Assembly: GCF_030315915.2 (NCBI RefSeq)
Contig: NZ_CP135990.1
Span: forward strand, 2,480,001 to 2,544,000
Source of the DNA: Providencia zhijiangensis
GTDB taxonomy: Bacteria > Pseudomonadota > Gammaproteobacteria > Enterobacterales > Enterobacteriaceae
DNA length: 64,000 bases
Direction of reading: 5' to 3'
Shown one piece after another: positions 1 to 64,000 of the stretch (its first letter is position 1; each line of letters opens with the position of its first letter). Under the pieces are notes generated by a model, which had not been told where the DNA came from, ran no database searches, and worked only from the letters and a program-made list of their open reading frames with translations. The position numbers and the translations under genes are program-made.

Positions 1-41
1 ACACCAACACCTATCAGACAAAACGGAAAAAACAGCATGAA

Positions 42-76
42 AAAATAAAGACACGGAGAAGTCCGGTCTTTATTTT
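42..76 (-). terminator. Terminator after sseB
   Basis: The inverted repeat AATAAAGAC / GTCTTTATT is followed on the minus strand by a T-rich run. It lies about 15 bases past the sseB stop, as expected of an intrinsic terminator. Confidence 0.7.
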
Positions 77-90
77 GAATAAGGAGAGAA

Positions 91-543
91 TTAGGTATTT
101 TTGATGGGAATACTGTCGCGCAAGAAGCTGCCTAATCGGCGTTGATAAAATGGCGCAACGTGCTGGGTAATAAAGTGGCTTAACCCTTTTTCGTCTTCAT
201 TAACGATGCAAAAATCAATGGATTCATCCTCATCGATATATTCGCACGCCGTTGCACCCGCTTCTTGAATAATTTCATCGATATTTTCTGCGCCTGGGAC
301 AAATTCCAACGCTATCATCAAAATATCATCAAATTGTTCATCTTCCACTTCTTGGACCGAAACAATAAACGCGCGTCGTACGACTTTATGTTGTTTAAAA
401 AACTCACTGAGCGCCGCTGTCAATTCTTCCGGTTCTTGTTCGAGAACACTTAATTTTAATGAAGAACCTTCCGGCACCGTGAGTTCAGTAAACTGCACAT
501 CGGATTGCGAGTCTGTTGTTAGGTTTTGGGATTGTTGCGTCAT
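91..543 (-). CDS. sseB: SseB C-terminal-domain protein (short form)
   Basis: This 150-residue protein matches only the C-terminal half of E. coli SseB (about 258 residues), including the stretch around KGLSHFITQHVAPFYQRR near the C terminus. The first domain of SseB is absent and there is no upstream in-frame sequence that could encode it, because pepB and its terminator lie there. SseB is named for serine sensitivity when overproduced; its biochemical role is not established. Its position directly downstream of pepB is the E. coli arrangement, which supports orthology. Whether the short form is a lineage-wide state or a recent deletion cannot be told from this window. Confidence 0.8.
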   Translation of the reverse strand: MTQQSQNLTTDSQSDVQFTELTVPEGSSLKLSVLEQEPEELTAALSEFFKQHKVVRRAFIVSVQEVEDEQFDDILMIALEFVPGAENIDEIIQEAGATACEYIDEDESIDFCIVNEDEKGLSHFITQHVAPFYQRRLGSFLRDSIPIKNT

Positions 544-604
544 TCAATATCCTCTACAACCAAAAATAATATCGTCTAAATTCAAAAACCATTCATGTTA
601 AAGA

Positions 605-642
605 AAAAATCGCAGGCTGCATTGACTGCACCACTGCGATTT
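605..642 (-). terminator. Terminator after pepB
   Basis: The stem AAATCGCAG / CTGCGATTT just past the pepB stop is followed on the minus strand by a T-rich tract. It would separate pepB from sseB transcription. Confidence 0.65.
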
Positions 643-656
643 CATTATAACGCGAA

Positions 657-1952
657 TTATTTTGATTTTTTGAGAAGTAAGTTGGCTAATGTTCTCACAC
701 CAATACCGGTTGCCCCTTCTGCCCATAAACTCACTGGCGATTTACGGTAAGTTGCTGAACAATCGATATGTACCCAGTTTTGACGGTAGTTTTCAACAAA
801 GTGAGACAGGAAGGCTGCCGCTGTACTTGCACCCGCAGTATGCGAAGGCGCTGCAATATTGTTCAGATCAGCAAAGCCAGAAGGCAGTTGTTGACGGTGG
901 AATTCCGCTAATGGTAAGCGCCAGAATAATTCGAACTCTTCATCTGAGGCTGACATTAATTCTGCCACGAGTTTGTCATCGAAGCTCAGTACGGAGTGGT
1001 AGTCATTACCCACGGCTGTTTTCGCAGCCCCAGTTAAGGTTGCCGCATCGATTAATAACGTTGGTTTCTCTTTGCTTGCATCGATTAAACCATCCGCTAA
1101 GACTAAACGCCCTTCCGCATCTGTGTTCATGATTTCAACAGATTTACCATTACGATAACGGATAATATCCCCTAATTTAAAGGCATTACCGCTAACCATG
1201 TTGTCTGCGATGCACAGGAATAATTTGACGCGTTTGTTTAAACCACGAGTGATCGCCAGCGCTAAAGAACCCACTAATGTTGCTGCACCGCCCATATCTG
1301 CTTTCATTGAGTTCATAGAAGCAGATGGCTTAATGCTATAACCCCCTGAATCGAAGGTAATACCTTTACCCACTAAACAGCCGAACACAGGGGCTTTCTC
1401 ATCTTTACCTGGGTTGTAATCCAATGCCAGCAATACTGGAGGACGGCTAGACCCACGACCCACAGTATGGATACCTGCATAACCTTGTTCTAATAAGTCA
1501 TCGCCTTTCACAATGCGGTAACTGATATCTTGAGCGCCCACTTTGCACAGTAAATCAATTGAACGCTGAGCCAATTGCTCTGGGCCTAATTCTTCTGCTG
1601 GCGCATTGATAATATCGCGAACCCAATCAATGGTATTGATGCGTTGTTCTAATTCTTTGCGATCCGCTTCTTGCAGTGCTGGCCATTCGATGGTTCTCGC
1701 CCCTTTTGGTGCACGGAAACCTTGCCAAAATGCCCAACTTTTTTCTAAGTCCCAACCTTCACCCGTTAATGAAACATTGCGAATACCTTGGCTATCTAAC
1801 TTACGACCAGCACTTTGTACAGCACACAGTTTACCCGGGTGCTTAAGGTGGATAGTCATGCCTTTATCGTTTGAACTTAATAGAGCGCCTTCACCCCAGC
1901 ATGGTGCTGCAGGTTCGCATGTAATCATGACTGGCATAATTTGTTTGGTCAT
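657..1952 (-). CDS. pepB: Peptidase B (M17 aminopeptidase)
   Basis: A 431-residue cytosolic leucyl-aminopeptidase-family enzyme that removes N-terminal residues from peptides, with a two-metal centre. The M17 motifs are present: [10 protein letters not shown] at about 195-204 and NTDAEGRL at about 276-283, which carry metal and active-site residues. The open frame extends seven codons further to a GTG, but I chose the internal ATG because it has a GTGAG ribosome site seven bases upstream and matches the E. coli N terminus better. It lies between iscX and sseB as in E. coli, but terminators on both sides make separate transcription likely. Confidence 0.95.
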
Positions 1953-2145
1953 TATTTTTCTCACTTTATCCACTAAGTTGATTATTGCGGGATCTTGAAT
2001 TTAGCTTATCAGTTTCTGCTATCAATCTTTGCTAATTCGCCAACTATACCCTAAAAACAGCAATATTATTGAGTTTAGTTTCTATCAGACTAATAGGTTC
2101 TTTTGAACCATTTTATTTTCTTATGCGGTTTGTTACAGGCGAAAA

Positions 2146-2183
2146 AAAACCGGATGCAACCTATTCAGCGCTATCCGGTTTTT
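2146..2183 (-). terminator. Terminator after iscX
   Basis: The stem AACCGGAT / ATCCGGTT is followed by eight T on the minus strand. It is a canonical intrinsic terminator directly after iscX and cuts pepB off from iscX. Confidence 0.85.
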
Positions 2184-2194
2184 ATCCACGAAAA

Positions 2195-2395
2195 TTATTC
2201 GTACTCGTCCAGCCAGACTAACAGAATAGCTTCGAGGATTTTCTCGTTTGATTTTTGTGGGTCATCATCAAAGTCTTCTAAGTCACAGATCCATTGGTGC
2301 ATATCCGTGAAACGCACGGTTTTTGGGTCTGTATCTGGGTAAGCATCATAGAGCGCTTCACCGATTTCACGACTGTTTGTCCATTTTAGGCTCAT
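2195..2395 (-). CDS. iscX: Fe-S cluster assembly protein IscX
   Basis: A 66-residue acidic protein of the IscX (YfhJ) family, the full family length, with the typical [19 protein letters not shown] start and a C terminus rich in Asp/Glu. IscX binds IscS and iron and tunes cluster assembly on IscU. In E. coli it follows fdx directly as the last isc operon gene; here a transporter and a regulator lie between them, so iscX is probably read from its own promoter or from the inserted pair. Confidence 0.95.
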
Positions 2396-2432
2396 ATTTT
2401 TTCCAAATTATCTAAGGCCAATACCTCTTTGA

Positions 2433-2461
2433 ATTATACCGTCATAAATAATATTGCCTAA
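2433..2461 (-). promoter_or_regulatory. Candidate iscX promoter
   Basis: On the minus strand a perfect TATAAT hexamer lies about 37 bases upstream of the iscX start, with a weak TTAGGC at 17 bases spacing as the -35. Only the -10 is convincing. Confidence 0.4.
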
Positions 2462-2474
2462 TACTTTTAGTTCA

Positions 2475-3269
2475 CTAACGACATCCAGTTTGGAGAGGCA
2501 AGTCTATCAACGTTTCCAAACAGGCGAGCGTGATACCATGCTCCCTTAATGCAGTGAATAACCCATTAGACGAAACATGAGGACAACCGAGCTTGTCTTT
2601 AATATGTTGAATTCTTTTATGCTCATTTGCTTCCGCACACCCTTGAATGTAGCTAATTTCTTTGACTTTACAGTGAGATAAAAGTAGGCGAATAGTGATC
2701 ATTTCTTTGCGCGTAAAACGAACATTACCAAAACGCATATATTTGTGAGGGTTTAATAATTCTGGCGCTGCGTTTTTTGTTTTCCCTAATAACTTGGTAT
2801 CTAAAGATATATTGGCTCTCATTGGCAAAGCAACTTCGGGGCTTTTTTTCCACAACTGATATGCATATTCTGAAATAATCGGTCGATGTCTATAGATGGA
2901 CAACATATCTGAAAATGTCAGTTGCTTATTTGAATTTACCGTTGTGATTTCAAAGGTATTTTCATATCGATTACAAAAGTCTACTTTAAACTTGTTCTTT
3001 TTCGCTTTAGCAAGAATTTTTTGTAGCGAATCTGAATAGTTATTCCAATATTGCAGGCTTGATTTTAATCTCTCTTCTACTAGTTTATCTAACCCATTAT
3101 TAAGTCCGGTAAGTTGCCACTCATAATTATTGGAGGCTATATGCATATTTTTATTTTTTATATCTATACAGAAGTAGGTAACATCAACATCATTCCAATC
3201 AAAAACTTTTACAAATTCATTTTTGAAGTTTTCACAAACCTTTTCAAAGCCTAAACTTTCAGCATTCAT
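2475..3269 (-). CDS. LuxR-type HTH regulator, inserted in isc locus
   Basis: A 264-residue protein whose C-terminal part (about 183-243) fits the LuxR/GerE helix-turn-helix pattern: FTRKEMITIRLLLSHCKVKE, then a KRIQHIKDKLGC recognition-helix region and a closing LREHGI. The N-terminal 180 residues resemble nothing I recognise and could be a sensor domain. I chose the internal ATG rather than the longer frame because AAGGGG lies seven bases upstream; this start falls 19 bases after the transporter stop, so the two genes form a pair. It probably regulates that transporter. The DNA is markedly AT-rich compared with the isc genes, which suggests acquisition. Confidence 0.7.
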   Translation of the reverse strand: MNAESLGFEKVCENFKNEFVKVFDWNDVDVTYFCIDIKNKNMHIASNNYEWQLTGLNNGLDKLVEERLKSSLQYWNNYSDSLQKILAKAKKNKFKVDFCNRYENTFEITTVNSNKQLTFSDMLSIYRHRPIISEYAYQLWKKSPEVALPMRANISLDTKLLGKTKNAAPELLNPHKYMRFGNVRFTRKEMITIRLLLSHCKVKEISYIQGCAEANEHKRIQHIKDKLGCPHVSSNGLFTALREHGITLACLETLIDLPLQTGCR

Positions 3270-3288
3270 TTTCAGCCCCTTAATAATT

Positions 3289-4488
3289 TCAAATTTTGTT
3301 TTCAATCTTTATTTCACTAAATGATTTTCTATACATAAGAAAACGTAATGACCCACATAGCGTTAAAAACAATCCAATATAAGCAACATTAATGTTGGCT
3401 AAGTAAGTTGTGATCAGCGGTGTAACTCCGCCTAATAGCATAGACGCAAAACTAAAACCTAGCGCGAGAGTAACCACTCTTCCTTTAGCTGCTTTAAATA
3501 ACATAAACGGTGTCGTGGCCAGTATCATTGCTGCATAAATATTGATAATTAGTTGCGCTATAATAATTAAGGTTATTGAATGGCTACTTATTAATATATA
3601 GAGAGGAATCGATAGAAACACCATTCCCATTACCCCTAAATTAAAAACTCTCTCCAATGCATTGTATTTATCTGTTAACCACCCGCAAATTAACATAAAT
3701 GATAATAGTAAAATCGATAGTAACAGTGCCCAAACAGTTTTATCTTCAATAAGCTGCATTTTCTCGAAAAACATAGCAGTCGATATATGCTGAACAAAAA
3801 AAAGGACATTCCCTGGAATTGTCAATAAAAGAACCGAAATCAAATCACTATAATGAACAGGAATTTTGTTTGCATTTTGGTTGATGCTATTGGGTAATTT
3901 CATTCTAAACCAAAAACTAATCGCTATGTTCAACACGCCAACACATAAAGGAATACGCCAACCGATGCTTTGCATGACATTAGGTTCTAATAAATACTCT
4001 AAAAGGAAAACAACCCCCAAAGAAATAATAATCCCAAATGCTGTACTGCCATTTATAATTGCGGAAAGCCTGGAGTTTTCATTTTCTTTTGAATGACTAA
4101 AGAGATAGGTTATTAATGAAGGAAACTCACCGGCAAAACTAAATGAGAGTGCCATCTGTAAAATTAAAATAGCAATAGGCGTATAATTACCTAATAAATT
4201 AATAGGCAATAAAGCCATACAGAGTGTTGCGGTTCCTGTAATAAAACTAGTTAGCACTAAAGCCGATTTTTTACCTTTCCTATCTGCATAGCGCCCTATT
4301 ACATAAGCGCCGATGGGACGAATAATAAAGCGTAATGCAAATATTCCCCATACCATTTCAGTCGCTTGGTTGTAACCCAGACGCTCTAATTCCGCACTTA
4401 AATAACCTGATATTGCAGCAAAAATAGCAATATCGTAATATTCCAGTGTATTTCCTGCTACGGCACCAAATCGATATTTCCATTTCAT
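3289..4488 (-). CDS. MFS transporter, metabolite:H+ symporter type
   Basis: A 399-residue inner-membrane protein with about twelve hydrophobic segments. The loop signature GRYADRKGKK (about 75-85) and the start VAGNTLEYYDIAIFAAISG resemble the ProP/KgtP/CitA branch (MHS family) of the major facilitator superfamily, which moves organic acids or betaines with protons. The substrate cannot be assigned. The start is the ATG with AAGGA seven bases upstream; the longer frame adds eleven residues without a ribosome site. It is followed by the LuxR-type regulator and sits between fdx and iscX, an unexpected place. Codon composition is strongly AT-rich compared with the flanking genes. Confidence 0.8.
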   Translation of the reverse strand: MKWKYRFGAVAGNTLEYYDIAIFAAISGYLSAELERLGYNQATEMVWGIFALRFIIRPIGAYVIGRYADRKGKKSALVLTSFITGTATLCMALLPINLLGNYTPIAILILQMALSFSFAGEFPSLITYLFSHSKENENSRLSAIINGSTAFGIIISLGVVFLLEYLLEPNVMQSIGWRIPLCVGVLNIAISFWFRMKLPNSINQNANKIPVHYSDLISVLLLTIPGNVLFFVQHISTAMFFEKMQLIEDKTVWALLLSILLLSFMLICGWLTDKYNALERVFNLGVMGMVFLSIPLYILISSHSITLIIIAQLIINIYAAMILATTPFMLFKAAKGRVVTLALGFSFASMLLGGVTPLITTYLANINVAYIGLFLTLCGSLRFLMYRKSFSEIKIENKI

Positions 4489-4550
4489 AATAAAATCCTT
4501 TTTATATAATATAAAAATCACTAATTTAAATAATAAGTAATTTATAAATT

Positions 4551-4566
4551 TCCATTGAACAATGGA
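4551..4566. promoter_or_regulatory. Palindromic operator candidate before the MFS gene
   Basis: TCCATTG-AA-CAATGGA has perfect seven-base arms. It lies about 63-78 bases upstream of the transporter start, a likely place for a transcription-factor dimer, perhaps the product of the adjacent LuxR-type gene. The rest of the 4489-4720 spacer is AT-rich without a clear gene. Confidence 0.4.
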
Positions 4567-4720
4567 TTTTTATTTATATCATCGTAAGGGAAAAATAAAA
4601 AGAATGGATTTATATTGAAAATCAAAATATAAAAATTAATATTTTAATTAATTAAATTTGATAAATAGACAGGAAAAGATTTAAATCATACTTTCGAAAT
4701 ATAAAAATTTGACGTTCTAA

Positions 4721-4761
4721 ATAGTTCGCACTGTAGCCAACAATGTTACAGTGCGAACTAT
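4721..4761 (-). terminator. 15-bp hairpin after fdx
   Basis: Fifteen-base perfect inverted repeats (4721-4735 and 4747-4761) with an 11-base loop begin nine bases past the fdx stop. A T-rich stretch follows on the minus strand. It probably ends the iscR-fdx transcript before the inserted transporter gene. Confidence 0.65.
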
Positions 4762-4769
4762 GACGAGCA

Positions 4770-5105
4770 TCAGTGTTCGCGAGCGTGGTTAATCGTATAC
4801 TTCGGAATATCTACGACTAAATCCTCATCCGTAACACGTGCCTGACAGCTTAGACGGCTTTCTGGCTCGAGGCCCCATGCTTTATCCAGCATGTCATCTT
4901 CGAGTTCGCTGCTTTCTTCGAGAGAGTCAAAGCCTTCACGAACGATGCAGTGGCAGGTTGTACATGCGCAGGATTTTTCGCAGGCATGGTCGATTTCAAT
5001 TCCATTGCGCAGTGCTACGTCTAAAATAGATTCGCCCTCTTGTGCTTCGACTACGGCACCTTCCGGACATAACGTACTATGAGGTAAAAAAACGATTTTA
5101 GGCAT
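4770..5105 (-). CDS. fdx: ISC-type [2Fe-2S] ferredoxin
   Basis: A 111-residue adrenodoxin-type ferredoxin that supplies electrons to cluster assembly on IscU/IscS. The cluster ligands are visible as Cys42, Cys48, Cys51 and Cys87, in the DHACEKSCACTTCHC and LSCQA segments. Length equals that of the E. coli protein. It starts two bases after hscA ends, so translation is probably coupled. In this genome it is the last gene of the contiguous isc block, since a strong hairpin and foreign genes follow it. Confidence 0.97.
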   Translation of the reverse strand: MPKIVFLPHSTLCPEGAVVEAQEGESILDVALRNGIEIDHACEKSCACTTCHCIVREGFDSLEESSELEDDMLDKAWGLEPESRLSCQARVTDEDLVVDIPKYTINHAREH

Positions 5106-5107
5106 AA

Positions 5108-6958
5108 TTATATCTCATCCACAGAATGGCCTGACAGCGCCTGACGAATAGATGCATCCATTCGGCGAGCGGCAAATTCTTGGGATTTCTTATCCAGTTG
5201 TTTAATTGCATTTTCAATAACAGTAGGGTCTGTGCCTTCTACTGCTTGGATTAACTCATTGACCGCATTATCAATTTCTGTCTCTTCGGTTGGAGTCAGT
5301 AAATGTGCATCTTGCTCTAATGCGCTCGTTAAACTTTCAAGCACTCTTGCTGCTTCAACTTTTTGCTCCGCTAGGCGGCGCGCATTTAAATCATCTTGCG
5401 CGTTAGTCATTGAATCTTTAATCATGGTTGAAATTTCGGTGTCAGTTAAACCGTAAGATGGCTTAACTTGAATCGATGCGGCAACACCCGTGGACTTTTC
5501 CATGGCGCTCACGCTGAGCAAACCATCGGCATCCACTTGGAATGTGACACGAATATGTGCGCCACCTGCCGCCATTGGCGGGATGTCACGCAGCGTAAAG
5601 CGGGCTAATGAACGACAATCCGAAACCATTTCACGCTCACCTTGTACAACATGAACGCTCATGGCGGTTTGCCCATCTTTGAATGTCGTGAATTCTTGTG
5701 CGCGAGCCACAGGAATGGTGGTATTTCGTGGAATGACTTTTTCTACCAAGCCGCCCATAGTTTCCAAACCTAATGATAGCGGGATCACATCCAAGAGCAG
5801 CATGTCGCTGTCTGGTTTATTCCCCACTAAAATATCCGCTTGAATTGCAGCGCCGATAGCCACGACTTTATCTGGATCGATGGAGGTTAATGGCGTTCGA
5901 CCAAAAAACTCGCCCACTTTTTCACGAACTAATGGTACGCGAGTCGAACCGCCAACCATCACTACATTTAAGACATCGTCATTTTCTACGCCGGCATCTT
6001 TTAAGGCACGACGGCATGCCATCAGTGTACGTTTGATATGGGTTTCAATGAGTGATTCAAAGGTTTCACGGCTAACCGTACCTTGCCAATTAGGTAGAGT
6101 GATTGTCGCAGAATCAGCGTCACTTAATGCGATTTTTGTTTCAGTGGCAATGTTCAATAATTGGCGCGTTAAATGGTGATCCCCTTGAATGGAAAGCCCC
6201 GCTTGCTGTGCAATCCACTGCGCTAATACGTGGTCGAAATCATCGCCACCTAACGCCGTATCACCACCTGTTGCCAACACTTCAAAGACACCTCGGCTCA
6301 GGCGTAAAATCGAAACGTCAAACGTACCGCCACCTAAATCATAAACGGCGATCACCCCTTCTTGACCGGAATCTAAACCATAAGCAATCGCAGCCGCAGT
6401 AGGTTCATTCAGTAAACGTAAAACATGCAGACCCGCCAAACGAGCCGCATCTTTGGTGCCTTGGCGCTGGGCATCGTCGAAGTAAGCTGGAACCGTGATC
6501 ACCACGCCATCCATTTCACCACCGAGAGTTTGCTCTGCACGTTTTGCCAACGTTTTTAAAATATCAGCAGAAACTTGAATAGGATCCACTTGCCCTGCCG
6601 CCGTTTGAATAAATGGCAGACCATTTTCGCTAGCTGTTAACTGATAAGGTAAATCCGGGTAACGTTTTTGAATATCCGCTAATGAACGCCCCATCATGCG
6701 TTTCACTGAAATCACGGTATTGACAGGATCTTGTTCGGATAATTGTTTCGCTTCCCAACCCACAATCCGGTTATCTGCTTGATAATTCACCACAGAAGGA
6801 AGCAAATAGCGCCCTTGTTCATCGGGTAATGCCGCCGCTTCACCACTACGAACAGTGGCAATCAAAGAGTGTGTTGTACCAAGATCGATCCCAGCCGCCA
6901 ATTTACGTTGGTGCGGCGCGGCGGTCATTCCTGGTTCGCTAATCTGTAATAAAGACAT
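5108..6958 (-). CDS. hscA: Hsp70-class chaperone HscA
   Basis: A 616-residue specialised Hsp70 that, with co-chaperone HscB, releases Fe-S clusters from IscU to target proteins using ATP. Actin-fold motifs are seen at GIDLGTTH (23-30) and [12 protein letters not shown] in the middle of the ATPase domain, followed by the linker and substrate-binding domain after about residue 390. Its IscU target motif LPPVK is present in the iscU gene here. It lies 12 bases after hscB and two bases before fdx in a typical isc arrangement. Confidence 0.97.
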
Positions 6959-6970
6959 AATCGTTTTCTC

Positions 6971-7492
6971 TTAAAAGTCGTCTAGTAACCGTTCTTCGAG
7001 TTGCTCAGCTTGTTGCTGTAACTTATCGAGAAAACGCAATTTTCGGACGGTATCAGCGGCTTTTTCCCACTGCATCGCATCGAGTTCTGAAACCATCAAG
7101 GCGCTGCGCGTCTGCTGCATTTGTTTGACATTTTTCATAAAGGCAGACACCCGTTCAAGGGCTTGCGGGCTATTTTCGATGTTATCTAACTCTTCGCGTA
7201 ATTCGAGTTGCTCCATCAAGAATGCGGTGTCATGCATGGTATGTTGTTCATTATTTATATCAAAACCATGTAATAACAGCATATATTCCGCGCGTTTCAG
7301 CGGATGACGAAGGGATTGATATGCCGCATTGATAGTTGCAGCATGTTGGAGTGCTTGCATTTTTTCCTGTTCTGAACAGGTTGCAAAGCGATCGGGATGA
7401 TATTGTCGCTGTAATTCTTGAAAGCGATGTGTGAGTTGCTCACTGTCAATCGCGTAATTAGGGGTTAGCCCAAAAAGAGTAAAGTAATCCAT
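6971..7492 (-). CDS. hscB: J-domain co-chaperone HscB
   Basis: A 173-residue J-protein that delivers IscU to HscA and stimulates its ATPase. The N-terminal J-domain carries the essential His-Pro-Asp at 32-34 (QYHPDRFA); the C-terminal helical part binds IscU. Length matches E. coli HscB. It is separated from iscA by a 112-base structured spacer and precedes hscA by 12 bases. Confidence 0.96.
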
Positions 7493-7517
7493 AAGTGCTC
7501 AGTTTCTCGAACCGGGT

Positions 7518-7580
7518 ACCAATGTAGCTAAGCTTAGCTAAAGATCATGTGGTCATTAACGCCACGTTAGTTACATTGGT
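7518..7580 (-). other. Structured iscA-hscB spacer
   Basis: ACCAATGTAGCTAA (from 7518) pairs with TTAGTTACATTGGT (to 7580) with one mismatch, and inside it TAGCTAAGCTTAGCTA (7525-7540) is a perfect 16-base palindrome. No T-run follows. It could stabilise or mark a processing point in the isc mRNA. Confidence 0.5.
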
Positions 7581-7604
7581 CAAAGTCATGCTCATTTAAA
7601 GACA

Positions 7605-7928
7605 TTATACGTGAAAACTTTCACCGCATCCGCATTCACTGTTAACGTTAGGGTTATTAAATTTAAACCCTTCGTTTAAGCCTTCTTTTACAAAATCCAG
7701 CTCAGTGCCGTCTAAATAAACCATGCTTTTGCCATCGACGATGACTTTAACACCTTTGTCTTCAAAAACGGTGTCCTCTTCATTAATTACATCAGCGAAT
7801 TCAAGCACGTATGCCATTCCCGAGCAACCTGAAGTTCTTACACCCAAACGCAAGCCTTCGCCTTTACCACGATTATTCAAAAAAGATTGAATTCGTTGCG
7901 CTGCACTTTCAGTAAGAGAAATCGACAT
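7605..7928 (-). CDS. iscA: A-type Fe-S carrier IscA
   Basis: A 107-residue A-type carrier that accepts clusters or iron and passes them to apoproteins. The three ligand cysteines are visible: Cys35 in TSGCSG and the C-terminal CGCG pair at 99 and 101. The open frame extends nine codons upstream, but the internal ATG beginning MSISLTES matches the family start and length. It is third after iscR in the operon order S-U-A. Confidence 0.97.
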
Positions 7929-7953
7929 TGCAAACCTCACTTTAGAAACAAAC

Positions 7954-7987
7954 AAGGCAGATGCTAGAAACTATTAGCATCCGCCTT
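7954..7987 (-). other. Terminator-like hairpin before iscA
   Basis: AAGGCAGATGCTA pairs with TAGCATCCGCCTT (one mismatch). On the minus strand it is followed by a T-rich tract (TTGTTTGTTTCT) and ends about 26 bases before the iscA start. It could act as a partial terminator that lowers iscA-hscBA-fdx relative to iscRSU. Confidence 0.45.
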
Positions 7988-8068
7988 CAAATCATCGGTA
8001 CAACTCATTATATTTAAAGTTGCATAATAAATACATCTTTAATTAATTTGAGTTTAACTATCAGTCGT

Positions 8069-8111
8069 GGGCTGTCTATTTTTGTTGTTTATATGCTCTA
8101 AGGTACAGCCC
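8069..8111 (-). other. Hairpin downstream of iscU
   Basis: GGGCTGT (8069-8075) pairs with ACAGCCC (8105-8111), enclosing a T-rich 29-base loop, shortly after the iscU stop. It may protect the 3' end of an iscRSU mRNA species. Confidence 0.35.
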
Positions 8112-8132
8112 TTACTTACTGATATTTATCTA

Positions 8133-8519
8133 TTATTTGCCTTGGCGTTTGCTTTTATAATCAGCAATAGCAGCTTTGATTGCATCTTCAGCCAGAATTG
8201 AGCAGTGAATTTTCACTGGCGGTAATTCTAACTCTTCCGCGATCGCTGTATTTTTGATTGACTCAGCTTCGTCTAAGCTTTTGCCCTTCATCCACTCAGT
8301 TACCAGTGAACTTGATGCAATTGCAGAGCCGCAACCATAGGTTTTAAAACGTGCATCTTCGATGATACCGTCATCATTTACCTTGATTTGTAACTTCATA
8401 ACGTCACCGCAAGCAGGTGCACCTACCATACCGCTACCCACGCTTGGATCATTGTTATCAAATGAACCGACGTTACGTGGATTTTCATAATGATCGATAA
8501 CTTTTTCGCTGTAAGCCAT
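8133..8519 (-). CDS. iscU: Fe-S scaffold IscU
   Basis: The 128-residue scaffold on which [2Fe-2S] and [4Fe-4S] clusters are built with sulfur from IscS. Ligands Cys37, Asp39, Cys63, His105 and Cys106 are present, as is the HscA recognition motif LPPVK at 99-103. Length is identical to E. coli IscU. It starts 24 bases after iscS and is followed by a 204-base spacer with two hairpins. Confidence 0.98.
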   Translation of the reverse strand: MAYSEKVIDHYENPRNVGSFDNNDPSVGSGMVGAPACGDVMKLQIKVNDDGIIEDARFKTYGCGSAIASSSLVTEWMKGKSLDEAESIKNTAIAEELELPPVKIHCSILAEDAIKAAIADYKSKRQGK

Positions 8520-8543
8520 TTTTAAACTCCTGAAACTGTCTGA

Positions 8544-9758
8544 TTAATGGTGAGACCATTCGATGCTGTTGAGATCTACGCCTGCTTTAAACATATCCCA
8601 TAAAGGAGACAGCTCACGTAAGTGGCCGATCGCACCATGAATTTGTTTAATTGCATAGTCAATTTCTTCTTCAGTCGTAAAGCGACCGAAAGAGAAGCGA
8701 ATTGAGCTATGAGCCAGTTCGTCATTCATACCTAATGCACGCAGCACGTATGAAGGTTCTAAGCTTGCAGAAGTACATGCAGAACCCGAAGAAACTGCTA
8801 AATCTTTCAGCGACATCATTAATGATTCACCTTCAACATAGTTGAAGCTGACGTTCAGAATGTGCGGCGCACCATTTTCTAAGTCACCGTTAAGGTAAAC
8901 TTCTTCGATATCTTTAATACCGTTCCATAAACGTAAGCGTAAACCGCGCAGACGTTCCGATTCTTGAGCCATTTCTTCTTTAGCGATACGGTAAGCTTCG
9001 CCCATGCCCACGATTTGGTGAACAGGTAAAGTTCCTGAACGCATACCACGTTCATGGCCGCCACCGTGTTGTTGCGCTTCCAAACGGATACGTGGTTTAC
9101 GACGAACATACAGTGCGCCGATACCCATTGGTCCGTACAGTTTGTGTGCAGAGAATGACATCAGGTCAACTTTTAACGCTGACAGGTCGATAGGCAATTT
9201 ACCGACGCTTTGGGTGGCATCAACGTGGAATACGATACCACGGCTACGGCATAATTCGCCGATTGTAGCGATGTCCTGAACAATACCGATTTCGTTATTC
9301 ACGTGCATGATTGACACTAAAATGGTGTCTTCGCGCATTGCCGCCTCTAACTCTTTCAGGTCAATTAAACCGTTGCTTTGAGGTGCTAAGTAAGTCACTT
9401 CAAAACCTTCACGCTCTAATTGACGGCATGTATCCAGTACCGCTTTATGTTCTGTTTTACAAGTGATGACGTGCTTGCCTTTTTTCTGATAGAACTGGGC
9501 AGCACCTTTGATAGCTAAGTTATCAGATTCTGTTGCACCTGATGTGAAGACGATTTCACGAGGATCCGCATTCACTAATTCAGCGATTTGATTACGAGCG
9601 ATATCTACCGCCTCTTCAGCTTGCCAGCCGAAACGGTGTGAACGAGATGCTGGGTTACCAAAATTCCCATCCATTGTTAGACATTGCATCATTTTTTCAG
9701 CAACGCGCGGGTCGACAGGCGTAGTTGCTGAATAATCTAGATAAATCGGTAATTTCAT
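8544..9758 (-). CDS. iscS: Cysteine desulfurase IscS
   Basis: A 404-residue PLP enzyme that takes sulfur from cysteine and hands persulfide to IscU, TusA and ThiI. The PLP lysine is Lys206 ([10 protein letters not shown]) and the persulfide cysteine is Cys328 in [10 protein letters not shown], at the same positions as in E. coli. The start beginning [15 protein letters not shown] is conserved. A 128-base spacer separates it from iscR; in E. coli this region is where RyhB-dependent decay splits the mRNA. Confidence 0.98.
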
Positions 9759-9886
9759 TGCTCACATACTCCAAAGGACAAGACAACTTTGCCTTTAATT
9801 TTTTAATGACCCCAATGGTGCAAGCCGCTATAGGTTGGGCTTTTTCATCATTTGGTGATCGACTGCAATTTATAATCTATTTTATA

Positions 9887-10384
9887 TTAGGCACGAACAT
9901 TGATAATGGATTCTGGCGTAATGCCGTTCGGCATTGTTTTACGCTTTTCATTATCTTGCCTATCAGCAACATCCAGAACTTCTTGGTTCTTAACCAGCTC
10001 ATCAAGGCTGATGCTGCTAAGGAAACTGGTGATTCTGTCGCTTAGGTCACGCCATAATGCGTGAGTTAAGCAGCGGTCGCCATTTTGACAACCTTCTTTA
10101 TTACCCTGACAACGGGTTGCATCTACGGATTCATCGACCGCAGCAATTACTTCAGCAACAAAGATTTGGTCTGCATCACGCCCAAGCAGATAACCGCCAC
10201 CGGGACCGCGAACACTAGAAACTAAATCGTTTTTACGTAAACGAGAGAAGAGTTGCTCAAGATAAGAGAGGGAGATTCCCTGACGTTCAGAAATATCAGC
10301 TAAAGGTACTGGACCAGTCTGAGAGTGTAACGCGACATCTAGCATCGCAGTTACTGCGTAACGCCCTTTGGAAGTGAGTCTCAT
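9887..10384 (-). CDS. iscR: Fe-S sensing Rrf2 regulator IscR
   Basis: A 165-residue Rrf2-family regulator that binds a [2Fe-2S] cluster and represses its own operon when loaded. It has an N-terminal winged helix and cluster ligands Cys92, Cys99, Cys105 and His108; the first loop is one residue longer than in E. coli (Cys92/98/104, His107). The open frame extends 14 codons upstream, but [14 protein letters not shown] is the conserved start. Two IscR sites lie directly upstream. Confidence 0.97.
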
Positions 10385-10424
10385 AACATAAATACTCCGT
10401 GGTAAAATATGCAGCAATTGTGAC

Positions 10425-10449
10425 ATACCTGAGTAATTTGGTCAACTAT
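10425..10449 (-). promoter_or_regulatory. Type-1 IscR site, proximal
   Basis: On the minus strand it reads ATAGTTGACC...ACTCAGGTAT and agrees with the published type-1 consensus ATASYYGACTRWWWYAGTCRRSTAT at 23 of 25 positions. It contains TTGACC, a plausible -35 for the iscR promoter, so binding would block RNA polymerase. Confidence 0.8.
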
Positions 10450-10474
10450 TTACCTGACTAATTTACTCAAGTAT
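10450..10474 (-). promoter_or_regulatory. Type-1 IscR site, distal
   Basis: The minus strand reads ATACTTGAGT...AGTCAGGTAA, also 23 of 25 matches to the type-1 consensus. It abuts the proximal site without a gap, giving a two-dimer operator. Confidence 0.8.
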
Positions 10475-10501
10475 TATGCTCACTTCACCACGGCATTAAC
10501 C

Positions 10502-11233
10502 TCATTTTTTCGCCCATTTTTCCATTGATGTCAAAATGCCGCGAAGAATATGCAACTCTTGGGTTTCTACATGGGCACGGGTAAATAAACGTCGTAGTTT
10601 ATTCATAATTAATCCCGGATGCGCCTTGCGAATAAAGCCCGATTCATTCAATACGCTTTCAAGATGAACATAGAAACGTTCTAAATCTTCAGCCGGTGGG
10701 TATTCTACCTCATCATCGGTCGATGTTTGCGTATTTTTTTCAGCAATTGCCAAATACGCCATGCGGATCTCGTAGCTAACTAATTGAACCGCCATTGCCA
10801 AATTCAGCGAACCATATTCTGGGTTGGTCGGAATATACAAATGGTAATTACATTTTTGCAATTCTTCGTTGGTTAAACCGACACGCTCACGGCCAAAAAC
10901 AATCGCGACGGGCGACTCTTTTGACTGTTCAACAGATTTCACGCCACATTCACGAGGCTCGACCATTGGCCAAGAAAGTGTACGAGAACGTGCGCTGGTA
11001 CCAATGACTAATTTGCACCCTTCTAATGCTTCATCGAGAGATTTTACGATTTTTGCATTACCAATCACATCACTTGCACCCGCGGATAACGCGATAGCAT
11101 GAGAATCAGGTTCAACGAGTGGGTTAACTAAATAGAGGTTTGAAAGCCCCATGGTTTTCATTGCACGAGCAGTTGAGCCCATATTGCCAGTGTGTGAGGT
11201 TTCAACAAGAACGATACGAATATTTTCTAGCAT
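10502..11233 (-). CDS. trmJ: tRNA (Cm32/Um32) methyltransferase TrmJ
   Basis: A 243-residue SPOUT-class enzyme that 2'-O-methylates position 32 of several tRNAs using S-adenosylmethionine. The N terminus [21 protein letters not shown] and the knot region [15 protein letters not shown] / [14 protein letters not shown] are the TrmJ signatures. It lies upstream of iscR and divergent from suhB as in E. coli. Confidence 0.95.
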
Positions 11234-11357
11234 GGTTTATACGTTGTCATGAAAAATTAATCGCAAGAGTCTAACACAAAATTGCTTATTGTGACGAACA
11301 TCTATATACTTTGCGTCTCTTGATTTTCGTTCTTTAACATCCCAGTGGAAAATACCC

Positions 11358-12161
11358 ATGCATCCGATGCTTAACATCGCCATACGTGCTGCACGTAAGG
11401 CCGGTAATTACATAGCTAAAAACTATGAAGATCCTCAGAACGTAACAGTAACCCAAAAGGGTGCTAACGATTTCGTCACTAACGTTGACCGTGACGCTGA
11501 ACAAATCATCGTTGATATTATTCGTAAATCTTACCCAGACCACACTATCATCACTGAAGAAAGTGGCGAGTTATTAGGCAAAGATGAAGATATTCAATGG
11601 GTAATCGATCCACTGGATGGCACCACCAACTTCACAAAACGTTTCCCTCACTTCTCAGTTTCTATCGCTGTACGCATTAAAGGCCGTACAGAAGTTGCTG
11701 CTGTCTATGACCCAATGCGTAACGAATTATTTACTGCGGTACGTGGTCAAGGCGCTCAAATGAACGGTTACCGTTTACGTATGGCTGAGAAACGCGACCT
11801 TGAAGGCGCAGTTGTCGCAACTGGCTTCCCATTCAAACACAAGCAACACGCTCCTATCTACATGAACATCATGGGCAAAATGTTTGACCAATGTGCCGAT
11901 TTCCGTCGCACGGGTTCAGCAGCTCTGGATTTATGCTATGTGGCTGCGGGTCGCGTTGACGCTTACTTCGAAATCGGTTTAAAACCATGGGATTTCTTAG
12001 GTGGCGAACTGATCATGCGTGAAGCGGGCGGGATCATGACTGACTTCGTAGGTGGTCATAACTATTTAGCATCAGGTAACTTAGTCGCAGGTAGCCCACG
12101 CGTTGTTCGCGATATTCTGGCTGCAATGAAAGATGAATTATCTGAAGCATTAAAACGTTAA
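11358..12161 (+). CDS. suhB: Inositol-1-monophosphatase SuhB
   Basis: A 267-residue Mg-dependent phosphatase that also binds NusA in rRNA antitermination complexes. Metal ligands are visible in ITEESG (Glu67/68) and DPLDGTTNF (84-92), and in the WDFLGGELIMREAGG segment. Length equals E. coli SuhB. It is divergent from trmJ and followed by a good terminator. Confidence 0.97.
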   Translation: MHPMLNIAIRAARKAGNYIAKNYEDPQNVTVTQKGANDFVTNVDRDAEQIIVDIIRKSYPDHTIITEESGELLGKDEDIQWVIDPLDGTTNFTKRFPHFSVSIAVRIKGRTEVAAVYDPMRNELFTAVRGQGAQMNGYRLRMAEKRDLEGAVVATGFPFKHKQHAPIYMNIMGKMFDQCADFRRTGSAALDLCYVAAGRVDAYFEIGLKPWDFLGGELIMREAGGIMTDFVGGHNYLASGNLVAGSPRVVRDILAAMKDELSEALKR

Positions 12162-12183
12162 TTTAATCCTCGTTAAATTTGCT

Positions 12184-12217
12184 AAAAAGGGCGCTAGTGA
12201 AAACTAAGCGCCCTTTT
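12184..12217 (+). terminator. Terminator after suhB
   Basis: AAAAAGGGCGCT pairs with AGCGCCCTTTTT and ends in a T-run. It lies between the convergent suhB and hcaT-like genes and could serve both. Confidence 0.9.
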
Positions 12218-12242
12218 TATTTTGCGTTACGGTAACTCCAGT

Positions 12243-13394
12243 CTAAGACTGAGCCGTCACTCTTGGTCGAATAAACAGCGCAGGCACAGCCAAGAGCGCC
12301 ATCAAATAAAACACGACGCCATGTTGGTCAGGCATACGCTCATAAATATACCCCACCATAATAGTAACTACCGCAAGCCCGCCTCCAGTCGCTAAGGCAG
12401 AATAAGCCCCTTGCAACGGTATAATTTCATTTTCTTTACGCGCACTAATAAATCGCATCGCAGCTAAGTGGCAAACGGTGAAGGTTCCACTGTGTAATAT
12501 TTGCACAATAATTAACACAGGCAATGCAGTAAATGCCCCCATCATTCCCCAGCGGATAATCCCACACACTGCGGATAATAAAAGTAAGTTACGGGCACTC
12601 CAGCGGCGGAATAATCGATGGCTCAGCATAAAGACTATCACTTCGGCCACCACACCCAGCGACCATAAATTACCGATCACTAAATCAGAATAACCCGCTT
12701 CTTTCCAGAACAACGAAGCAAACCCGTAATAAGCGGCGTGCGCACCTTGCAATAAAGTCACACAGATTAAAAACATCAGTATATTTTTATCTGCGATCAG
12801 TTGCTTGAATGAGACTTTATTTGTACCTTCCGCTTTTGCTACTCCCGCCGGCATAATCGCAGGTTTCAACATGGCTCCCAATAATAGGGCTGCGCAGCTG
12901 ATCACTAATGCGACCATTATCGAGGTATGTCCCCACACCCCAGCAAAATACCCCATTGATGACGAGCCAATAATAAAGGCAATTGAGCCCCAAACGCGGA
13001 TTTTGCCGTAATCAAACGTAAATTGTTTCTGCCATGTTCCTGCTAATGAGTCCCCTAATGGCACCATAGGAGCAAAAAATAGGTTAAATCCAATCATGAC
13101 AAACATCAGCCACGCCCAATGGGAGCCGAACGAAAATCCAATGGAGAAAATAAGGGAAAGCGCTGCCAGTAATCGTAATGCATTGATCAGTTTGGAAGGC
13201 TCTTTAACCTGGGGAGTGATAAACATCGCACCGAGAAAACGCGCCGCAAGTCCAATACCTAACAAAAGCCCTATCATTTCTGCATCTATTCCCTCACCTT
13301 GTAGCCACACGGACCAAAATGGTAAGAAAATACTGTAGGCAAAAAAGTAGGTAAAATAATCAATCGCTAGCCAACGCGTTGATGGAATAACCAT
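12243..13394 (-). CDS. hcaT: HcaT-like MFS transporter (3-phenylpropionate)
   Basis: A 383-residue twelve-segment membrane protein closely resembling E. coli HcaT, for example STRWLAIDYFTYFFAYSIFLPFWSVW at the N terminus and LLQGAHAAYYGF in the middle. HcaT is the presumed 3-phenylpropionate/H+ importer. The internal ATG was chosen because AAGGGAGGAG precedes it; the longer frame would begin within the glyA terminator. No hca dioxygenase genes are seen nearby, so the substrate here is uncertain. Confidence 0.85.
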   Translation of the reverse strand: MVIPSTRWLAIDYFTYFFAYSIFLPFWSVWLQGEGIDAEMIGLLLGIGLAARFLGAMFITPQVKEPSKLINALRLLAALSLIFSIGFSFGSHWAWLMFVMIGFNLFFAPMVPLGDSLAGTWQKQFTFDYGKIRVWGSIAFIIGSSSMGYFAGVWGHTSIMVALVISCAALLLGAMLKPAIMPAGVAKAEGTNKVSFKQLIADKNILMFLICVTLLQGAHAAYYGFASLFWKEAGYSDLVIGNLWSLGVVAEVIVFMLSHRLFRRWSARNLLLLSAVCGIIRWGMMGAFTALPVLIIVQILHSGTFTVCHLAAMRFISARKENEIIPLQGAYSALATGGGLAVVTIMVGYIYERMPDQHGVVFYLMALLAVPALFIRPRVTAQS

Positions 13395-13446
13395 CACTCC
13401 TCCCTTATTTTCATCTTCCCCTACTATTGAGGGGTTTAAAACGGAC

Positions 13447-13485
13447 AACAAAAAACCCGCTTTTACCAAATGTAGAAGCGGGTTT
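13447..13485 (-). terminator. Terminator after glyA
   Basis: AAACCCGCTT / AAGCGGGTTT, followed by T residues on the minus strand, lies between the glyA stop and the hcaT-like start. Confidence 0.9.
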
Positions 13486-13523
13486 ATCGTGCTAATTCAC
13501 TGCACGCTATTGGTTAATTACCA

Positions 13524-14777
13524 TTATGCGTAAACTGGGTATTTTTTGCAGATAGCTAATACTTTCTGTTTAACAGCTTCAATGGTTGCTTCGTCATTGA
13601 GGTTGTCCAGAATATCACACATCCAGCCAGCTAGCTCGCGTGCATCTGCTTCATTGAAGCCACGACGTGTAATTGCAGGAGAACCGATACGCACACCAGA
13701 AGTGACAAACGGGCTCTTCGGATCGTTAGGTACGCTGTTTTTGTTTACTGTAATGTTTGCGCGACCCAGTGCAGCATCAGCGTCTTTACCTGTGATATCT
13801 TTGTCAACTAAGTCAACTAAGAACAGGTGGTTTTCAGTACCGCCAGACACCACTTTAAAGCCACGTTTTTGGAAAACTTCTACCATTGCTTTCGCATTTT
13901 TTGCAACTTGCTGTTGGTAAGTTTTGAACGCAGGCTCCATCGCTTCTTTCAGTGCTACCGCTTTACCTGCGATAACGTGCATCAGAGGGCCGCCTTGTGA
14001 ACCTGGGAATACCGCAGAGTTCAAACGCTTATACAGGTCTTCGTCGCCGCCTTTAGCTAAAATCAGACCACCACGTGGGCCCGCTAAAGTTTTGTGTGTT
14101 GTTGTCGTAACGACGTGAGCATGTGGAACAGGGTTAGGGTAAACACCCGCCGCCACCAGACCCGCAACGTGTGCCATATCAACGAACAGGTAGGCACCGA
14201 TGCTGTCAGCGATTTCACGCATTTTAGCCCAATCAACCACACCAGAATATGCGGAGAAGCCGCCGATGATCATTTTTGGTTGATGTTTTTTCGCTTGAGC
14301 CGCGATATCGTCGTAATCGATTTTACCGCTTTCATCGATACCGTAAGGAACGATGTTATACAGTTTACCGGAGAAGTTTACTGGAGAACCGTGAGTTAAG
14401 TGACCGCCGTGCGCCAGGTTCATACCTAATACAGTGTCACCTGGTTGCAGCAGCGCCATATAGACCGCAGCGTTAGCTTGTGAACCGGAGTGTGGCTGTA
14501 CGTTTGCGTAGTCAGCACCAAATAACTCTTTCGCGCGGTCGATAGCTAATTGCTCAACCACATCAACGAATTCACAACCACCATAATAACGTTTAGTTGG
14601 ATAACCTTCCGCATACTTATTGGTCAGCTGAGAGCCTTGAGCCTGCATAACTCGTGGGCTGGTATAGTTTTCAGAAGCAATTAATTCAATGTGTTCTTCT
14701 TGACGTTGTACTTCTTTTTCCATTGCTTCCCACAGTTGTGGGTCGTAATCTGCAATATTCATTTCACGCTTTAACAT
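13524..14777 (-). CDS. glyA: Serine hydroxymethyltransferase
   Basis: A 417-residue PLP enzyme that interconverts serine and glycine and loads tetrahydrofolate with one-carbon units. The PLP lysine is Lys229 in [16 protein letters not shown]. The frame extends seven codons upstream, but [12 protein letters not shown] is the conserved start and gives the E. coli length. It is divergent from hmp, as in E. coli, and carries a PurR-like site upstream. Confidence 0.98.
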
Positions 14778-14883
14778 TCGCTTCTCCTGCCTCAGCAATT
14801 CAATAAGGTAACAATCAATTCAACTTAATGACTGACAGTGTAAACTCTTTTTCGTCGTTGAGATAGTCCCTAAGAAAAAATAT

Positions 14884-14899
14884 ACGCAAACGATTGCAT
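14884..14899. promoter_or_regulatory. PurR-like operator of glyA
   Basis: ACGCAAACGATTGCAT matches the PurR consensus ACGCAAACGTTTGCGT at 14 of 16 positions, about 107 bases upstream of glyA. E. coli glyA is PurR-repressed. The rest of the 14778-15127 spacer holds the glyA and hmp promoters. Confidence 0.65.
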
Positions 14900-15062
14900 T
14901 AATTTTTTTGCTTTCAGATACCTTTAAACAACACAAAATATAATAGCGCACATTTCAATAATACCGAGACGAATATCTAACTTTGCTAGCTACCTCTAAT
15001 TTTGCGGTGAATTCCCCCACTTTTTGATGCGTTAATTATTTACATTTCCCGCTAAATATTAT

Positions 15063-15085
15063 AAGTTGCATACAAAATACATGTT
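15063..15085. promoter_or_regulatory. NsrR-like operator of hmp
   Basis: Half-site AAGTTGCATAC and the reverse-complement half AAATACATGTT are spaced by one base, close to the E. coli NsrR pattern (AAGATGCATTT, 11-1-11). It lies 43-65 bases before the hmp start, where NO-sensitive repression is expected. Confidence 0.6.
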
Positions 15086-15127
15086 TATAAATTCATAATA
15101 TTATGAAAATAATTCAGGAGTACCTGT

Positions 15128-16327
15128 ATGCTTGACCAACAAACTATCGCCACAATTAAATCCACCATCCCTGCCATCGCAGCAACTGGCCCTAAATTAA
15201 CCGCTCACTTTTATGACAGAATGTTTAAACAACATCCTGAGCTGAAAGATATTTTCAATATGAGAAATCAAACGAATGGCGATCAGCGTGAAGCCCTATT
15301 CAACGCTATTTGCGCTTATGCAGTCCATATTGAAACCCCTGAAGCGTTAATTGGCGCAGTGGAGAAAATTGCCCAGAAACATGCCAGTTTAAATATCAAA
15401 CCTGAGCACTACCCAATTGTTGGGGAAAACCTGCTCGCTGCGATTGATGAGCTGCTTAGCCCAGGCCAAGAAGTGTTAGACGCATGGGGAAGAGCTTATG
15501 GCGTGCTGGCGGATATTTTCATTAACCGTGAAAGCACGATTTACCGTGAAAATGCGGTAAAGTCCGGCGGATGGGAAGGTTTACGTGAATTCAAAGTCAC
15601 TAAAAAACAACCTCAAAGTGCTGTTATCACCAGTTTTGAACTCACTCCGGTAGATGGTAAAGCGGTGGCGGATTATCGTCCAGGGCAATATATTACTGTG
15701 TACCTGAATGAAAATAGTTTTGAAAATCAAGAAATTCGCCAGTATTCACTCACTACTGCGCCAAATGGGAAAACCTACCGTATTGCGGTGAAACGTGAAG
15801 AGCAAGGCACCGTTTCTGGCTTCTTACATCAAAATCTCAATGAAGGCGATATTGTTCGTTTAGCGCCACCATGCGGTGATTTTTACCTTGATGTCGAACC
15901 GAAAACGCCAGTGACTTTAATTTCTGCTGGCGTCGGCTTAACACCAATGCTCAGCATGCTTAACCACCTCACCATGCACCAACATCAAGCACCTGTGAAT
16001 TGGCTACATGCTGCTGAAAATGGGGATGTACACGCTTTTAATCAAGAAGTTAGCCAGTTGATATCACAACATACCCAAGGTCATTCAGCAGTTTGGTTTA
16101 ATCAACCAGCGCCACAAGATCAACTGGGTGAAGATTACCAATACCGTGGATTACTGGATTTAACACAAGTTAAAGAGAAAGTGCTTCAGCCAAATATGCA
16201 ATTCTATTTCTGTGGACCTGTCGGCTTTATGCAACATGTTGGAAAGCAGTTAATTGAAATGGGTATTGCTGCCGATAACATTCATTATGAGTGTTTTGGC
16301 CCTCATAAAGTATTACCGTTAAATTAA
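15128..16327 (+). CDS. hmp: Flavohemoglobin (nitric oxide dioxygenase)
   Basis: A 399-residue enzyme that converts nitric oxide and oxygen to nitrate using NAD(P)H. The globin domain (about 1-140) has proximal His85 and distal Tyr29 and Gln53. The FAD domain has RQYSLTTAP at about 205 and the NAD domain has the [11 protein letters not shown] segment near 270. CAGGAG lies just upstream of the ATG. It is divergent from glyA and probably NsrR-controlled. Confidence 0.97.
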
Positions 16328-16389
16328 TCGCAGTTATTCATTATAGTGAATTGCTTTTAAAACTTTAGTTATAAATATTTTTTAATTTT

Positions 16390-16461
16390 TGCGGTAACGG
16401 ACTCGCATATAAATATATTATCATCCCATGTAGGATATATTTATCCCGTTACCGCATTTTT
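16390..16461. terminator. Long hairpin between hmp and glnB
   Basis: TGCGGTAACGG pairs with CCGTTACCGCA; a second inverted repeat ATAAATATAT / ATATATTTAT nests inside. A T-run follows on the plus strand, so it would end hmp transcription, and the symmetric stem may also affect glnB. Confidence 0.7.
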
Positions 16462-16469
16462 CATTCTAG

Positions 16470-16820
<351 letters not shown>

Positions 16821-18443
16821 TTATGACCAGTTTTTACGGCCAAAACCTGAGGTAATCGGATAACGACGATCTTTACCGAAATTACGCATTGTGATCCGCG
16901 GTCCAACAGGAGCCTGACGGCGCTTATATTCGTTAATATCGACAAGACGCACAACTTTGCGAACAATTTCTCTATCAAATCCGAGCTTGATAAGGTCAGC
17001 CACAGATAAATCTTTTTCTACATAACCGTCTAAAATGGCATCTAACACATCGTAAGGCGGTAAACTATCTTGGTCTAATTGCCCTGGAGCCAGTTCCGCT
17101 GAAGGTGGTCTATCAATCACGCGCTGCGGAATTGCTGGCGATATTGTATTACGATATTTAGCCAGTTCAAAGACCAGCGTTTTTGGCACATCTTTAAGGA
17201 CATCGAAGCCCCCCGCCATATCACCATACAACGTTGAATACCCAACTGCGGATTCGCTTTTATTGCTGGTCGTCAATACTAAACGGCGACGCTTATTGGA
17301 CATCGCCATTAAGATCACGGCGCGACAACGAGCTTGTAAGTTCTCTTCCGTGGTATCCGGTTGAGTGCCTTCAAACATTGGTTGCAATTGTGTCATAAAA
17401 GCATCAAACATTGGTTCGATGGAGACGATATCAAACTCAACACCCAGTAATTCCGCTTGCTCTTTAGCATCATGGATGCTCATTTCAGAGGTGTAACGGA
17501 ACGGCATCATAACGGCTTGAACCCGATCTTTACCGATAGCATCCGCCGCAATCGCCACAGTTAATCCTGAATCAATCCCACCGGATAACCCTAAAATCGC
17601 CCCATTAAAGCCATTTTTGTTGATGTAATCGCGGGTTGCTAACACTAATGCTTGATACACCTGCGCAATTTGAGACGCTTCAGGCTGCTTCGGCTGCTCA
17701 GTCACTAATTTCACATCTTCAAAGGTGACTGTCGCCACTTGTTCCGCAAACTCAGCCATTTGGTAGACTTGCTTGCCTTTGTTTGCTAGCACTTTCGAGC
17801 CGCCATCAAACACGAGTTCGTCTTGTCCACCCACTTGGTTAAGATAAACAATCGGCAAACCGGTACGCTGAGCATGTTCCACCAGCAGATCACTGCGAAT
17901 GTGCTCTTTGTTTAAATCATACGGTGAAGCATTAATGGTGAGAACCAACTCAGCCCCCGCCCCTTTCACAGCATCAATTGGCTCGTCATACCAAATATCT
18001 TCGCAAATCAGTAAACCGAGCTGATAACCTTTGAATTCCACCACGCAGTTTTTTTCCGCTGCAGTGAAATAACGAGGCTCATCAAAAACACCATAATTAG
18101 GCAGCTCTTGCTTAAAGTAACGGGCTAATAGCTTGCCTTGGTAGAAAAATGATAATGCGTTATAAATTTCATTATCTTCGTACCACGGGTGACCCACGAT
18201 GATCCCGCATTGACCGCTAGCTTGTTGTAAACGTTTTAATTGCGCGGTGCAACGCTCTTCAAAATCGTGGCGGAAGAGTAAATCTTCAGGGGAGTACCCT
18301 GTTAGAGCCAACTCAGAAAACATGACAATATCAGTATTTTCAGCCTGTTCTTCAACAGTTTGCAACATACGATCGCAGTTGCCTTCGATGTCGCCAACCA
18401 GCCAGTTAAGTTGTGCCAGTGAGATATTAAGCTTACGGCTCAT
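16821..18443 (-). CDS. nadE: Glutamine-dependent NAD synthetase
   Basis: A 540-residue two-domain enzyme that makes NAD from nicotinate adenine dinucleotide using glutamine. The nitrilase-type glutaminase domain has Glu44, Lys111 and Cys147 (LLICEDIWYD); the synthetase domain has the ATP motif SGGIDSG at 287-293. It differs from the short ammonia-dependent NadE of E. coli. It lies between glrR and glnB; PII control of such enzymes has been described in Azospirillum, which makes the pairing notable. Confidence 0.95.
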   Translation of the reverse strand: MSRKLNISLAQLNWLVGDIEGNCDRMLQTVEEQAENTDIVMFSELALTGYSPEDLLFRHDFEERCTAQLKRLQQASGQCGIIVGHPWYEDNEIYNALSFFYQGKLLARYFKQELPNYGVFDEPRYFTAAEKNCVVEFKGYQLGLLICEDIWYDEPIDAVKGAGAELVLTINASPYDLNKEHIRSDLLVEHAQRTGLPIVYLNQVGGQDELVFDGGSKVLANKGKQVYQMAEFAEQVATVTFEDVKLVTEQPKQPEASQIAQVYQALVLATRDYINKNGFNGAILGLSGGIDSGLTVAIAADAIGKDRVQAVMMPFRYTSEMSIHDAKEQAELLGVEFDIVSIEPMFDAFMTQLQPMFEGTQPDTTEENLQARCRAVILMAMSNKRRRLVLTTSNKSESAVGYSTLYGDMAGGFDVLKDVPKTLVFELAKYRNTISPAIPQRVIDRPPSAELAPGQLDQDSLPPYDVLDAILDGYVEKDLSVADLIKLGFDREIVRKVVRLVDINEYKRRQAPVGPRITMRNFGKDRRYPITSGFGRKNWS

Positions 18444-18484
18444 AACGTGTTTGTTCTCCCTTAATCCTTTAGGCTATAAAGGTT

Positions 18485-19825
18485 TTATTCTTTAAAATCA
18501 TTCGCTTCTAAATCGTGACGCCCAAGTAATTTATAAAACTCTGTACGGTTGCGTCCCGCCATGCGTGCAGCTTGGGTCACGTTGCCTTTGGTCATCTGCA
18601 ATAATTTACGCAGATAATTTAATTCGAATTGGTTACGCGCCTCCACAAAGGTCGGTAGCGCCGTATTTTCGCCTTCCAGAGCTTGGCTAACGAGGGCTTC
18701 GCTGATCACTGGAGATGTCGTCAATGCGACACACTGCTCAATCACGTTCACTAACTGGCGCACGTTTCCAGGCCAACTTGCGGTCATCAAGCACTTCATT
18801 GCATCGCTAGAAAAACTGCGCACAAAGGGTTTATGGCGGCTCGCTGCTTCACGTAATAAATGATTAGCTAATAATGGAATATCTTCCGAGCGTTCATTCA
18901 ACGCAGGGATCCGCAAGTTCACCACATTCAAACGATAATAGAGATCTTCACGGAACTCGTTTTTTTCCATCGCTTTCGGTAAGTTACGGTGGGTCGCAGA
19001 AATAATGCGTACATCAATATCTAAATCGCGATTACTTCCTAGCGGGCGAACTTTACGTTCTTGTAGAACACGCAGCAATTTGACTTGCAGCGGCATCGGC
19101 ATGTCACCAATTTCGTCTAAAAAGAGCGTCCCACCGCTGGCAGCAAAAAATAGCCCTTCACGGCTACTGACAGCTCCCGTAAACGCACCTTTAGCATGTC
19201 CAAACAGTTCAGATTCCAGTAATTGTTCCGGTAATGCGCCACAGTTGATTGCGATAAACGGTTTATGAGCACGCGGGCTAACTTTATGGATAGCCTGCGC
19301 TAATACTTCTTTCCCCGTACCACTTTGCCCATTAATCAGTACACTCACATCCGATTGTGCCACCATATGCGCCTGCTCAAGCAAGCGGATCATCAGCGGG
19401 CTACGGGTGACAATGCCAGCGCTCCACTCTTCATCACTCATCGGTGAGGAAGATAATGCTAACGCTTCATCAATGGCTTTATAAAGCGCATCTTTATCAA
19501 CGGGTTTGGTTAAGAAACTAAACACCCCGCGCTGCGTTGCCGCAACCGCATCAGGGATCGAACCATGAGCAGTGAGAATAATCACCGGAAGATTAGGATG
19601 GGCTTTTTGCACTTCATCAAACAGCGCCATGCCGTCCATTTCATCCATGCGTAAATCGCTAATAACGAGGTCGATTTTTTCTTTCTGGAGTAATTTTAGT
19701 GCTTCAGGCCCACTTTCCGCTGTTGAGACTTTAAAACCTTCACTGCTCAAACGCATACCAAGTAATTTTAGCAGGCTAGGATCATCATCCACCAAAAGTA
19801 AGTTAGCTGACTTACGGCCGGTCAT
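18485..19825 (-). CDS. glrR: Sigma-54-dependent response regulator GlrR (QseF)
   Basis: A 446-residue regulator with a receiver domain (phosphoacceptor Asp57), an AAA+ domain (Walker A GQSGTGKE at 166-173, sigma-54 contact GAFTGA at 213-218) and a C-terminal Fis-type helix-turn-helix. Phosphorylated by QseE/GlrK, it activates sigma-54 transcription of glmY in E. coli. Its start overlaps the qseG stop by four bases (ATGA). Three candidate binding sites and a sigma-54 promoter are present upstream of qseE. Confidence 0.96.
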   Translation of the reverse strand: MTGRKSANLLLVDDDPSLLKLLGMRLSSEGFKVSTAESGPEALKLLQKEKIDLVISDLRMDEMDGMALFDEVQKAHPNLPVIILTAHGSIPDAVAATQRGVFSFLTKPVDKDALYKAIDEALALSSSPMSDEEWSAGIVTRSPLMIRLLEQAHMVAQSDVSVLINGQSGTGKEVLAQAIHKVSPRAHKPFIAINCGALPEQLLESELFGHAKGAFTGAVSSREGLFFAASGGTLFLDEIGDMPMPLQVKLLRVLQERKVRPLGSNRDLDIDVRIISATHRNLPKAMEKNEFREDLYYRLNVVNLRIPALNERSEDIPLLANHLLREAASRHKPFVRSFSSDAMKCLMTASWPGNVRQLVNVIEQCVALTTSPVISEALVSQALEGENTALPTFVEARNQFELNYLRKLLQMTKGNVTQAARMAGRNRTEFYKLLGRHDLEANDFKE

Positions 19826-20655
19826 TGTGCTTTATTCTCCGAGGAATTTTGTTCGGCTGGGGCTGGCTTCGTTTCTGTTGGCTCAGCGACAGCGGCTTCA
19901 TCTTCTTTTTCAACTTCATTCGCATTTTTCTTACGAGAAGAGAGCTGGCGTTCAATATCCGTTAAGTTCTCTAACTTGCGGGAAGTACTATTAAGCTCAA
20001 AACGCAACTTGGCATTATCTTCTTTTAGACGGTCAAGCTTTGCATCCATCTCTTGCTGCATACGTTTATAACGGGCATTTGCATCTGCAAGATTGATCAC
20101 TTGAACCTGCTGCTCGCGCCACAATTGCAATAATGGGCGAATTGGCGTTGGGAAGCTCAAACTATAGGTGTTGATGCTATCGAGCATTTGGCGACGTTCA
20201 GCGATTGTCGGCTCCGCTGAACCTAATAGAATGTTTTTAGTAAATGAAGTAGACCAATCATTCACTTCAATCTTTTTCGCTTCAGCACGGGCTTTGTCAG
20301 CATCCATTCTGTCCACACAGCCCATCATACGTAACCAATAGAGGGCATTTTCCTGTGAAACAGGTTCTTGATTTTCCCAGATTGATTCACAAGAAGCGTA
20401 ACGGTAATCTGTGGTTTTCACTTCTGGGATAACGACTTTGGCGAGAGTTTCTAATGGTGATTGACCGTTCTTCGCCACACACCCCGTTAAAATGAGCGAG
20501 AATAAAATCATTCCCAAAGGAGTACCTACGCGGGAAGACTTAATACTTGTCCCACGGCGAATTGAGATTGTTTTTGTCTTTAACAATCTCGCTTTTGTCT
20601 TCAACAATATTGCGTTACACAATACCATCAAAAAATTTGTAGACCTGTTTTGCAT
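19822..20655 (-). CDS. qseG: QseE/GlrR-associated lipoprotein QseG
   Basis: A 277-residue protein with a lipobox LILTGC (Cys59), followed by a Trp/Cys-containing domain, a coiled coil near 190-230 and an acidic Ala/Glu/Pro-rich tail. E. coli QseG is an outer-membrane lipoprotein that interacts with sensor QseE. The ATG two bases after the qseE stop gives an unusually long 58-residue leader before the lipid cysteine; an internal TTG start is possible, so the N terminus is uncertain. It lies between sensor and regulator genes. Confidence 0.85.
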   Translation of the reverse strand: MQNRSTNFLMVLCNAILLKTKARLLKTKTISIRRGTSIKSSRVGTPLGMILFSLILTGCVAKNGQSPLETLAKVVIPEVKTTDYRYASCESIWENQEPVSQENALYWLRMMGCVDRMDADKARAEAKKIEVNDWSTSFTKNILLGSAEPTIAERRQMLDSINTYSLSFPTPIRPLLQLWREQQVQVINLADANARYKRMQQEMDAKLDRLKEDNAKLRFELNSTSRKLENLTDIERQLSSRKKNANEVEKEDEAAVAEPTETKPAPAEQNSSENKAQ

Positions 20656-20657
20656 TA

Positions 20658-22097
20658 TTATTCGTTCTCTGCGGTTAAAGGCAATTCAATTCGGAAGCAA
20701 ACATCCGCGGATTTATGTGGCACTAATGATAATTCACCACCCATCTGCTTAATACAATCTTGCGCGATGCTAAGCCCTAACCCACTTCCTTTGACGGCGC
20801 CTTTTCTTTGGAGGCTGCCTTGATAGAAAGGTTCAAAAATCATATTTTGCTCAGACTCAGGGATAGGCGTGCCCGTATTGGCAACCTCAATGAGTAATTT
20901 ATTCCCTGTCCTGCGACTTGAGATCCAAATATTACCTGATTCGCCACCATAGTGCACCGCATTGGAGTAGATATTATCAATAACCCTTCCGAGTAAGGTC
21001 GGTTCTGCAAGGCAACTGTCCACCTTTAAGCGAACATCAGTGGTAATATCTTTCGCTCTTGCGGGTAAATTATGTGCATTAACAATATCTTCAATAAGCT
21101 TTTTCAAATCGACTTGCTGGGCAACGGGCGGCTCATCGACTAATTTCCGATTATAGTCAAGAAGCTGTTCAATAAGTTGCTGAAGATGCTTACTGCTCTG
21201 GTCAAGAATATCAACGACCTCTTTTTGCGAGCTGGTTAACGGACCTGCAACCTCATCCGCCAACAACTCCGTCCCTTCTCGCATACTGGCTAATGGCGTT
21301 TTCAGCTCATGGGAAATATGACGTAAAAACTCATGGCGCTGGGATTCTAACCAAGCCAATCGCTCACTTAACCAAATAATTCGCTGAGCAATGATCCGCA
21401 GCTCTCTTGGGCCTTTAAAGCGGTCAGTATCATTTTCCAGAGTCAATCCTGTTCCTAAACGGTTAATCATTCGCTCAATGATTTTAACCGGGCCGATAAT
21501 CATACGAGTAAATAAGGTCACCAACAGTGCGCTTAGCAAGAAGAGGATCAGTGTTTGCCAACCAAATAATTGTCCTTTATTCGCAATGGCTTTTTGAAGC
21601 TGTTCACCGCGGCTAAAAATAACCTCTCGAGTTTGCTGAACGACAGCCGTATTTTGCGCTGAGAATTGCTCTAACACTTTAGTCGTAGCTTCCATCGGTT
21701 CATTATTTTCACAACTAATCGCTTTCAGCTTTTGCAGCCCAGTAAAGAGCCCTAGCACTTCAGGTGTCTCTGGCAAAATAGTTTTTTGGCGTTCCAGCAT
21801 CTGTTCATAATCAGCAAACTGCTTTTCATACTGCGTCTGTAAGGCTTTATCTTGCAATACACAATACTGGCGATAGCTGCGCTCCATTTCCAGCGCGAGG
21901 CTACTCATCGCTTCACTGCGTCGAGCATCAAGCAGCGTAGTTTTATTGATATCCGCAGCCTGGTTACTCAATTGTTCTAGACTTTGATAAGCCTGATAAG
22001 CCAATACCAATAATGGTAAAAGGACTAACCAAAAAGCCATGACCACTAACTGCCGCAATGAGCGCGGAAAAAGACGCAATTTACTCAACGCATTCAT
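20658..22097 (-). CDS. qseE: Sensor histidine kinase QseE (GlrK)
   Basis: A 479-residue inner-membrane kinase: a short N terminus, one membrane segment (VVMAFWLVLLPLLVLA), a periplasmic domain, a second segment, HAMP, the H-box FLRHISHELKTPLAS and an ATPase domain with GSGLGLSIA. It phosphorylates GlrR. The frame extends 37 codons upstream, but the internal ATG gives the family start with FPRSLRQLV. It lies just downstream of glmY, as in E. coli. Confidence 0.95.
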   Translation of the reverse strand: MNALSKLRLFPRSLRQLVVMAFWLVLLPLLVLAYQAYQSLEQLSNQAADINKTTLLDARRSEAMSSLALEMERSYRQYCVLQDKALQTQYEKQFADYEQMLERQKTILPETPEVLGLFTGLQKLKAISCENNEPMEATTKVLEQFSAQNTAVVQQTREVIFSRGEQLQKAIANKGQLFGWQTLILFLLSALLVTLFTRMIIGPVKIIERMINRLGTGLTLENDTDRFKGPRELRIIAQRIIWLSERLAWLESQRHEFLRHISHELKTPLASMREGTELLADEVAGPLTSSQKEVVDILDQSSKHLQQLIEQLLDYNRKLVDEPPVAQQVDLKKLIEDIVNAHNLPARAKDITTDVRLKVDSCLAEPTLLGRVIDNIYSNAVHYGGESGNIWISSRRTGNKLLIEVANTGTPIPESEQNMIFEPFYQGSLQRKGAVKGSGLGLSIAQDCIKQMGGELSLVPHKSADVCFRIELPLTAENE

Positions 22098-22439
22098 CTC
22101 TTGCCTATTTATATGTAATTCAATGGTAGCAGAACTCCCGTTAATGCGAAAAGTGCTGTTTACATTGATGATAGAGAAACCAATAGACAAATAGATAGCA
22201 ATGAACATGCCAAAAAAGTAACTGAAACGTGAATGATTTCAGATAAATAGATTAAATATACCATGATTGAACGGAGGGATTAATTCGATAAAAAGGATAA
22301 ACTTATTAGGAAGGAATATTGATGCCCCAGAAATGGGAAGGCGGAGGGAAGAATTGCTTCTCACCTCCGCCAGCGATACTCGGCATTACACTTGAATGTC
22401 GATTTTTTGCATATGATTATGTCTTTCATTAAAGATAAT

Positions 22440-22617
22440 CATATAGGTGGTGCCTCACTCCACGTGTCGCCCTGTGTTTGATAAAGCTCGAAAGCGAGTA
22501 TCGATGATATCGGACGGTAGGCACCTTACTTTGGCATCATTCGGGTTTTATGTGGTATGTTCCCATTTGCTAGGTTTCCCCAAGCTTGGACCTACATAAG
22601 CAATTGAATGAGCAACT
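22440..22617 (-). ncRNA. glmY: Small RNA GlmY
   Basis: The minus strand from about 22617 begins AGTTGCTCATTCA and then CTTATG, matching the 5' end of E. coli GlmY as I recall it (GCTCATTCA, CTTATG). A downstream stem pairs AGGTGCCT (22519-22526) with AGGCACC (22449-22455), much like the GGTGC / GCACC stem of the GlmY/GlmZ family. In E. coli GlmY (about 184 nt) sequesters RapZ and so protects GlmZ, raising GlmS. The position upstream of qseE is conserved and a sigma-54 promoter precedes it. The 3' end is uncertain; hairpins at about 22405-22443 and 22331-22364 follow, but neither has a good T-run. Confidence 0.85.
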
Positions 22618-22628
22618 AACAAACATTA

Positions 22629-22645
22629 TGCACAACCCATGCCAA
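22629..22645 (-). promoter_or_regulatory. Sigma-54 promoter of glmY
   Basis: On the minus strand, TTGGCATGGGTTGTGCA has the -24 GG and -12 GC with exactly ten bases between. It lies about 12 bases before the expected glmY start. Confidence 0.85.
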
Positions 22646-22760
22646 CTTTTCAATGGAATTTTTATTCCATTGATTTTTATATGAATTTATTTTCTTACTC
22701 ATTTACATCATTTCTGAATTGCTCTGAATACAGAAAAACACCACTTACCCACCACAAATC

Positions 22761-22778
22761 TGTCTCCAATTTAAGACA
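22761..22778. promoter_or_regulatory. GlrR-type site 1
   Basis: TGTC-N10-GACA (TGTCTCCAATTTAAGACA), the pattern recognised by GlrR upstream of E. coli glmY. It lies about 145-160 bases upstream of the glmY start. Confidence 0.8.
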
Positions 22779-22823
22779 GTGAATCCCTTCATTTTTAAAT
22801 ATCTTATTTATCAATAAGATAAA

Positions 22824-22841
22824 TGTCTCCTTTTAGAGACA
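22824..22841. promoter_or_regulatory. GlrR-type site 2
   Basis: A second exact TGTC-N10-GACA (TGTCTCCTTTTAGAGACA), spaced 63 bases from the first. Confidence 0.8.
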
Positions 22842-22856
22842 CTAAAGATCCATGTT

Positions 22857-22874
22857 TGTCGCCAATATTAGACA
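22857..22874. promoter_or_regulatory. GlrR-type site 3
   Basis: A third exact TGTC-N10-GACA (TGTCGCCAATATTAGACA), 33 bases after the second. Three such sites upstream of a -24/-12 promoter repeat the E. coli glmY architecture. Confidence 0.8.
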
Positions 22875-23039
22875 TTTAGGTTAAATCACATTCAGATAAC
22901 AATGAAAGCTAGTGTGACCTAGTGATCTTATTGTTTTTTATATTGGCATAGTTAATTTATAGTTTTGATGGTTTCTCCCTTCCCTACGATACTTCAAGTT
23001 CCTAATAAAAATACCCTATCATTTATATACGGAGACTCT

Positions 23040-24065
23040 ATGAGCTTGTCGTTATCTCACTCTTTTTCTCATCTGGAACCTGGCGTTCGATTAATTCACA
23101 AATCCGTTGGTTTTATTTTTCAGGCAGCCTTACGTGCGGCAGTAAAATTAGAGTTGGCTGAACATCTGCAAAACGGCCCTCAAACCGCTGAGCAAATCGC
23201 ACAAAAAATTGATGCAAATGCCACGATGATCCATCAGATTCTACGCCTACTTGCCACGCAAAATATTTTCTCCGCTATTGATGATTGCCAATTCACGCTA
23301 ACTCCGGATGCTGAATTTCTGCTAGCCGAACATCCTTATTCGATGCGAGGAGCCATCTTAATGCTTACTGACCAAACATTTTGGCTACCTTCATTATATT
23401 TCTCAGAGATGGCTCGAGGAGAACCCGTTTTTGAACATATCTTCGGCAAGTCCTTTTTTGATTACTGGGAAAAACAAGCTAACGCCGCCGATAATTTTCA
23501 TGATGGCATGGCATCACTCTCACGAATTGAAATTCCATCGATCATCGCCCAATATGCGTTCCCGGAAAATAGCGTAATCGCCGATATTGGTGGTGGAACT
23601 GGAGGGTTACTCCTCGAAATATTGAAGAACAACCCCAAAACACAAGGCATTCTCTTTGATCTGAAAGCCGTGGTTGACAAACACATTCTGCATGATTTAA
23701 ACGAAGATACACGCTGGACCATTGAAAATGGCTCTTTCTTTGAAAAAGTTCCTACTGCGGACTTTTATATCTTAAAAATGATAGCCCATGACTGGAACGA
23801 TCAACAACTAGTGAAAATATTCAACGTCATCCGTAACGCCATGAAAGATGACTCAAAAATCCTACTGATTGATTACCATTTCCCACACAGTAACCACCTT
23901 CATGTTGGAAAATTAATGGGACTTTTATGCACCAACATCAACGTGGGTGCTGATGAACGTTCTAAAGAAGATTTTGAGCTGCTATTGCATCAAGCAGACT
24001 TAAAAGTCACCAACTTTATTAAAACTGACTGTGATTTATCAATTCTTGAAGCCCAAATAAGCTAA
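23040..24065 (+). CDS. SAM-dependent O-methyltransferase
   Basis: A 341-residue protein of the plant/bacterial small-molecule O-methyltransferase family (caffeate and hydroxyneurosporene type). It has an N-terminal winged-helix dimerisation part (about 15-85) and a Rossmann domain with the SAM motif VIADIGGGTGGLL near 185, LKMIAHDW near 250 and ILLIDYH near 285. The ATG with GGAG six bases upstream was chosen over a longer frame. The substrate is unknown. It stands alone between glmY and uhpA, with no biosynthetic partners. Confidence 0.75.
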   Translation: MSLSLSHSFSHLEPGVRLIHKSVGFIFQAALRAAVKLELAEHLQNGPQTAEQIAQKIDANATMIHQILRLLATQNIFSAIDDCQFTLTPDAEFLLAEHPYSMRGAILMLTDQTFWLPSLYFSEMARGEPVFEHIFGKSFFDYWEKQANAADNFHDGMASLSRIEIPSIIAQYAFPENSVIADIGGGTGGLLLEILKNNPKTQGILFDLKAVVDKHILHDLNEDTRWTIENGSFFEKVPTADFYILKMIAHDWNDQQLVKIFNVIRNAMKDDSKILLIDYHFPHSNHLHVGKLMGLLCTNINVGADERSKEDFELLLHQADLKVTNFIKTDCDLSILEAQIS

Positions 24066-24076
24066 TTCCTTTCTCA

Positions 24077-24108
24077 CACTCGCTTTCACGGTATTTTAGC
24101 AGCGAGTG
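24077..24108 (+). other. Hairpin after the methyltransferase gene
   Basis: CACTCGCT / AGCGAGTG with a 16-base loop lies just past the stop. It lacks a T-run, so terminator function is doubtful. Confidence 0.35.
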
Positions 24109-24313
24109 TATAGTCATTCACCAAAACCTATTTTATTTGATGGCAAACTCACTTCATCCCCAAATAAAATATTGCCATCCTATTTATTATCGCTATGATC
24201 CTGCGCGTTTCATTTCTGATGTACGTCAGAATTTTATGTTATTCCGCTAGCTTATCCATCCCTATATTGATATAAGACTGGCAAATGGTCTCCTACTTAC
24301 TCTTAACATTACA

Positions 24314-24940
24314 ATGATAAAAATAGCCCTTATTGATGACCATATTGTTGTTCGCTCCGGTTTTGCCCAATTACTGACGTTAGAACCTGACATTAGTATT
24401 GTGGGGCAATATGCGAGTGCGCAAGAAGCATGGCCACACCTAATTAGCCTCGATATTGATGTGGCAATTATGGATATATCAATGCCAGATGAGAGCGGTT
24501 TACAACTGCTAAACCGTTTACGTAAAAAAAAGCCCGAGTTTCGTACCATTATTTTAAGCATCTATGACACCCCTGCTTTTGTGCAAAGTGCACTTGATGC
24601 TGGCGCCAGTGCCTATCTCACCAAATGCTGCGGACCTGAAGAATTAGTCCAGGCGGTACGCTCTGTTCACCAAGGTGGATGCTACCTGTGTGCTGATGCA
24701 ATGCGAGCCTTGCGCCAAACACCGCAACAAAAACAAGGTGTTCAAGAGCTCACTAACCGTGAGCGCGAAGTCTTTGATTTACTGGTGGCAGGTCTCAGTG
24801 TGAAAGTCATAGCCGAACAATTAAACCTCAGCCATAAAACAGTGCATGTACATCGCGCGAATGTTCTCGGGAAATTACAATGCGAAAACACCATTGATTT
24901 AGTGCACTACGCCTTAGAACACAACATCATTTCTCGATAG
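24314..24940 (+). CDS. uhpA: Response regulator UhpA
   Basis: A 208-residue NarL/UhpA-type regulator: a receiver domain with phosphoacceptor Asp54 (AIMDISMPD) and a C-terminal LuxR helix-turn-helix (LTNREREVFDLLVAGLSVK, SHKTVHVHRANVL). The N terminus IALIDDHIVVRSGFAQLL is very close to E. coli UhpA. In E. coli it activates uhpT on extracellular glucose-6-phosphate. No uhpT is present here; the afuABC genes are the likely target. Confidence 0.92.
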   Translation: MIKIALIDDHIVVRSGFAQLLTLEPDISIVGQYASAQEAWPHLISLDIDVAIMDISMPDESGLQLLNRLRKKKPEFRTIILSIYDTPAFVQSALDAGASAYLTKCCGPEELVQAVRSVHQGGCYLCADAMRALRQTPQQKQGVQELTNREREVFDLLVAGLSVKVIAEQLNLSHKTVHVHRANVLGKLQCENTIDLVHYALEHNIISR

Positions 24941-24987
24941 ACAGACTTTCTTTCCAGTAAGGCAACGCCCTAACAAGGTAAATAGTA

Positions 24988-26514
24988 ATGAACAAAGCGG
25001 CTCGTTTAGGATTACAGTCTCTATTCCTATTATTTACCTACTCACTGATTTGGGTGGGATTATGGATCATCGGCTTTTATCTCAGCCAAAATAGCTTCCA
25101 AGCCACCCTATTTCTACCGCAAGCCTTACGCCTCACCTTAATGATCCTCTTATGGCGACGCTACTGGCCAACCGTTTTACTCGCTGAAGGGCTGCTGACC
25201 TACTGGCTTGCAGAAGAACAATTACTCACTCAACCTATTTTGCTGTTATCCCCAATATTGAGCCTGCTGGTTGCGATGGTTATCCAAAATATTTGGTGGC
25301 GATATACACTTTATTGGCAACGACTGATTTTATTACTGGCTGGCGTCGCGGCCAATAGCATACTCAATGCCTTGCTGTTTGGGCTTTTATCTCAATATTC
25401 CATTAGCCAATTATTCTTAACCACATTCACAGGTGGAATTCTCCTCTCCCCCTTTGTTTATCTTATCTATGAATACTTGCATGAGCAGCACTATCATATG
25501 CTGCTCGACTACGGAACAACGGATAAGCAATTACGTACTTCATTGATTATTTGGTGTTTTCTTTTCTGCCTCGTCGGCTTAAGTGCCCAAATTTTCTTTG
25601 CCCCTGAGATTGAGCAACTGATTGTTTTATTGGTCTTTATTCCCAATATTTTTATGGCGTATCGCTATGGCTGGCAAGGTGGTGTGTTATCCGCATTACT
25701 GGGAAGCTTAATCATCACCTTTGCAAGACAGTTCCAAGGTGCTTTTGATGATCTCCAAGAGCTACAACTCTTTTTAAGCTCTCAAGCCCTGATTGGTATT
25801 GGATTAGGTATTGCAATCAGCCGCCAAAAGCAACTCTCAAGTAACTTACAACGCTACCGCCAGCGATTAGAAGAAGAACTTCACGCCCGCCGAGACTTGA
25901 TGCGCCAACTCGTGCACACCGAAGAAGATGTGAAGAAAGATATCGCCCGTGAACTCCATGATGAGATTGGACAAAACATTACCGCGATCCAAATCCAATC
26001 TATGTTGGTGAAAAAAACCGCGGCTAACGATTTAAGCTATAACGCTGCTAGTCAAATTAACGAGCTGGCACTACAGATCCACCAAGCCACCCGCCATCTG
26101 TTACGCCAATTACGCCCACCCGTGCTCGATGAAATGTCCCTCGAAAACGCACTCACCCATTTAATCGGTGAATTTGCTTTCAAAGAAAACAATATTCAAT
26201 GTGACTTTCATTACGGATTAACTGAAACCCCAGCCAATGAAACAGTGTTATTCACCCTTTACCGTTTAGTTCAAGAGCTACTGAACAATATCAGTAAGCA
26301 CGCCAAAGCCACAAAAATCCACATCTCACTAAATCAACATGGTGACTCGATACAGCTAATTGTTGATGATAATGGTGTGGGCATCCCCTTTAGCAAACGC
26401 ACATCAGGCTTTGGTTTGCGTGGAATTGAGGAGCGAGTCAGAGCCTTAGGTGGCGACTGGACGCTAACGACCCAAAGTGGTACCAAAATAATTGTTAACT
26501 TGCCCACATTTTGA
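24988..26514 (+). CDS. uhpB: Sensor kinase UhpB
   Basis: A 508-residue sensor with about eight membrane segments in the first 280 residues (MASE1 type), a HisKA_3 region with His324 in DIARELHDEIGQN, and an HATPase domain ending near GFGLRGIEERVRALGG. It phosphorylates UhpA when UhpC detects hexose phosphate. It follows uhpA by 47 bases on the same strand. Confidence 0.93.
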   Translation: MNKAARLGLQSLFLLFTYSLIWVGLWIIGFYLSQNSFQATLFLPQALRLTLMILLWRRYWPTVLLAEGLLTYWLAEEQLLTQPILLLSPILSLLVAMVIQNIWWRYTLYWQRLILLLAGVAANSILNALLFGLLSQYSISQLFLTTFTGGILLSPFVYLIYEYLHEQHYHMLLDYGTTDKQLRTSLIIWCFLFCLVGLSAQIFFAPEIEQLIVLLVFIPNIFMAYRYGWQGGVLSALLGSLIITFARQFQGAFDDLQELQLFLSSQALIGIGLGIAISRQKQLSSNLQRYRQRLEEELHARRDLMRQLVHTEEDVKKDIARELHDEIGQNITAIQIQSMLVKKTAANDLSYNAASQINELALQIHQATRHLLRQLRPPVLDEMSLENALTHLIGEFAFKENNIQCDFHYGLTETPANETVLFTLYRLVQELLNNISKHAKATKIHISLNQHGDSIQLIVDDNGVGIPFSKRTSGFGLRGIEERVRALGGDWTLTTQSGTKIIVNLPTF

Positions 26515-26620
26515 AATGAAATAATGAAAAACTAGGAATTATTCTTAGTCTCCTAATACCTTATCTCATCCTTTTATTTAAAAACTTCATTACATTCTGC
26601 CAAACGGGAGAAACACAATC

Positions 26621-27946
26621 ATGACGGGTACAAGCAAACTGGATCTGGATAACAATTACCGTTTCTGGCGTCGCCGCCTGATGTTTTCCATGATCATCGG
26701 TTATGCCGCTTTTTACCTTACCCGTAAAAGCTTTAATTTTGTGATGCCCGTTATGCAGGCAGAACTGTTTTTAGACAAAAGTGATATTGGTTGGATCGCC
26801 TCAGCATTTTACCTTGCGTATGGTCTATCCAAGTTTATATCCGGTATTTTCCATGACATTACAGGCTACCGTTGGTTTATGGGGGTTGGTCTCGTAATGA
26901 CAGGGATCCTCAATATCATTTTTGCCTACTGTTTATCGTTCCCTGCACTGTTAGTCGTTTGGACGTTAAACGGATTTTTCCAAGGCTGGGGTTGGCCGCC
27001 CTGTGCTCGCATTCTCACTCATTGGTACTCACGTAATGAACGGGGCTTTTGGTGGGGACTGTGGAATATCTCCATCAATCTTGGAGGAATGGCGCTACCG
27101 CTGTTAGCGGCATTGTTGGCGACCCATTACAGTTGGCAGATGGCGCTGATCGTACCGGGAATTATTGGGGTTATTTTAGGATTATGGCTATGCCGCCAGC
27201 TCCGAGGGACGCCCAAAGAAGAACATTTACCCACGGTAGGACAGTGGCGACATGATGCATTAGAGTTACGCCAAGAGCAGCTTTCTCCCCCACAATCCAT
27301 GTGGGTGATTTTAAAACAAACCATTGTGTTTAACCCAATGATTTGGCTGCTCGGTTTCACCTACATTTTGGTTTATCTCATCCGTATTGGGATAAACGAT
27401 TGGGGAAATTTATGGTTAACCGAAACACACGGAAGCAATTTATTAAGTGCCAATGCCACGTTAGCGCTGTTTGAATTAGGTGGTTTATTGGGCGCACTGT
27501 GCGCGGGTTGGGGTTCCGACCTCCTGTTTCGAGGACAACGCGCACCGATGATTTTGCTGTTTTCCTTAGGTCTATTCGTTTCTGTGAATGCCTTATGGTT
27601 AATACCAATTCATCACTACGGGCTATTAGCTGCATGCTTCTTAGCCAACGGTTTCTTTGTATTTGGACCACAGATGTTAGTCGGTCTAGCTGCTACAGAA
27701 TATTGTCATAAAAAGGCGGCTGGAACGGTAACGGGTTATCTTGGATTGTACGCTTATCTAGGGGCGGCAATCGCAGGATGGCCGCTCTCTCAGGTGATTG
27801 CCAATTATGGTTGGTCAGGGATGTTTACCTTACTCGCCAGTGCAGCTGCTTTGATGGGGCTACTACTGATGCCTCTTTTGATTGCCAATGTCAGCAAAAG
27901 AGAGCATTTAGCCGGTGCAGTTTCACCGACACATAATAATAGTTAA
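26621..27946 (+). CDS. uhpC: Hexose-phosphate sensor UhpC
   Basis: A 441-residue MFS-fold protein of the organophosphate:phosphate antiporter family, with the typical AFYLTRKSFNFVMPVMQ start and twelve membrane segments. UhpC senses external glucose-6-phosphate and signals to UhpB. UhpT transporters are close paralogs; I call UhpC from the order A-B-C and overall likeness, but a transport role is not excluded. It ends 27 bases before afuA, suggesting cotranscription. Confidence 0.85.
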   Translation: MTGTSKLDLDNNYRFWRRRLMFSMIIGYAAFYLTRKSFNFVMPVMQAELFLDKSDIGWIASAFYLAYGLSKFISGIFHDITGYRWFMGVGLVMTGILNIIFAYCLSFPALLVVWTLNGFFQGWGWPPCARILTHWYSRNERGFWWGLWNISINLGGMALPLLAALLATHYSWQMALIVPGIIGVILGLWLCRQLRGTPKEEHLPTVGQWRHDALELRQEQLSPPQSMWVILKQTIVFNPMIWLLGFTYILVYLIRIGINDWGNLWLTETHGSNLLSANATLALFELGGLLGALCAGWGSDLLFRGQRAPMILLFSLGLFVSVNALWLIPIHHYGLLAACFLANGFFVFGPQMLVGLAATEYCHKKAAGTVTGYLGLYAYLGAAIAGWPLSQVIANYGWSGMFTLLASAAALMGLLLMPLLIANVSKREHLAGAVSPTHNNS

Positions 27947-27973
27947 TCCGAAAACGTGAATAAAGGACTGACA

Positions 27974-29005
27974 ATGAAACTTAAGACTCTCTCTACACTC
28001 GTTGCAGCAGGCTTATCTCTTGCCGCTATTACAACCACTGCAAACGCAGCGGGTCGTTTAGTGGTTTACTGTAGTGCGACCAACGCGATGTGCGAAGCGG
28101 AAACGCAAGCATTCGCCAAGAAATACGACGTTAAAACCACGTTCGTTCGCAACGGTTCAGGCAGTACTTTAGCGAAAATCGAAGCTGAAAAACGTAACCC
28201 ACAAGCAGACGTTTGGTATGGCGGAACCTTAGATCCACATTCACAAGCAGGTGAAATGGATCTGCTTGAGCCGTACAAATCCCCTAACCTGTCTCAAATC
28301 ATGCCGCAATTCCAAGATCCAGCTAAACGCAAAGGTAACTACTCTTCTGCGGTTTACATCGGTATCTTAGGTTTTGGTGTGAATAAAGATCGCTTAAAAG
28401 AGAAAGGGTTACCAGTTCCTACTTGCTGGAAAGACCTGACTAAGCCTGAATATAAAGGTGAAATTCAAATCGCGGATCCACAAAGTTCAGGGACTGCCTA
28501 CACTGCATTGGCAACTTTTGACCAACTATGGGGTAACGAGCAAGCCTTTGATTACCTGAAAAAACTGAACGCGAACATCTCCCAATACACCAAATCAGGT
28601 ATTGCCCCTGCACGTAACGCGGCTCGTGGCGAATCTGCTATCGGTATCGGCTTCCTGCATGACTACTCTTTAGAAGTTGAAAATGGTGCACCATTAGAGT
28701 TAATCGCGCCATGCGAAGGTACAGGCTATGAAATCGGCGGGATCAGTATTCTGAAAAACGCACGTAACATGGACAACGCAAAATTGTTCGTGGATTTCGT
28801 TCTGTCTAAAGAAGCCCAAGAACTGAGCTGGAAACAAGGTCAATCCTACCAAATCCTGACTAATACCACCGCAGAGTCTTCTCCACTGTCTCTGAAACTC
28901 AAAGACTTAAACTTAATCAACTACGATATGGATAAATACGGCGATGCTGAAGTCCGTAAGAATCTGATCAACAAGTGGGTTACTGAAGTTAAAATGAGTA
29001 AATAA
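27974..29005 (+). CDS. afuA: Hexose-phosphate ABC transporter, binding protein
   Basis: A 343-residue periplasmic binding protein with a signal peptide ending at about TTANA-AGRLV. It is of the AfuA/FbpA fold. Such proteins are often labelled iron(III)-binding, but AfuA of Actinobacillus and Citrobacter rodentium binds sugar phosphates, and the placement right after uhpABC supports that role here. The internal ATG with AAAGGA was chosen. A 256-base spacer with three hairpins follows before the permease gene. Confidence 0.85.
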   Translation: MKLKTLSTLVAAGLSLAAITTTANAAGRLVVYCSATNAMCEAETQAFAKKYDVKTTFVRNGSGSTLAKIEAEKRNPQADVWYGGTLDPHSQAGEMDLLEPYKSPNLSQIMPQFQDPAKRKGNYSSAVYIGILGFGVNKDRLKEKGLPVPTCWKDLTKPEYKGEIQIADPQSSGTAYTALATFDQLWGNEQAFDYLKKLNANISQYTKSGIAPARNAARGESAIGIGFLHDYSLEVENGAPLELIAPCEGTGYEIGGISILKNARNMDNAKLFVDFVLSKEAQELSWKQGQSYQILTNTTAESSPLSLKLKDLNLINYDMDKYGDAEVRKNLINKWVTEVKMSK

Positions 29006-29013
29006 GATGTTGG

Positions 29014-29140
29014 GTGCGGTGCCTGTCGCCGCACTTTACCTGATTGACTCACGTACGACTCGCGAGCTTCGCGATTTAGTGTATTAGCTACTTACTATAA
29101 AAAATGATGCCAAATCAAAGAGTGTCTGCACCACGCAGAC
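29014..29140 (+). other. Hairpin cluster between afuA and afuB
   Basis: Three short inverted repeats: GTGCGG / CCGCAC (29014-29034), TCGCGA-GCT-TCGCGA (29060-29074) and GTCTGC / GCAGAC (29124-29140). None has a T-run. They may stabilise the upstream mRNA so that binding protein exceeds permease. Confidence 0.45.
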
Positions 29141-29261
29141 GGCTCCAGCTTGGCTCACTCATTAGAACGATAATATTAATTAAGTTTAAAATTATTTTCG
29201 TTATAAATCATGACATTAAATTAATGATTAACTCAATAATAATAAACTTAGGGGAAAAACA

Positions 29262-31340
29262 ATGCCTCAGACCTTAACCCTAACAGCCTCGAAGAAAAAG
29301 GACAGTATCTTCCTTTGGATTCTGATAGCTTGGCTGGGCTTCGCTCTGCTACCCTCATGGAGCCTCGACTACGGCTTATTCGACTCAACCCAAGATGAGA
29401 TCTTAGCTGCGTATGGCTGGAGCAGTGTCAATATTAGTTGGCTATGGTATTTATTGCCTTCTATCTTACTGTTAAGACCTATTACACCGGCCGATCGTAA
29501 TCAAAAATCTCGTCACTATCTTGATATCGCGGTTGCCGCTATCACGGCAGTTCTCGTGATTATTACTGCTTATTTAGAGGGTAAGGGATTAGGCTATTCC
29601 GCCATCACCTTATTTATCGCCCTTGGTATGATAATGACCCACGCCCTGACTCGTTTAGAGTGGCTGGGTGGCGACCAATTTGTTATTGGCTCCCTTATCA
29701 CCGTCGTCGCACTGATTGCGCTATTTATCGTCTTTCCCAGTGTGGCAATTTTTATTCCGATGTTTACTGATGGGAACGGAGATTTTGCACCATTTGCATT
29801 TGTGGCTATTTTAACTCAGTCACATATTGTTCAGGTCATCATCAACTCCATATTCCTCTCATTAGCCGTGGGTGTTGGATGTACCTTCTTTGGTTTAATC
29901 CTGGCGATTTACACCACCCGAATTGCTAAGCGCTCCGCGATTATTGGTCGCGTATTCTCGATTTTACCGATTGTGACCCCGCCGTTTGTTGTCGGTTTAG
30001 GCGTCACCTTAATGATGGGTCGTTCAGGCTATATTACTGAATTTTTAGCTACCTATATGGGGCTAGAAAATACTAACTGGCTATACGGCTTTACTGGTAT
30101 TTGGTTAGCACAGGTTCTCGCATTCACCCCGATGTCCTTTATGATCCTTGATGGTGCGATTAAAACTATCCATCCATCACTGGAAGAAGCGTCATACACC
30201 TTACGCGCTAACCGCTACCAGACATTCTTCAACGTGTTTATGCCACTGTTGAAACCTGCACTGGCTAACGCCTTCTTAATTGTGATTGTGCAATCCCTTG
30301 CCGACTTCAGTAACCCGTTAGTATTAGGGGGTAACTTCGACGTTCTGGCGACGCAAATCTATTTCTATATCACCGGTTCCCAGCTTGATTACCAAGCGGC
30401 CAGTACGTTAGGTGCTTCCTTACTTGTCTTCTCATTGCTGGTTTTCTGTGTGCAATACATGTGGATTGGTAAACGCTCTTACGTCACCGTTTCCGGTAAA
30501 TCTTACCGTGGTGATGTTCAGCCGCTGCCAGTTTCATTAGTCGCTACAGTAACCACTATTCTGGGTATTTGGGTGGCGTTTAACGTCTTACTGTACGGTA
30601 GCATCTTCTACGGAAGCTTCACGGTGAACTGGGGCGTGGACTACACCTTAACACTGGACAACTTTATCAAACTGTTTGGCCAAGGTTTTGATGATGGCGC
30701 ATGGCCGTCACTGTTAGATACCTTGTTATATGCGGGTATCGCTGCACCAATCACCGCGATTTTGGGTCTGCTTATCGCGTATATTGTGGTTCGACAAGAT
30801 TTCCGTGGTAAGAAAACCATCGAATTTACCACCATGTTGTGCTTTGCCGTACCGGGTACGGTGGCTGGGGTTTCTTACATCCTCGCCTTTAACGATACAC
30901 CGTTCTATTTAACCGGAACGGCGGCGATTGTGATTATCTCCATGACCATGCGTAACGTACCTGTCGGTATTCGTGCAGGTATCGCGGGATTAGGCCAAAT
31001 TGACAAATCGTTAGATGAGGCTTCCCTCAGCTTACGTGCAGGTTCAATGAGGACAATTTTCCACATCCTACTGCCATTATTACGCCCAGCGATTTTGTCG
31101 GCACTGATCTATAGCTTTGTCCGTGCTATCACCACCGTGAGCGCCATTGTGTTCTTGGTAACACCAGACACCCGCGTTGCGACGGCGTATATCTTGAACC
31201 GCGTTGAAGATGGTGAATACGGTGTGGCAATTGCTTACGGCTCTATTCTGATCGTGGTCATGCTCGCGATTATCTTCTTATTTGACTATTTAATTGGCGA
31301 AGCCCGTGTTTCACGTTCCAAAGCCAAAAATGCACAGTAA
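29262..31340 (+). CDS. afuB: Hexose-phosphate ABC transporter, fused permease
   Basis: A 692-residue membrane protein made of two tandem ABC permease domains, each with an EAA-type loop: [21 protein letters not shown] in the first half and [21 protein letters not shown] in the second. Extra N-terminal membrane segments occupy about residues 15-170. It would form the channel fed by AfuA and energised by AfuC. AGGGG lies nine bases before the ATG. Confidence 0.88.
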
Positions 31341-31356
31341 TCATGGAGTCACTGAC

Positions 31357-32397
31357 ATGACACAGAAAAGTTTCGTTGAATTAAAAAATATAACTAAGCG
31401 CTTTGGCGACAATACGGTCATTGACGATTTAAGCCTTTCCATCCCACAAGGGAGCATGGTCACTCTGCTAGGGCCGTCTGGCTGTGGTAAAACCACCGTG
31501 CTGCGCTTAGTCGCCGGTTTAGAAAAACCAACGGAAGGACGCATGTTTATCGATGGCGAAGATGTCACCGACCGCTCTATTCAACAGCGCGATATTTGTA
31601 TGGTTTTCCAATCCTATGCCCTCTTCCCGCATATGTCGTTAGGGGATAACGTGGGATATGGTTTGAAAATGCTCGGCTTGCCGAAGGCTGAAATCAAAAA
31701 ACGTGTAGACGAAGCGCTGGAGCTCGTGGACTTAGCAGGTTTTGCAGACCGTTTCGTTGACCAAATTTCCGGTGGGCAACAGCAGCGTGTGGCACTGGCA
31801 CGTGCTCTGATTTTAAAGCCGAAGGTGCTGCTATTTGATGAGCCCTTAAGTAACTTGGATGCTAACTTACGCCGCAGCATGCGTGAAAAAATCCGTGAAC
31901 TGCAACAGCAATTTAATATTACCTCACTGTACGTGACCCACGACCAGAGCGAAGCTTTTGCAGTTTCAGACATGGTTCTGGTGATGAACAAAGGTAAGAT
32001 CATGCAGTTAGGTTCACCACAAGGATTGTACCGCCAGCCTGCTTCCAAGTTTATGGCGAGCTTTATGGGTGATGCGAACATTTTCCCAGCCACACTCAGC
32101 AGCGATTCCGTGGATATCTTTAATTATCGTTTACCGCGCCCTGCGCAGTTTATGACAGATAAAACCCAAGTCACTGTCGGTGTTCGCCCTGAAGCCATCA
32201 CATTAAGCAAGCAAGGTGAAGATAGCCAACGCTGTACCATCACTCATGTGGCATATATGGGCCCGCAATATGAAGTCACGGTAGATTGGCATGGTCAATC
32301 GATGCTATTACAGATCAACGCAACGCAGCTGCAACCGTCTGTCGGCGAAGATCTTTATTTGCAAATCCACCCATACGGGATGTTTATTTTAGAATAA
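31357..32397 (+). CDS. afuC: Hexose-phosphate ABC transporter, ATPase
   Basis: A 346-residue ABC ATPase: Walker [10 protein letters not shown] at 39-47, signature ISGGQQQR near 137, Walker [12 protein letters not shown] near 157, and a C-terminal TOBE-type regulatory region. The longer frame would overlap afuB; I chose the ATG 16 bases after the afuB stop. It completes the afuABC importer and is followed by a strong terminator. Confidence 0.9.
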
Positions 32398-32423
32398 AGA
32401 TTTTCTGTTTTAGGTATATCTTA

Positions 32424-32446
32424 ACCGCCCGATTGGGCGGTTTTTT
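32424..32446 (+). terminator. Terminator after afuC
   Basis: ACCGCCC-GATT-GGGCGGT followed by six T: a textbook intrinsic terminator ending the uhp-afu transcript. Confidence 0.95.
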
Positions 32447-32460
32447 ATGGATAACAGATA

Positions 32461-32549
32461 AAAAAACACCCTATAAATCAAGCGGCTTATAGGGTGTTTT
32501 GTTTTTAGCTCTAAATTAAAACAGGTGTTTTAATCTCAGCCTAATTGCT
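32461..32549. repeat. Direct repeat A: decayed copy of the purL 3' end
   Basis: These 89 bases match 33343-33431 without gaps and with about eight differences; the last 38 bases are identical. The match runs over the purL terminator hairpin and into the last codons: on the minus strand the frame still ends ...QLG-stop, with Ile-Phe kept a few residues earlier. It is a remnant of a second purL 3' end and, with repeat B, brackets the toxin-antitoxin pair. Confidence 0.85.
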
Positions 32550-32620
32550 CACATGTATGATAAAAAATGGCGATACTTGCTATTTTCGTCACTAACACAG
32601 AATAAAAAAACGACGATTTA

Positions 32621-32665
32621 GTGTGACTTTGTATCACCCTTTGCTATAGTGTGACTAAGTTACAC
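32621..32665 (+). promoter_or_regulatory. Promoter and operators of the toxin-antitoxin pair
   Basis: Two palindromes, GTGTGACTTTGTATCAC (32621-32637) and GTGTGACTAAGTTACAC (32649-32665), start 28 bases apart and flank or overlap an extended -10 (TGCTATAGT). This suits autorepression by the antitoxin complex. Confidence 0.65.
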
Positions 32666-32687
32666 CTAATAGATATGCGAGGTTTAT

Positions 32688-32951
32688 ATGTCAACAACCA
32701 AATTAAGGCAGCAAGGCGGAGCCGTTGTTTTAACTATCCCAATTGAAGTCGCCAATATGGCAGGATGGGTTGTCGGTATGAAATTAAATATTGATGCAGT
32801 TGGAGAATCCATTTGCATAAAACCGGTTAAACGTGTGGCTAGAGGAAGAAAATCTATCAACGAGCTACTATCCGGTATTGATAAAGAAGAAATTACATTA
32901 TTAAACAGTGAAATCGATGATTCTGACCCAGAGGGAAATGAGGTTATTTAA
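32688..32951 (+). CDS. MazE/PemI/ChpS-type antitoxin
   Basis: An 87-residue protein with an N-terminal AbrB-type DNA-binding fold (LRQQGGAVVLTIPIEVANMAG) and an acidic C-terminal tail (SINELLSGIDKEE ... GNEVI) that resembles the toxin-binding tails of ChpS and PemI. Its stop overlaps the toxin start by one base (TAATG), so the pair is translationally coupled. It presumably represses its own promoter through the two upstream palindromes. Confidence 0.8.
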   Translation: MSTTKLRQQGGAVVLTIPIEVANMAGWVVGMKLNIDAVGESICIKPVKRVARGRKSINELLSGIDKEEITLLNSEIDDSDPEGNEVI

Positions 32952-33319
32952 TGGTAAAAGTGAAAAAGCCCCACAAAGGCCAGATTTGGCACATTAATGG
33001 CGATCCAGTCGCAGGTAAGGAATTCAAGGGGCCCCACTACTATTTAGTGATTACAGATTCACAAATCAACACCGCACTTGGTACGTCAATTTGCGTTCCT
33101 ATTACAAGTGGGGGGAGCCGTGCCAGAACTCAAAATGTCACTGTTTACTTAGATGGTTCAAGTACAGACACGGGGAACATTACTGGCTGTATCTTATGTT
33201 ATCAACTTCGCTCGTTGGATTTAATCGCCAGAAAAGCCACCTACTCAGCAACCCTAAATGAAGATATTTTCGAAGAAGTTCTCAGTAATATTATTGATAT
33301 CATTGACCCTCAAATTTGA
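32951..33319 (+). CDS. MazF/PemK-family endoribonuclease toxin
   Basis: A 122-residue toxin of the MazF/PemK family, which cleaves mRNA at short sequences. The family start is seen as KGQIWHINGDPVAGKEFKGPHYYLVI, then the conserved core VPITSGG and the ITGCILCYQLRSLDL segment that carries the usual catalytic-region residues. The cleavage sequence cannot be predicted. It is intact and paired with an antitoxin gene, so probably active. The pair sits between afuC and the purL 3' end. Confidence 0.8.
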   Translation: MVKVKKPHKGQIWHINGDPVAGKEFKGPHYYLVITDSQINTALGTSICVPITSGGSRARTQNVTVYLDGSSTDTGNITGCILCYQLRSLDLIARKATYSATLNEDIFEEVLSNIIDIIDPQI

Positions 33320-33342
33320 ATCTTTACCATTTTTGATGAAAC

Positions 33343-33431
33343 AAAAAACACCCTACAAATCAGGTGATCTATAGGGTGTTTAGTTTTTAGCTTTAAATTA
33401 AAACAGGTGTTTTAATCTCAGCCTAATTGCT
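33343..33431. repeat. Direct repeat B: functional purL 3' end and terminator
   Basis: The second copy of the 89-base repeat, covering the last codons of the intact purL and its terminator (AAACACCCTA / TAGGGTGTTT). About 91% identical to repeat A, 882 bases away. Confidence 0.85.
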
Positions 33432-36400
33432 TACGTGCATTACGGAAAATGCGCATCCATGGGCTATCTTCACCCCAGTTTTCTGGGTGCCAAGAGTTGC
33501 TTACCGTACGGAATACACGCTCAGGGTGCGGCATCATAATAGTCGCGCGACCATCCATTGATGTTACTGCCGTAATCCCATTCACAGAACCGTTCGGGTT
33601 CGCTGGGTATTGCTCCGTCACTTGACCGTAGTTATTCACAAAACGCATTGCCACCAGCGCGTTATTTTCTAACTGAGTTAAGTGAGCTGGTGCACGAGTT
33701 TCTACTTGACCTTCACCGTGAGAAACAGCAATCGGCATACGCGAACCCGCCATATCTTGCAGCAGTAATGATGGGCTGTTTGCAATTTCCACTAAGCTGA
33801 AGCGCGCTTCAAAGCGCTCTGAACGGTTACGTACAAAGCGAGGCCAATACTCAGCACCAGGGATCAGGTCATGCAAATTAGACATCATCTGGCAACCATT
33901 ACATACACCTAATGATAAAGTGTCTGGGCGGTTGAAGAAGGAGGCAAACTCATCACGAACACGGTTATTGAACAGAATGGACTTCGCCCAACCTTCACCC
34001 GCGCCTAATACGTCACCGTATGAGAAACCACCGCATGCCACTAGCGCTTGGAACTGTTCAAGAGACAAGTTACCCGCCAGTAAATCACTCATGTGGACGT
34101 CGATAGCATCAAAGCCTGCACGATCCCATGCCGCTGCCATTTCAACATGGGAGTTAACCCCTTGCTCACGCAGCACAGCCACTTTAGGACGAACGCCAGA
34201 CGCGATATACGGAGCAGCAATATCCTCTGCGATATCGTAAGTCAGCTTCACATTCAGACCCGGGTCTTGATTGTCTTTCTTCGCTTCATGCTCTTGATCT
34301 GCGCACTCTTCGTTATCACGCAGGCGCTGCATCTGCCATGTGGTTTCAGCCCAGCACTCACGCAGAGCACTACGGGAACCATTGTAAACGACCGTATCAC
34401 GGCTATTAATGATCACCGCATCGTCATGAGTTGCAGAACCAAGATAGTGAACGCAGCCTGCTAAGCCCGCATCGGTAAAACATTGCTCTACATATTGACG
34501 ATCCGCACCTTGGATTTGGATCACCGCGCCCAGCTCTTCATTGAACAACGCCGCTAAAGTGTCTTCATCAAATGAACTGATATCCACGTTAATACCGCAG
34601 TGACCCGCAAATGCCATTTCCACTAATGTGACAAACAGCCCGCCATCAGAACGGTCATGGTAAGCCAGTAATTTCTGCTCAGATAACAGTTTTTGGATGG
34701 TATTAAAGAAACCTAACAACAACGCTGGATCACGGACATCTGGCGCTTTATTACCTAACTGACGGTAAACTTGTGCCAGTGCAGAACCACCAAGCGCATT
34801 GTGACCTTGACCAAGGTCGATTAATAACAAGCCGTTATCTGTCGTAGTTTTCAGTTCTGGCGTGACCGTTAGACGAACATCTTCAACACGGCCAAATGCA
34901 CTGATAATCAATGATAATGGCGACGTCATTTCACGCTCTTCACCATTTTGCTGCCAGCGAGTCTTCATTGACATTGAGTCTTTACCCACTGGGATTGTCA
35001 AACCTAACGCTGGACACAGCTCCTCACCAACCGCTTTAACCGCTTCGTACAAGCCCGCGTCTTCCCCTGGGTGACCCGCTGCAGACATCCAGTTAGCAGA
35101 CAGCTTCACGCGCTTAAGGTCTTGCACATAAGAACAAGCTAAGTTGGTCAGAGCTTCACCCACAGCCATACGCGCAGAAGCGGCAAAATCCAACAGTGCC
35201 ACTGGCGTTCTTTCGCCAATAGACATTGATTCACCATAATAGCTATCCAAACTTGCGGTTGTCACCGCGCAGTCAGCGACTGGGATCTGCCATGGACCAA
35301 CCATTTGGTCACGTGCAACCATACCCGTCACAGTACGGTCACCGATAGTGATTAAGAAGGTTTTTTCTGCCACAGCCGGTAAATGCAGAACACGCTTAAC
35401 AGCTTCAGTTAAATCGATAGCGGTTCTATCCAGTGATTCAGGCTCGGCTTTCAGTGTCGTCACATCACGCAGCATCTTCGGCGTTTTGCCCAGCAATACA
35501 TCCAGTGGCATGTCGATAGGCTGGTTGTCAAAGTGCTCATCATTAAGGGTTAAATGACGCTCTTCCGTTGCTTCACCGATCACAGCAAATGGCGCACGTT
35601 CACGCTCACAAATCTCTGTGAATAAGGCGAGTTGCTCTGGCGCAACCGCCATCACATAGCGCTCTTGGGATTCGTTGCACCACACTTCCAATGGGCTCAT
35701 CCCCGGCTCATCATTCAGAATTTTACGCAGTTCAAAGCGACCACCACGACCGCCATCGCTCACCAATTCAGGCATTGCGTTGGATAAACCACCCGCGCCA
35801 ACATCATGAATAAACAGAATTGGGTTTTTATCGCCTAGCTGCCAACATTTGTCGATCACTTCTTGGCAACGACGCTCCATTTCGGCGTTGTCACGTTGAA
35901 CAGAAGCAAAATCAAGATCCGCCGCAGATTGACCGGATGTCATGGATGATGCTGCCCCGCCCCCTAGACCGATATTCATCGAAGGGCCACCGAGAACGAT
36001 TAGCTTAGCGCCAACAGTAATTTCGCCTTTTTGAACGTGATCTGCACGGATGTTACCAATACCGCCTGCTAACATAATTGGCTTATGGTAACCGCGTAAT
36101 TCTTCACCATTATGGCTATTAACTTTCTCTTCATAGGTACGGAAATAACCTAATAAAGCGGGACGCCCAAATTCGTTGTTAAATGCCGCACCGCCTAAAG
36201 GACCTTCCGTCATAATATCGAGTGCGGTCACAATACGCTCTGGCTTGCCAAAATCTTCTTCCCAAGGTTGCTCAAAACCCGGAATACGTAAGTTGGAAAC
36301 GGAGAAGCCGACTAAACCTGCTTTTGGTTTTGCACCGCGACCTGTCGCGCCTTCATCACGAATTTCACCGCCAGAACCAGTTGCAGCTCCCGGCCATGGA

Positions 36401-37305
36401 GAAATTGCCGTTGGGTGGTTGTGGGTTTCCACTTTCATCAAAATATGTGCATCTTCTTGATGGTAACGATAAGTACGTCCATCTGGCTCAGGGAAGAAAC
36501 GACCCACTGAAGAGCCTTCCATTACTGCCGCATTATCTTTATAGGCAGACAGAACGTGATCTGGCGTTTTTTCGAAAGTATTTTTGATCATTTTAAACAG
36601 GGATTTTGGCTGTGTTTCCCCATCAATAATCCAATCCGCATTGAAAATTTTATGGCGGCAATGCTCTGAGTTTGCTTGCGCAAACATATACAGCTCAACA
36701 TCCGTTGGGTTACGTTTTAACCCTGTGAATGCCTCTAATAGATAATCAATTTCATCGTCAGCTAACGCTAAGCCCATCTCTTTGTTAGCAGTATCGAGTG
36801 CTTGGCGTCCGCCTGCGATAATATCAATCACTTTCATTGGGGCAGGCTGCTGCTGAACAAATAGCGCTTCGGCTTGTTCAAAAGAGGCAAAAACCGTTTC
36901 CATCATGCGGTCATGTAACAGACTGATGACCAGATCCCACTGCTCGCTTGTCAGTGAGTCGGCTTGAATATAATAGGCAACGCCGCGTTCAATACGTTTA
37001 ACCTGTGTTAAGCCACAGTTATGCGCGATATCCGTTGCTTTAGAAGACCAAGGAGAGATAGTTCCTGGGCGTGGGGTGACTAAAATCAGTTTTCCAAATG
37101 GCTCATGCTCTGCCAGAGAAGGACCATATTTTAACAAACTACTCAGTTTACCTTGCTCACTGCCACTTAATGGGGCTGATAGCTCAGCAAAATGCATATA
37201 TTCAGCATAGATATCCGTTACAGGGAGCTGTTTTTCAGCAAACAGCGCCAAAAGGCGGGTAATACGAAATGCTGATAGTGCCGGTGAGCCACGCAAAATT
37301 TCCAT
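33418..37305 (-). CDS. purL: Phosphoribosylformylglycinamidine synthase
   Basis: A 1295-residue single-chain enzyme for the fourth step of purine synthesis, using ATP and glutamine. The N-terminal and two AIRS-like domains are followed by a C-terminal class-I glutaminase with its cysteine in [10 protein letters not shown] and a His in MPHPERVF. Length equals the E. coli protein. A PurR-like operator lies about 85 bases upstream. Its 3' end is duplicated beyond the toxin-antitoxin pair. Confidence 0.98.
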
Positions 37306-37389
37306 AGTCTTAAATTCTCTCTTTTAAACGCCAGCCCTGAACATGAAAGCAGGGAAACCGGAGTCCATTATAGAGCAATGTTCATCAAT

Positions 37390-37405
37390 ACGAAACCGTT
37401 TGCGT
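37390..37405. promoter_or_regulatory. PurR-like operator of purL
   Basis: ACGAAACCGTTTGCGT matches the PurR consensus at 14 of 16 positions in the purL-mltF divergent spacer. Confidence 0.7.
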
Positions 37406-37515
37406 GACTAAAAATAGAGCGATTAGTTAAATATTAATATGTGCTAAATACGATAATATTAGTTGCACCGACCATCACTGTTAGAGCAAAATACGAAACC
37501 ACTGGATTTATAACC

Positions 37516-37569
37516 ATGATTAAACAGTTTTTATTAAGCGCACAACACCAGTTCTTGCACGAGAAATAA
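37516..37569 (+). CDS. Possible leader peptide before mltF
   Basis: A 17-codon frame (ATG ... AAA TAA) ends four bases before the TTG start of mltF. It might couple translation into mltF. There is no independent evidence that it is translated. Confidence 0.25.
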   Translation: MIKQFLLSAQHQFLHEK

Positions 37570-37573
37570 TTAT

Positions 37574-39750
<2,177 letters not shown>

Positions 39751-39828
39751 TCATCCATCCACACTCGAAAAGTTGATTATTACGAAATGTTAAAGTGACT
39801 GCAAATTGAATCTGATATTAATCAATAA

Positions 39829-40476
39829 CTAATTACTAAAAATGGCAAGTTTCGCAGCGAACCCCATAAAGAATGCACCTACAGTACAATTTCCCAGTTT
39901 CGCCAAAATCTGCTTTTCCCGTAAAAAGCGGGCTATCAAGTAGCCACTGAATATCAATAAGCTTAGATACAAGAAGCTAACCGTTTCTAAGATAACCGCT
40001 AATACCATGTACGGAACCCAAGCATGGCTATAATTGAAGTCAATAAATTGAATAAAGAACGAGATATAGAACAAAATCGCTTTCGGGTTCGTTAAGCTAA
40101 GTACCAAAGCTCGAGTAAAGTAATTTTCTTTTCTTACTTCAATCTGCTCTACCCCTGCTGATAACGATTTTTTTTGCCAAAAGGTTGCATATAGGATTTT
40201 GCATCCTAAGTACAAAAGATAAGCAGCCCCTAAGTATCTTACGATAGTAAACAGTGTTGGAGAGGCTTTGATGACCGAGGCAACACCAATGAATGAAAGA
40301 AAAATCAGTATTGCATCACCAGTGAAAACACCGATTGCAGCACGATATCCCGCTTTAGTCCCATGTGAAGTACTTGATTTTAATACATACAGTGAGTTTG
40401 GACCAGGTACAATGATGATAAGCACCAATCCCGCTAAGTAAGTCCAGAAATTCAATACCCCTAGATTTTCAAACAT
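39829..40476 (-). CDS. leuE: Leucine efflux protein LeuE
   Basis: A 215-residue RhtB/LysE-family exporter with about six membrane segments. It resembles E. coli LeuE (GVLNFWTYLAGLVLIIIVPGPNSLYVLK at the start, VRYLGAAYLLYLG, and LTNPKAILFYISFFIQFID). LeuE exports leucine and analogues. The ATG with AGGA seven bases upstream was chosen over a TTG two codons earlier. In E. coli leuE lies elsewhere, so this is a lineage-specific location. Confidence 0.85.
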   Translation of the reverse strand: MFENLGVLNFWTYLAGLVLIIIVPGPNSLYVLKSSTSHGTKAGYRAAIGVFTGDAILIFLSFIGVASVIKASPTLFTIVRYLGAAYLLYLGCKILYATFWQKKSLSAGVEQIEVRKENYFTRALVLSLTNPKAILFYISFFIQFIDFNYSHAWVPYMVLAVILETVSFLYLSLLIFSGYLIARFLREKQILAKLGNCTVGAFFMGFAAKLAIFSN

Positions 40477-40667
40477 GACCAATTCCTAATTGTTTTTTCT
40501 TATTACTATCACAGTTAAGATCCATTGTGAATATTCTACTTTTATTAATTTTTAAATCATTTGAATATATAAAACAAACTAATAAATAACATTATTTTTA
40601 AAGTCTCTTTCATTAAATATGATTAACCCGCACTTAAGTTTTCATAATTTAAATAAGAGGAATAAAC

Positions 40668-41117
40668 ATGGCTTTTATTAGAAGAACCGTGCAAACAAAT
40701 ATCTTTGAAGAGTTTTACCCAACGACACTCGCATTCAATGCTGGTAAGAAAAACTATTTCTTAGGGCACTCAAAAGACAAGTCCTACATGATCTACAACA
40801 TGACAGACGCAGGGAAAATCGAACCCACTGTCGTTGTACAAAAAGGGAAATTAAAAACGTACCTGCAAAATATTCAAGCCTTCTACGACACGACTCAAAA
40901 CAAGCAATATTTATACGGTTATAATCTCGATGAGAAAGTTATCGATGTCTATCAAATCGCTGATAATGCCAGTATCGCGCTGATGTATTCTGAGGAGTTC
41001 ACCGTTGAAGATTCTATAAAGTCAGCAACTTTCTTCATCATTAATGGCGTGCTGTGCTTCTATACGCAATCTGATAAAACTAAGAACTGGTATATCTACA
41101 ACTTAATTAATTATTAA
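40668..41117 (+). CDS. Hypothetical protein, 149 residues
   Basis: I do not recognise this protein. It has no signal peptide or membrane segment, is rich in Tyr, Lys and Ile, and seems made of beta-strand-like blocks (KNYFLGHSKDKSYMIYNM, KQYLYGYNLDEKVIDVYQI, NGVLCFYTQSDKTKNWYIYNL) with a loose repeat of about 45 residues, as in propeller-like blades. AGAGGAA lies upstream of the ATG and a perfect-palindrome terminator follows. AT-rich, flanked by leuE and yfhL. Confidence 0.6.
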   Translation: MAFIRRTVQTNIFEEFYPTTLAFNAGKKNYFLGHSKDKSYMIYNMTDAGKIEPTVVVQKGKLKTYLQNIQAFYDTTQNKQYLYGYNLDEKVIDVYQIADNASIALMYSEEFTVEDSIKSATFFIINGVLCFYTQSDKTKNWYIYNLINY

Positions 41118-41154
41118 TTTAATATTTTCTATTAATTTCTAATTGTCTTATCCA

Positions 41155-41190
41155 ATAAGAGCTTAAATTTAAGCTCTTATTTTATTTTTA
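41155..41190 (+). terminator. Terminator after the 149-residue gene
   Basis: ATAAGAGCTTAAA / TTTAAGCTCTTAT is a perfect 26-base palindrome followed by TTTATTTTTA. The palindrome has no separate loop, so four to six central bases would form it. Confidence 0.8.
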
Positions 41191-41410
41191 TAAATAAAAT
41201 CATCTTTATATTATTAATTCCGCTTTACTTATAGACCATCCACATTGAATCACACTTAAAACTCTTGATTTTTCTGCTTGTTTATTACTATTTTTTCGTT
41301 AAGTATATTCGTTCACTCACACATAATTCAGTGTCTAATTGATTTACTTCAGTGTAAAATGGCGTCCGAAAACGTATACTACTGCTTTGAATCTGATATA
41401 ACTAATTGAA

Positions 41411-41671
41411 ATGGCACTATTAATTACTAAAAAATGCATTAACTGCGATATGTGTGAACCCGAATGCCCAAATGATGCAATTTTCATGGGGTCGGAAATC
41501 TATGAAATAGATTCTAACTTGTGTACTGAATGCGTTGGGCACTATGATAAACCCACTTGCCAGTCAGTTTGCCCCATAACTAATACGATTATTACAGACC
41601 CTGAGCATGTTGAATCCCAAGAACAACTCTGGGATAAATTTGTCATGATCCATCACGCCGATAAAATCTAA
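41411..41671 (+). CDS. yfhL: 2[4Fe-4S] ferredoxin YfhL
   Basis: An 86-residue ferredoxin of the Alvin type. Two cluster motifs are visible: Cys9-12-15-19 and Cys38-41-50-54, the second with the long eight-residue insert (CTECVGHYDKPTCQSVC) typical of YfhL. E. coli YfhL has been linked to tRNA hydroxylation by TrhP. No strong ribosome site is visible. It is next to acpS, as in E. coli. Confidence 0.93.
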   Translation: MALLITKKCINCDMCEPECPNDAIFMGSEIYEIDSNLCTECVGHYDKPTCQSVCPITNTIITDPEHVESQEQLWDKFVMIHHADKI

Positions 41672-41772
41672 TTTCGCAAATACGCTGAATACATTTGTTA
41701 ACGTGACGATGGCTCAGCTCTGCGATATTCAATTTTTTGTTTTACTAAAAACATCCATCCGTTGAAGCACAC

Positions 41773-41823
41773 TTTCATTAAAGTACTATTTTCATTAAAG
41801 TACTATTTTCATTAAAGTACTAT
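41773..41823. repeat. 17-bp tandem repeat, three copies
   Basis: TTTCATTAAAGTACTAT occurs three times head to tail (41773, 41790, 41807), with a partial, changed fourth copy. It lies between convergent yfhL and acpS and may vary in copy number between strains. Confidence 0.9.
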
Positions 41824-41833
41824 TTCATTGAAA

Positions 41834-41862
41834 CATTGCCGACCAAAAACAAGTCGGCAATG
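41834..41862 (-). terminator. Hairpin after acpS
   Basis: CATTGCCGAC / GTCGGCAATG with a nine-base loop lies eight bases past the acpS stop. The T tract on the minus strand is weak (TTTC). Confidence 0.6.
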
Positions 41863-41870
41863 AGTAATGC

Positions 41871-42254
41871 CTACAGACTTTCAATAATCACTGTTGCAGC
41901 CGCATAGTGCCGCTCATCAGTAATCGAAACATGAAAATGCGTGGCTTTTAAATTATTGGCTAGTTTTAGCGCCTCACCGCTCAGTGAAAGTAACGGTTTA
42001 CCTAGCTCATCGTTTGTGATTTCAAACTGATTAAAAGCCAAACCATTACGGATCCCCGTACCTAATGCCTTAGCCGCCGCTTCTTTCACTGCAAATCGCT
42101 TAGCAAGAAAACGCGCAGGCTTAGCTTGTTGCTGATATTGTGCATATTCATGTTCTGTTAAAATACGCTTCGCTAAGCTATCAGCGGAGCGCTCAATGAC
42201 AGATTCAATACGCGTAATCTCAACAATATCTGTACCTAAACCTACAATAGCCAT
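41871..42254 (-). CDS. acpS: Holo-ACP synthase
   Basis: A 127-residue phosphopantetheinyl transferase that converts apo- to holo-acyl carrier protein. The signatures GLGTDIVEI near the start and [18 protein letters not shown] in the middle are present, with the Mg-binding Asp in GTD and Glu in VKEA. Its start shares one base with the pdxJ stop, so the two are coupled. Confidence 0.97.
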
Positions 42255-42985
42255 TATTTACGCGCTTCTGTGAGTAAGCTTTTCATGTCGGATACAGCTT
42301 GAGCTAGACCACTAAACAGAGCTCGGCCAATAATCGCGTGCCCGATATTCAGTTCATAAATTTCAGGCAGTGCTGCGATACGTTGAACATTATGGTAAGT
42401 CAATCCATGTCCCGCATTCACTTTAATGCCTTTACCCGCTGCATAGCTTACGCCATCACGAATACGACGAAATTCAAGATCTTGCTCTTGTTCAGTTTTA
42501 GCATCCGCGTATGCGCCTGTGTGAATTTCAATAAATGGTGCACCACACTCTTGAGCAGCATCAATTTGTTCATGATCCGCATCGATAAATAAAGAGACTA
42601 AAATACCGGCTTCGGTCAGTCGTTTTACTGCGGATGCGACTTTTTGTTTTTGCCCTGCAACATCAAGCCCACCTTCAGTAGTCACCTCTTCACGCTTTTC
42701 TGGAACTAAGCAGCAATAAGTCGGCTTAATACGACAAGCAATGTCAATCATCTCTTCCGTGACTGCCATTTCAAGGTTCATGCGCGTTTGAATGGTTTGG
42801 TTGAGCAGTTCAACGTCTCTATCGGTAATATGGCGGCGATCTTCACGTAAGTGAATAGTGATCCCGTCGGCTCCAGCTTGCTCAGCAACAAATGCCGCTT
42901 GAACAGGGTCAGGATATTGTGTTCCTCTTGCATTTCTAACAGTTGCAATGTGGTCAATGTTAACACCCAATAACAGCTCAGCCAT
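42254..42985 (-). CDS. pdxJ: Pyridoxine 5'-phosphate synthase
   Basis: A 243-residue TIM-barrel enzyme that joins 1-deoxyxylulose 5-phosphate and 3-amino-2-oxopropyl phosphate to make the B6 ring. The [18 protein letters not shown] start and the [13 protein letters not shown] and [11 protein letters not shown] phosphate-binding segments are conserved. It lies upstream of acpS, as in E. coli. Confidence 0.97.
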
Positions 42986-43289
42986 GTTTAACTCCCTATG
43001 AATAAACAGTCACTTATTTCTTGTCTGCCATATCCTACTGCAATTTATCGTATTGGGGGAAAAAATATCTCGTTCTTCCTCCCGGATTCCAAAGCAATAA
43101 TAATATTTCATCAATTACATTCATATTTTGGGAAGCGCCTCGAAGAAAATGGATAGGACGAAAACTTTGTCTAGATTGCCTGTAGTTTTGCGGTTACAAC
43201 AGTCCGCAGCTGGAAAGGTATATAGTTGGAAATGCTCGCAGTAATAACAAATAGAAAAAATAGCGTCATAAAACAAAATCAATTAATTG
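42986..43289. other. pdxJ-recO spacer, no gene seen
   Basis: These 304 bases hold no convincing frame, RNA gene or terminator. In E. coli recO and pdxJ are close together. The stretch is AT-rich and may carry a pdxJ promoter that I cannot place. Confidence 0.5.
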
Positions 43290-44015
43290 TTATGACTTCG
43301 CCATATTCTGAGAAGGGATAATAAATTGCCTGAAGAGTTCACGGCTTTTAAGGGGTTTACCGCCAAGGTAAGGTTTCAGTGCCATGCGGGTAAACCGTTT
43401 AGCGGCTTTTAAGGTGTCCGCATCTGGGAATTCGCGTTCGGCTAACGCTCTTAATTGCTTACCCGTGAATGTGAGTTGGTCAACAATCAGGCTGCCAATA
43501 AACCCTTTTTCTTCACGGTAACGGTAGGTCATGGTGTCTGAAACTGGCTCACCACTGCCCGCACAATGTAAAAAATCTACGCCGTAACCGAGATAAGACA
43601 GCAAAGCGAGCTCGAACTGGCGTAAAGCAGATTCAGGCGTGCGTTCACTTCCGGCTAAAACTTGCAAGCAATTGAGGTAATCAAAAAATAGAGATGAATA
43701 CGGTGTGCCAAACTCAATAACCCGAGCGGTAAGTTCATTAAGGTATAAACCACTATATAAAACAGTGCCACTAAGAGGGAGAGCAAGAGAGACAGGATCA
43801 GCATTGATGAGGGTTTTGATTTCACCTTTGCCACTCCAACGGATCAACAAAGGTGTAAAAGGCTGCAAGCAGCCTCTTAATGGTGAGCGGTTGCGTCTCG
43901 CACCCTTTGCTAGCAAACGAATTTTTCCTTCCCCTTCCGTGAAAAAGTCAATCAATAGACTCGTTTCACTGTAAGGACGGGAATGGAGCACAAACGCGCG
44001 TTGCCAACCACTCAC
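43290..44015 (-). CDS. recO: DNA repair protein RecO
   Basis: A 241-residue recombination mediator that, with RecR, loads RecA on SSB-coated DNA and anneals strands. It has the N-terminal OB fold ([23 protein letters not shown]) and the helical C-terminal part; the zinc cysteines found in some homologs are absent, as in E. coli. It starts 12 bases after era. Confidence 0.95.
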
Positions 44016-44026
44016 AATGTCACCGA

Positions 44027-44935
44027 TTATTTTAAATCGTCAACATAGCCCAGACTGCGCAGTGCTCTTTCGTCATCTGCCCAACCGGATTTAACTTTAA
44101 CCCAAAGCTCTAAGTGAACTTTAGTTTCAAACAGACGTTCCATATCAATACGAGCTTCGGTACCAATGGTTTTCAGCTTGCTACCTTTATTACCGATAAC
44201 CATTTTTTTCTGACCTTCACGCTCAACTAAGATCAGTCCGTTAATATGGTAGCCACCCTTATCCATCTCTTTAAACTGTTCAATTTCAACAGTCACTGAG
44301 TATGGTAGCTCGTCACCTAAGAAACGCATCAGTTTTTCACGAATAATTTCAGAGGCCATAAAACGCTGAGAGCGGTCTGTAATATAGTCTTCAGGGAAGT
44401 GGTGAATAGCTTCAGGGATGTGCTGCTTCACAATCTTCGCGATGGTATCAACGCCAGTGCCTTTTTCTGCACTGATTGGCACCACGTCCAAGAAATTCAT
44501 TTTTTGGCTGATCATACCGATGTGTGGCAGTAAGCTGGTTTTATCCACCACATTATCAATTTTGTTGATCGCCAAAATGACTGGGCAACGCAAGCTAGAT
44601 AGCTTGTTCAGCACCATTTCATCATCAGGTGTCCAATGGGTACCTTCAACCACAAAAATAACCAATTCAACATCGCCAATAGAGCTGGATGCTGCGCGGT
44701 TCATCAAACGGTTAATTGCTCTTTTTTCTTCAATATGAAGACCTGGGGTATCAACATAGATAATTTGGTAATTATCTTCTGTATGGATCCCCATAATACG
44801 GTGGCGAGTTGTCTGTGGCTTTCTCGATGTGATCGAGACTTTTTGCCCCAGTAACTGATTTAACAGTGTTGATTTCCCAACATTTGGTCGTCCAACTATG
44901 GCAACAAAACCACAGTGGGATTGTAATTCACTCAT
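44027..44935 (-). CDS. era: GTPase Era
   Basis: A 302-residue GTPase for 16S rRNA maturation and 30S assembly. G motifs: GRPNVGKS (16-23), DTPGL and NKID; the C-terminal KH domain has the [13 protein letters not shown] loop. Its start overlaps the rnc stop by four bases, so it is translated together with RNase III. Confidence 0.98.
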
Positions 44936-45612
44936 TCAATCTCCAAGATTTTCAATGCTTGTTCTGCTGCGGCTTGCTCCGCTTTACGACGGCTTGAGCC
45001 TATGCCGTTAATCGGCTCTTCAATGCCGCTCACTTGGCAATGGATCGTAAATTCTTGATCATGAGCTTCACCTTTCACATGTACCACTAAATAGTTTGGT
45101 AGTGGAAGATGACGCCCTTGCAGATATTCTTGTAGCCGCGTTTTCGGGTCTTTTTGTTTATCACCCGGACTAATTTCATCCAATCTTACTTTGTACCATG
45201 CCAGAATGATCTGTTCGATAGTTTGAATATTACTATCAAGGAAAATCCCGCCAATTAAGGCTTCAACGGTATCAGCTAAGATCGATTCTCGGCGGAAACC
45301 GCCACTTTTTAATTCACCCGGACCTAAACGTAAACATTCACCGAGTTCAAATTCACGGGCAATTTCTGCCAGTGTATTTCCACGCACTAACGTTGCGCGC
45401 ATACGGCTCATATCACCCTCATCCACTTTAGGGAAACGATGATAGAGATCGTTAGCAATCACAAAACTGAGAATTGAATCACCCAAAAACTCCAGTCTTT
45501 CATTATGTTTGCTGCTAGCACTTCGATGAGTTAATGCCTGAATTAATAAATCATTTTGCTGGAATGTATATCCCAGCTTACGCTGTAATTTTTCTAACAA
45601 AGAGGGGTTCAT
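44932..45612 (-). CDS. rnc: Ribonuclease III
   Basis: A 226-residue double-strand-specific endoribonuclease that processes rRNA precursors and many mRNAs. The catalytic signature [11 protein letters not shown] lies near 40-50 and a C-terminal dsRNA-binding domain covers about 155-225 ([13 protein letters not shown]). A nested hairpin in its leader resembles the self-cleavage target known from E. coli. Confidence 0.98.
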
Positions 45613-45649
45613 GTGCGCCCAACCATTCTACGTTTAATAAAAAAGCACA

Positions 45650-45692
45650 CGCAACAGACCTGTAAAATCAGCTATTTTACAAAACTGTTGCG
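45650..45692 (-). promoter_or_regulatory. Candidate RNase III target hairpin in the rnc leader
   Basis: CGCAACAG (45650-45657) pairs with CTGTTGCG (45685-45692), and inside it TGTAAAAT pairs with ATTTTACA. It lies about 38-80 bases before the rnc start. E. coli RNase III limits its own synthesis by cutting a leader stem-loop. Confidence 0.6.
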
Positions 45693-45852
45693 TTTGCACT
45701 GACTTCCTCCGACCATCACCCGTAAGCAATTGATATTCGAAAAATAAATTTTATGAATTATCGGAATTTAACGAGGATAGTTAATAATTAGGAAGTCAAT
45801 AATGTTTAAAACAACATTATTGTACACTGGGTAAAATAATAATGCTTATGAT

Positions 45853-45882
45853 AATGCGAGTTTTCTCATGAAAACCCGCATT
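45853..45882 (-). other. Hairpin after lepB
   Basis: AATGCGAGTTTT / AAAACCCGCATT (one mismatch) lies just past the lepB stop without a T-run. It may be a 3' stabiliser or a weak terminator. Confidence 0.45.
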
Positions 45883-45894
45883 GTCTGAAATGAA

Positions 45895-46860
45895 TTATAG
45901 AGGACCAATTCGGCTAAAGCGAATACCTGTAGGCCATTCGTTCTCTTGTTTATCTAAACTTAACCAGATAAACACCGCACGGCCCACTAAATTTTGCTCA
46001 GGAACAAAGCCCCACATACGGCTATCAGAGCTGTTGTCTCTATTATCACCCATCATAAAATAGTGTTTCTCAGGTACAATCCACTCATTAAGTGGTAAAC
46101 CTGGTTGTACATATTTTGATTGAGTAATGTAGTTATTAATCGTCAAAATTTGGTGCGTAACGGTATCTAATTTCTCACTTCGACCATATTGACGCAGTGA
46201 GTTATTCGGTACCGCTTGGTCTACTGGGATTTGATAATTACCATATTGATTATCAACCACAGAGCTATTTTCAAATACCATTGTCCATTCACTTGGCTCT
46301 AATGGGCCATAAGTAACTGGTAATTTTTCTGTGCATTTATTGTCTGCACAGTTAGGGTAAATAGTCAGCTCTTTCGCTTCGGGGTTATAAATGATTTTAT
46401 CCCCCGGCAAACCAATAACACGTTTCACGAAGTCTACATTTGGCTCTTTCGGATATTTAAATACCGCGATATCTCCACGATTAGGCTTACCCGTTTCGAT
46501 TAATGTGGTTTGAGTAATAGGATCTTTCAATCCATAAGAAAACTTCTCAACCAACATAAAATCACCAACTAAGAGTGTTGGCATCATCGAACCTGATGGA
46601 ATTTGGAACGGCTCATAAATAAACGAACGAACAACCAAAACAATGGCTAACACAGGAAAAATTGAGGTTCCCGTTTCCAGCCACGACGGACGACGAACTG
46701 CTTTCGCGAGTTCATCTTCGTTCATTGAGCCGTTTGTTACTTCCCGCAATTTTTTAAGTTTCGCTTTACGTGCTGGCGCAAACTTAAATTTATCTAAGCA
46801 CCAAATAATCCCTGTCACCAGCGTAGCCAGTGTGAGGATCAGGGCAAATGTGTTAGCCAT
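45895..46860 (-). CDS. lepB: Signal peptidase I
   Basis: A 321-residue inner-membrane protease that removes signal peptides. Catalytic Ser91 (IPSGSMMPT) and Lys146 (DFVKRVIG) are at the E. coli positions; box E GDNRDNSSDSR is present. Two N-terminal membrane segments lie at about 3-22 and 62-77. It starts 17 bases after lepA, as in the E. coli lepA-lepB operon. Confidence 0.98.
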   Translation of the reverse strand: MANTFALILTLATLVTGIIWCLDKFKFAPARKAKLKKLREVTNGSMNEDELAKAVRRPSWLETGTSIFPVLAIVLVVRSFIYEPFQIPSGSMMPTLLVGDFMLVEKFSYGLKDPITQTTLIETGKPNRGDIAVFKYPKEPNVDFVKRVIGLPGDKIIYNPEAKELTIYPNCADNKCTEKLPVTYGPLEPSEWTMVFENSSVVDNQYGNYQIPVDQAVPNNSLRQYGRSEKLDTVTHQILTINNYITQSKYVQPGLPLNEWIVPEKHYFMMGDNRDNSSDSRMWGFVPEQNLVGRAVFIWLSLDKQENEWPTGIRFSRIGPL

Positions 46861-46877
46861 TAAGACTCCTTGTAAAC

Positions 46878-48680
46878 TTAGCTGTCTTTACCAACGTGCA
46901 ATATAGCAAGGAACGCTTCTTGTGGGAGTTCAACGTTACCCACTTGCTTCATACGTTTCTTACCGTCCTTTTGCTTCTGTAACAGTTTCTTCTTACGGCT
47001 AACGTCACCGCCATAACATTTGGCAAGAACGTTTTTGCGCAGCTGTTTCACTGTAGAACGAGCAATAATGTGGTTACCAATTGCTGCTTGGATAGCAATA
47101 TCAAACTGTTGACGTGGAATAAGCTCTTTCATTTTTTCCACCAGCTCACGTCCGCGGTACTGCGAGTTGCCACGGTGAGTGATCAGCGCTAATGCGTCGA
47201 CACGTTCGTTGTTGATTAACACATCCACACGCACCATGTCTGACGTTTGGAAACGTTTGAATGAATAATCTAAAGAAGCATAACCACGAGAGGTTGATTT
47301 TAAACGGTCAAAGAAATCCAGCACCACTTCTGACATCGGAATTTCGTAGGTCAAAGAAACCTGGTTTCCGTGATAAACCATGTTGGTTTGTACGCCACGT
47401 TTTTCAATACACAGAGTGATAACGTTACCTAAATACTCTTTAGGCATCAGCATATGACACTCAGCGATAGGCTCTCTTAACTCTTCGATGTTATTCAGCG
47501 GTGGTAATTTCGACGGACTATCCACATAAACAATCTCGCCATTAGTTTGCTGAACTTCATAAACTACCGTTGGCGCCGTAGTGATTAAGTCGAGATCGTA
47601 TTCACGCTCTAAACGCTCTTGAATGATTTCCATGTGCAATAAGCCAAGGAAACCACAACGGAAACCGAATCCTAATGCTGTTGACGTTTCTGGTTCATAG
47701 AACAAGGAAGCATCATTCAGGCTTAATTTACCCAATGCATCGCGGAAAGCTTCATAGTCATCAGAGCTAACAGGGAACAGACCCGCATAAACTTGAGGTT
47801 TCACTTTTTTGAAGCCCGGTAATGCTTTATCTGCTGGGTTACGAGCACCTGTTAAAGTATCCCCAACTGGGGCGCCAGTGATGTCTTTAATCGCACACAC
47901 TAACCAGCCTACTTCACCGCAGTTAAGCACATCACGATCAACTTGTTTTGGTGTGAAAATACCGAGGCGATCCGCGTTATACACGTTGCCCGTACTCATC
48001 ACTTTAACTTTGTCGCCTTTTCTCAACGTACCATTTTTAATACGGATCAGAGAAACAACACCTAAATAGTTATCGAACCAAGAGTCGATAATCAGCGCTT
48101 GTAACGGTGCATCACCATCACCTTCTGGTGGTGGAATTTCTTTCACTAAACGTTCGATAACATCTTGAACACCGATACCGGTTTTCGCAGAACAACGAAC
48201 TGCATCATGGGCATCAAGACCCACAATGTCTTCAATCTCATCAGCAACACGCTCAGGATCAGCGGCTGGTAAGTCAATCTTGTTCAGGACTGGAACCACT
48301 TCCAAATCCATTTCAATGGCGGTATAGCAGTTCGCTAAGGTTTGAGCTTCAACACCCTGCCCTGCATCCACAACTAATAATGCGCCTTCACACGCAGCCA
48401 ATGAACGAGAAACTTCATAGGAGAAGTCCACGTGTCCTGGGGTGTCGATAAAGTTCAGTTGGTAAGTTTCGCCATCCGCCGCTTTATAATCGAGCGTTAC
48501 GCTCTGTGCTTTGATGGTGATACCACGTTCACGTTCCAGATCCATAGAGTCTAAAACCTGAGCCGCCATTTCACGGTCAGTTAAGCCACCACAGATTTGA
48601 ATAATACGATCTGACAACGTTGATTTTCCGTGGTCGATATGTGCAATGATCGAAAAGTTTCTGATGTTTTTGATTTTCAA
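46878..48680 (-). CDS. lepA: Elongation factor 4 (LepA)
   Basis: A 600-residue translational GTPase that affects ribosome assembly and initiation. G1 is AHIDHGKST (13-21), followed by DTPGHVDF and NKIDLP; the C-terminal domain typical of EF4 ends [19 protein letters not shown]. The length is typical. The 294-base spacer upstream holds only the promoter region and the rse terminator. Confidence 0.98.
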
Positions 48681-48907
48681 GGTAATATCTTCTTTTAAAT
48701 TGCCTTACAAAATCAGTTTTGAGCAAATTTTGCCACAAAACTAAAATGCTATGATTATCACAAGATTGCTAATTAGCAGCATTTTACATACAAGAACCCA
48801 CTAACACAAAGATTCAATGTAAAACAACTGTAAACTTGCCAAAGTTGAATGAGTTACTTATTTCATTTTTCTTCGTTTTTCTTCATTTTTGAACGACTAA
48901 AAACAAA

Positions 48908-48956
48908 ATCGCCTGTAGTAAAAAGCTTGTGTCGTGAAAGCTTAGCTACAGGCGAT
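48908..48956 (-). terminator. Terminator after rseC
   Basis: ATCGCCTGTAG / CTACAGGCGAT with an inner AAGCTT pair, followed by TTTGTTTTT on the minus strand. It ends the rpoE-rseABC transcript. Confidence 0.85.
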
Positions 48957-48974
48957 GATGTGAGACAATGGCAT

Positions 48975-49439
48975 TCAACAATGTGTTTGAACGCTGATTT
49001 CGCCGGGGGGCAGTCCTATTTGTAAAACGATTGGCTGAAAATCGATTTTATTACGCCAACGTGAAGCCATTTCTCGCGCAGTGAAAAAGCCAGCAAACCC
49101 ACCGAAAATTCCTGCTAATGCGACCCATACCTGCTCAAATTCAGCTAATTGAGCCAATGCGGCAAATAAAAACAATCCAACCAATGGCGTTAAATAGACT
49201 AACATCGCAGAACGCAGTAAGCTCCCTTCAGGAATACCCACTTCAATTTTTTGTCCAACAACCAAAGGCTGTTCAACTTCAATTTCCAATTCGTGCTCAG
49301 TGTTAGGCCCAATTTTATTTAAAGCATATGAACCACAAGCAGCACGAGCGCTGCAACTTCCACATCCGGCTGAAGAGCCATAACGCAATAATGCTCGCCC
49401 TTTCTGCCACCTAATCACCGTTGCCCATTCTTTTACCAT
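48975..49439 (-). CDS. rseC: SoxR-reducing/sigma-E modulator RseC
   Basis: A 154-residue inner-membrane protein with a cysteine-rich N-terminal part (CGSCSARAACGSYAL) and two membrane segments at about 72-92 and 98-116. RseC takes part in reduction of SoxR and weakly affects sigma-E. It starts three bases before the preceding rseB stop region ends, completing the rpoE-rseABC order. Confidence 0.93.
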   Translation of the reverse strand: MVKEWATVIRWQKGRALLRYGSSAGCGSCSARAACGSYALNKIGPNTEHELEIEVEQPLVVGQKIEVGIPEGSLLRSAMLVYLTPLVGLFLFAALAQLAEFEQVWVALAGIFGGFAGFFTAREMASRWRNKIDFQPIVLQIGLPPGEISVQTHC

Positions 49440-49442
49440 GAT

Positions 49443-50393
49443 TTACTCCCGAAACTGAATGCTACTCGCAATTAACTGGGATGTTGATAGCGGTAACTCC
49501 CCTATTATCGTAATCACATTTTGCTTTTGAGTCATGGTGTAAATTGTGCGGCGACCATTTTGTAGTGGCTGATCAAGTAAAGGACCTTTCGATGTTTTTG
49601 TCACATTAACCGAAAAGGTAAATAGCCCATCGCTGAACATTGCCGTTTCAATGATGTCATCATCGCTTAATTTTCGCGTAGAGCGAGACACTTCCTCAAA
49701 GCCTGGAGGCAGCATTCCCACCCGCCATTTAAACGATGGATTTTCGTTTTTCGGCGACACTAATAATGGTGGTAAATTTACATTACTGAGAGATTTCAAT
49801 GAATTTTGTACATTCTTGCTATCTAAAACAGTCGAAATCACCCTAAACTGTTCCAGTGTTTGATTATTGTTGTCGAGTAAATCAACACGCAGTGGCAATT
49901 TAGTTTCTTCATCGATTAATAACACATAATTAAATCGAGAATTGTCTTTTGAAATAATTCGCATGACTAATGCGGGTCTATCACCAATATGCGTACGACC
50001 AGCATCGATAAAATTATAATAAGGCTGAATTTTTTGGTAATCCGCAAAAAGTACCGTAGGTAAGTTATCAATGATATGTTCACCATTTAAGCTAAACGCA
50101 TCGAATCCCGGTTCAAAATAACTAATTCGGTTACCATTTTGCACTATCTCTCGGCGAGATGAATCCATCTGGATCATTTGAGAAATAGGGACTCCATTAA
50201 TAATCGCGTGGCGATAGCGCACTGGAACGATATTTTGCGGATTGAATGTCATAAACGACATTTCATAGGACAGGTTCTGGGCAGCCGTTCCCATTTCTTT
50301 GAAAAGAACATCGGCATCCGTAGATGATGCCGACGCTTGATTAGACATAATCAGGCTGCCCGTCAGGCAGAAGACGGATAACCATTTATTCAT
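49443..50393 (-). CDS. rseB: Periplasmic sigma-E regulator RseB
   Basis: A 316-residue secreted protein with a clear signal peptide ending near ASASSTDA. It binds RseA and blocks DegS cleavage until displaced by lipopolysaccharide intermediates. The LolA-like N-terminal domain and the smaller C-terminal domain are both present. Its start shares one base with the rseA stop. Confidence 0.95.
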   Translation of the reverse strand: MNKWLSVFCLTGSLIMSNQASASSTDADVLFKEMGTAAQNLSYEMSFMTFNPQNIVPVRYRHAIINGVPISQMIQMDSSRREIVQNGNRISYFEPGFDAFSLNGEHIIDNLPTVLFADYQKIQPYYNFIDAGRTHIGDRPALVMRIISKDNSRFNYVLLIDEETKLPLRVDLLDNNNQTLEQFRVISTVLDSKNVQNSLKSLSNVNLPPLLVSPKNENPSFKWRVGMLPPGFEEVSRSTRKLSDDDIIETAMFSDGLFTFSVNVTKTSKGPLLDQPLQNGRRTIYTMTQKQNVITIIGELPLSTSQLIASSIQFRE

Positions 50394-51016
50394 TATTGCA
50401 GTTTAACCCCTGCTGATGCGGTATTTTTATCACTGTCTTGATGCGGCTGATTCAGCATTGAACGTCTTTCAATTTCATACTGTTGCAGCATGGCGTTGAT
50501 ACGTTGATTTTGTTGCTCGATTTGCTGAGATTGTTGCTCAGTACCAAACAATTGGCTATCTGAAAGATTTAAGCTAACTGGCGCACCACGTCCGACTGGA
50601 ACGGTATTAAATACAGGATCATCCACAGTAGAATCGACACTATTGCTTTGATTGTATTGTTGAACACCCACAATTACAGCGAGTGATACACATGCAGCCA
50701 CACCGATTTGCGTAATTTGGCTAGCCCATGGACGAATTTTGTTCCAAAACGGGAAGCCACTCCAGCTTGCTGGCTCTGGTTGTGATTCAACAACTGCTTG
50801 AGGATTAATTCGCACCGCTTCATTTTCCAGCGCTGCCGCAACTTTACTTGCAATATCAAAATGAATGACATCGCCTGTATCATTACGCAGAGTATCACGA
50901 ACAAGATGATAGCTCTCCCAACGTTGCTTTAACGTTGAATCACATGAAATGGTGTTAATAAGTTCTAAATCTAGAGCTTCACCATCCATCATTGCGGAAA
51001 GTTTCTCTCTTTGCAT
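50393..51016 (-). CDS. rseA: Anti-sigma-E factor RseA
   Basis: A 207-residue single-pass membrane protein: N-terminal sigma-E-binding domain (QREKLSAMMDGE), one membrane segment near 100-118 (IGVAACVSLAVIVGV) and a Gln-rich periplasmic tail. DegS and RseP cut it under envelope stress. I chose the ATG two codons inside the frame (AAGG upstream). The QQSQQIEQQNQ stretch may be a low-complexity expansion. Confidence 0.94.
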   Translation of the reverse strand: MQREKLSAMMDGEALDLELINTISCDSTLKQRWESYHLVRDTLRNDTGDVIHFDIASKVAAALENEAVRINPQAVVESQPEPASWSGFPFWNKIRPWASQITQIGVAACVSLAVIVGVQQYNQSNSVDSTVDDPVFNTVPVGRGAPVSLNLSDSQLFGTEQQSQQIEQQNQRINAMLQQYEIERRSMLNQPHQDSDKNTASAGVKLQ

Positions 51017-51073
51017 GCCCAATTACCTTCAGTTAATTGCTCACAGTTAAATGGTAACTCGCGACCCAACCAA

Positions 51074-51652
51074 TTAATGTTGTTGGATCAACGGCTGAAC
51101 TTTTTCATCAATTGCTTCCCTCGCTCTAAAGATCCGCGATCGAACTGTACCCACAGGGCAATCCATCACTTCGGCAATCTCTTCATAGCTTAAACCATCA
51201 AGTTCACGTAGCGTGATTGCCATTCGAAGATCTTCTGGCAGTGACTCAATGGTACGGAAAACAACTCGCTTTAATTCATCAGACAACATTAAGTTCTCTG
51301 GGTTCGAAATTTCTTTTAATGCGCCGGCGGATTCGAAGTTTTCTGCGTCGCTCGCTTCCAGATCTGACGCGGGAGGACGTCTATCTTGCGCGACTAAATA
51401 GTTCTTTGCCGTGTTGACAGCAATTCGATAAAGCCAAGTATAAAAAGCACTGTCGCCACGAAACGAACCGATTGCACGATAAGCCTTAATAAACGACTCT
51501 TGTGCGACATCAGGCACATCCGCTTGCGGTACATAACGAGAAACGAGACTTGCAACTTTATGCTGGTATTTAATCACCAGTAAATTGAAAGCTTGTTGAT
51601 CGCCTTTTTGTACTTTCTCAACCAATATTTGGTCTGTCAGCTGCTCGCTCAT
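51074..51652 (-). CDS. rpoE: Extracytoplasmic stress sigma factor RpoE
   Basis: A 192-residue ECF sigma factor for envelope stress. Region 2 (FNLLVIKYQHKVASLVSRY, then AQESFIKAYRAIGSFRGDSAFYTWLYRIAVN) and region 4 (LDGLSYEEIAEVMDCPVGTVRSRIFRAREAI) are clear. The frame extends four codons upstream, but MSEQLTDQ is the conserved start. It heads the operon with rseA, rseB and rseC. Confidence 0.98.
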   Translation of the reverse strand: MSEQLTDQILVEKVQKGDQQAFNLLVIKYQHKVASLVSRYVPQADVPDVAQESFIKAYRAIGSFRGDSAFYTWLYRIAVNTAKNYLVAQDRRPPASDLEASDAENFESAGALKEISNPENLMLSDELKRVVFRTIESLPEDLRMAITLRELDGLSYEEIAEVMDCPVGTVRSRIFRAREAIDEKVQPLIQQH

Positions 51653-52081
51653 TCCAGGAACCATCTCCTGAACACAGATTGATAATGACTTAACTTGTTC
51701 ATCTTCTCCCTTCCTTAAGCAAGCCTAACTTCGAGTAATAAAAACTGATGAAGTTCAATTTATTCCAAAAATAATCGAAAATAATTTCAAAAAATGGGAT
51801 CAAAGTTTCTTAATCGATCCCATTGATCCTTGTGAGCACTACCTAATAGTATACACAAAACAGGCATATCTACGGCATGATTACGTGGAATTTATTCATC
51901 CACATTGGCACTTATCATGTAGCCAATGGTTTTTTCCAAATAAACGATGATTTTCCAAATAACTAAAGTGTAGCTAAATAAAACGGTTCTTTGGGAACTC
52001 AAAATGCGATTAATACATAGTCACAGGCAGCTCGATAGGCTAACATAAAATTCTCTATAGAAACACAGCACACAAACACTT
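51653..52081. other. rpoE-nadB divergent spacer
   Basis: These 429 bases contain the promoters of two divergent genes. In the first part lies a sigma-E-like promoter for rpoE. A TATACT hexamer on the minus strand near 51850 may be a second, vegetative rpoE promoter. No gene is seen; the small RNA-like or leader frames are weak. Confidence 0.5.
51730..51757 (-). promoter_or_regulatory. Candidate sigma-E promoter of rpoE
   Basis: On the minus strand TGAACTT, 16 bases, then TCGAA: close to GGAACTT-N16-TCNAA. It lies about 80 bases before the rpoE start, where E. coli has its autoregulated promoter. Confidence 0.5.
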
Positions 52082-53683
52082 ATGAACGCATCCACACAGC
52101 ATGACACTGATATTTTAATCATTGGAAGTGGTGTCGCAGGATTATCAGCCGCACTCCGGCTCGCGCCCTTTCATCAAGTTACTATTCTCAGCAAAAGCAC
52201 CCTCAATGAAGGTGCATCTTATTATGCTCAAGGCGGAATAGCCGCCGTTTTCGATGATACAGATAGCATTGAGTCCCATGTAAATGACACGCTTGTAGCT
52301 GGTGCAGGGATCTGTGAAAAGAGCGCCGTCGAGTTTATCGCATCAAACGCCAAACATTGTGTTCAGTGGCTCATTGACCAAGGCGTCTTATTTGATACTG
52401 AAATCAACGAAACAGGGGAAACTCAGTATCACCTCACCCGAGAAGGCGGGCATAGCCATCGCCGCATTCTGCATCACGCGGATGCCACCGGAAAAGAGGT
52501 TGAAACCACCCTGGTTAATCTTGCTTTCGAACACCCGAATATCCAGATCAAAGAACGCTACAATGCGGTTGATCTGATCCTCGAAGATAAAACCCAACAG
52601 AACGCCCGCTCCCGCATTGTCGGTGCCTATGTTTGGAATCGCCAAAAAGAACAAGTCGAGACTATTCGAGCAAAAACTATCATCTTAGCCACGGGTGGTG
52701 CTGCGAAAGTTTATCAATACACCACCAACCCCGATATCTCATCTGGTGATGGTATTGCCATGGCATGGCGGGCAGGTTGTCGTGTAGCGAACTTGGAATT
52801 TAACCAGTTTCATCCAACCTGTTTATTCCATCCGCAAGCACGTAATTTCTTACTCACTGAAGCTTTACGTGGTGAAGGCGCTTACTTAAAACGCCCTGAT
52901 GGCAGCCGCTTTATGCCAGATTATGACGAGCGCAGTGAATTAGCACCGCGGGATATTGTTGCCAGAGCTATCGACCATGAAATGAAACGCCTCGGGGCGG
53001 ACTGCATGTATCTCGACATCAGCCACAAATCCCCAGACTTTATTAAGAACCACTTCCCCACCATTTATGCCAAGTTGCTCACCTTAGGTTTAGATTTAAC
53101 CCAAGAGCCGATCCCGATAGTTCCCGCAGCCCACTATACCTGCGGCGGCGTCGTTGTTGACCCAACTGGCATGACAGATATACCGAATCTGTATGCTATT
53201 GGTGAAGTGAGTTATACCGGGCTACATGGTGCCAATCGTATGGCGTCTAACTCATTACTTGAATGCCTAGTTTATGGATGGGCTGCCGCAGAAAATATTA
53301 TCAAAACGATCGACGAGATCCCTGCGATTTCTGCACTCCCTGAATGGGATGAAAGCCGAGTTCATAATTCTGATGAACAGGTTGTAATTCAGCATAACTG
53401 GCATGAATTGCGCCTATTTATGTGGGATTACATGGGGATAGTAAGAACCACAAAACGACTTGAACGTGCTTTGCGTCGTATTCATTTACTTCAACAAGAA
53501 ATTAATGACTATTATGCTAATTTCCGCATCTCCAACAACTTACTGGAACTGCGCAACTTAGTCCAAGTTGCAGAGTTAATGGTGCGTTGCGCCTTAGAAC
53601 GTAAAGAGAGTCGCGGTTTACACTATACCTTAGACTACCCTGAGCTTTTACCCGATTCTGGTCCAACCGTTTTAACCCACTAA
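52082..53683 (+). CDS. nadB: L-aspartate oxidase
   Basis: A 533-residue FAD enzyme that oxidises aspartate to iminoaspartate, the first step of NAD synthesis. The FAD motif is [13 protein letters not shown] near residue 16; [10 protein letters not shown] and HPTCLFHP are the active-site segments shared with succinate dehydrogenase, and [21 protein letters not shown] follows. It is divergent from rpoE, as in E. coli. Confidence 0.97.
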
Positions 53684-53722
53684 TATTCACCGCCTATCTG
53701 TGCATTAGCAGCAGATAGGCTT

Positions 53723-54457
53723 TTAATACTTAAGATAAAATGGCCGGATCAACGAAATAAACTCATCCGTATAGCTATCATCTGGTTGTTTCAACGTTAA
53801 AGACGAAATAACCGGCTCCGTCATCTTAATCGTCAACCCTAATAGCATCCGATGATATGGCGTATGTGATTTATCCTGAACTTGCACGCGGTAAGCTAAA
53901 TTCCAACCACTCGCCATTGCCATCGCTTCGACTTTCTCTCCCACTTCATAGGGCAATACCAAACAAAAAATACCGTTTGGTGCCAAACATTGTTTAGCGC
54001 TATCTAATAATACTTGGTGAGTAAGTGTTCCGGTATAGCGCGCTTGATCGCGTTTTTCATCTCGACACGCCACCGCAGGTTCAAAATAAGGGGGGTTACT
54101 CACGATTAAATCATACTGATGGTTAGGCTGTTCGCTAAACGTAATAATGTCCTGATGGAACACTCGCAGCCGTTCAGACCATGGTGATTCATCAAAATTT
54201 TCCTGCGCTTGTAACGCTGCGGCGTCATCAAGTTCAACCGCATCAACCTGCACTTGCTCACTACGCTGAGCCAGCATTAAGGCAATTAATCCGCTCCCAC
54301 TGCCTATGTCCAACGCGTATTTTGTCGCATTAAGAGGCGCCCACGCACCGAGTAATACCCCGTCAGTACCGACCTTCATCGCGCAACGATCATGAGCAAC
54401 AAAAAATTGCTTGAAGGTAAACCCGCCTTTTCGATAACGCTTTTTTTGTTCGCTCAT
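53723..54457 (-). CDS. trmN6: tRNA1(Val) A37 N6-methyltransferase
   Basis: A 244-residue Rossmann methyltransferase that makes m6A37 in tRNA-Val. SAM motif I is ALDIGSGSGLIALML (about 49-63) and the amino-methylase motif is NPPYFEP (near 130). Formerly yfiC. It is convergent with nadB. In E. coli its neighbour is srmB; here three accessory genes lie between them. Confidence 0.95.
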   Translation of the reverse strand: MSEQKKRYRKGGFTFKQFFVAHDRCAMKVGTDGVLLGAWAPLNATKYALDIGSGSGLIALMLAQRSEQVQVDAVELDDAAALQAQENFDESPWSERLRVFHQDIITFSEQPNHQYDLIVSNPPYFEPAVACRDEKRDQARYTGTLTHQVLLDSAKQCLAPNGIFCLVLPYEVGEKVEAMAMASGWNLAYRVQVQDKSHTPYHRMLLGLTIKMTEPVISSLTLKQPDDSYTDEFISLIRPFYLKY

Positions 54458-54616
54458 ACTGCCACTCTGGTTTAAATAGGATTTGCGTGAATATTCTCAA
54501 TTTCAACCCACAAATCTACAAATTTAATCTAATTTCAATAATATTATTCTCATATATTGAGAATATCATTTGTTAGTGATTTTTTTTACTGCTAAGTTCG
54601 AGAAAAAGGAGATGCC

Positions 54617-55348
54617 ATGAACAGTATTAATAGAACACTAGATATCTTATCGTTTGTCACGACTTGCGCGTCTCCAATCACACCGCAAACCATCTCCAAA
54701 GAGTTAGATATTCCTCTCTCAACGGTTTATCGGCTTTTAACTATTCTCATAAACTGGGAATTTGTGACTTACTCTAAGCAATATGGCACTTATACCGTTG
54801 GTGCGCAGAGTATCAAAACTCAAGAAAAATACTATCACCACAGTTTGCTAATGACCTCGTCAAAATCAGAGTTGCACGCACTGGCCAAAAAGACCCAAGA
54901 GACTGCGGCAATTATTACCGCCAACCTACGGGAAACTATCTGTGTCGATAAAATTGATAGTGAACAAGCCGTACGCTGCTCTTTTATTGTTGGGCATGGT
55001 AATACCGTGATCCGCGGCGCTAGCGCAAAAACCCTTTTAGCCTACCGTGATGAACAGTATCAAGAATTGGTCTTCGAAACTCACGCCAAGCAGCTACACA
55101 AAGATAACTATTTACAGAAATTAAAACAGGATCTAATCCAAATCCGCCAACAAGGCTATGGCATTTCTGTTGGTGAAATTGACGCTGGTGTTTTTGGCGC
55201 ATCGGCACCAGTTTTTAAAGGCAACGATATTTTAGCTGTCGTCTCTGTCATGGCACCCGAATTTCGTGCCGTCAACCGCGTCGATGAGCTGATTAAAGCA
55301 ACATGCCAAACGGCCCAAAATATAACAAAACTGATTAACTTGGAGTAA
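54617..55348 (+). CDS. IclR-family transcriptional regulator
   Basis: A 243-residue IclR-type regulator: N-terminal winged helix (about 5-60, TPQTISKELDIPLSTVYRLLTIL) and C-terminal effector domain with the VGEIDAGVFGASAPVFKGN segment. AAGGAG lies before the ATG. The gene ends two bases before hutG, so it probably controls hutG and perhaps gltS. The effector is unknown; formiminoglutamate or glutamate is a guess. Confidence 0.85.
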   Translation: MNSINRTLDILSFVTTCASPITPQTISKELDIPLSTVYRLLTILINWEFVTYSKQYGTYTVGAQSIKTQEKYYHHSLLMTSSKSELHALAKKTQETAAIITANLRETICVDKIDSEQAVRCSFIVGHGNTVIRGASAKTLLAYRDEQYQELVFETHAKQLHKDNYLQKLKQDLIQIRQQGYGISVGEIDAGVFGASAPVFKGNDILAVVSVMAPEFRAVNRVDELIKATCQTAQNITKLINLE

Positions 55349-55350
55349 CT

Positions 55351-56268
55351 ATGACACAACCTTTTCAATGGCAGGGTCGTACTGATGGTGAAACACAGGA
55401 ACATTTACGCATTCACCAAGTCATCAACCAACGCTCACCTGCAGAGTTTGCCATTATCGGCTTCGCTTCAGACGAAGGTGTTCGCCGCAATAAAGGCCGC
55501 CAAGGTGCTAAAGCTGGCCCTGATGCCATTCGTCGTCAACTTGCTGGCTTACCTATCCACCAGCCATTGGCTATCCGTGATGTGGGAACCGTAAGTTGTG
55601 ACGATGGTGAGCTGGAAGCAGCTCAACGTCGCCTATCTGATGAAATAATCTCAGTGTTAGAACAGCGTCAAAAACCCATTGTTTTAGGCGGTGGGCACGA
55701 AGTCGGCTTTGCGAGCTTTCAAGGCGTTTTCGATTTCGTTCAAAAACATCAGCCAGAAAAGACCATTGGGATTATCAATTTTGATGCGCACTTTGATTTA
55801 CGTGAAGCCCCAGAAGCCACATCCGGTACACCATTTTTACAATCCTCACAACTGTGTGCAAAACATCAGCGTCCTTTTAACTACCTGTGTTTAGGCATTG
55901 CGGATCATGGCAACACCAAGGTGTTATTCGATACAGCGGATCGCTTAGGCTGCCACTATATTCGCGATAAAGCCTTAACCACAAGCTTATTACCACAAGT
56001 AATTGAAAAAATTAAACAATTTATAAATTCTGTGGATTACCTGTATGTCACTGTGGATTTAGATGTGTTCTCTGCGGGTATCGCACCGGGAGTCAGTGCG
56101 CCAGCCGCTCGAGGGATTTCTACTGAAACATTTGATGAATTATTTAGTGTCATCAAATCCAGCGGCAAGATTGCGCTGTTTGATATCGCTGAGTGCAACC
56201 CTGAATTTGATATTGATAACCACACATCAAAACTAGCCGCTTATTTGGTTTACCAATATTTATTCTAA
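55351..56268 (+). CDS. hutG: Formimidoylglutamase (ureohydrolase family)
   Basis: A 305-residue arginase-family enzyme that splits N-formimino-glutamate to glutamate and formamide. The binuclear-metal ligands are visible: His116 (GGGHEVG), Asp145, His147 and Asp149 (FDAHFD), Asp236 and Asp238 (DLDVF). The overall sequence fits HutG better than agmatinase or arginase. No hutH, hutU or hutI genes are in the window. The gene is coupled to the IclR regulator and followed by gltS. Confidence 0.85.
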   Translation: MTQPFQWQGRTDGETQEHLRIHQVINQRSPAEFAIIGFASDEGVRRNKGRQGAKAGPDAIRRQLAGLPIHQPLAIRDVGTVSCDDGELEAAQRRLSDEIISVLEQRQKPIVLGGGHEVGFASFQGVFDFVQKHQPEKTIGIINFDAHFDLREAPEATSGTPFLQSSQLCAKHQRPFNYLCLGIADHGNTKVLFDTADRLGCHYIRDKALTTSLLPQVIEKIKQFINSVDYLYVTVDLDVFSAGIAPGVSAPAARGISTETFDELFSVIKSSGKIALFDIAECNPEFDIDNHTSKLAAYLVYQYLF

Positions 56269-56440
56269 AAACAACAAACACAATAAAACGACTGATAAAC
56301 AACTTTACCTTGTCTTTCAAAATATAAATAAAAGCTTAGTCAACTAAGCAATTAGTTAAAAATAAACAGCATTGTGAATTGAAATATAAATGTTTTTCCC
56401 TCTGAAAAGTCATTTATACCCTCGAATTTCGAATCACAGC

Positions 56441-56615
56441 TAGGCGGTAAACGAAGGTAGCCCTAGGAGCATACATAAAGTATGTGACTAGGGTACCTGA
56501 GAGAAACCAACAACGCTGTGGCTCGAAATAGGCGGTGAGCGAGGATATCCCCAGAAGCATACATAAGTATGTGACTAGGGTAGCCGAACGCGGCCAACAA
56601 CGCTGTAGCACGAAA
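56441..56615. repeat. Two tandem copies of an 88-bp palindromic repeat
   Basis: Copy 1 (56441-56528) and copy 2 (56529-56615) both start TAGGCGGT, share GCATACATAA-GTATGTGACTAGGGTA and the closing CCAACAACGCTGT. Each has a nested hairpin (CATAC / GTATG within CTAG-type arms). It looks like a non-coding interspersed repeat of the REP/ERIC kind. It fills most of the hutG-gltS spacer (56269-56643), in which no gene is seen. Confidence 0.85.
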
Positions 56616-56643
56616 GACATGGTATAAATAAAAAGGGAAAGAA

Positions 56644-57849
56644 ATGACATTCCAAATCGACACACTCACCACCCTCTTCCTGACAGTAGTTTGCCTACTC
56701 ATGGGTGTTCACCTCAAAAAACGCATTGAATGGCTGCAACGTTTTTGTATCCCTTCACCGGTTATTGGTGGATTTTTAGTCAGTTTGATTATCTGGGGAT
56801 TAAAGTCTTTCGATTTAGCTGAGATTACGTTCGATACCAGCTTGCAATCATTCTTAATGGTGGCGTTCTTTACAACTGTTGGTATTGATGGCAGCTTCCG
56901 CGTATTAAAAAGCGGCGGACGCTTATTGATTACTTACTTGTTAATTTGCTGGACATTGGTTATTTTCCAAGACACCTTTGGTGCCGGTTTGGCGCATTTG
57001 CTAGGTATCGACCCAGTTATCGGGATCATGGCTGGCGGTGTTTCCTTAACAGGTGGACACGGTGGTGCGGCTGCCTTTGGTGGTATGGCTGAAGGTCTTG
57101 GCGTACAGTCTGCAACCGTAGCAGCGATTGCGGCTGCAACGTTTGGTCTGATTTCAGGAAGCCTATTAGGTGGCCCTATCGCAAGCTACTTAATTAAAAA
57201 ACACAAAGTCACTATTCAAGCTGAAGATAATGTTGAAAGCATGAAAGTTGAAGAGAAACTGGCAGGTAAAATTGACTCTATCGACGCCCATGCATTCTTA
57301 AAAATGTTAGCGCTGATTTTAGGTGTAATGGTCGTCGGTCAATTTGCGTCTGCGCAATTCACTAAAGCCACAGGATTCTCTTTACCAAGCTATGTAGGCG
57401 CCATGATTATCGCGATTATTGTGCGCAACATTAACGACCAAGTTGAAATTGTTCGTATTAACCAAAAATCCATCAACTTAATTTCTGATGTTTCACTGGG
57501 CTTGTTCTTAACCATGGCGATGATGTCGCTTAAGATTTGGGAACTGAAAGTTATCGCGCTGCCATTATTCATCATCTTACTGGCGCAAACTATTGCCATC
57601 ATCCTGTTCGTTGTTTTCGTTGTCTTTAGACTGTTAGGCAAAAACTACGATGCCGCAGTAATGTGTTCAGGCATGATGGGACATGGTTTAGGTGCAACGC
57701 CGAACGCAATGGCAAACATGTCATCGGTCTGTGAGCGCTACAAACAAGTTTCTATGAAAGCGTTTATGATTGTGCCACTAAGTGGAGCTGTACTTATCGA
57801 CCTCGTGGGAATTCCTTACCACACTTGGTTAATTAACATACTCAGCTAA
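56644..57849 (+). CDS. gltS: Sodium/glutamate symporter
   Basis: A 401-residue inner-membrane protein of the GltS family with about ten to twelve membrane segments arranged as two similar halves. Pore-loop motifs GGVSLTGGHGGAAAFG (about 138-153) and MMGHGLGATPNAMANM (near 345) are characteristic. It imports glutamate with sodium. AGGGAAAG precedes the ATG. Placed after hutG, it may be part of the same catabolic set, though the repeat-filled spacer could separate them. Confidence 0.95.
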   Translation: MTFQIDTLTTLFLTVVCLLMGVHLKKRIEWLQRFCIPSPVIGGFLVSLIIWGLKSFDLAEITFDTSLQSFLMVAFFTTVGIDGSFRVLKSGGRLLITYLLICWTLVIFQDTFGAGLAHLLGIDPVIGIMAGGVSLTGGHGGAAAFGGMAEGLGVQSATVAAIAAATFGLISGSLLGGPIASYLIKKHKVTIQAEDNVESMKVEEKLAGKIDSIDAHAFLKMLALILGVMVVGQFASAQFTKATGFSLPSYVGAMIIAIIVRNINDQVEIVRINQKSINLISDVSLGLFLTMAMMSLKIWELKVIALPLFIILLAQTIAIILFVVFVVFRLLGKNYDAAVMCSGMMGHGLGATPNAMANMSSVCERYKQVSMKAFMIVPLSGAVLIDLVGIPYHTWLINILS

Positions 57850-58030
57850 TTCCACTTCATCCCTCTTACCAACTATACGACAGAGTTTGGTAAGAGGGAG
57901 CATTATCAGTAAGCCGCTTCCTTATATACCCCCCGCCAACAAAAACAGGTAAACTCTGCACAAAGCTGATTTTTGTGGTGAACAATTTTGCTAACCTGTT
58001 TATAATCAGCGCCCCAAATAGAGGTATATC

Positions 58031-59386
58031 ATGACTGCATCCACTTTTTCTGAACTTGAGCTTGATGAAAGCCTGATCACCGCGCTGACCAATAAAGGTT
58101 ACGAGCGCCCGACGGCCATCCAAGAAGCCGCCATCCCTCCTGCAATGGATGGACGCGACGTTTTAGGTTCAGCCCCAACCGGAACAGGTAAAACTGCGGC
58201 ATTCTTATTGCCAGCCATTCAACATTTACTTGATTTCCCAAGAAAAAAATCAGGTCCGCCTCGCGTTCTGATTTTAACACCAACTCGCGAACTCGCTATG
58301 CAAGTCGCTGATCAAGCTAAAGAGTTGTGTGCACATAATCATTTAGACGTTGCCACCATTACAGGCGGCGTTGCGTATATGAACCACGCTGAAGTTTTCA
58401 GCGAAAACCAAGATATCGTCGTCGCAACCACTGGGCGTTTGCTGCAATACATTAAAGAAGAAAACTTCGATTGCCGCGCTGTGGAAATTCTGATCCTCGA
58501 TGAAGCTGACCGTATGCTGGACATGGGCTTTGCGCACGATATCGAAACGATCGCAGGCGAAACCCGCTGGCGTAAGCAAACCATGTTGTTCTCCGCCACC
58601 CTTGAAGGTGAAGCGATTCGTGATTTTGCTGAGCGCTTGCTTGAAGATCCTATCGAAATTGAAGCGGATCCTTCGCGCCGTGAACGCAAGAAAATCCAAC
58701 AATTCTACTATCGCGCTGACACGTTAGAACATAAAACTGCTTTACTGTGCCACCTTATCAAGCAAGAAGATGTCACCAAATCGATTGTCTTCGTGCGTAA
58801 GCGTGAACGCGTTCGTGAAGTTGTTCAATGGCTGCGTGAGGCTGGTATTGAGCCTTGCTATATCGAAGGCGAAATGGTGCAAGCGAAGCGTAACGAAGCC
58901 GTTCGCCGCTTAGTGACTGGGCAAGTGAAAGTCCTCGTTGCGACAGACGTTGCTTCCCGTGGGTTAGATATTGAAAACGTCAGTCATGTTTTTAATTTCG
59001 ACTTACCACGCACTGCAGATGTCTATTTGCACCGTATCGGCCGTACTGGTCGTGCTGGACGCAAAGGTACTGCTCTTTCTTTAGTTGAAGCACACGATTT
59101 TCCTCTACTGGGTAAAATCACTCGCTACATCGAAGATCCGATTAAGATGCGCGTGGTAGATTCATTACGCCCAACAACCAAAGCGCCTTCTGAAGCGATG
59201 CTGAATAAGCCCAAACCATCTAAGAAAGTGCTGGCTAAGCGTAAAGAGAAGAAAAAAGAAGAGCAAAGCAAGAAAAAAGAAAAAGTACGCCATCGCGATA
59301 AGAAAAATATCGGTAAACGTCGCACTCCAGCTATATCATCTACAACTGCGCCATCTGCAACTGCAGATAGCAATAAAACCAAGTAA
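58031..59386 (+). CDS. srmB: DEAD-box RNA helicase SrmB
   Basis: A 451-residue helicase for early 50S assembly. Motifs: Q motif GYERPTAIQ, I APTGTGKT, Ia PTRELA, II DEAD (LDEADRMLDMGF), III SAT, V ATDVASRGLD, VI HRIGRTGRAGR. The C-terminal tail from about 380 is Lys/Glu-rich (KRKEKKKEEQSKKKEK), as in SrmB. It is followed by a terminator. Confidence 0.95.
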   Translation: MTASTFSELELDESLITALTNKGYERPTAIQEAAIPPAMDGRDVLGSAPTGTGKTAAFLLPAIQHLLDFPRKKSGPPRVLILTPTRELAMQVADQAKELCAHNHLDVATITGGVAYMNHAEVFSENQDIVVATTGRLLQYIKEENFDCRAVEILILDEADRMLDMGFAHDIETIAGETRWRKQTMLFSATLEGEAIRDFAERLLEDPIEIEADPSRRERKKIQQFYYRADTLEHKTALLCHLIKQEDVTKSIVFVRKRERVREVVQWLREAGIEPCYIEGEMVQAKRNEAVRRLVTGQVKVLVATDVASRGLDIENVSHVFNFDLPRTADVYLHRIGRTGRAGRKGTALSLVEAHDFPLLGKITRYIEDPIKMRVVDSLRPTTKAPSEAMLNKPKPSKKVLAKRKEKKKEEQSKKKEKVRHRDKKNIGKRRTPAISSTTAPSATADSNKTK

Positions 59387-59411
59387 AACTCAATCGAGTG
59401 ATACTGACAAA

Positions 59412-59432
59412 AGCGGGCTTCGGCCCGTTTTT
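59412..59432 (+). terminator. Terminator after srmB
   Basis: GCGGGC-TTCG-GCCCGT followed by five T; a stable TTCG-loop hairpin 25 bases past the stop. Confidence 0.9.
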
Positions 59433-59438
59433 CATTTA

Positions 59439-60893
59439 TTAACTTAAGTTCATTAGCTTATAGACCCTCTCCCTCATAGCCCGGCTTTCATTAGTTAACG
59501 ATTCTGCTTTTATCATATGATTATCTAAAATATCTCGGCAGTTATAACCCTGATTGTTTTCCATTCGCCAATCTGCACCATTCGATAATAATAATTCAGC
59601 GACATCTAAAGAGTGACTATTTAAAGCATCATGCAACGGAGTATTTCCCAAATTATCTCTCACGTTGACTATTAAACCATTACTCAGCAAAATTTCTGAT
59701 TGAGCCACTCTCCCACTTTGGGCCGCTAAATGTAAAACAGTTTTTTGCTGAGCCAACTGCATTTTTTTAATTCCCTGCCCATATGGTGACTCCAATAATA
59801 CTTTTATAAATTGGCTATTACCTGTACGAACAGATTGCATAGCGAGTTTATCAATATCGCAGTGCTTATTTTTCATTGAAAGCAATGCTTTAAATTCACT
59901 GATGTTTTCTTTCTTAATTGAATTTTTACAACTTTCTTGCCAATTAAAACTTTGTTTCTGCTCTACGTTAGGAAATTCACTCAACATAGAATCCGCTGTT
60001 TTATCAAATTCACCTGTAATCGCATTCCAATTATTCCATGGTTTATGTTTGCACATCATCCTAATAATCTTAACCATTGAATGTGCAATAAAGCTCCTGG
60101 CCATCAAACGGTGTGGTAACCAGTCTTTCCAAGAATTATGTTCGCTGTAAGCCATTTTGATACGGTTTCCCAACGCAGAAGGGATTGGTAACGTGTTTTG
60201 AAGTGCATCAAGCCAATCATATTGAACAGTATAAAAGCGTATCAAACCTTCATCTGCTTGTTGCTTAGCAATGTTATAATCCATTCCAATTTTATGTACT
60301 GTGTTTTGAGCAAGCCCTGAAGGACTAAATGAAATACAAGGTGATTGACTCGCCAATGCCGCTATTGATGCAAGACCTCCCCCTAGAGAGTGCCCTGTAC
60401 AGATAATATTGCCTTTCACGGCTCGATATAGAATATTAGTTAACCCCACAGCCTGAAAGAATTGAGGTTCGTAATATCCTAGCCCTTGCCGAATATTGGC
60501 ATAAAAATCGACAATATCATTCGTCCCCGCAAAGCAAATAATATGCAGACCATTAAAACAACAAATATTTGATTGAAAACCTGTAAATTCATTATTTAAA
60601 AGTTCTGCATCTATGCCTAATTCATTAATTTTTGACGGGCTAAGTTTTTCTACTCCTTGAATATCACGCCAATTACGATGATAGGCACCTTGTGATAGTA
60701 ACGCTAAAAGATAATCTTTATTCTGTGCATCTCTTCCTAAAAACTCCTCTCTTGTGACATTCTTAGGCCATTTATCTCTAAAACTGCATGATGAATCTAA
60801 AAATGTATTTTGTTGATATAAATTTAAACCTTCTTCAACAAAAGAAAGTTCGTCCTTACTTACTGTCTGCTGTATTGCTGTATTGAATGGCAT
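59439..60893 (-). CDS. Lipase-like protein with C-terminal ankyrin repeats
   Basis: A 484-residue protein. The alpha/beta-hydrolase part carries the class-3 lipase motif GHSLGGG (167-173) with probable nucleophile Ser169, an upstream ICFAGTND oxyanion-like segment (119-126) and candidate acid and His residues at Asp226/229 and His252-271. The C-terminal part has ankyrin repeats (KTVLHLAAQSGR..., GNTPLHDALNSHSLDVAELLLSNGAD) at about 384-447. There is no signal peptide. The architecture resembles bacterial effectors, possibly type VI secreted or host-directed, but no secretion or immunity gene is nearby. It lies between srmB and grcA and is AT-rich, so probably acquired. Confidence 0.65.
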   Translation of the reverse strand: MPFNTAIQQTVSKDELSFVEEGLNLYQQNTFLDSSCSFRDKWPKNVTREEFLGRDAQNKDYLLALLSQGAYHRNWRDIQGVEKLSPSKINELGIDAELLNNEFTGFQSNICCFNGLHIICFAGTNDIVDFYANIRQGLGYYEPQFFQAVGLTNILYRAVKGNIICTGHSLGGGLASIAALASQSPCISFSPSGLAQNTVHKIGMDYNIAKQQADEGLIRFYTVQYDWLDALQNTLPIPSALGNRIKMAYSEHNSWKDWLPHRLMARSFIAHSMVKIIRMMCKHKPWNNWNAITGEFDKTADSMLSEFPNVEQKQSFNWQESCKNSIKKENISEFKALLSMKNKHCDIDKLAMQSVRTGNSQFIKVLLESPYGQGIKKMQLAQQKTVLHLAAQSGRVAQSEILLSNGLIVNVRDNLGNTPLHDALNSHSLDVAELLLSNGADWRMENNQGYNCRDILDNHMIKAESLTNESRAMRERVYKLMNLS

Positions 60894-60983
60894 AAATTCT
60901 CCCTAACAAATGCTGTATGCTGGAAGAATATTGAAATATAAATAACCAAGGGAGGAAATAATCAACTTTGTTAGAGGTAAATA

Positions 60984-61010
60984 AAAAAGCCATTGAGAAC
61001 AATGGCTTTT
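60984..61010 (-). terminator. Terminator after grcA
   Basis: AAAAGCCATT / AATGGCTTTT followed by six T on the minus strand, between grcA and the lipase-like gene. Confidence 0.85.
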
Positions 61011-61053
61011 AGAATTTATTAAGATAAGAGATCTATTGACCCCTTAATGTTTA

Positions 61054-61437
61054 TTACAGGCTTTCAGTGAAAGTACGAGTAATAACGTCACGCTGCTGTT
61101 CAGGCGTTAATGAATTAAAACGCACTGCATAACCAGAAACACGGATAGTTAATTGAGGATATTTTTCTGGGTTTTTTACTGCATCTTCTAATGTTTCACG
61201 GCTTAATACGTTAACATTTAAGTGCTGACCACCTTCTACACGAACAGTTGGTTTCATTTCGAGAGGAACTTCACGGCTCTCAAAAGCACCCAGTTCATCT
61301 TTAGGAATAACCTGGCCTTCGCTATAATCTGCTTTTGCACACACGCAACGAGCTTCATTTGTCTCGCTATCGATTAACCAGAAAGAGTTCAGCAGTGCTG
61401 CATTGTCACTTTTAGTAATTTGAATACCAGTAATCAT
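61054..61437 (-). CDS. grcA: Autonomous glycyl radical cofactor
   Basis: A 127-residue spare domain for pyruvate formate-lyase that restores activity when the enzyme's glycyl loop is damaged by oxygen. The radical residue is Gly102 in RVSGYAVRF. The frame extends four codons upstream, but MITGIQITK is the conserved start. FNR-like boxes lie upstream, consistent with anaerobic induction in E. coli. Confidence 0.97.
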
Positions 61438-61563
61438 CTCGACCTCCACGTTCGAATCAGATTTTGATCAATCTTTGCTAACTGTTTTTAATCGCTGTTG
61501 ATTGGATAATTGGTCTAACCAACCTGTTTATCTAATATATACCAGCTAGAACCCCTACATTCT

Positions 61564-61577
61564 TTGATATTTATCAA
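61564..61577 (-). promoter_or_regulatory. FNR box of grcA
   Basis: TTGAT-ATTT-ATCAA is a perfect match to the FNR consensus TTGAT-N4-ATCAA, 127 bases before the grcA start. The spacer 61438-61776 holds no gene. Confidence 0.75.
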
Positions 61578-61615
61578 ATATTTCGTATGGTAATTAACCA
61601 AACCGGTGCATCTTC

Positions 61616-61629
61616 ATGATTTAAATCAA
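61616..61629 (-). promoter_or_regulatory. Second FNR-like box of grcA
   Basis: ATGAT-TTAA-ATCAA, one mismatch to the FNR consensus, 52 bases from the first box. Confidence 0.55.
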
Positions 61630-61776
61630 TATTCACATTTGGATTTTTTAATTATTTTTGTAAATTTTCAAATTAATTTGAAGCGCTTTTAGAGAGTTAG
61701 CGCAGAACAACACTTTATCTATACGTCATGAACCAGTAAGCTACGAACTATAAAACACATCACTATGGAATCATTC

Positions 61777-62457
61777 ATGTCAAATACGATGACTTGGCAC
61801 GACGTAATCGGTGCGGAAAAATCACAAACCTATTTCAAAGAGACTCTCGCGTTTGTCGCAAAAGAGAGAGAAAGCGGAAAAGTAATCTACCCGCCGCAAG
61901 AAGATGTTTTCAATGCGTTTCGCTATACTGAATTAGCAGACATCAAAGTCGTTATCTTGGGACAAGATCCCTATCATGGGCCGGGACAAGCACACGGATT
62001 ATCCTTTTCTGTACGTCCGGGTATTAAAGCGCCGCCTTCACTCGTCAATATGTATAAAGAGCTTGAGAAAGATATTCCTGGATTTGTCCGCCCGGAACAT
62101 GGGTACCTGCTTAGCTGGGCGCAACAAGGGGTTTTACTCCTCAATACGGTATTAACTGTAGAACAAGGTAATGCGCACTCACATGCACATCTAGGCTGGG
62201 AAACCTTTACTGATAAAGTGATTCAGGCGATTAATGACCATACTGAGGGTGTAATTTTTCTTTTATGGGGCTCTCATGCACAAAAGAAAGGTCGCATTAT
62301 CGATACTAAACGCCACCATGTACTTAAAGCCCCTCATCCATCCCCACTGTCTGCACATCGAGGCTTTCTAGGATGTGGTCATTTCTCAAAAGCTAATCAA
62401 TTGCTTGAACAACAAGGTCGCGCACCGATTGATTGGTATCCGGTTATTCCTGAATAA
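61777..62457 (+). CDS. ung: Uracil-DNA glycosylase
   Basis: A 226-residue base-excision enzyme that removes uracil from DNA. The water-activating motif [13 protein letters not shown] has Asp64, and [10 protein letters not shown] carries the catalytic His187. I chose the second ATG (GGAA seven bases upstream) rather than one four codons earlier that lacks a ribosome site. It is divergent from grcA. Confidence 0.96.
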
Positions 62458-62550
62458 ACACATTCTATAGCAATAAAGCTCGCCATAGAAAAATGGGATG
62501 CTCTGCATCCCATTCACGTTATATACCCTAAAATTATTTATGTTCTAAAC

Positions 62551-63141
62551 TTATTTAGAAACAATTACCATTGCAGGGCGCAGCAGACGGTTATTCAAGG
62601 TATAACCCTTTTGCATTACGTTGATCACCTGACCTGCACTATGGTCTGGGGATTCAATCATGGTCATGGCTTGGTGAACTTCAGGGTTGAATGGCACATT
62701 CGCCTCATCAACAGGCTCAATACCAAACTTAGAAACGGCATCTAAGAACGTTTTCAACGTAAGATCTAAGCCTTCTAACATTGCTTTGGATTCTTCGTTG
62801 TCACGATCAGCGGCTTCAATTGCACGCTCTAAGTTATCAATCACAGGCAACAATTCATTGGAAAACTTCTCAAGCGCAAACTTGTGGGCTTTTTCAATAT
62901 CTTGTTCTGTACGACGACGAATATTTTCGATTTCAGCGTGAGCACGTAACATCGCTTCGCGTTCAGTTTTACGGGAAGCTTCAAGTTGCTGTTCAAGCTC
63001 AGCAATACGCGCTGCTAACGCTTGTTCTTCGGCTTGTAAATCTGCTTGTTGAGTATCAACTTCTTGCTCTGCTTGCACTTTTTGTGTTTCATTTTGCTCA
63101 GAAGCTTGCTCATCATGCATGTTTTGTTCTTTACTACTCAT
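62551..63141 (-). CDS. grpE: Nucleotide exchange factor GrpE
   Basis: A 196-residue co-chaperone that releases ADP from DnaK. The long Gln/Glu-rich N-terminal helix (about 10-90) leads to the four-helix part and C-terminal beta wing ([38 protein letters not shown]). A sigma-32 promoter lies upstream. It is divergent from nadK, as in E. coli. Confidence 0.97.
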
Positions 63142-63183
63142 GAATATCTCCGCGTATTTAGCAATAATTCTATCTATGAGAGT

Positions 63184-63214
63184 ATTATGGGGATCTAATA
63201 CAGGGATTCAAGGG
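63184..63214 (-). promoter_or_regulatory. Sigma-32 promoter of grpE
   Basis: On the minus strand CCCTTGAA, 14 bases, then CCCCATAAT: very close to the heat-shock consensus CTTGAA-N13/15-CCCCAT. It lies about 43 bases before grpE. Confidence 0.85.
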
Positions 63215-63242
63215 AAGTCATACAACGAGGAGTTAAAAAAGT

Positions 63243-64000
63243 ATGCAAAAGGCTAAGATGACACCATCTTCACAATTTAAAACTATCGGTATTGTCGGAC
63301 ACCCAAGGCACCCTGAAGCACTGGCGACCCATGAACTTATCTACCATTGGCTGATTTCAAAAAATTACCACGCAATAATTGATAAACAAGTGGCTAAGGA
63401 TTTGAAATTAAAAGATGCCAATACAGGAACTTTAACAGAAATCGGTCAGCAAGCAGATTTAGTCGTCGTTGTCGGAGGCGATGGCAACATGCTTGGAGCT
63501 GCGCGAATTTTATCCCGCTATAACAATAAAGTTATTGGCGTAAACCGTGGTAATTTAGGCTTTTTAACCGACCTAGACCCCGACAATGCCCTTCAACAAC
63601 TTTCTTGTGTTCTTGATGGGGAATATCATGAAGAACAACGCTTTTTATTAGAAGCTCAAGTTATCAAAGCGAATCAAAAAGCCCGTAAAAGTAGCGCCAT
63701 CAACGAAGTGGTTCTGCACCCAGGTAAAGTCGCGCATATGATTGAATTTGAAGTCTACATTGATGAAAAATTTGCCTTTTCACAACGCTCAGACGGCTTA
63801 ATTATTGCAACCCCGACAGGCTCAACAGCCTACTCTTTATCCGCTGGGGGTCCTATCCTTACACCAAATCTAGACGCTATTGTACTCGTGCCGATGTTCC
63901 CACACACCTTATCGTCTCGCCCATTAGTTATCAGTAGCGACAGCAGTATTCGCTTAAAATTTTTACGCACCAATATTGATTATGAAGTCAGTTGCGATAG
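63243..64000 (+). CDS. nadK: NAD kinase (3' part beyond the window)
   Basis: The first 252 codons of NAD kinase, which phosphorylates NAD to NADP. The NAD-binding GGDGNML motif is at 78-84, and [33 protein letters not shown] and [15 protein letters not shown] are present; E. coli NadK has 292 residues, so about 40 to 45 are missing at the right edge. A second ATG five codons in has AAGG upstream, so the exact start is open. Confidence 0.96.

Follow-up and report, generated by a model that had tools for sequence, protein, structure and literature searches.

The afuC-purL junction of Providencia zhijiangensis, which lies in the 64,000-nucleotide stretch of chromosome analyzed here (the window), carries an ordinary toxin-antitoxin pair, ordinary also in its likely function, together with a second, displaced copy of the purL 3' end, and comparison with relatives suggests that this extra gene end is a recombination scar at a site of toxin-antitoxin turnover rather than the sign of a self-moving element. 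The explanation we favor, and to which we give about an even chance, is that the pair belongs to the PemIK/Kid-Kis kind of chromosomal type II toxin-antitoxin loci (MazEF superfamily), is old at this site and has repeatedly been lost, decayed or exchanged, and that the displaced copy (repeat A) is the recombination scar of a crossover in a short core at the gene end.

Structurally, the locus is framed on the left by afuC, an ABC transporter ATP-binding gene (31357..32397, plus strand, from the ORF list; its name comes from an earlier note made from the sequence alone), followed by the intrinsic terminator of afuC (32423..32442, plus strand; an 8-bp stem with 6 G-C pairs and a T tail), and on the right by intact purL (33418..37305, minus strand, from the ORF list), which encodes 1295 aa and ends QLG-stop. 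Between these genes, repeat finding returned a 109-nt direct repeat at 86% identity with a spacing of 882, comprising repeat A (32461-32569) and repeat B (33343-33451), neither assigned to a strand. Exact matches number 94/109 overall and 81/89 (91%) across the first 89 bases, which bears out the earlier note's 89-base direct repeat, about 91% identical, bracketing a MazF-type pair. That note had also taken one copy for the true purL end with its terminator and the other for a decayed end that still finishes in QLG-stop, and both identifications hold: repeat B continues into intact purL and holds a terminator that purL shares with the plus-strand gene pemK, and repeat A is a displaced purL end that retains a terminator hairpin, the QLG-stop codons and the start of a coding stub. 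The hairpins of A (32463-32500, minus strand) and B (33346-33381; minus-strand fold z = −7.2) both fold well on either strand (z from −3.5 to −7.2). A search of the whole genome (3.80 Mb) found only these two copies, the second with E = 3e-31, and a dispersed repeat or transposon is thereby ruled out.

The longest run identical between A and B is a 38-bp core around the purL stop codon (32512..32549, no strand assigned), which is the presumed crossover site. The stub in repeat A (32536..32590, minus strand, its end reading QLG-stop) was delimited by an in-register match and a multiple alignment, and the stretch beyond QLG-stop seems to be the coding end of purL in a decayed state: of the 25 bases that come next, 15 agree with purL in register, an equally good match being found at 3 of 8964 other window positions, and the gapped alignment to purL has p = 0.003 by mononucleotide shuffles. 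Past the last codons, the multiple alignment holds 16 mismatches in 58 columns plus 10 gap columns, whereas the terminator parts of A and B differ at 8/63 positions, i.e., far less decay. Another source for the stub was considered and rejected, since among 392 family genomes, the window's own aside, only DNA to the right of the stub was matched. The stub joins pair-side DNA just left of an A-tract segment (32599..32614, no strand assigned), and A-tract motifs flank the A segment on either side (near 32460; 32599-32614) and also stand ahead of B.

Functionally, the 882-bp unit contains only two genes between the repeats (among ORFs of at least 60 aa), both of the toxin-antitoxin pair, so the earlier statement that it lacks an integrase stands. 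The PemI/MazE-like antitoxin gene (32688..32951, plus strand, 87 aa) was assigned by profile matches to NCBIfam NF052488 (E = 8e-13 over residues 3-86, below that family's cut-off) and Pfam MazE_antitoxin PF04014 (E = 3e-4; 21.1 bits, below the 24.7 gathering score). The toxin gene (32951..33319, plus strand, 122 aa) encodes a predicted PemK/Kid/MazF-like endoribonuclease, matching Pfam PemK_toxin PF02452 above its gathering score (E = 2.5e-18; 66.7 versus 23.1 bits) and, as its best solved relative, the Kid structure 1m1f (E = 7e-15); toxin activity is predicted from this resemblance. As in the Kid/PemK and Kis/PemI systems, the antitoxin gene lies upstream, the toxin gene overlaps its stop by 1 base, and the PemK domain exceeds the Pfam gathering score; unlike ChpB, MazF and the Agrobacterium-type pair, this pair scores under the NCBIfam equivalog cut-offs of all three, and we therefore treat it as a separate subgroup. 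Neither protein matched a PADLOC defense-system label at E 0.01. Upstream, the promoter/operator region (32619..32666, plus strand) holds a TATAGT −10-like hexamer and a 20-nt direct repeat that may be the operator; DNA similar to this region lies upstream of related loci in G002, G007 and a few other genera (8 of 392 genomes, the window's own included).

We compared the junction across 24 Providencia genomes, including the window's (G000) and the one further genome available for its species (G023). The afuC gene adjoins purL in 10 of them, the window's included, and was not found in the DNA fetched beside purL in the other 14; half of the 10 junctions have the pair and half do not. In the whole sample the pair was found in five genomes (the window's, G002, G003, G007 and G017), in all five between afuC and purL, with DNA identities to the window's pair of 94% in G002 and G003 and 73-74% in G007 and G017. 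Repeat A is absent from all four other carriers. In G002 and G003, the pair comes directly after the afuC terminator region and the A-tract that corresponds to window 32599-32614, with the match to the window starting at 32599 and 32598, respectively. Among the pair-less junctions, the afuC-purL gap measures 140 bp in G010, 155 bp in G001, 78 bp in G011, 423 bp in G023 and 2677 bp in G015, where it is occupied by other genes (by eye, MFS-type transporter, deaminase-like and ankyrin-repeat-like frames; L058:3936-6612). The DNA on the 3' side of purL varies in the genus beyond this, one genome having an 869-aa RTX-repeat protein there (L043:1052-3658) and another a 772-aa LRR-NEL protein (L055:2332-4647).

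Both G010 and G023 have one purL end and no pemK match in their whole genomes. The single end in G023 is preceded by an antitoxin remnant, which could be a decayed or solitary antitoxin: its 59-codon frame (L033:570-749) is N-terminally shortened, has no toxin beside it, and matches the C-terminal half of the antitoxin with 54-56% identity to the five carriers. The absence of the unit from a same-species genome with a single purL end agrees, as far as it goes, with the earlier proposal that an 882-bp unit had inserted at purL. Repeat A in displaced form without the pair, which would have told against that proposal, was present in no relative, the empty sites simply having one purL end. The trace of the repeat structure that it had expected at empty sites amounts to one copy only, but the window junction left of A is almost letter-for-letter that of the G010 empty site. 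Past the stub on its right, the window sequence matches the DNA that precedes the pair on the left in G002 and G003. Under the explanation we favor, the pair would have been kept, lost, reduced to an antitoxin remnant or replaced at this site in different lineages.

Evolutionarily, the identity of the pair tracks that of its neighbors in close species, which fits an old resident of the site: pemIK, afuC and purL of the window are 94.6%, 93.5% and 94.1% identical to those of G002, and 94.0%, 92.8% and 94.6% identical to those of G003. In G007 and G017, though, the neighbors stand nearer to the window's (78-81%) than the pair does (74-75%), and between G002 and G003 the pairs are closer (97.5%) than the neighbors (94-96%), so the pair may have undergone some horizontal exchange. 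A tree of the flanks (about 31 kb) groups the window with G023 (support 100) and then with G010 (78), and G002 with G003 (59); given the weak support of 78 and 59, the order of gains and losses is not readable from it. The window and G023 are close on both sides of the unit, and with no purL difference over 33418-33686 and little in afuC, the exchange appears confined to the intergenic unit; the first G010 difference in purL falls at 33513, and a G010-like foreign tract of up to 95 bases would escape notice. Elsewhere in the window, an afuB-type permease gene region (29400-30399) differs from G023 at 16 and 20 positions in its two 500-base bins, where the 22 other bins have 0-8, and is probably a separate recombination tract.

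The two parts of repeat A contrast in age. Its terminator differs from that of G023 at 3/63 positions, compared with the 16/58 mismatches and 10 gap columns of the stub (Fisher p = 0.0008). With purL fourfold-site distances as the clock (0.026 to G023, 0.23-0.24 to the close species and 0.66 to G001), the 16 observed stub changes compare with 0.75 expected since the split from G023, 6.4 since the radiation of the close species (p = 0.001 for 16) and 15.4 since the older split from G001, the last of which fits. By this measure the stub looks far older than the species and probably predates the group of close species as well, although differing constraint on terminator and stub could explain the unevenness of A.

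From this and the alleles described above, we infer that an allele lacking the pair and one carrying it probably crossed over in the 38-bp core at the gene end, leaving repeat A as the scar. One partner would have been an allele without the pair, in the order afuC, terminator, purL end; the other would have been a pair-carrying allele or fragment that ran from the pair through terminator B to the gene-end core and had an older, decayed purL stub on the far side of the pair. Joined within the core, where purL has its stop codon, the two would have left the terminator of the pair-less allele beside afuC as repeat A, and purL intact. RecA could now delete the 882-bp unit by ordinary recombination between A and B, with purL unharmed. 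Among the features that argue for this course of events are that G002, G003, G007 and G017 have the pair at this junction but no repeat A, that the junction left of A is G010-like, and that the pair flank right of the stub is G002/G003-like; the change may have been a gain of the pair here or its loss in the sister strain. Mechanistically, homology-facilitated illegitimate recombination (PMC3240628) would give this structure from one homologous join, here putatively on the purL side, and one irregular join, putatively of the stub to pair-side DNA.

Some observations weigh against this crossover. Repeat B differs from G023 at 9/63 terminator positions and A at 3/63, a difference that is not significant (Fisher p = 0.13), and the 3 differences of A are not unusually low against a between-species mean of 5.7 (P = 0.18), so these comparisons are only suggestive of A's terminator being the native one. 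The core reads AC in G023 and GT in both A and B, and an extra step is therefore needed. We had also considered the switch in G023 from A-like sites on the left to B-like sites on the right as proof of a loop-out, and downgraded it, since the terminators of G002 and G003 show similar, mostly A-like patterns; the G023 pattern is not specific, given that the terminator of A resembles those of the clade and that of B stands apart.

The same comparisons bear on whether a second allele was involved at all. If the lineage already had the pair, about 130 bp of the purL end could have been copied in place to a position upstream of it, by template switching or slippage between A-tracts, and the stub decayed later, an account we regard as possible but doubtful. 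The A-tracts at both ends of the A segment and before B, the hairpin-rich purL end and terminators, and the single A-tract of G002 and G003, which resemble a pre-insertion state, all speak for it. A copy of B ought, however, to be closest to B, and the terminator of A is nearer to that of G023 (3/63) and of G002 (4/63) than to B (8/63), small numbers though these are; the agreement of the junction left of A with the G010 empty site likewise tells against copying in place.

The age of the stub could instead mean that the whole A-pair-B arrangement predates the group of close species and was repeatedly lost, the pair through A/B recombination in G023 and G010, and A through deletion between A-tracts in G002 and G003. 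Consistent with this, G023 has A-type terminator sites at 7/8 positions left of the core and purL sites at 7/7 positions right of it, and G010 combines an A-type left junction with mostly B-type terminator sites. Such an ancestral arrangement nevertheless seems rather unlikely to us, as four lineages must have lost parts of it separately, the G023 pattern is not diagnostic when G002 and G003 terminators are mostly A-like too, and A and G023 should differ at fewer than 3/63 positions had they parted only at the within-species level.

From the perspective of mobility, the crossover reading contrasts with one in which the unit moves as an element. The position at a gene 3' end, the regenerated end with its own terminator and the displaced end on the far side are what would be expected of an integrase-dependent or trans-mobilized element that targets and restores the purL end, like genomic islands, and the earlier note had likewise written of insertion as integrating elements do. 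We consider such an element highly improbable: the unit has no recombinase gene, only the two toxin-antitoxin genes, the bracket occurs in one of five carriers, the repeat has just two copies genome-wide, in 13 other related loci no repeat directly encloses the pair, and a 27-base piece of the stub has no exact match in viral contigs. The comparison with integrating elements finds no support in the four carriers without repeat A or in a G002/G003 pair that has diverged about as much as its flanks; the repeat is therefore not part of what places the pair at the junction. Of the broader suggestion that the unit is mobile, the displaced end and the absence of the unit from G023 stand, but not a bracket in other carriers. 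There also remains a slim chance that this is an integrase-free toxin-antitoxin cassette with a copy of the host gene 3' end (terminator, core and stub) as a homology handle, by which RecA would insert it at purL or remove it, leaving the gene undamaged.

Several further origins were sought and set aside. No tRNA lies within the window, which rejects a tRNA-type target. A cassette of phage or plasmid origin bearing these repeats was rejected too: every record matched covers less than 80% of the locus, the plasmid matches (19 records) being purL ends or weak similarity to the antitoxin region, and the phage matches (3 records) lying solely in the purL-end part. As to whether such pairs lie between repeats, as had been supposed, 3 of the 13 other related loci (L081, L082 and L087) have direct repeats, which partly favors the idea, but at about 1 kb or more from the pair, and none immediately brackets it; in this test, the flanks available for G002 and G003 were shorter (about 700-770 bases). 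In Erwinia typographi (L082 and L087), two near-identical direct-repeat blocks of several hundred bases each, whose starts lie about 3.1 kb apart, flank an SSB gene together with a related pair. This too is a duplication, though of something other than a gene end adjoining the pair; the contigs look like plasmid leader DNA and may be of plasmid origin. A Mixta contig has a shorter direct repeat than these blocks, and the contig of a pair in Morganella psychrotolerans (L088/L090) is also listed as viral in IMG/VR, where length and range agree.

Among known systems, the locus resembles the variable chromosomal toxin-antitoxin loci at relA-mazG, dinB-yafP and folA-apaH (the last with ccd, E. coli O157:H7), where a pair is present, absent or replaced between fixed neighbors. 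Decay has reportedly been seen for ccdO157 as well. It is unlike those loci in that one strain here retains, next to the pair, a second copy of a host gene end. In integrative elements at gene 3' ends a duplicated end likewise brackets the cargo and the functional copy keeps the gene, whereas the unit here has no integrase, its bracket is missing in other carriers, and there is no attachment-type conservation. In the open-access literature searched, we found no paper on this locus, nor on toxin-antitoxin systems together with Providencia and purL.

How toxin-antitoxin systems integrate was described as still unelucidated in section 16 of a 2020 review (PMC7167474). If the homology-handle cassette were true, gain and loss at the site would follow one rule, and other toxin-antitoxin loci may do likewise. 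The scar itself is a modest, testable curiosity, and with carriers, empty sites, a remnant and one duplicated gene end at a single junction, the Providencia locus offers a concrete case for the route by which such pairs enter and leave chromosomes, that is, by homologous recombination at a gene end or by a dedicated recombinase.
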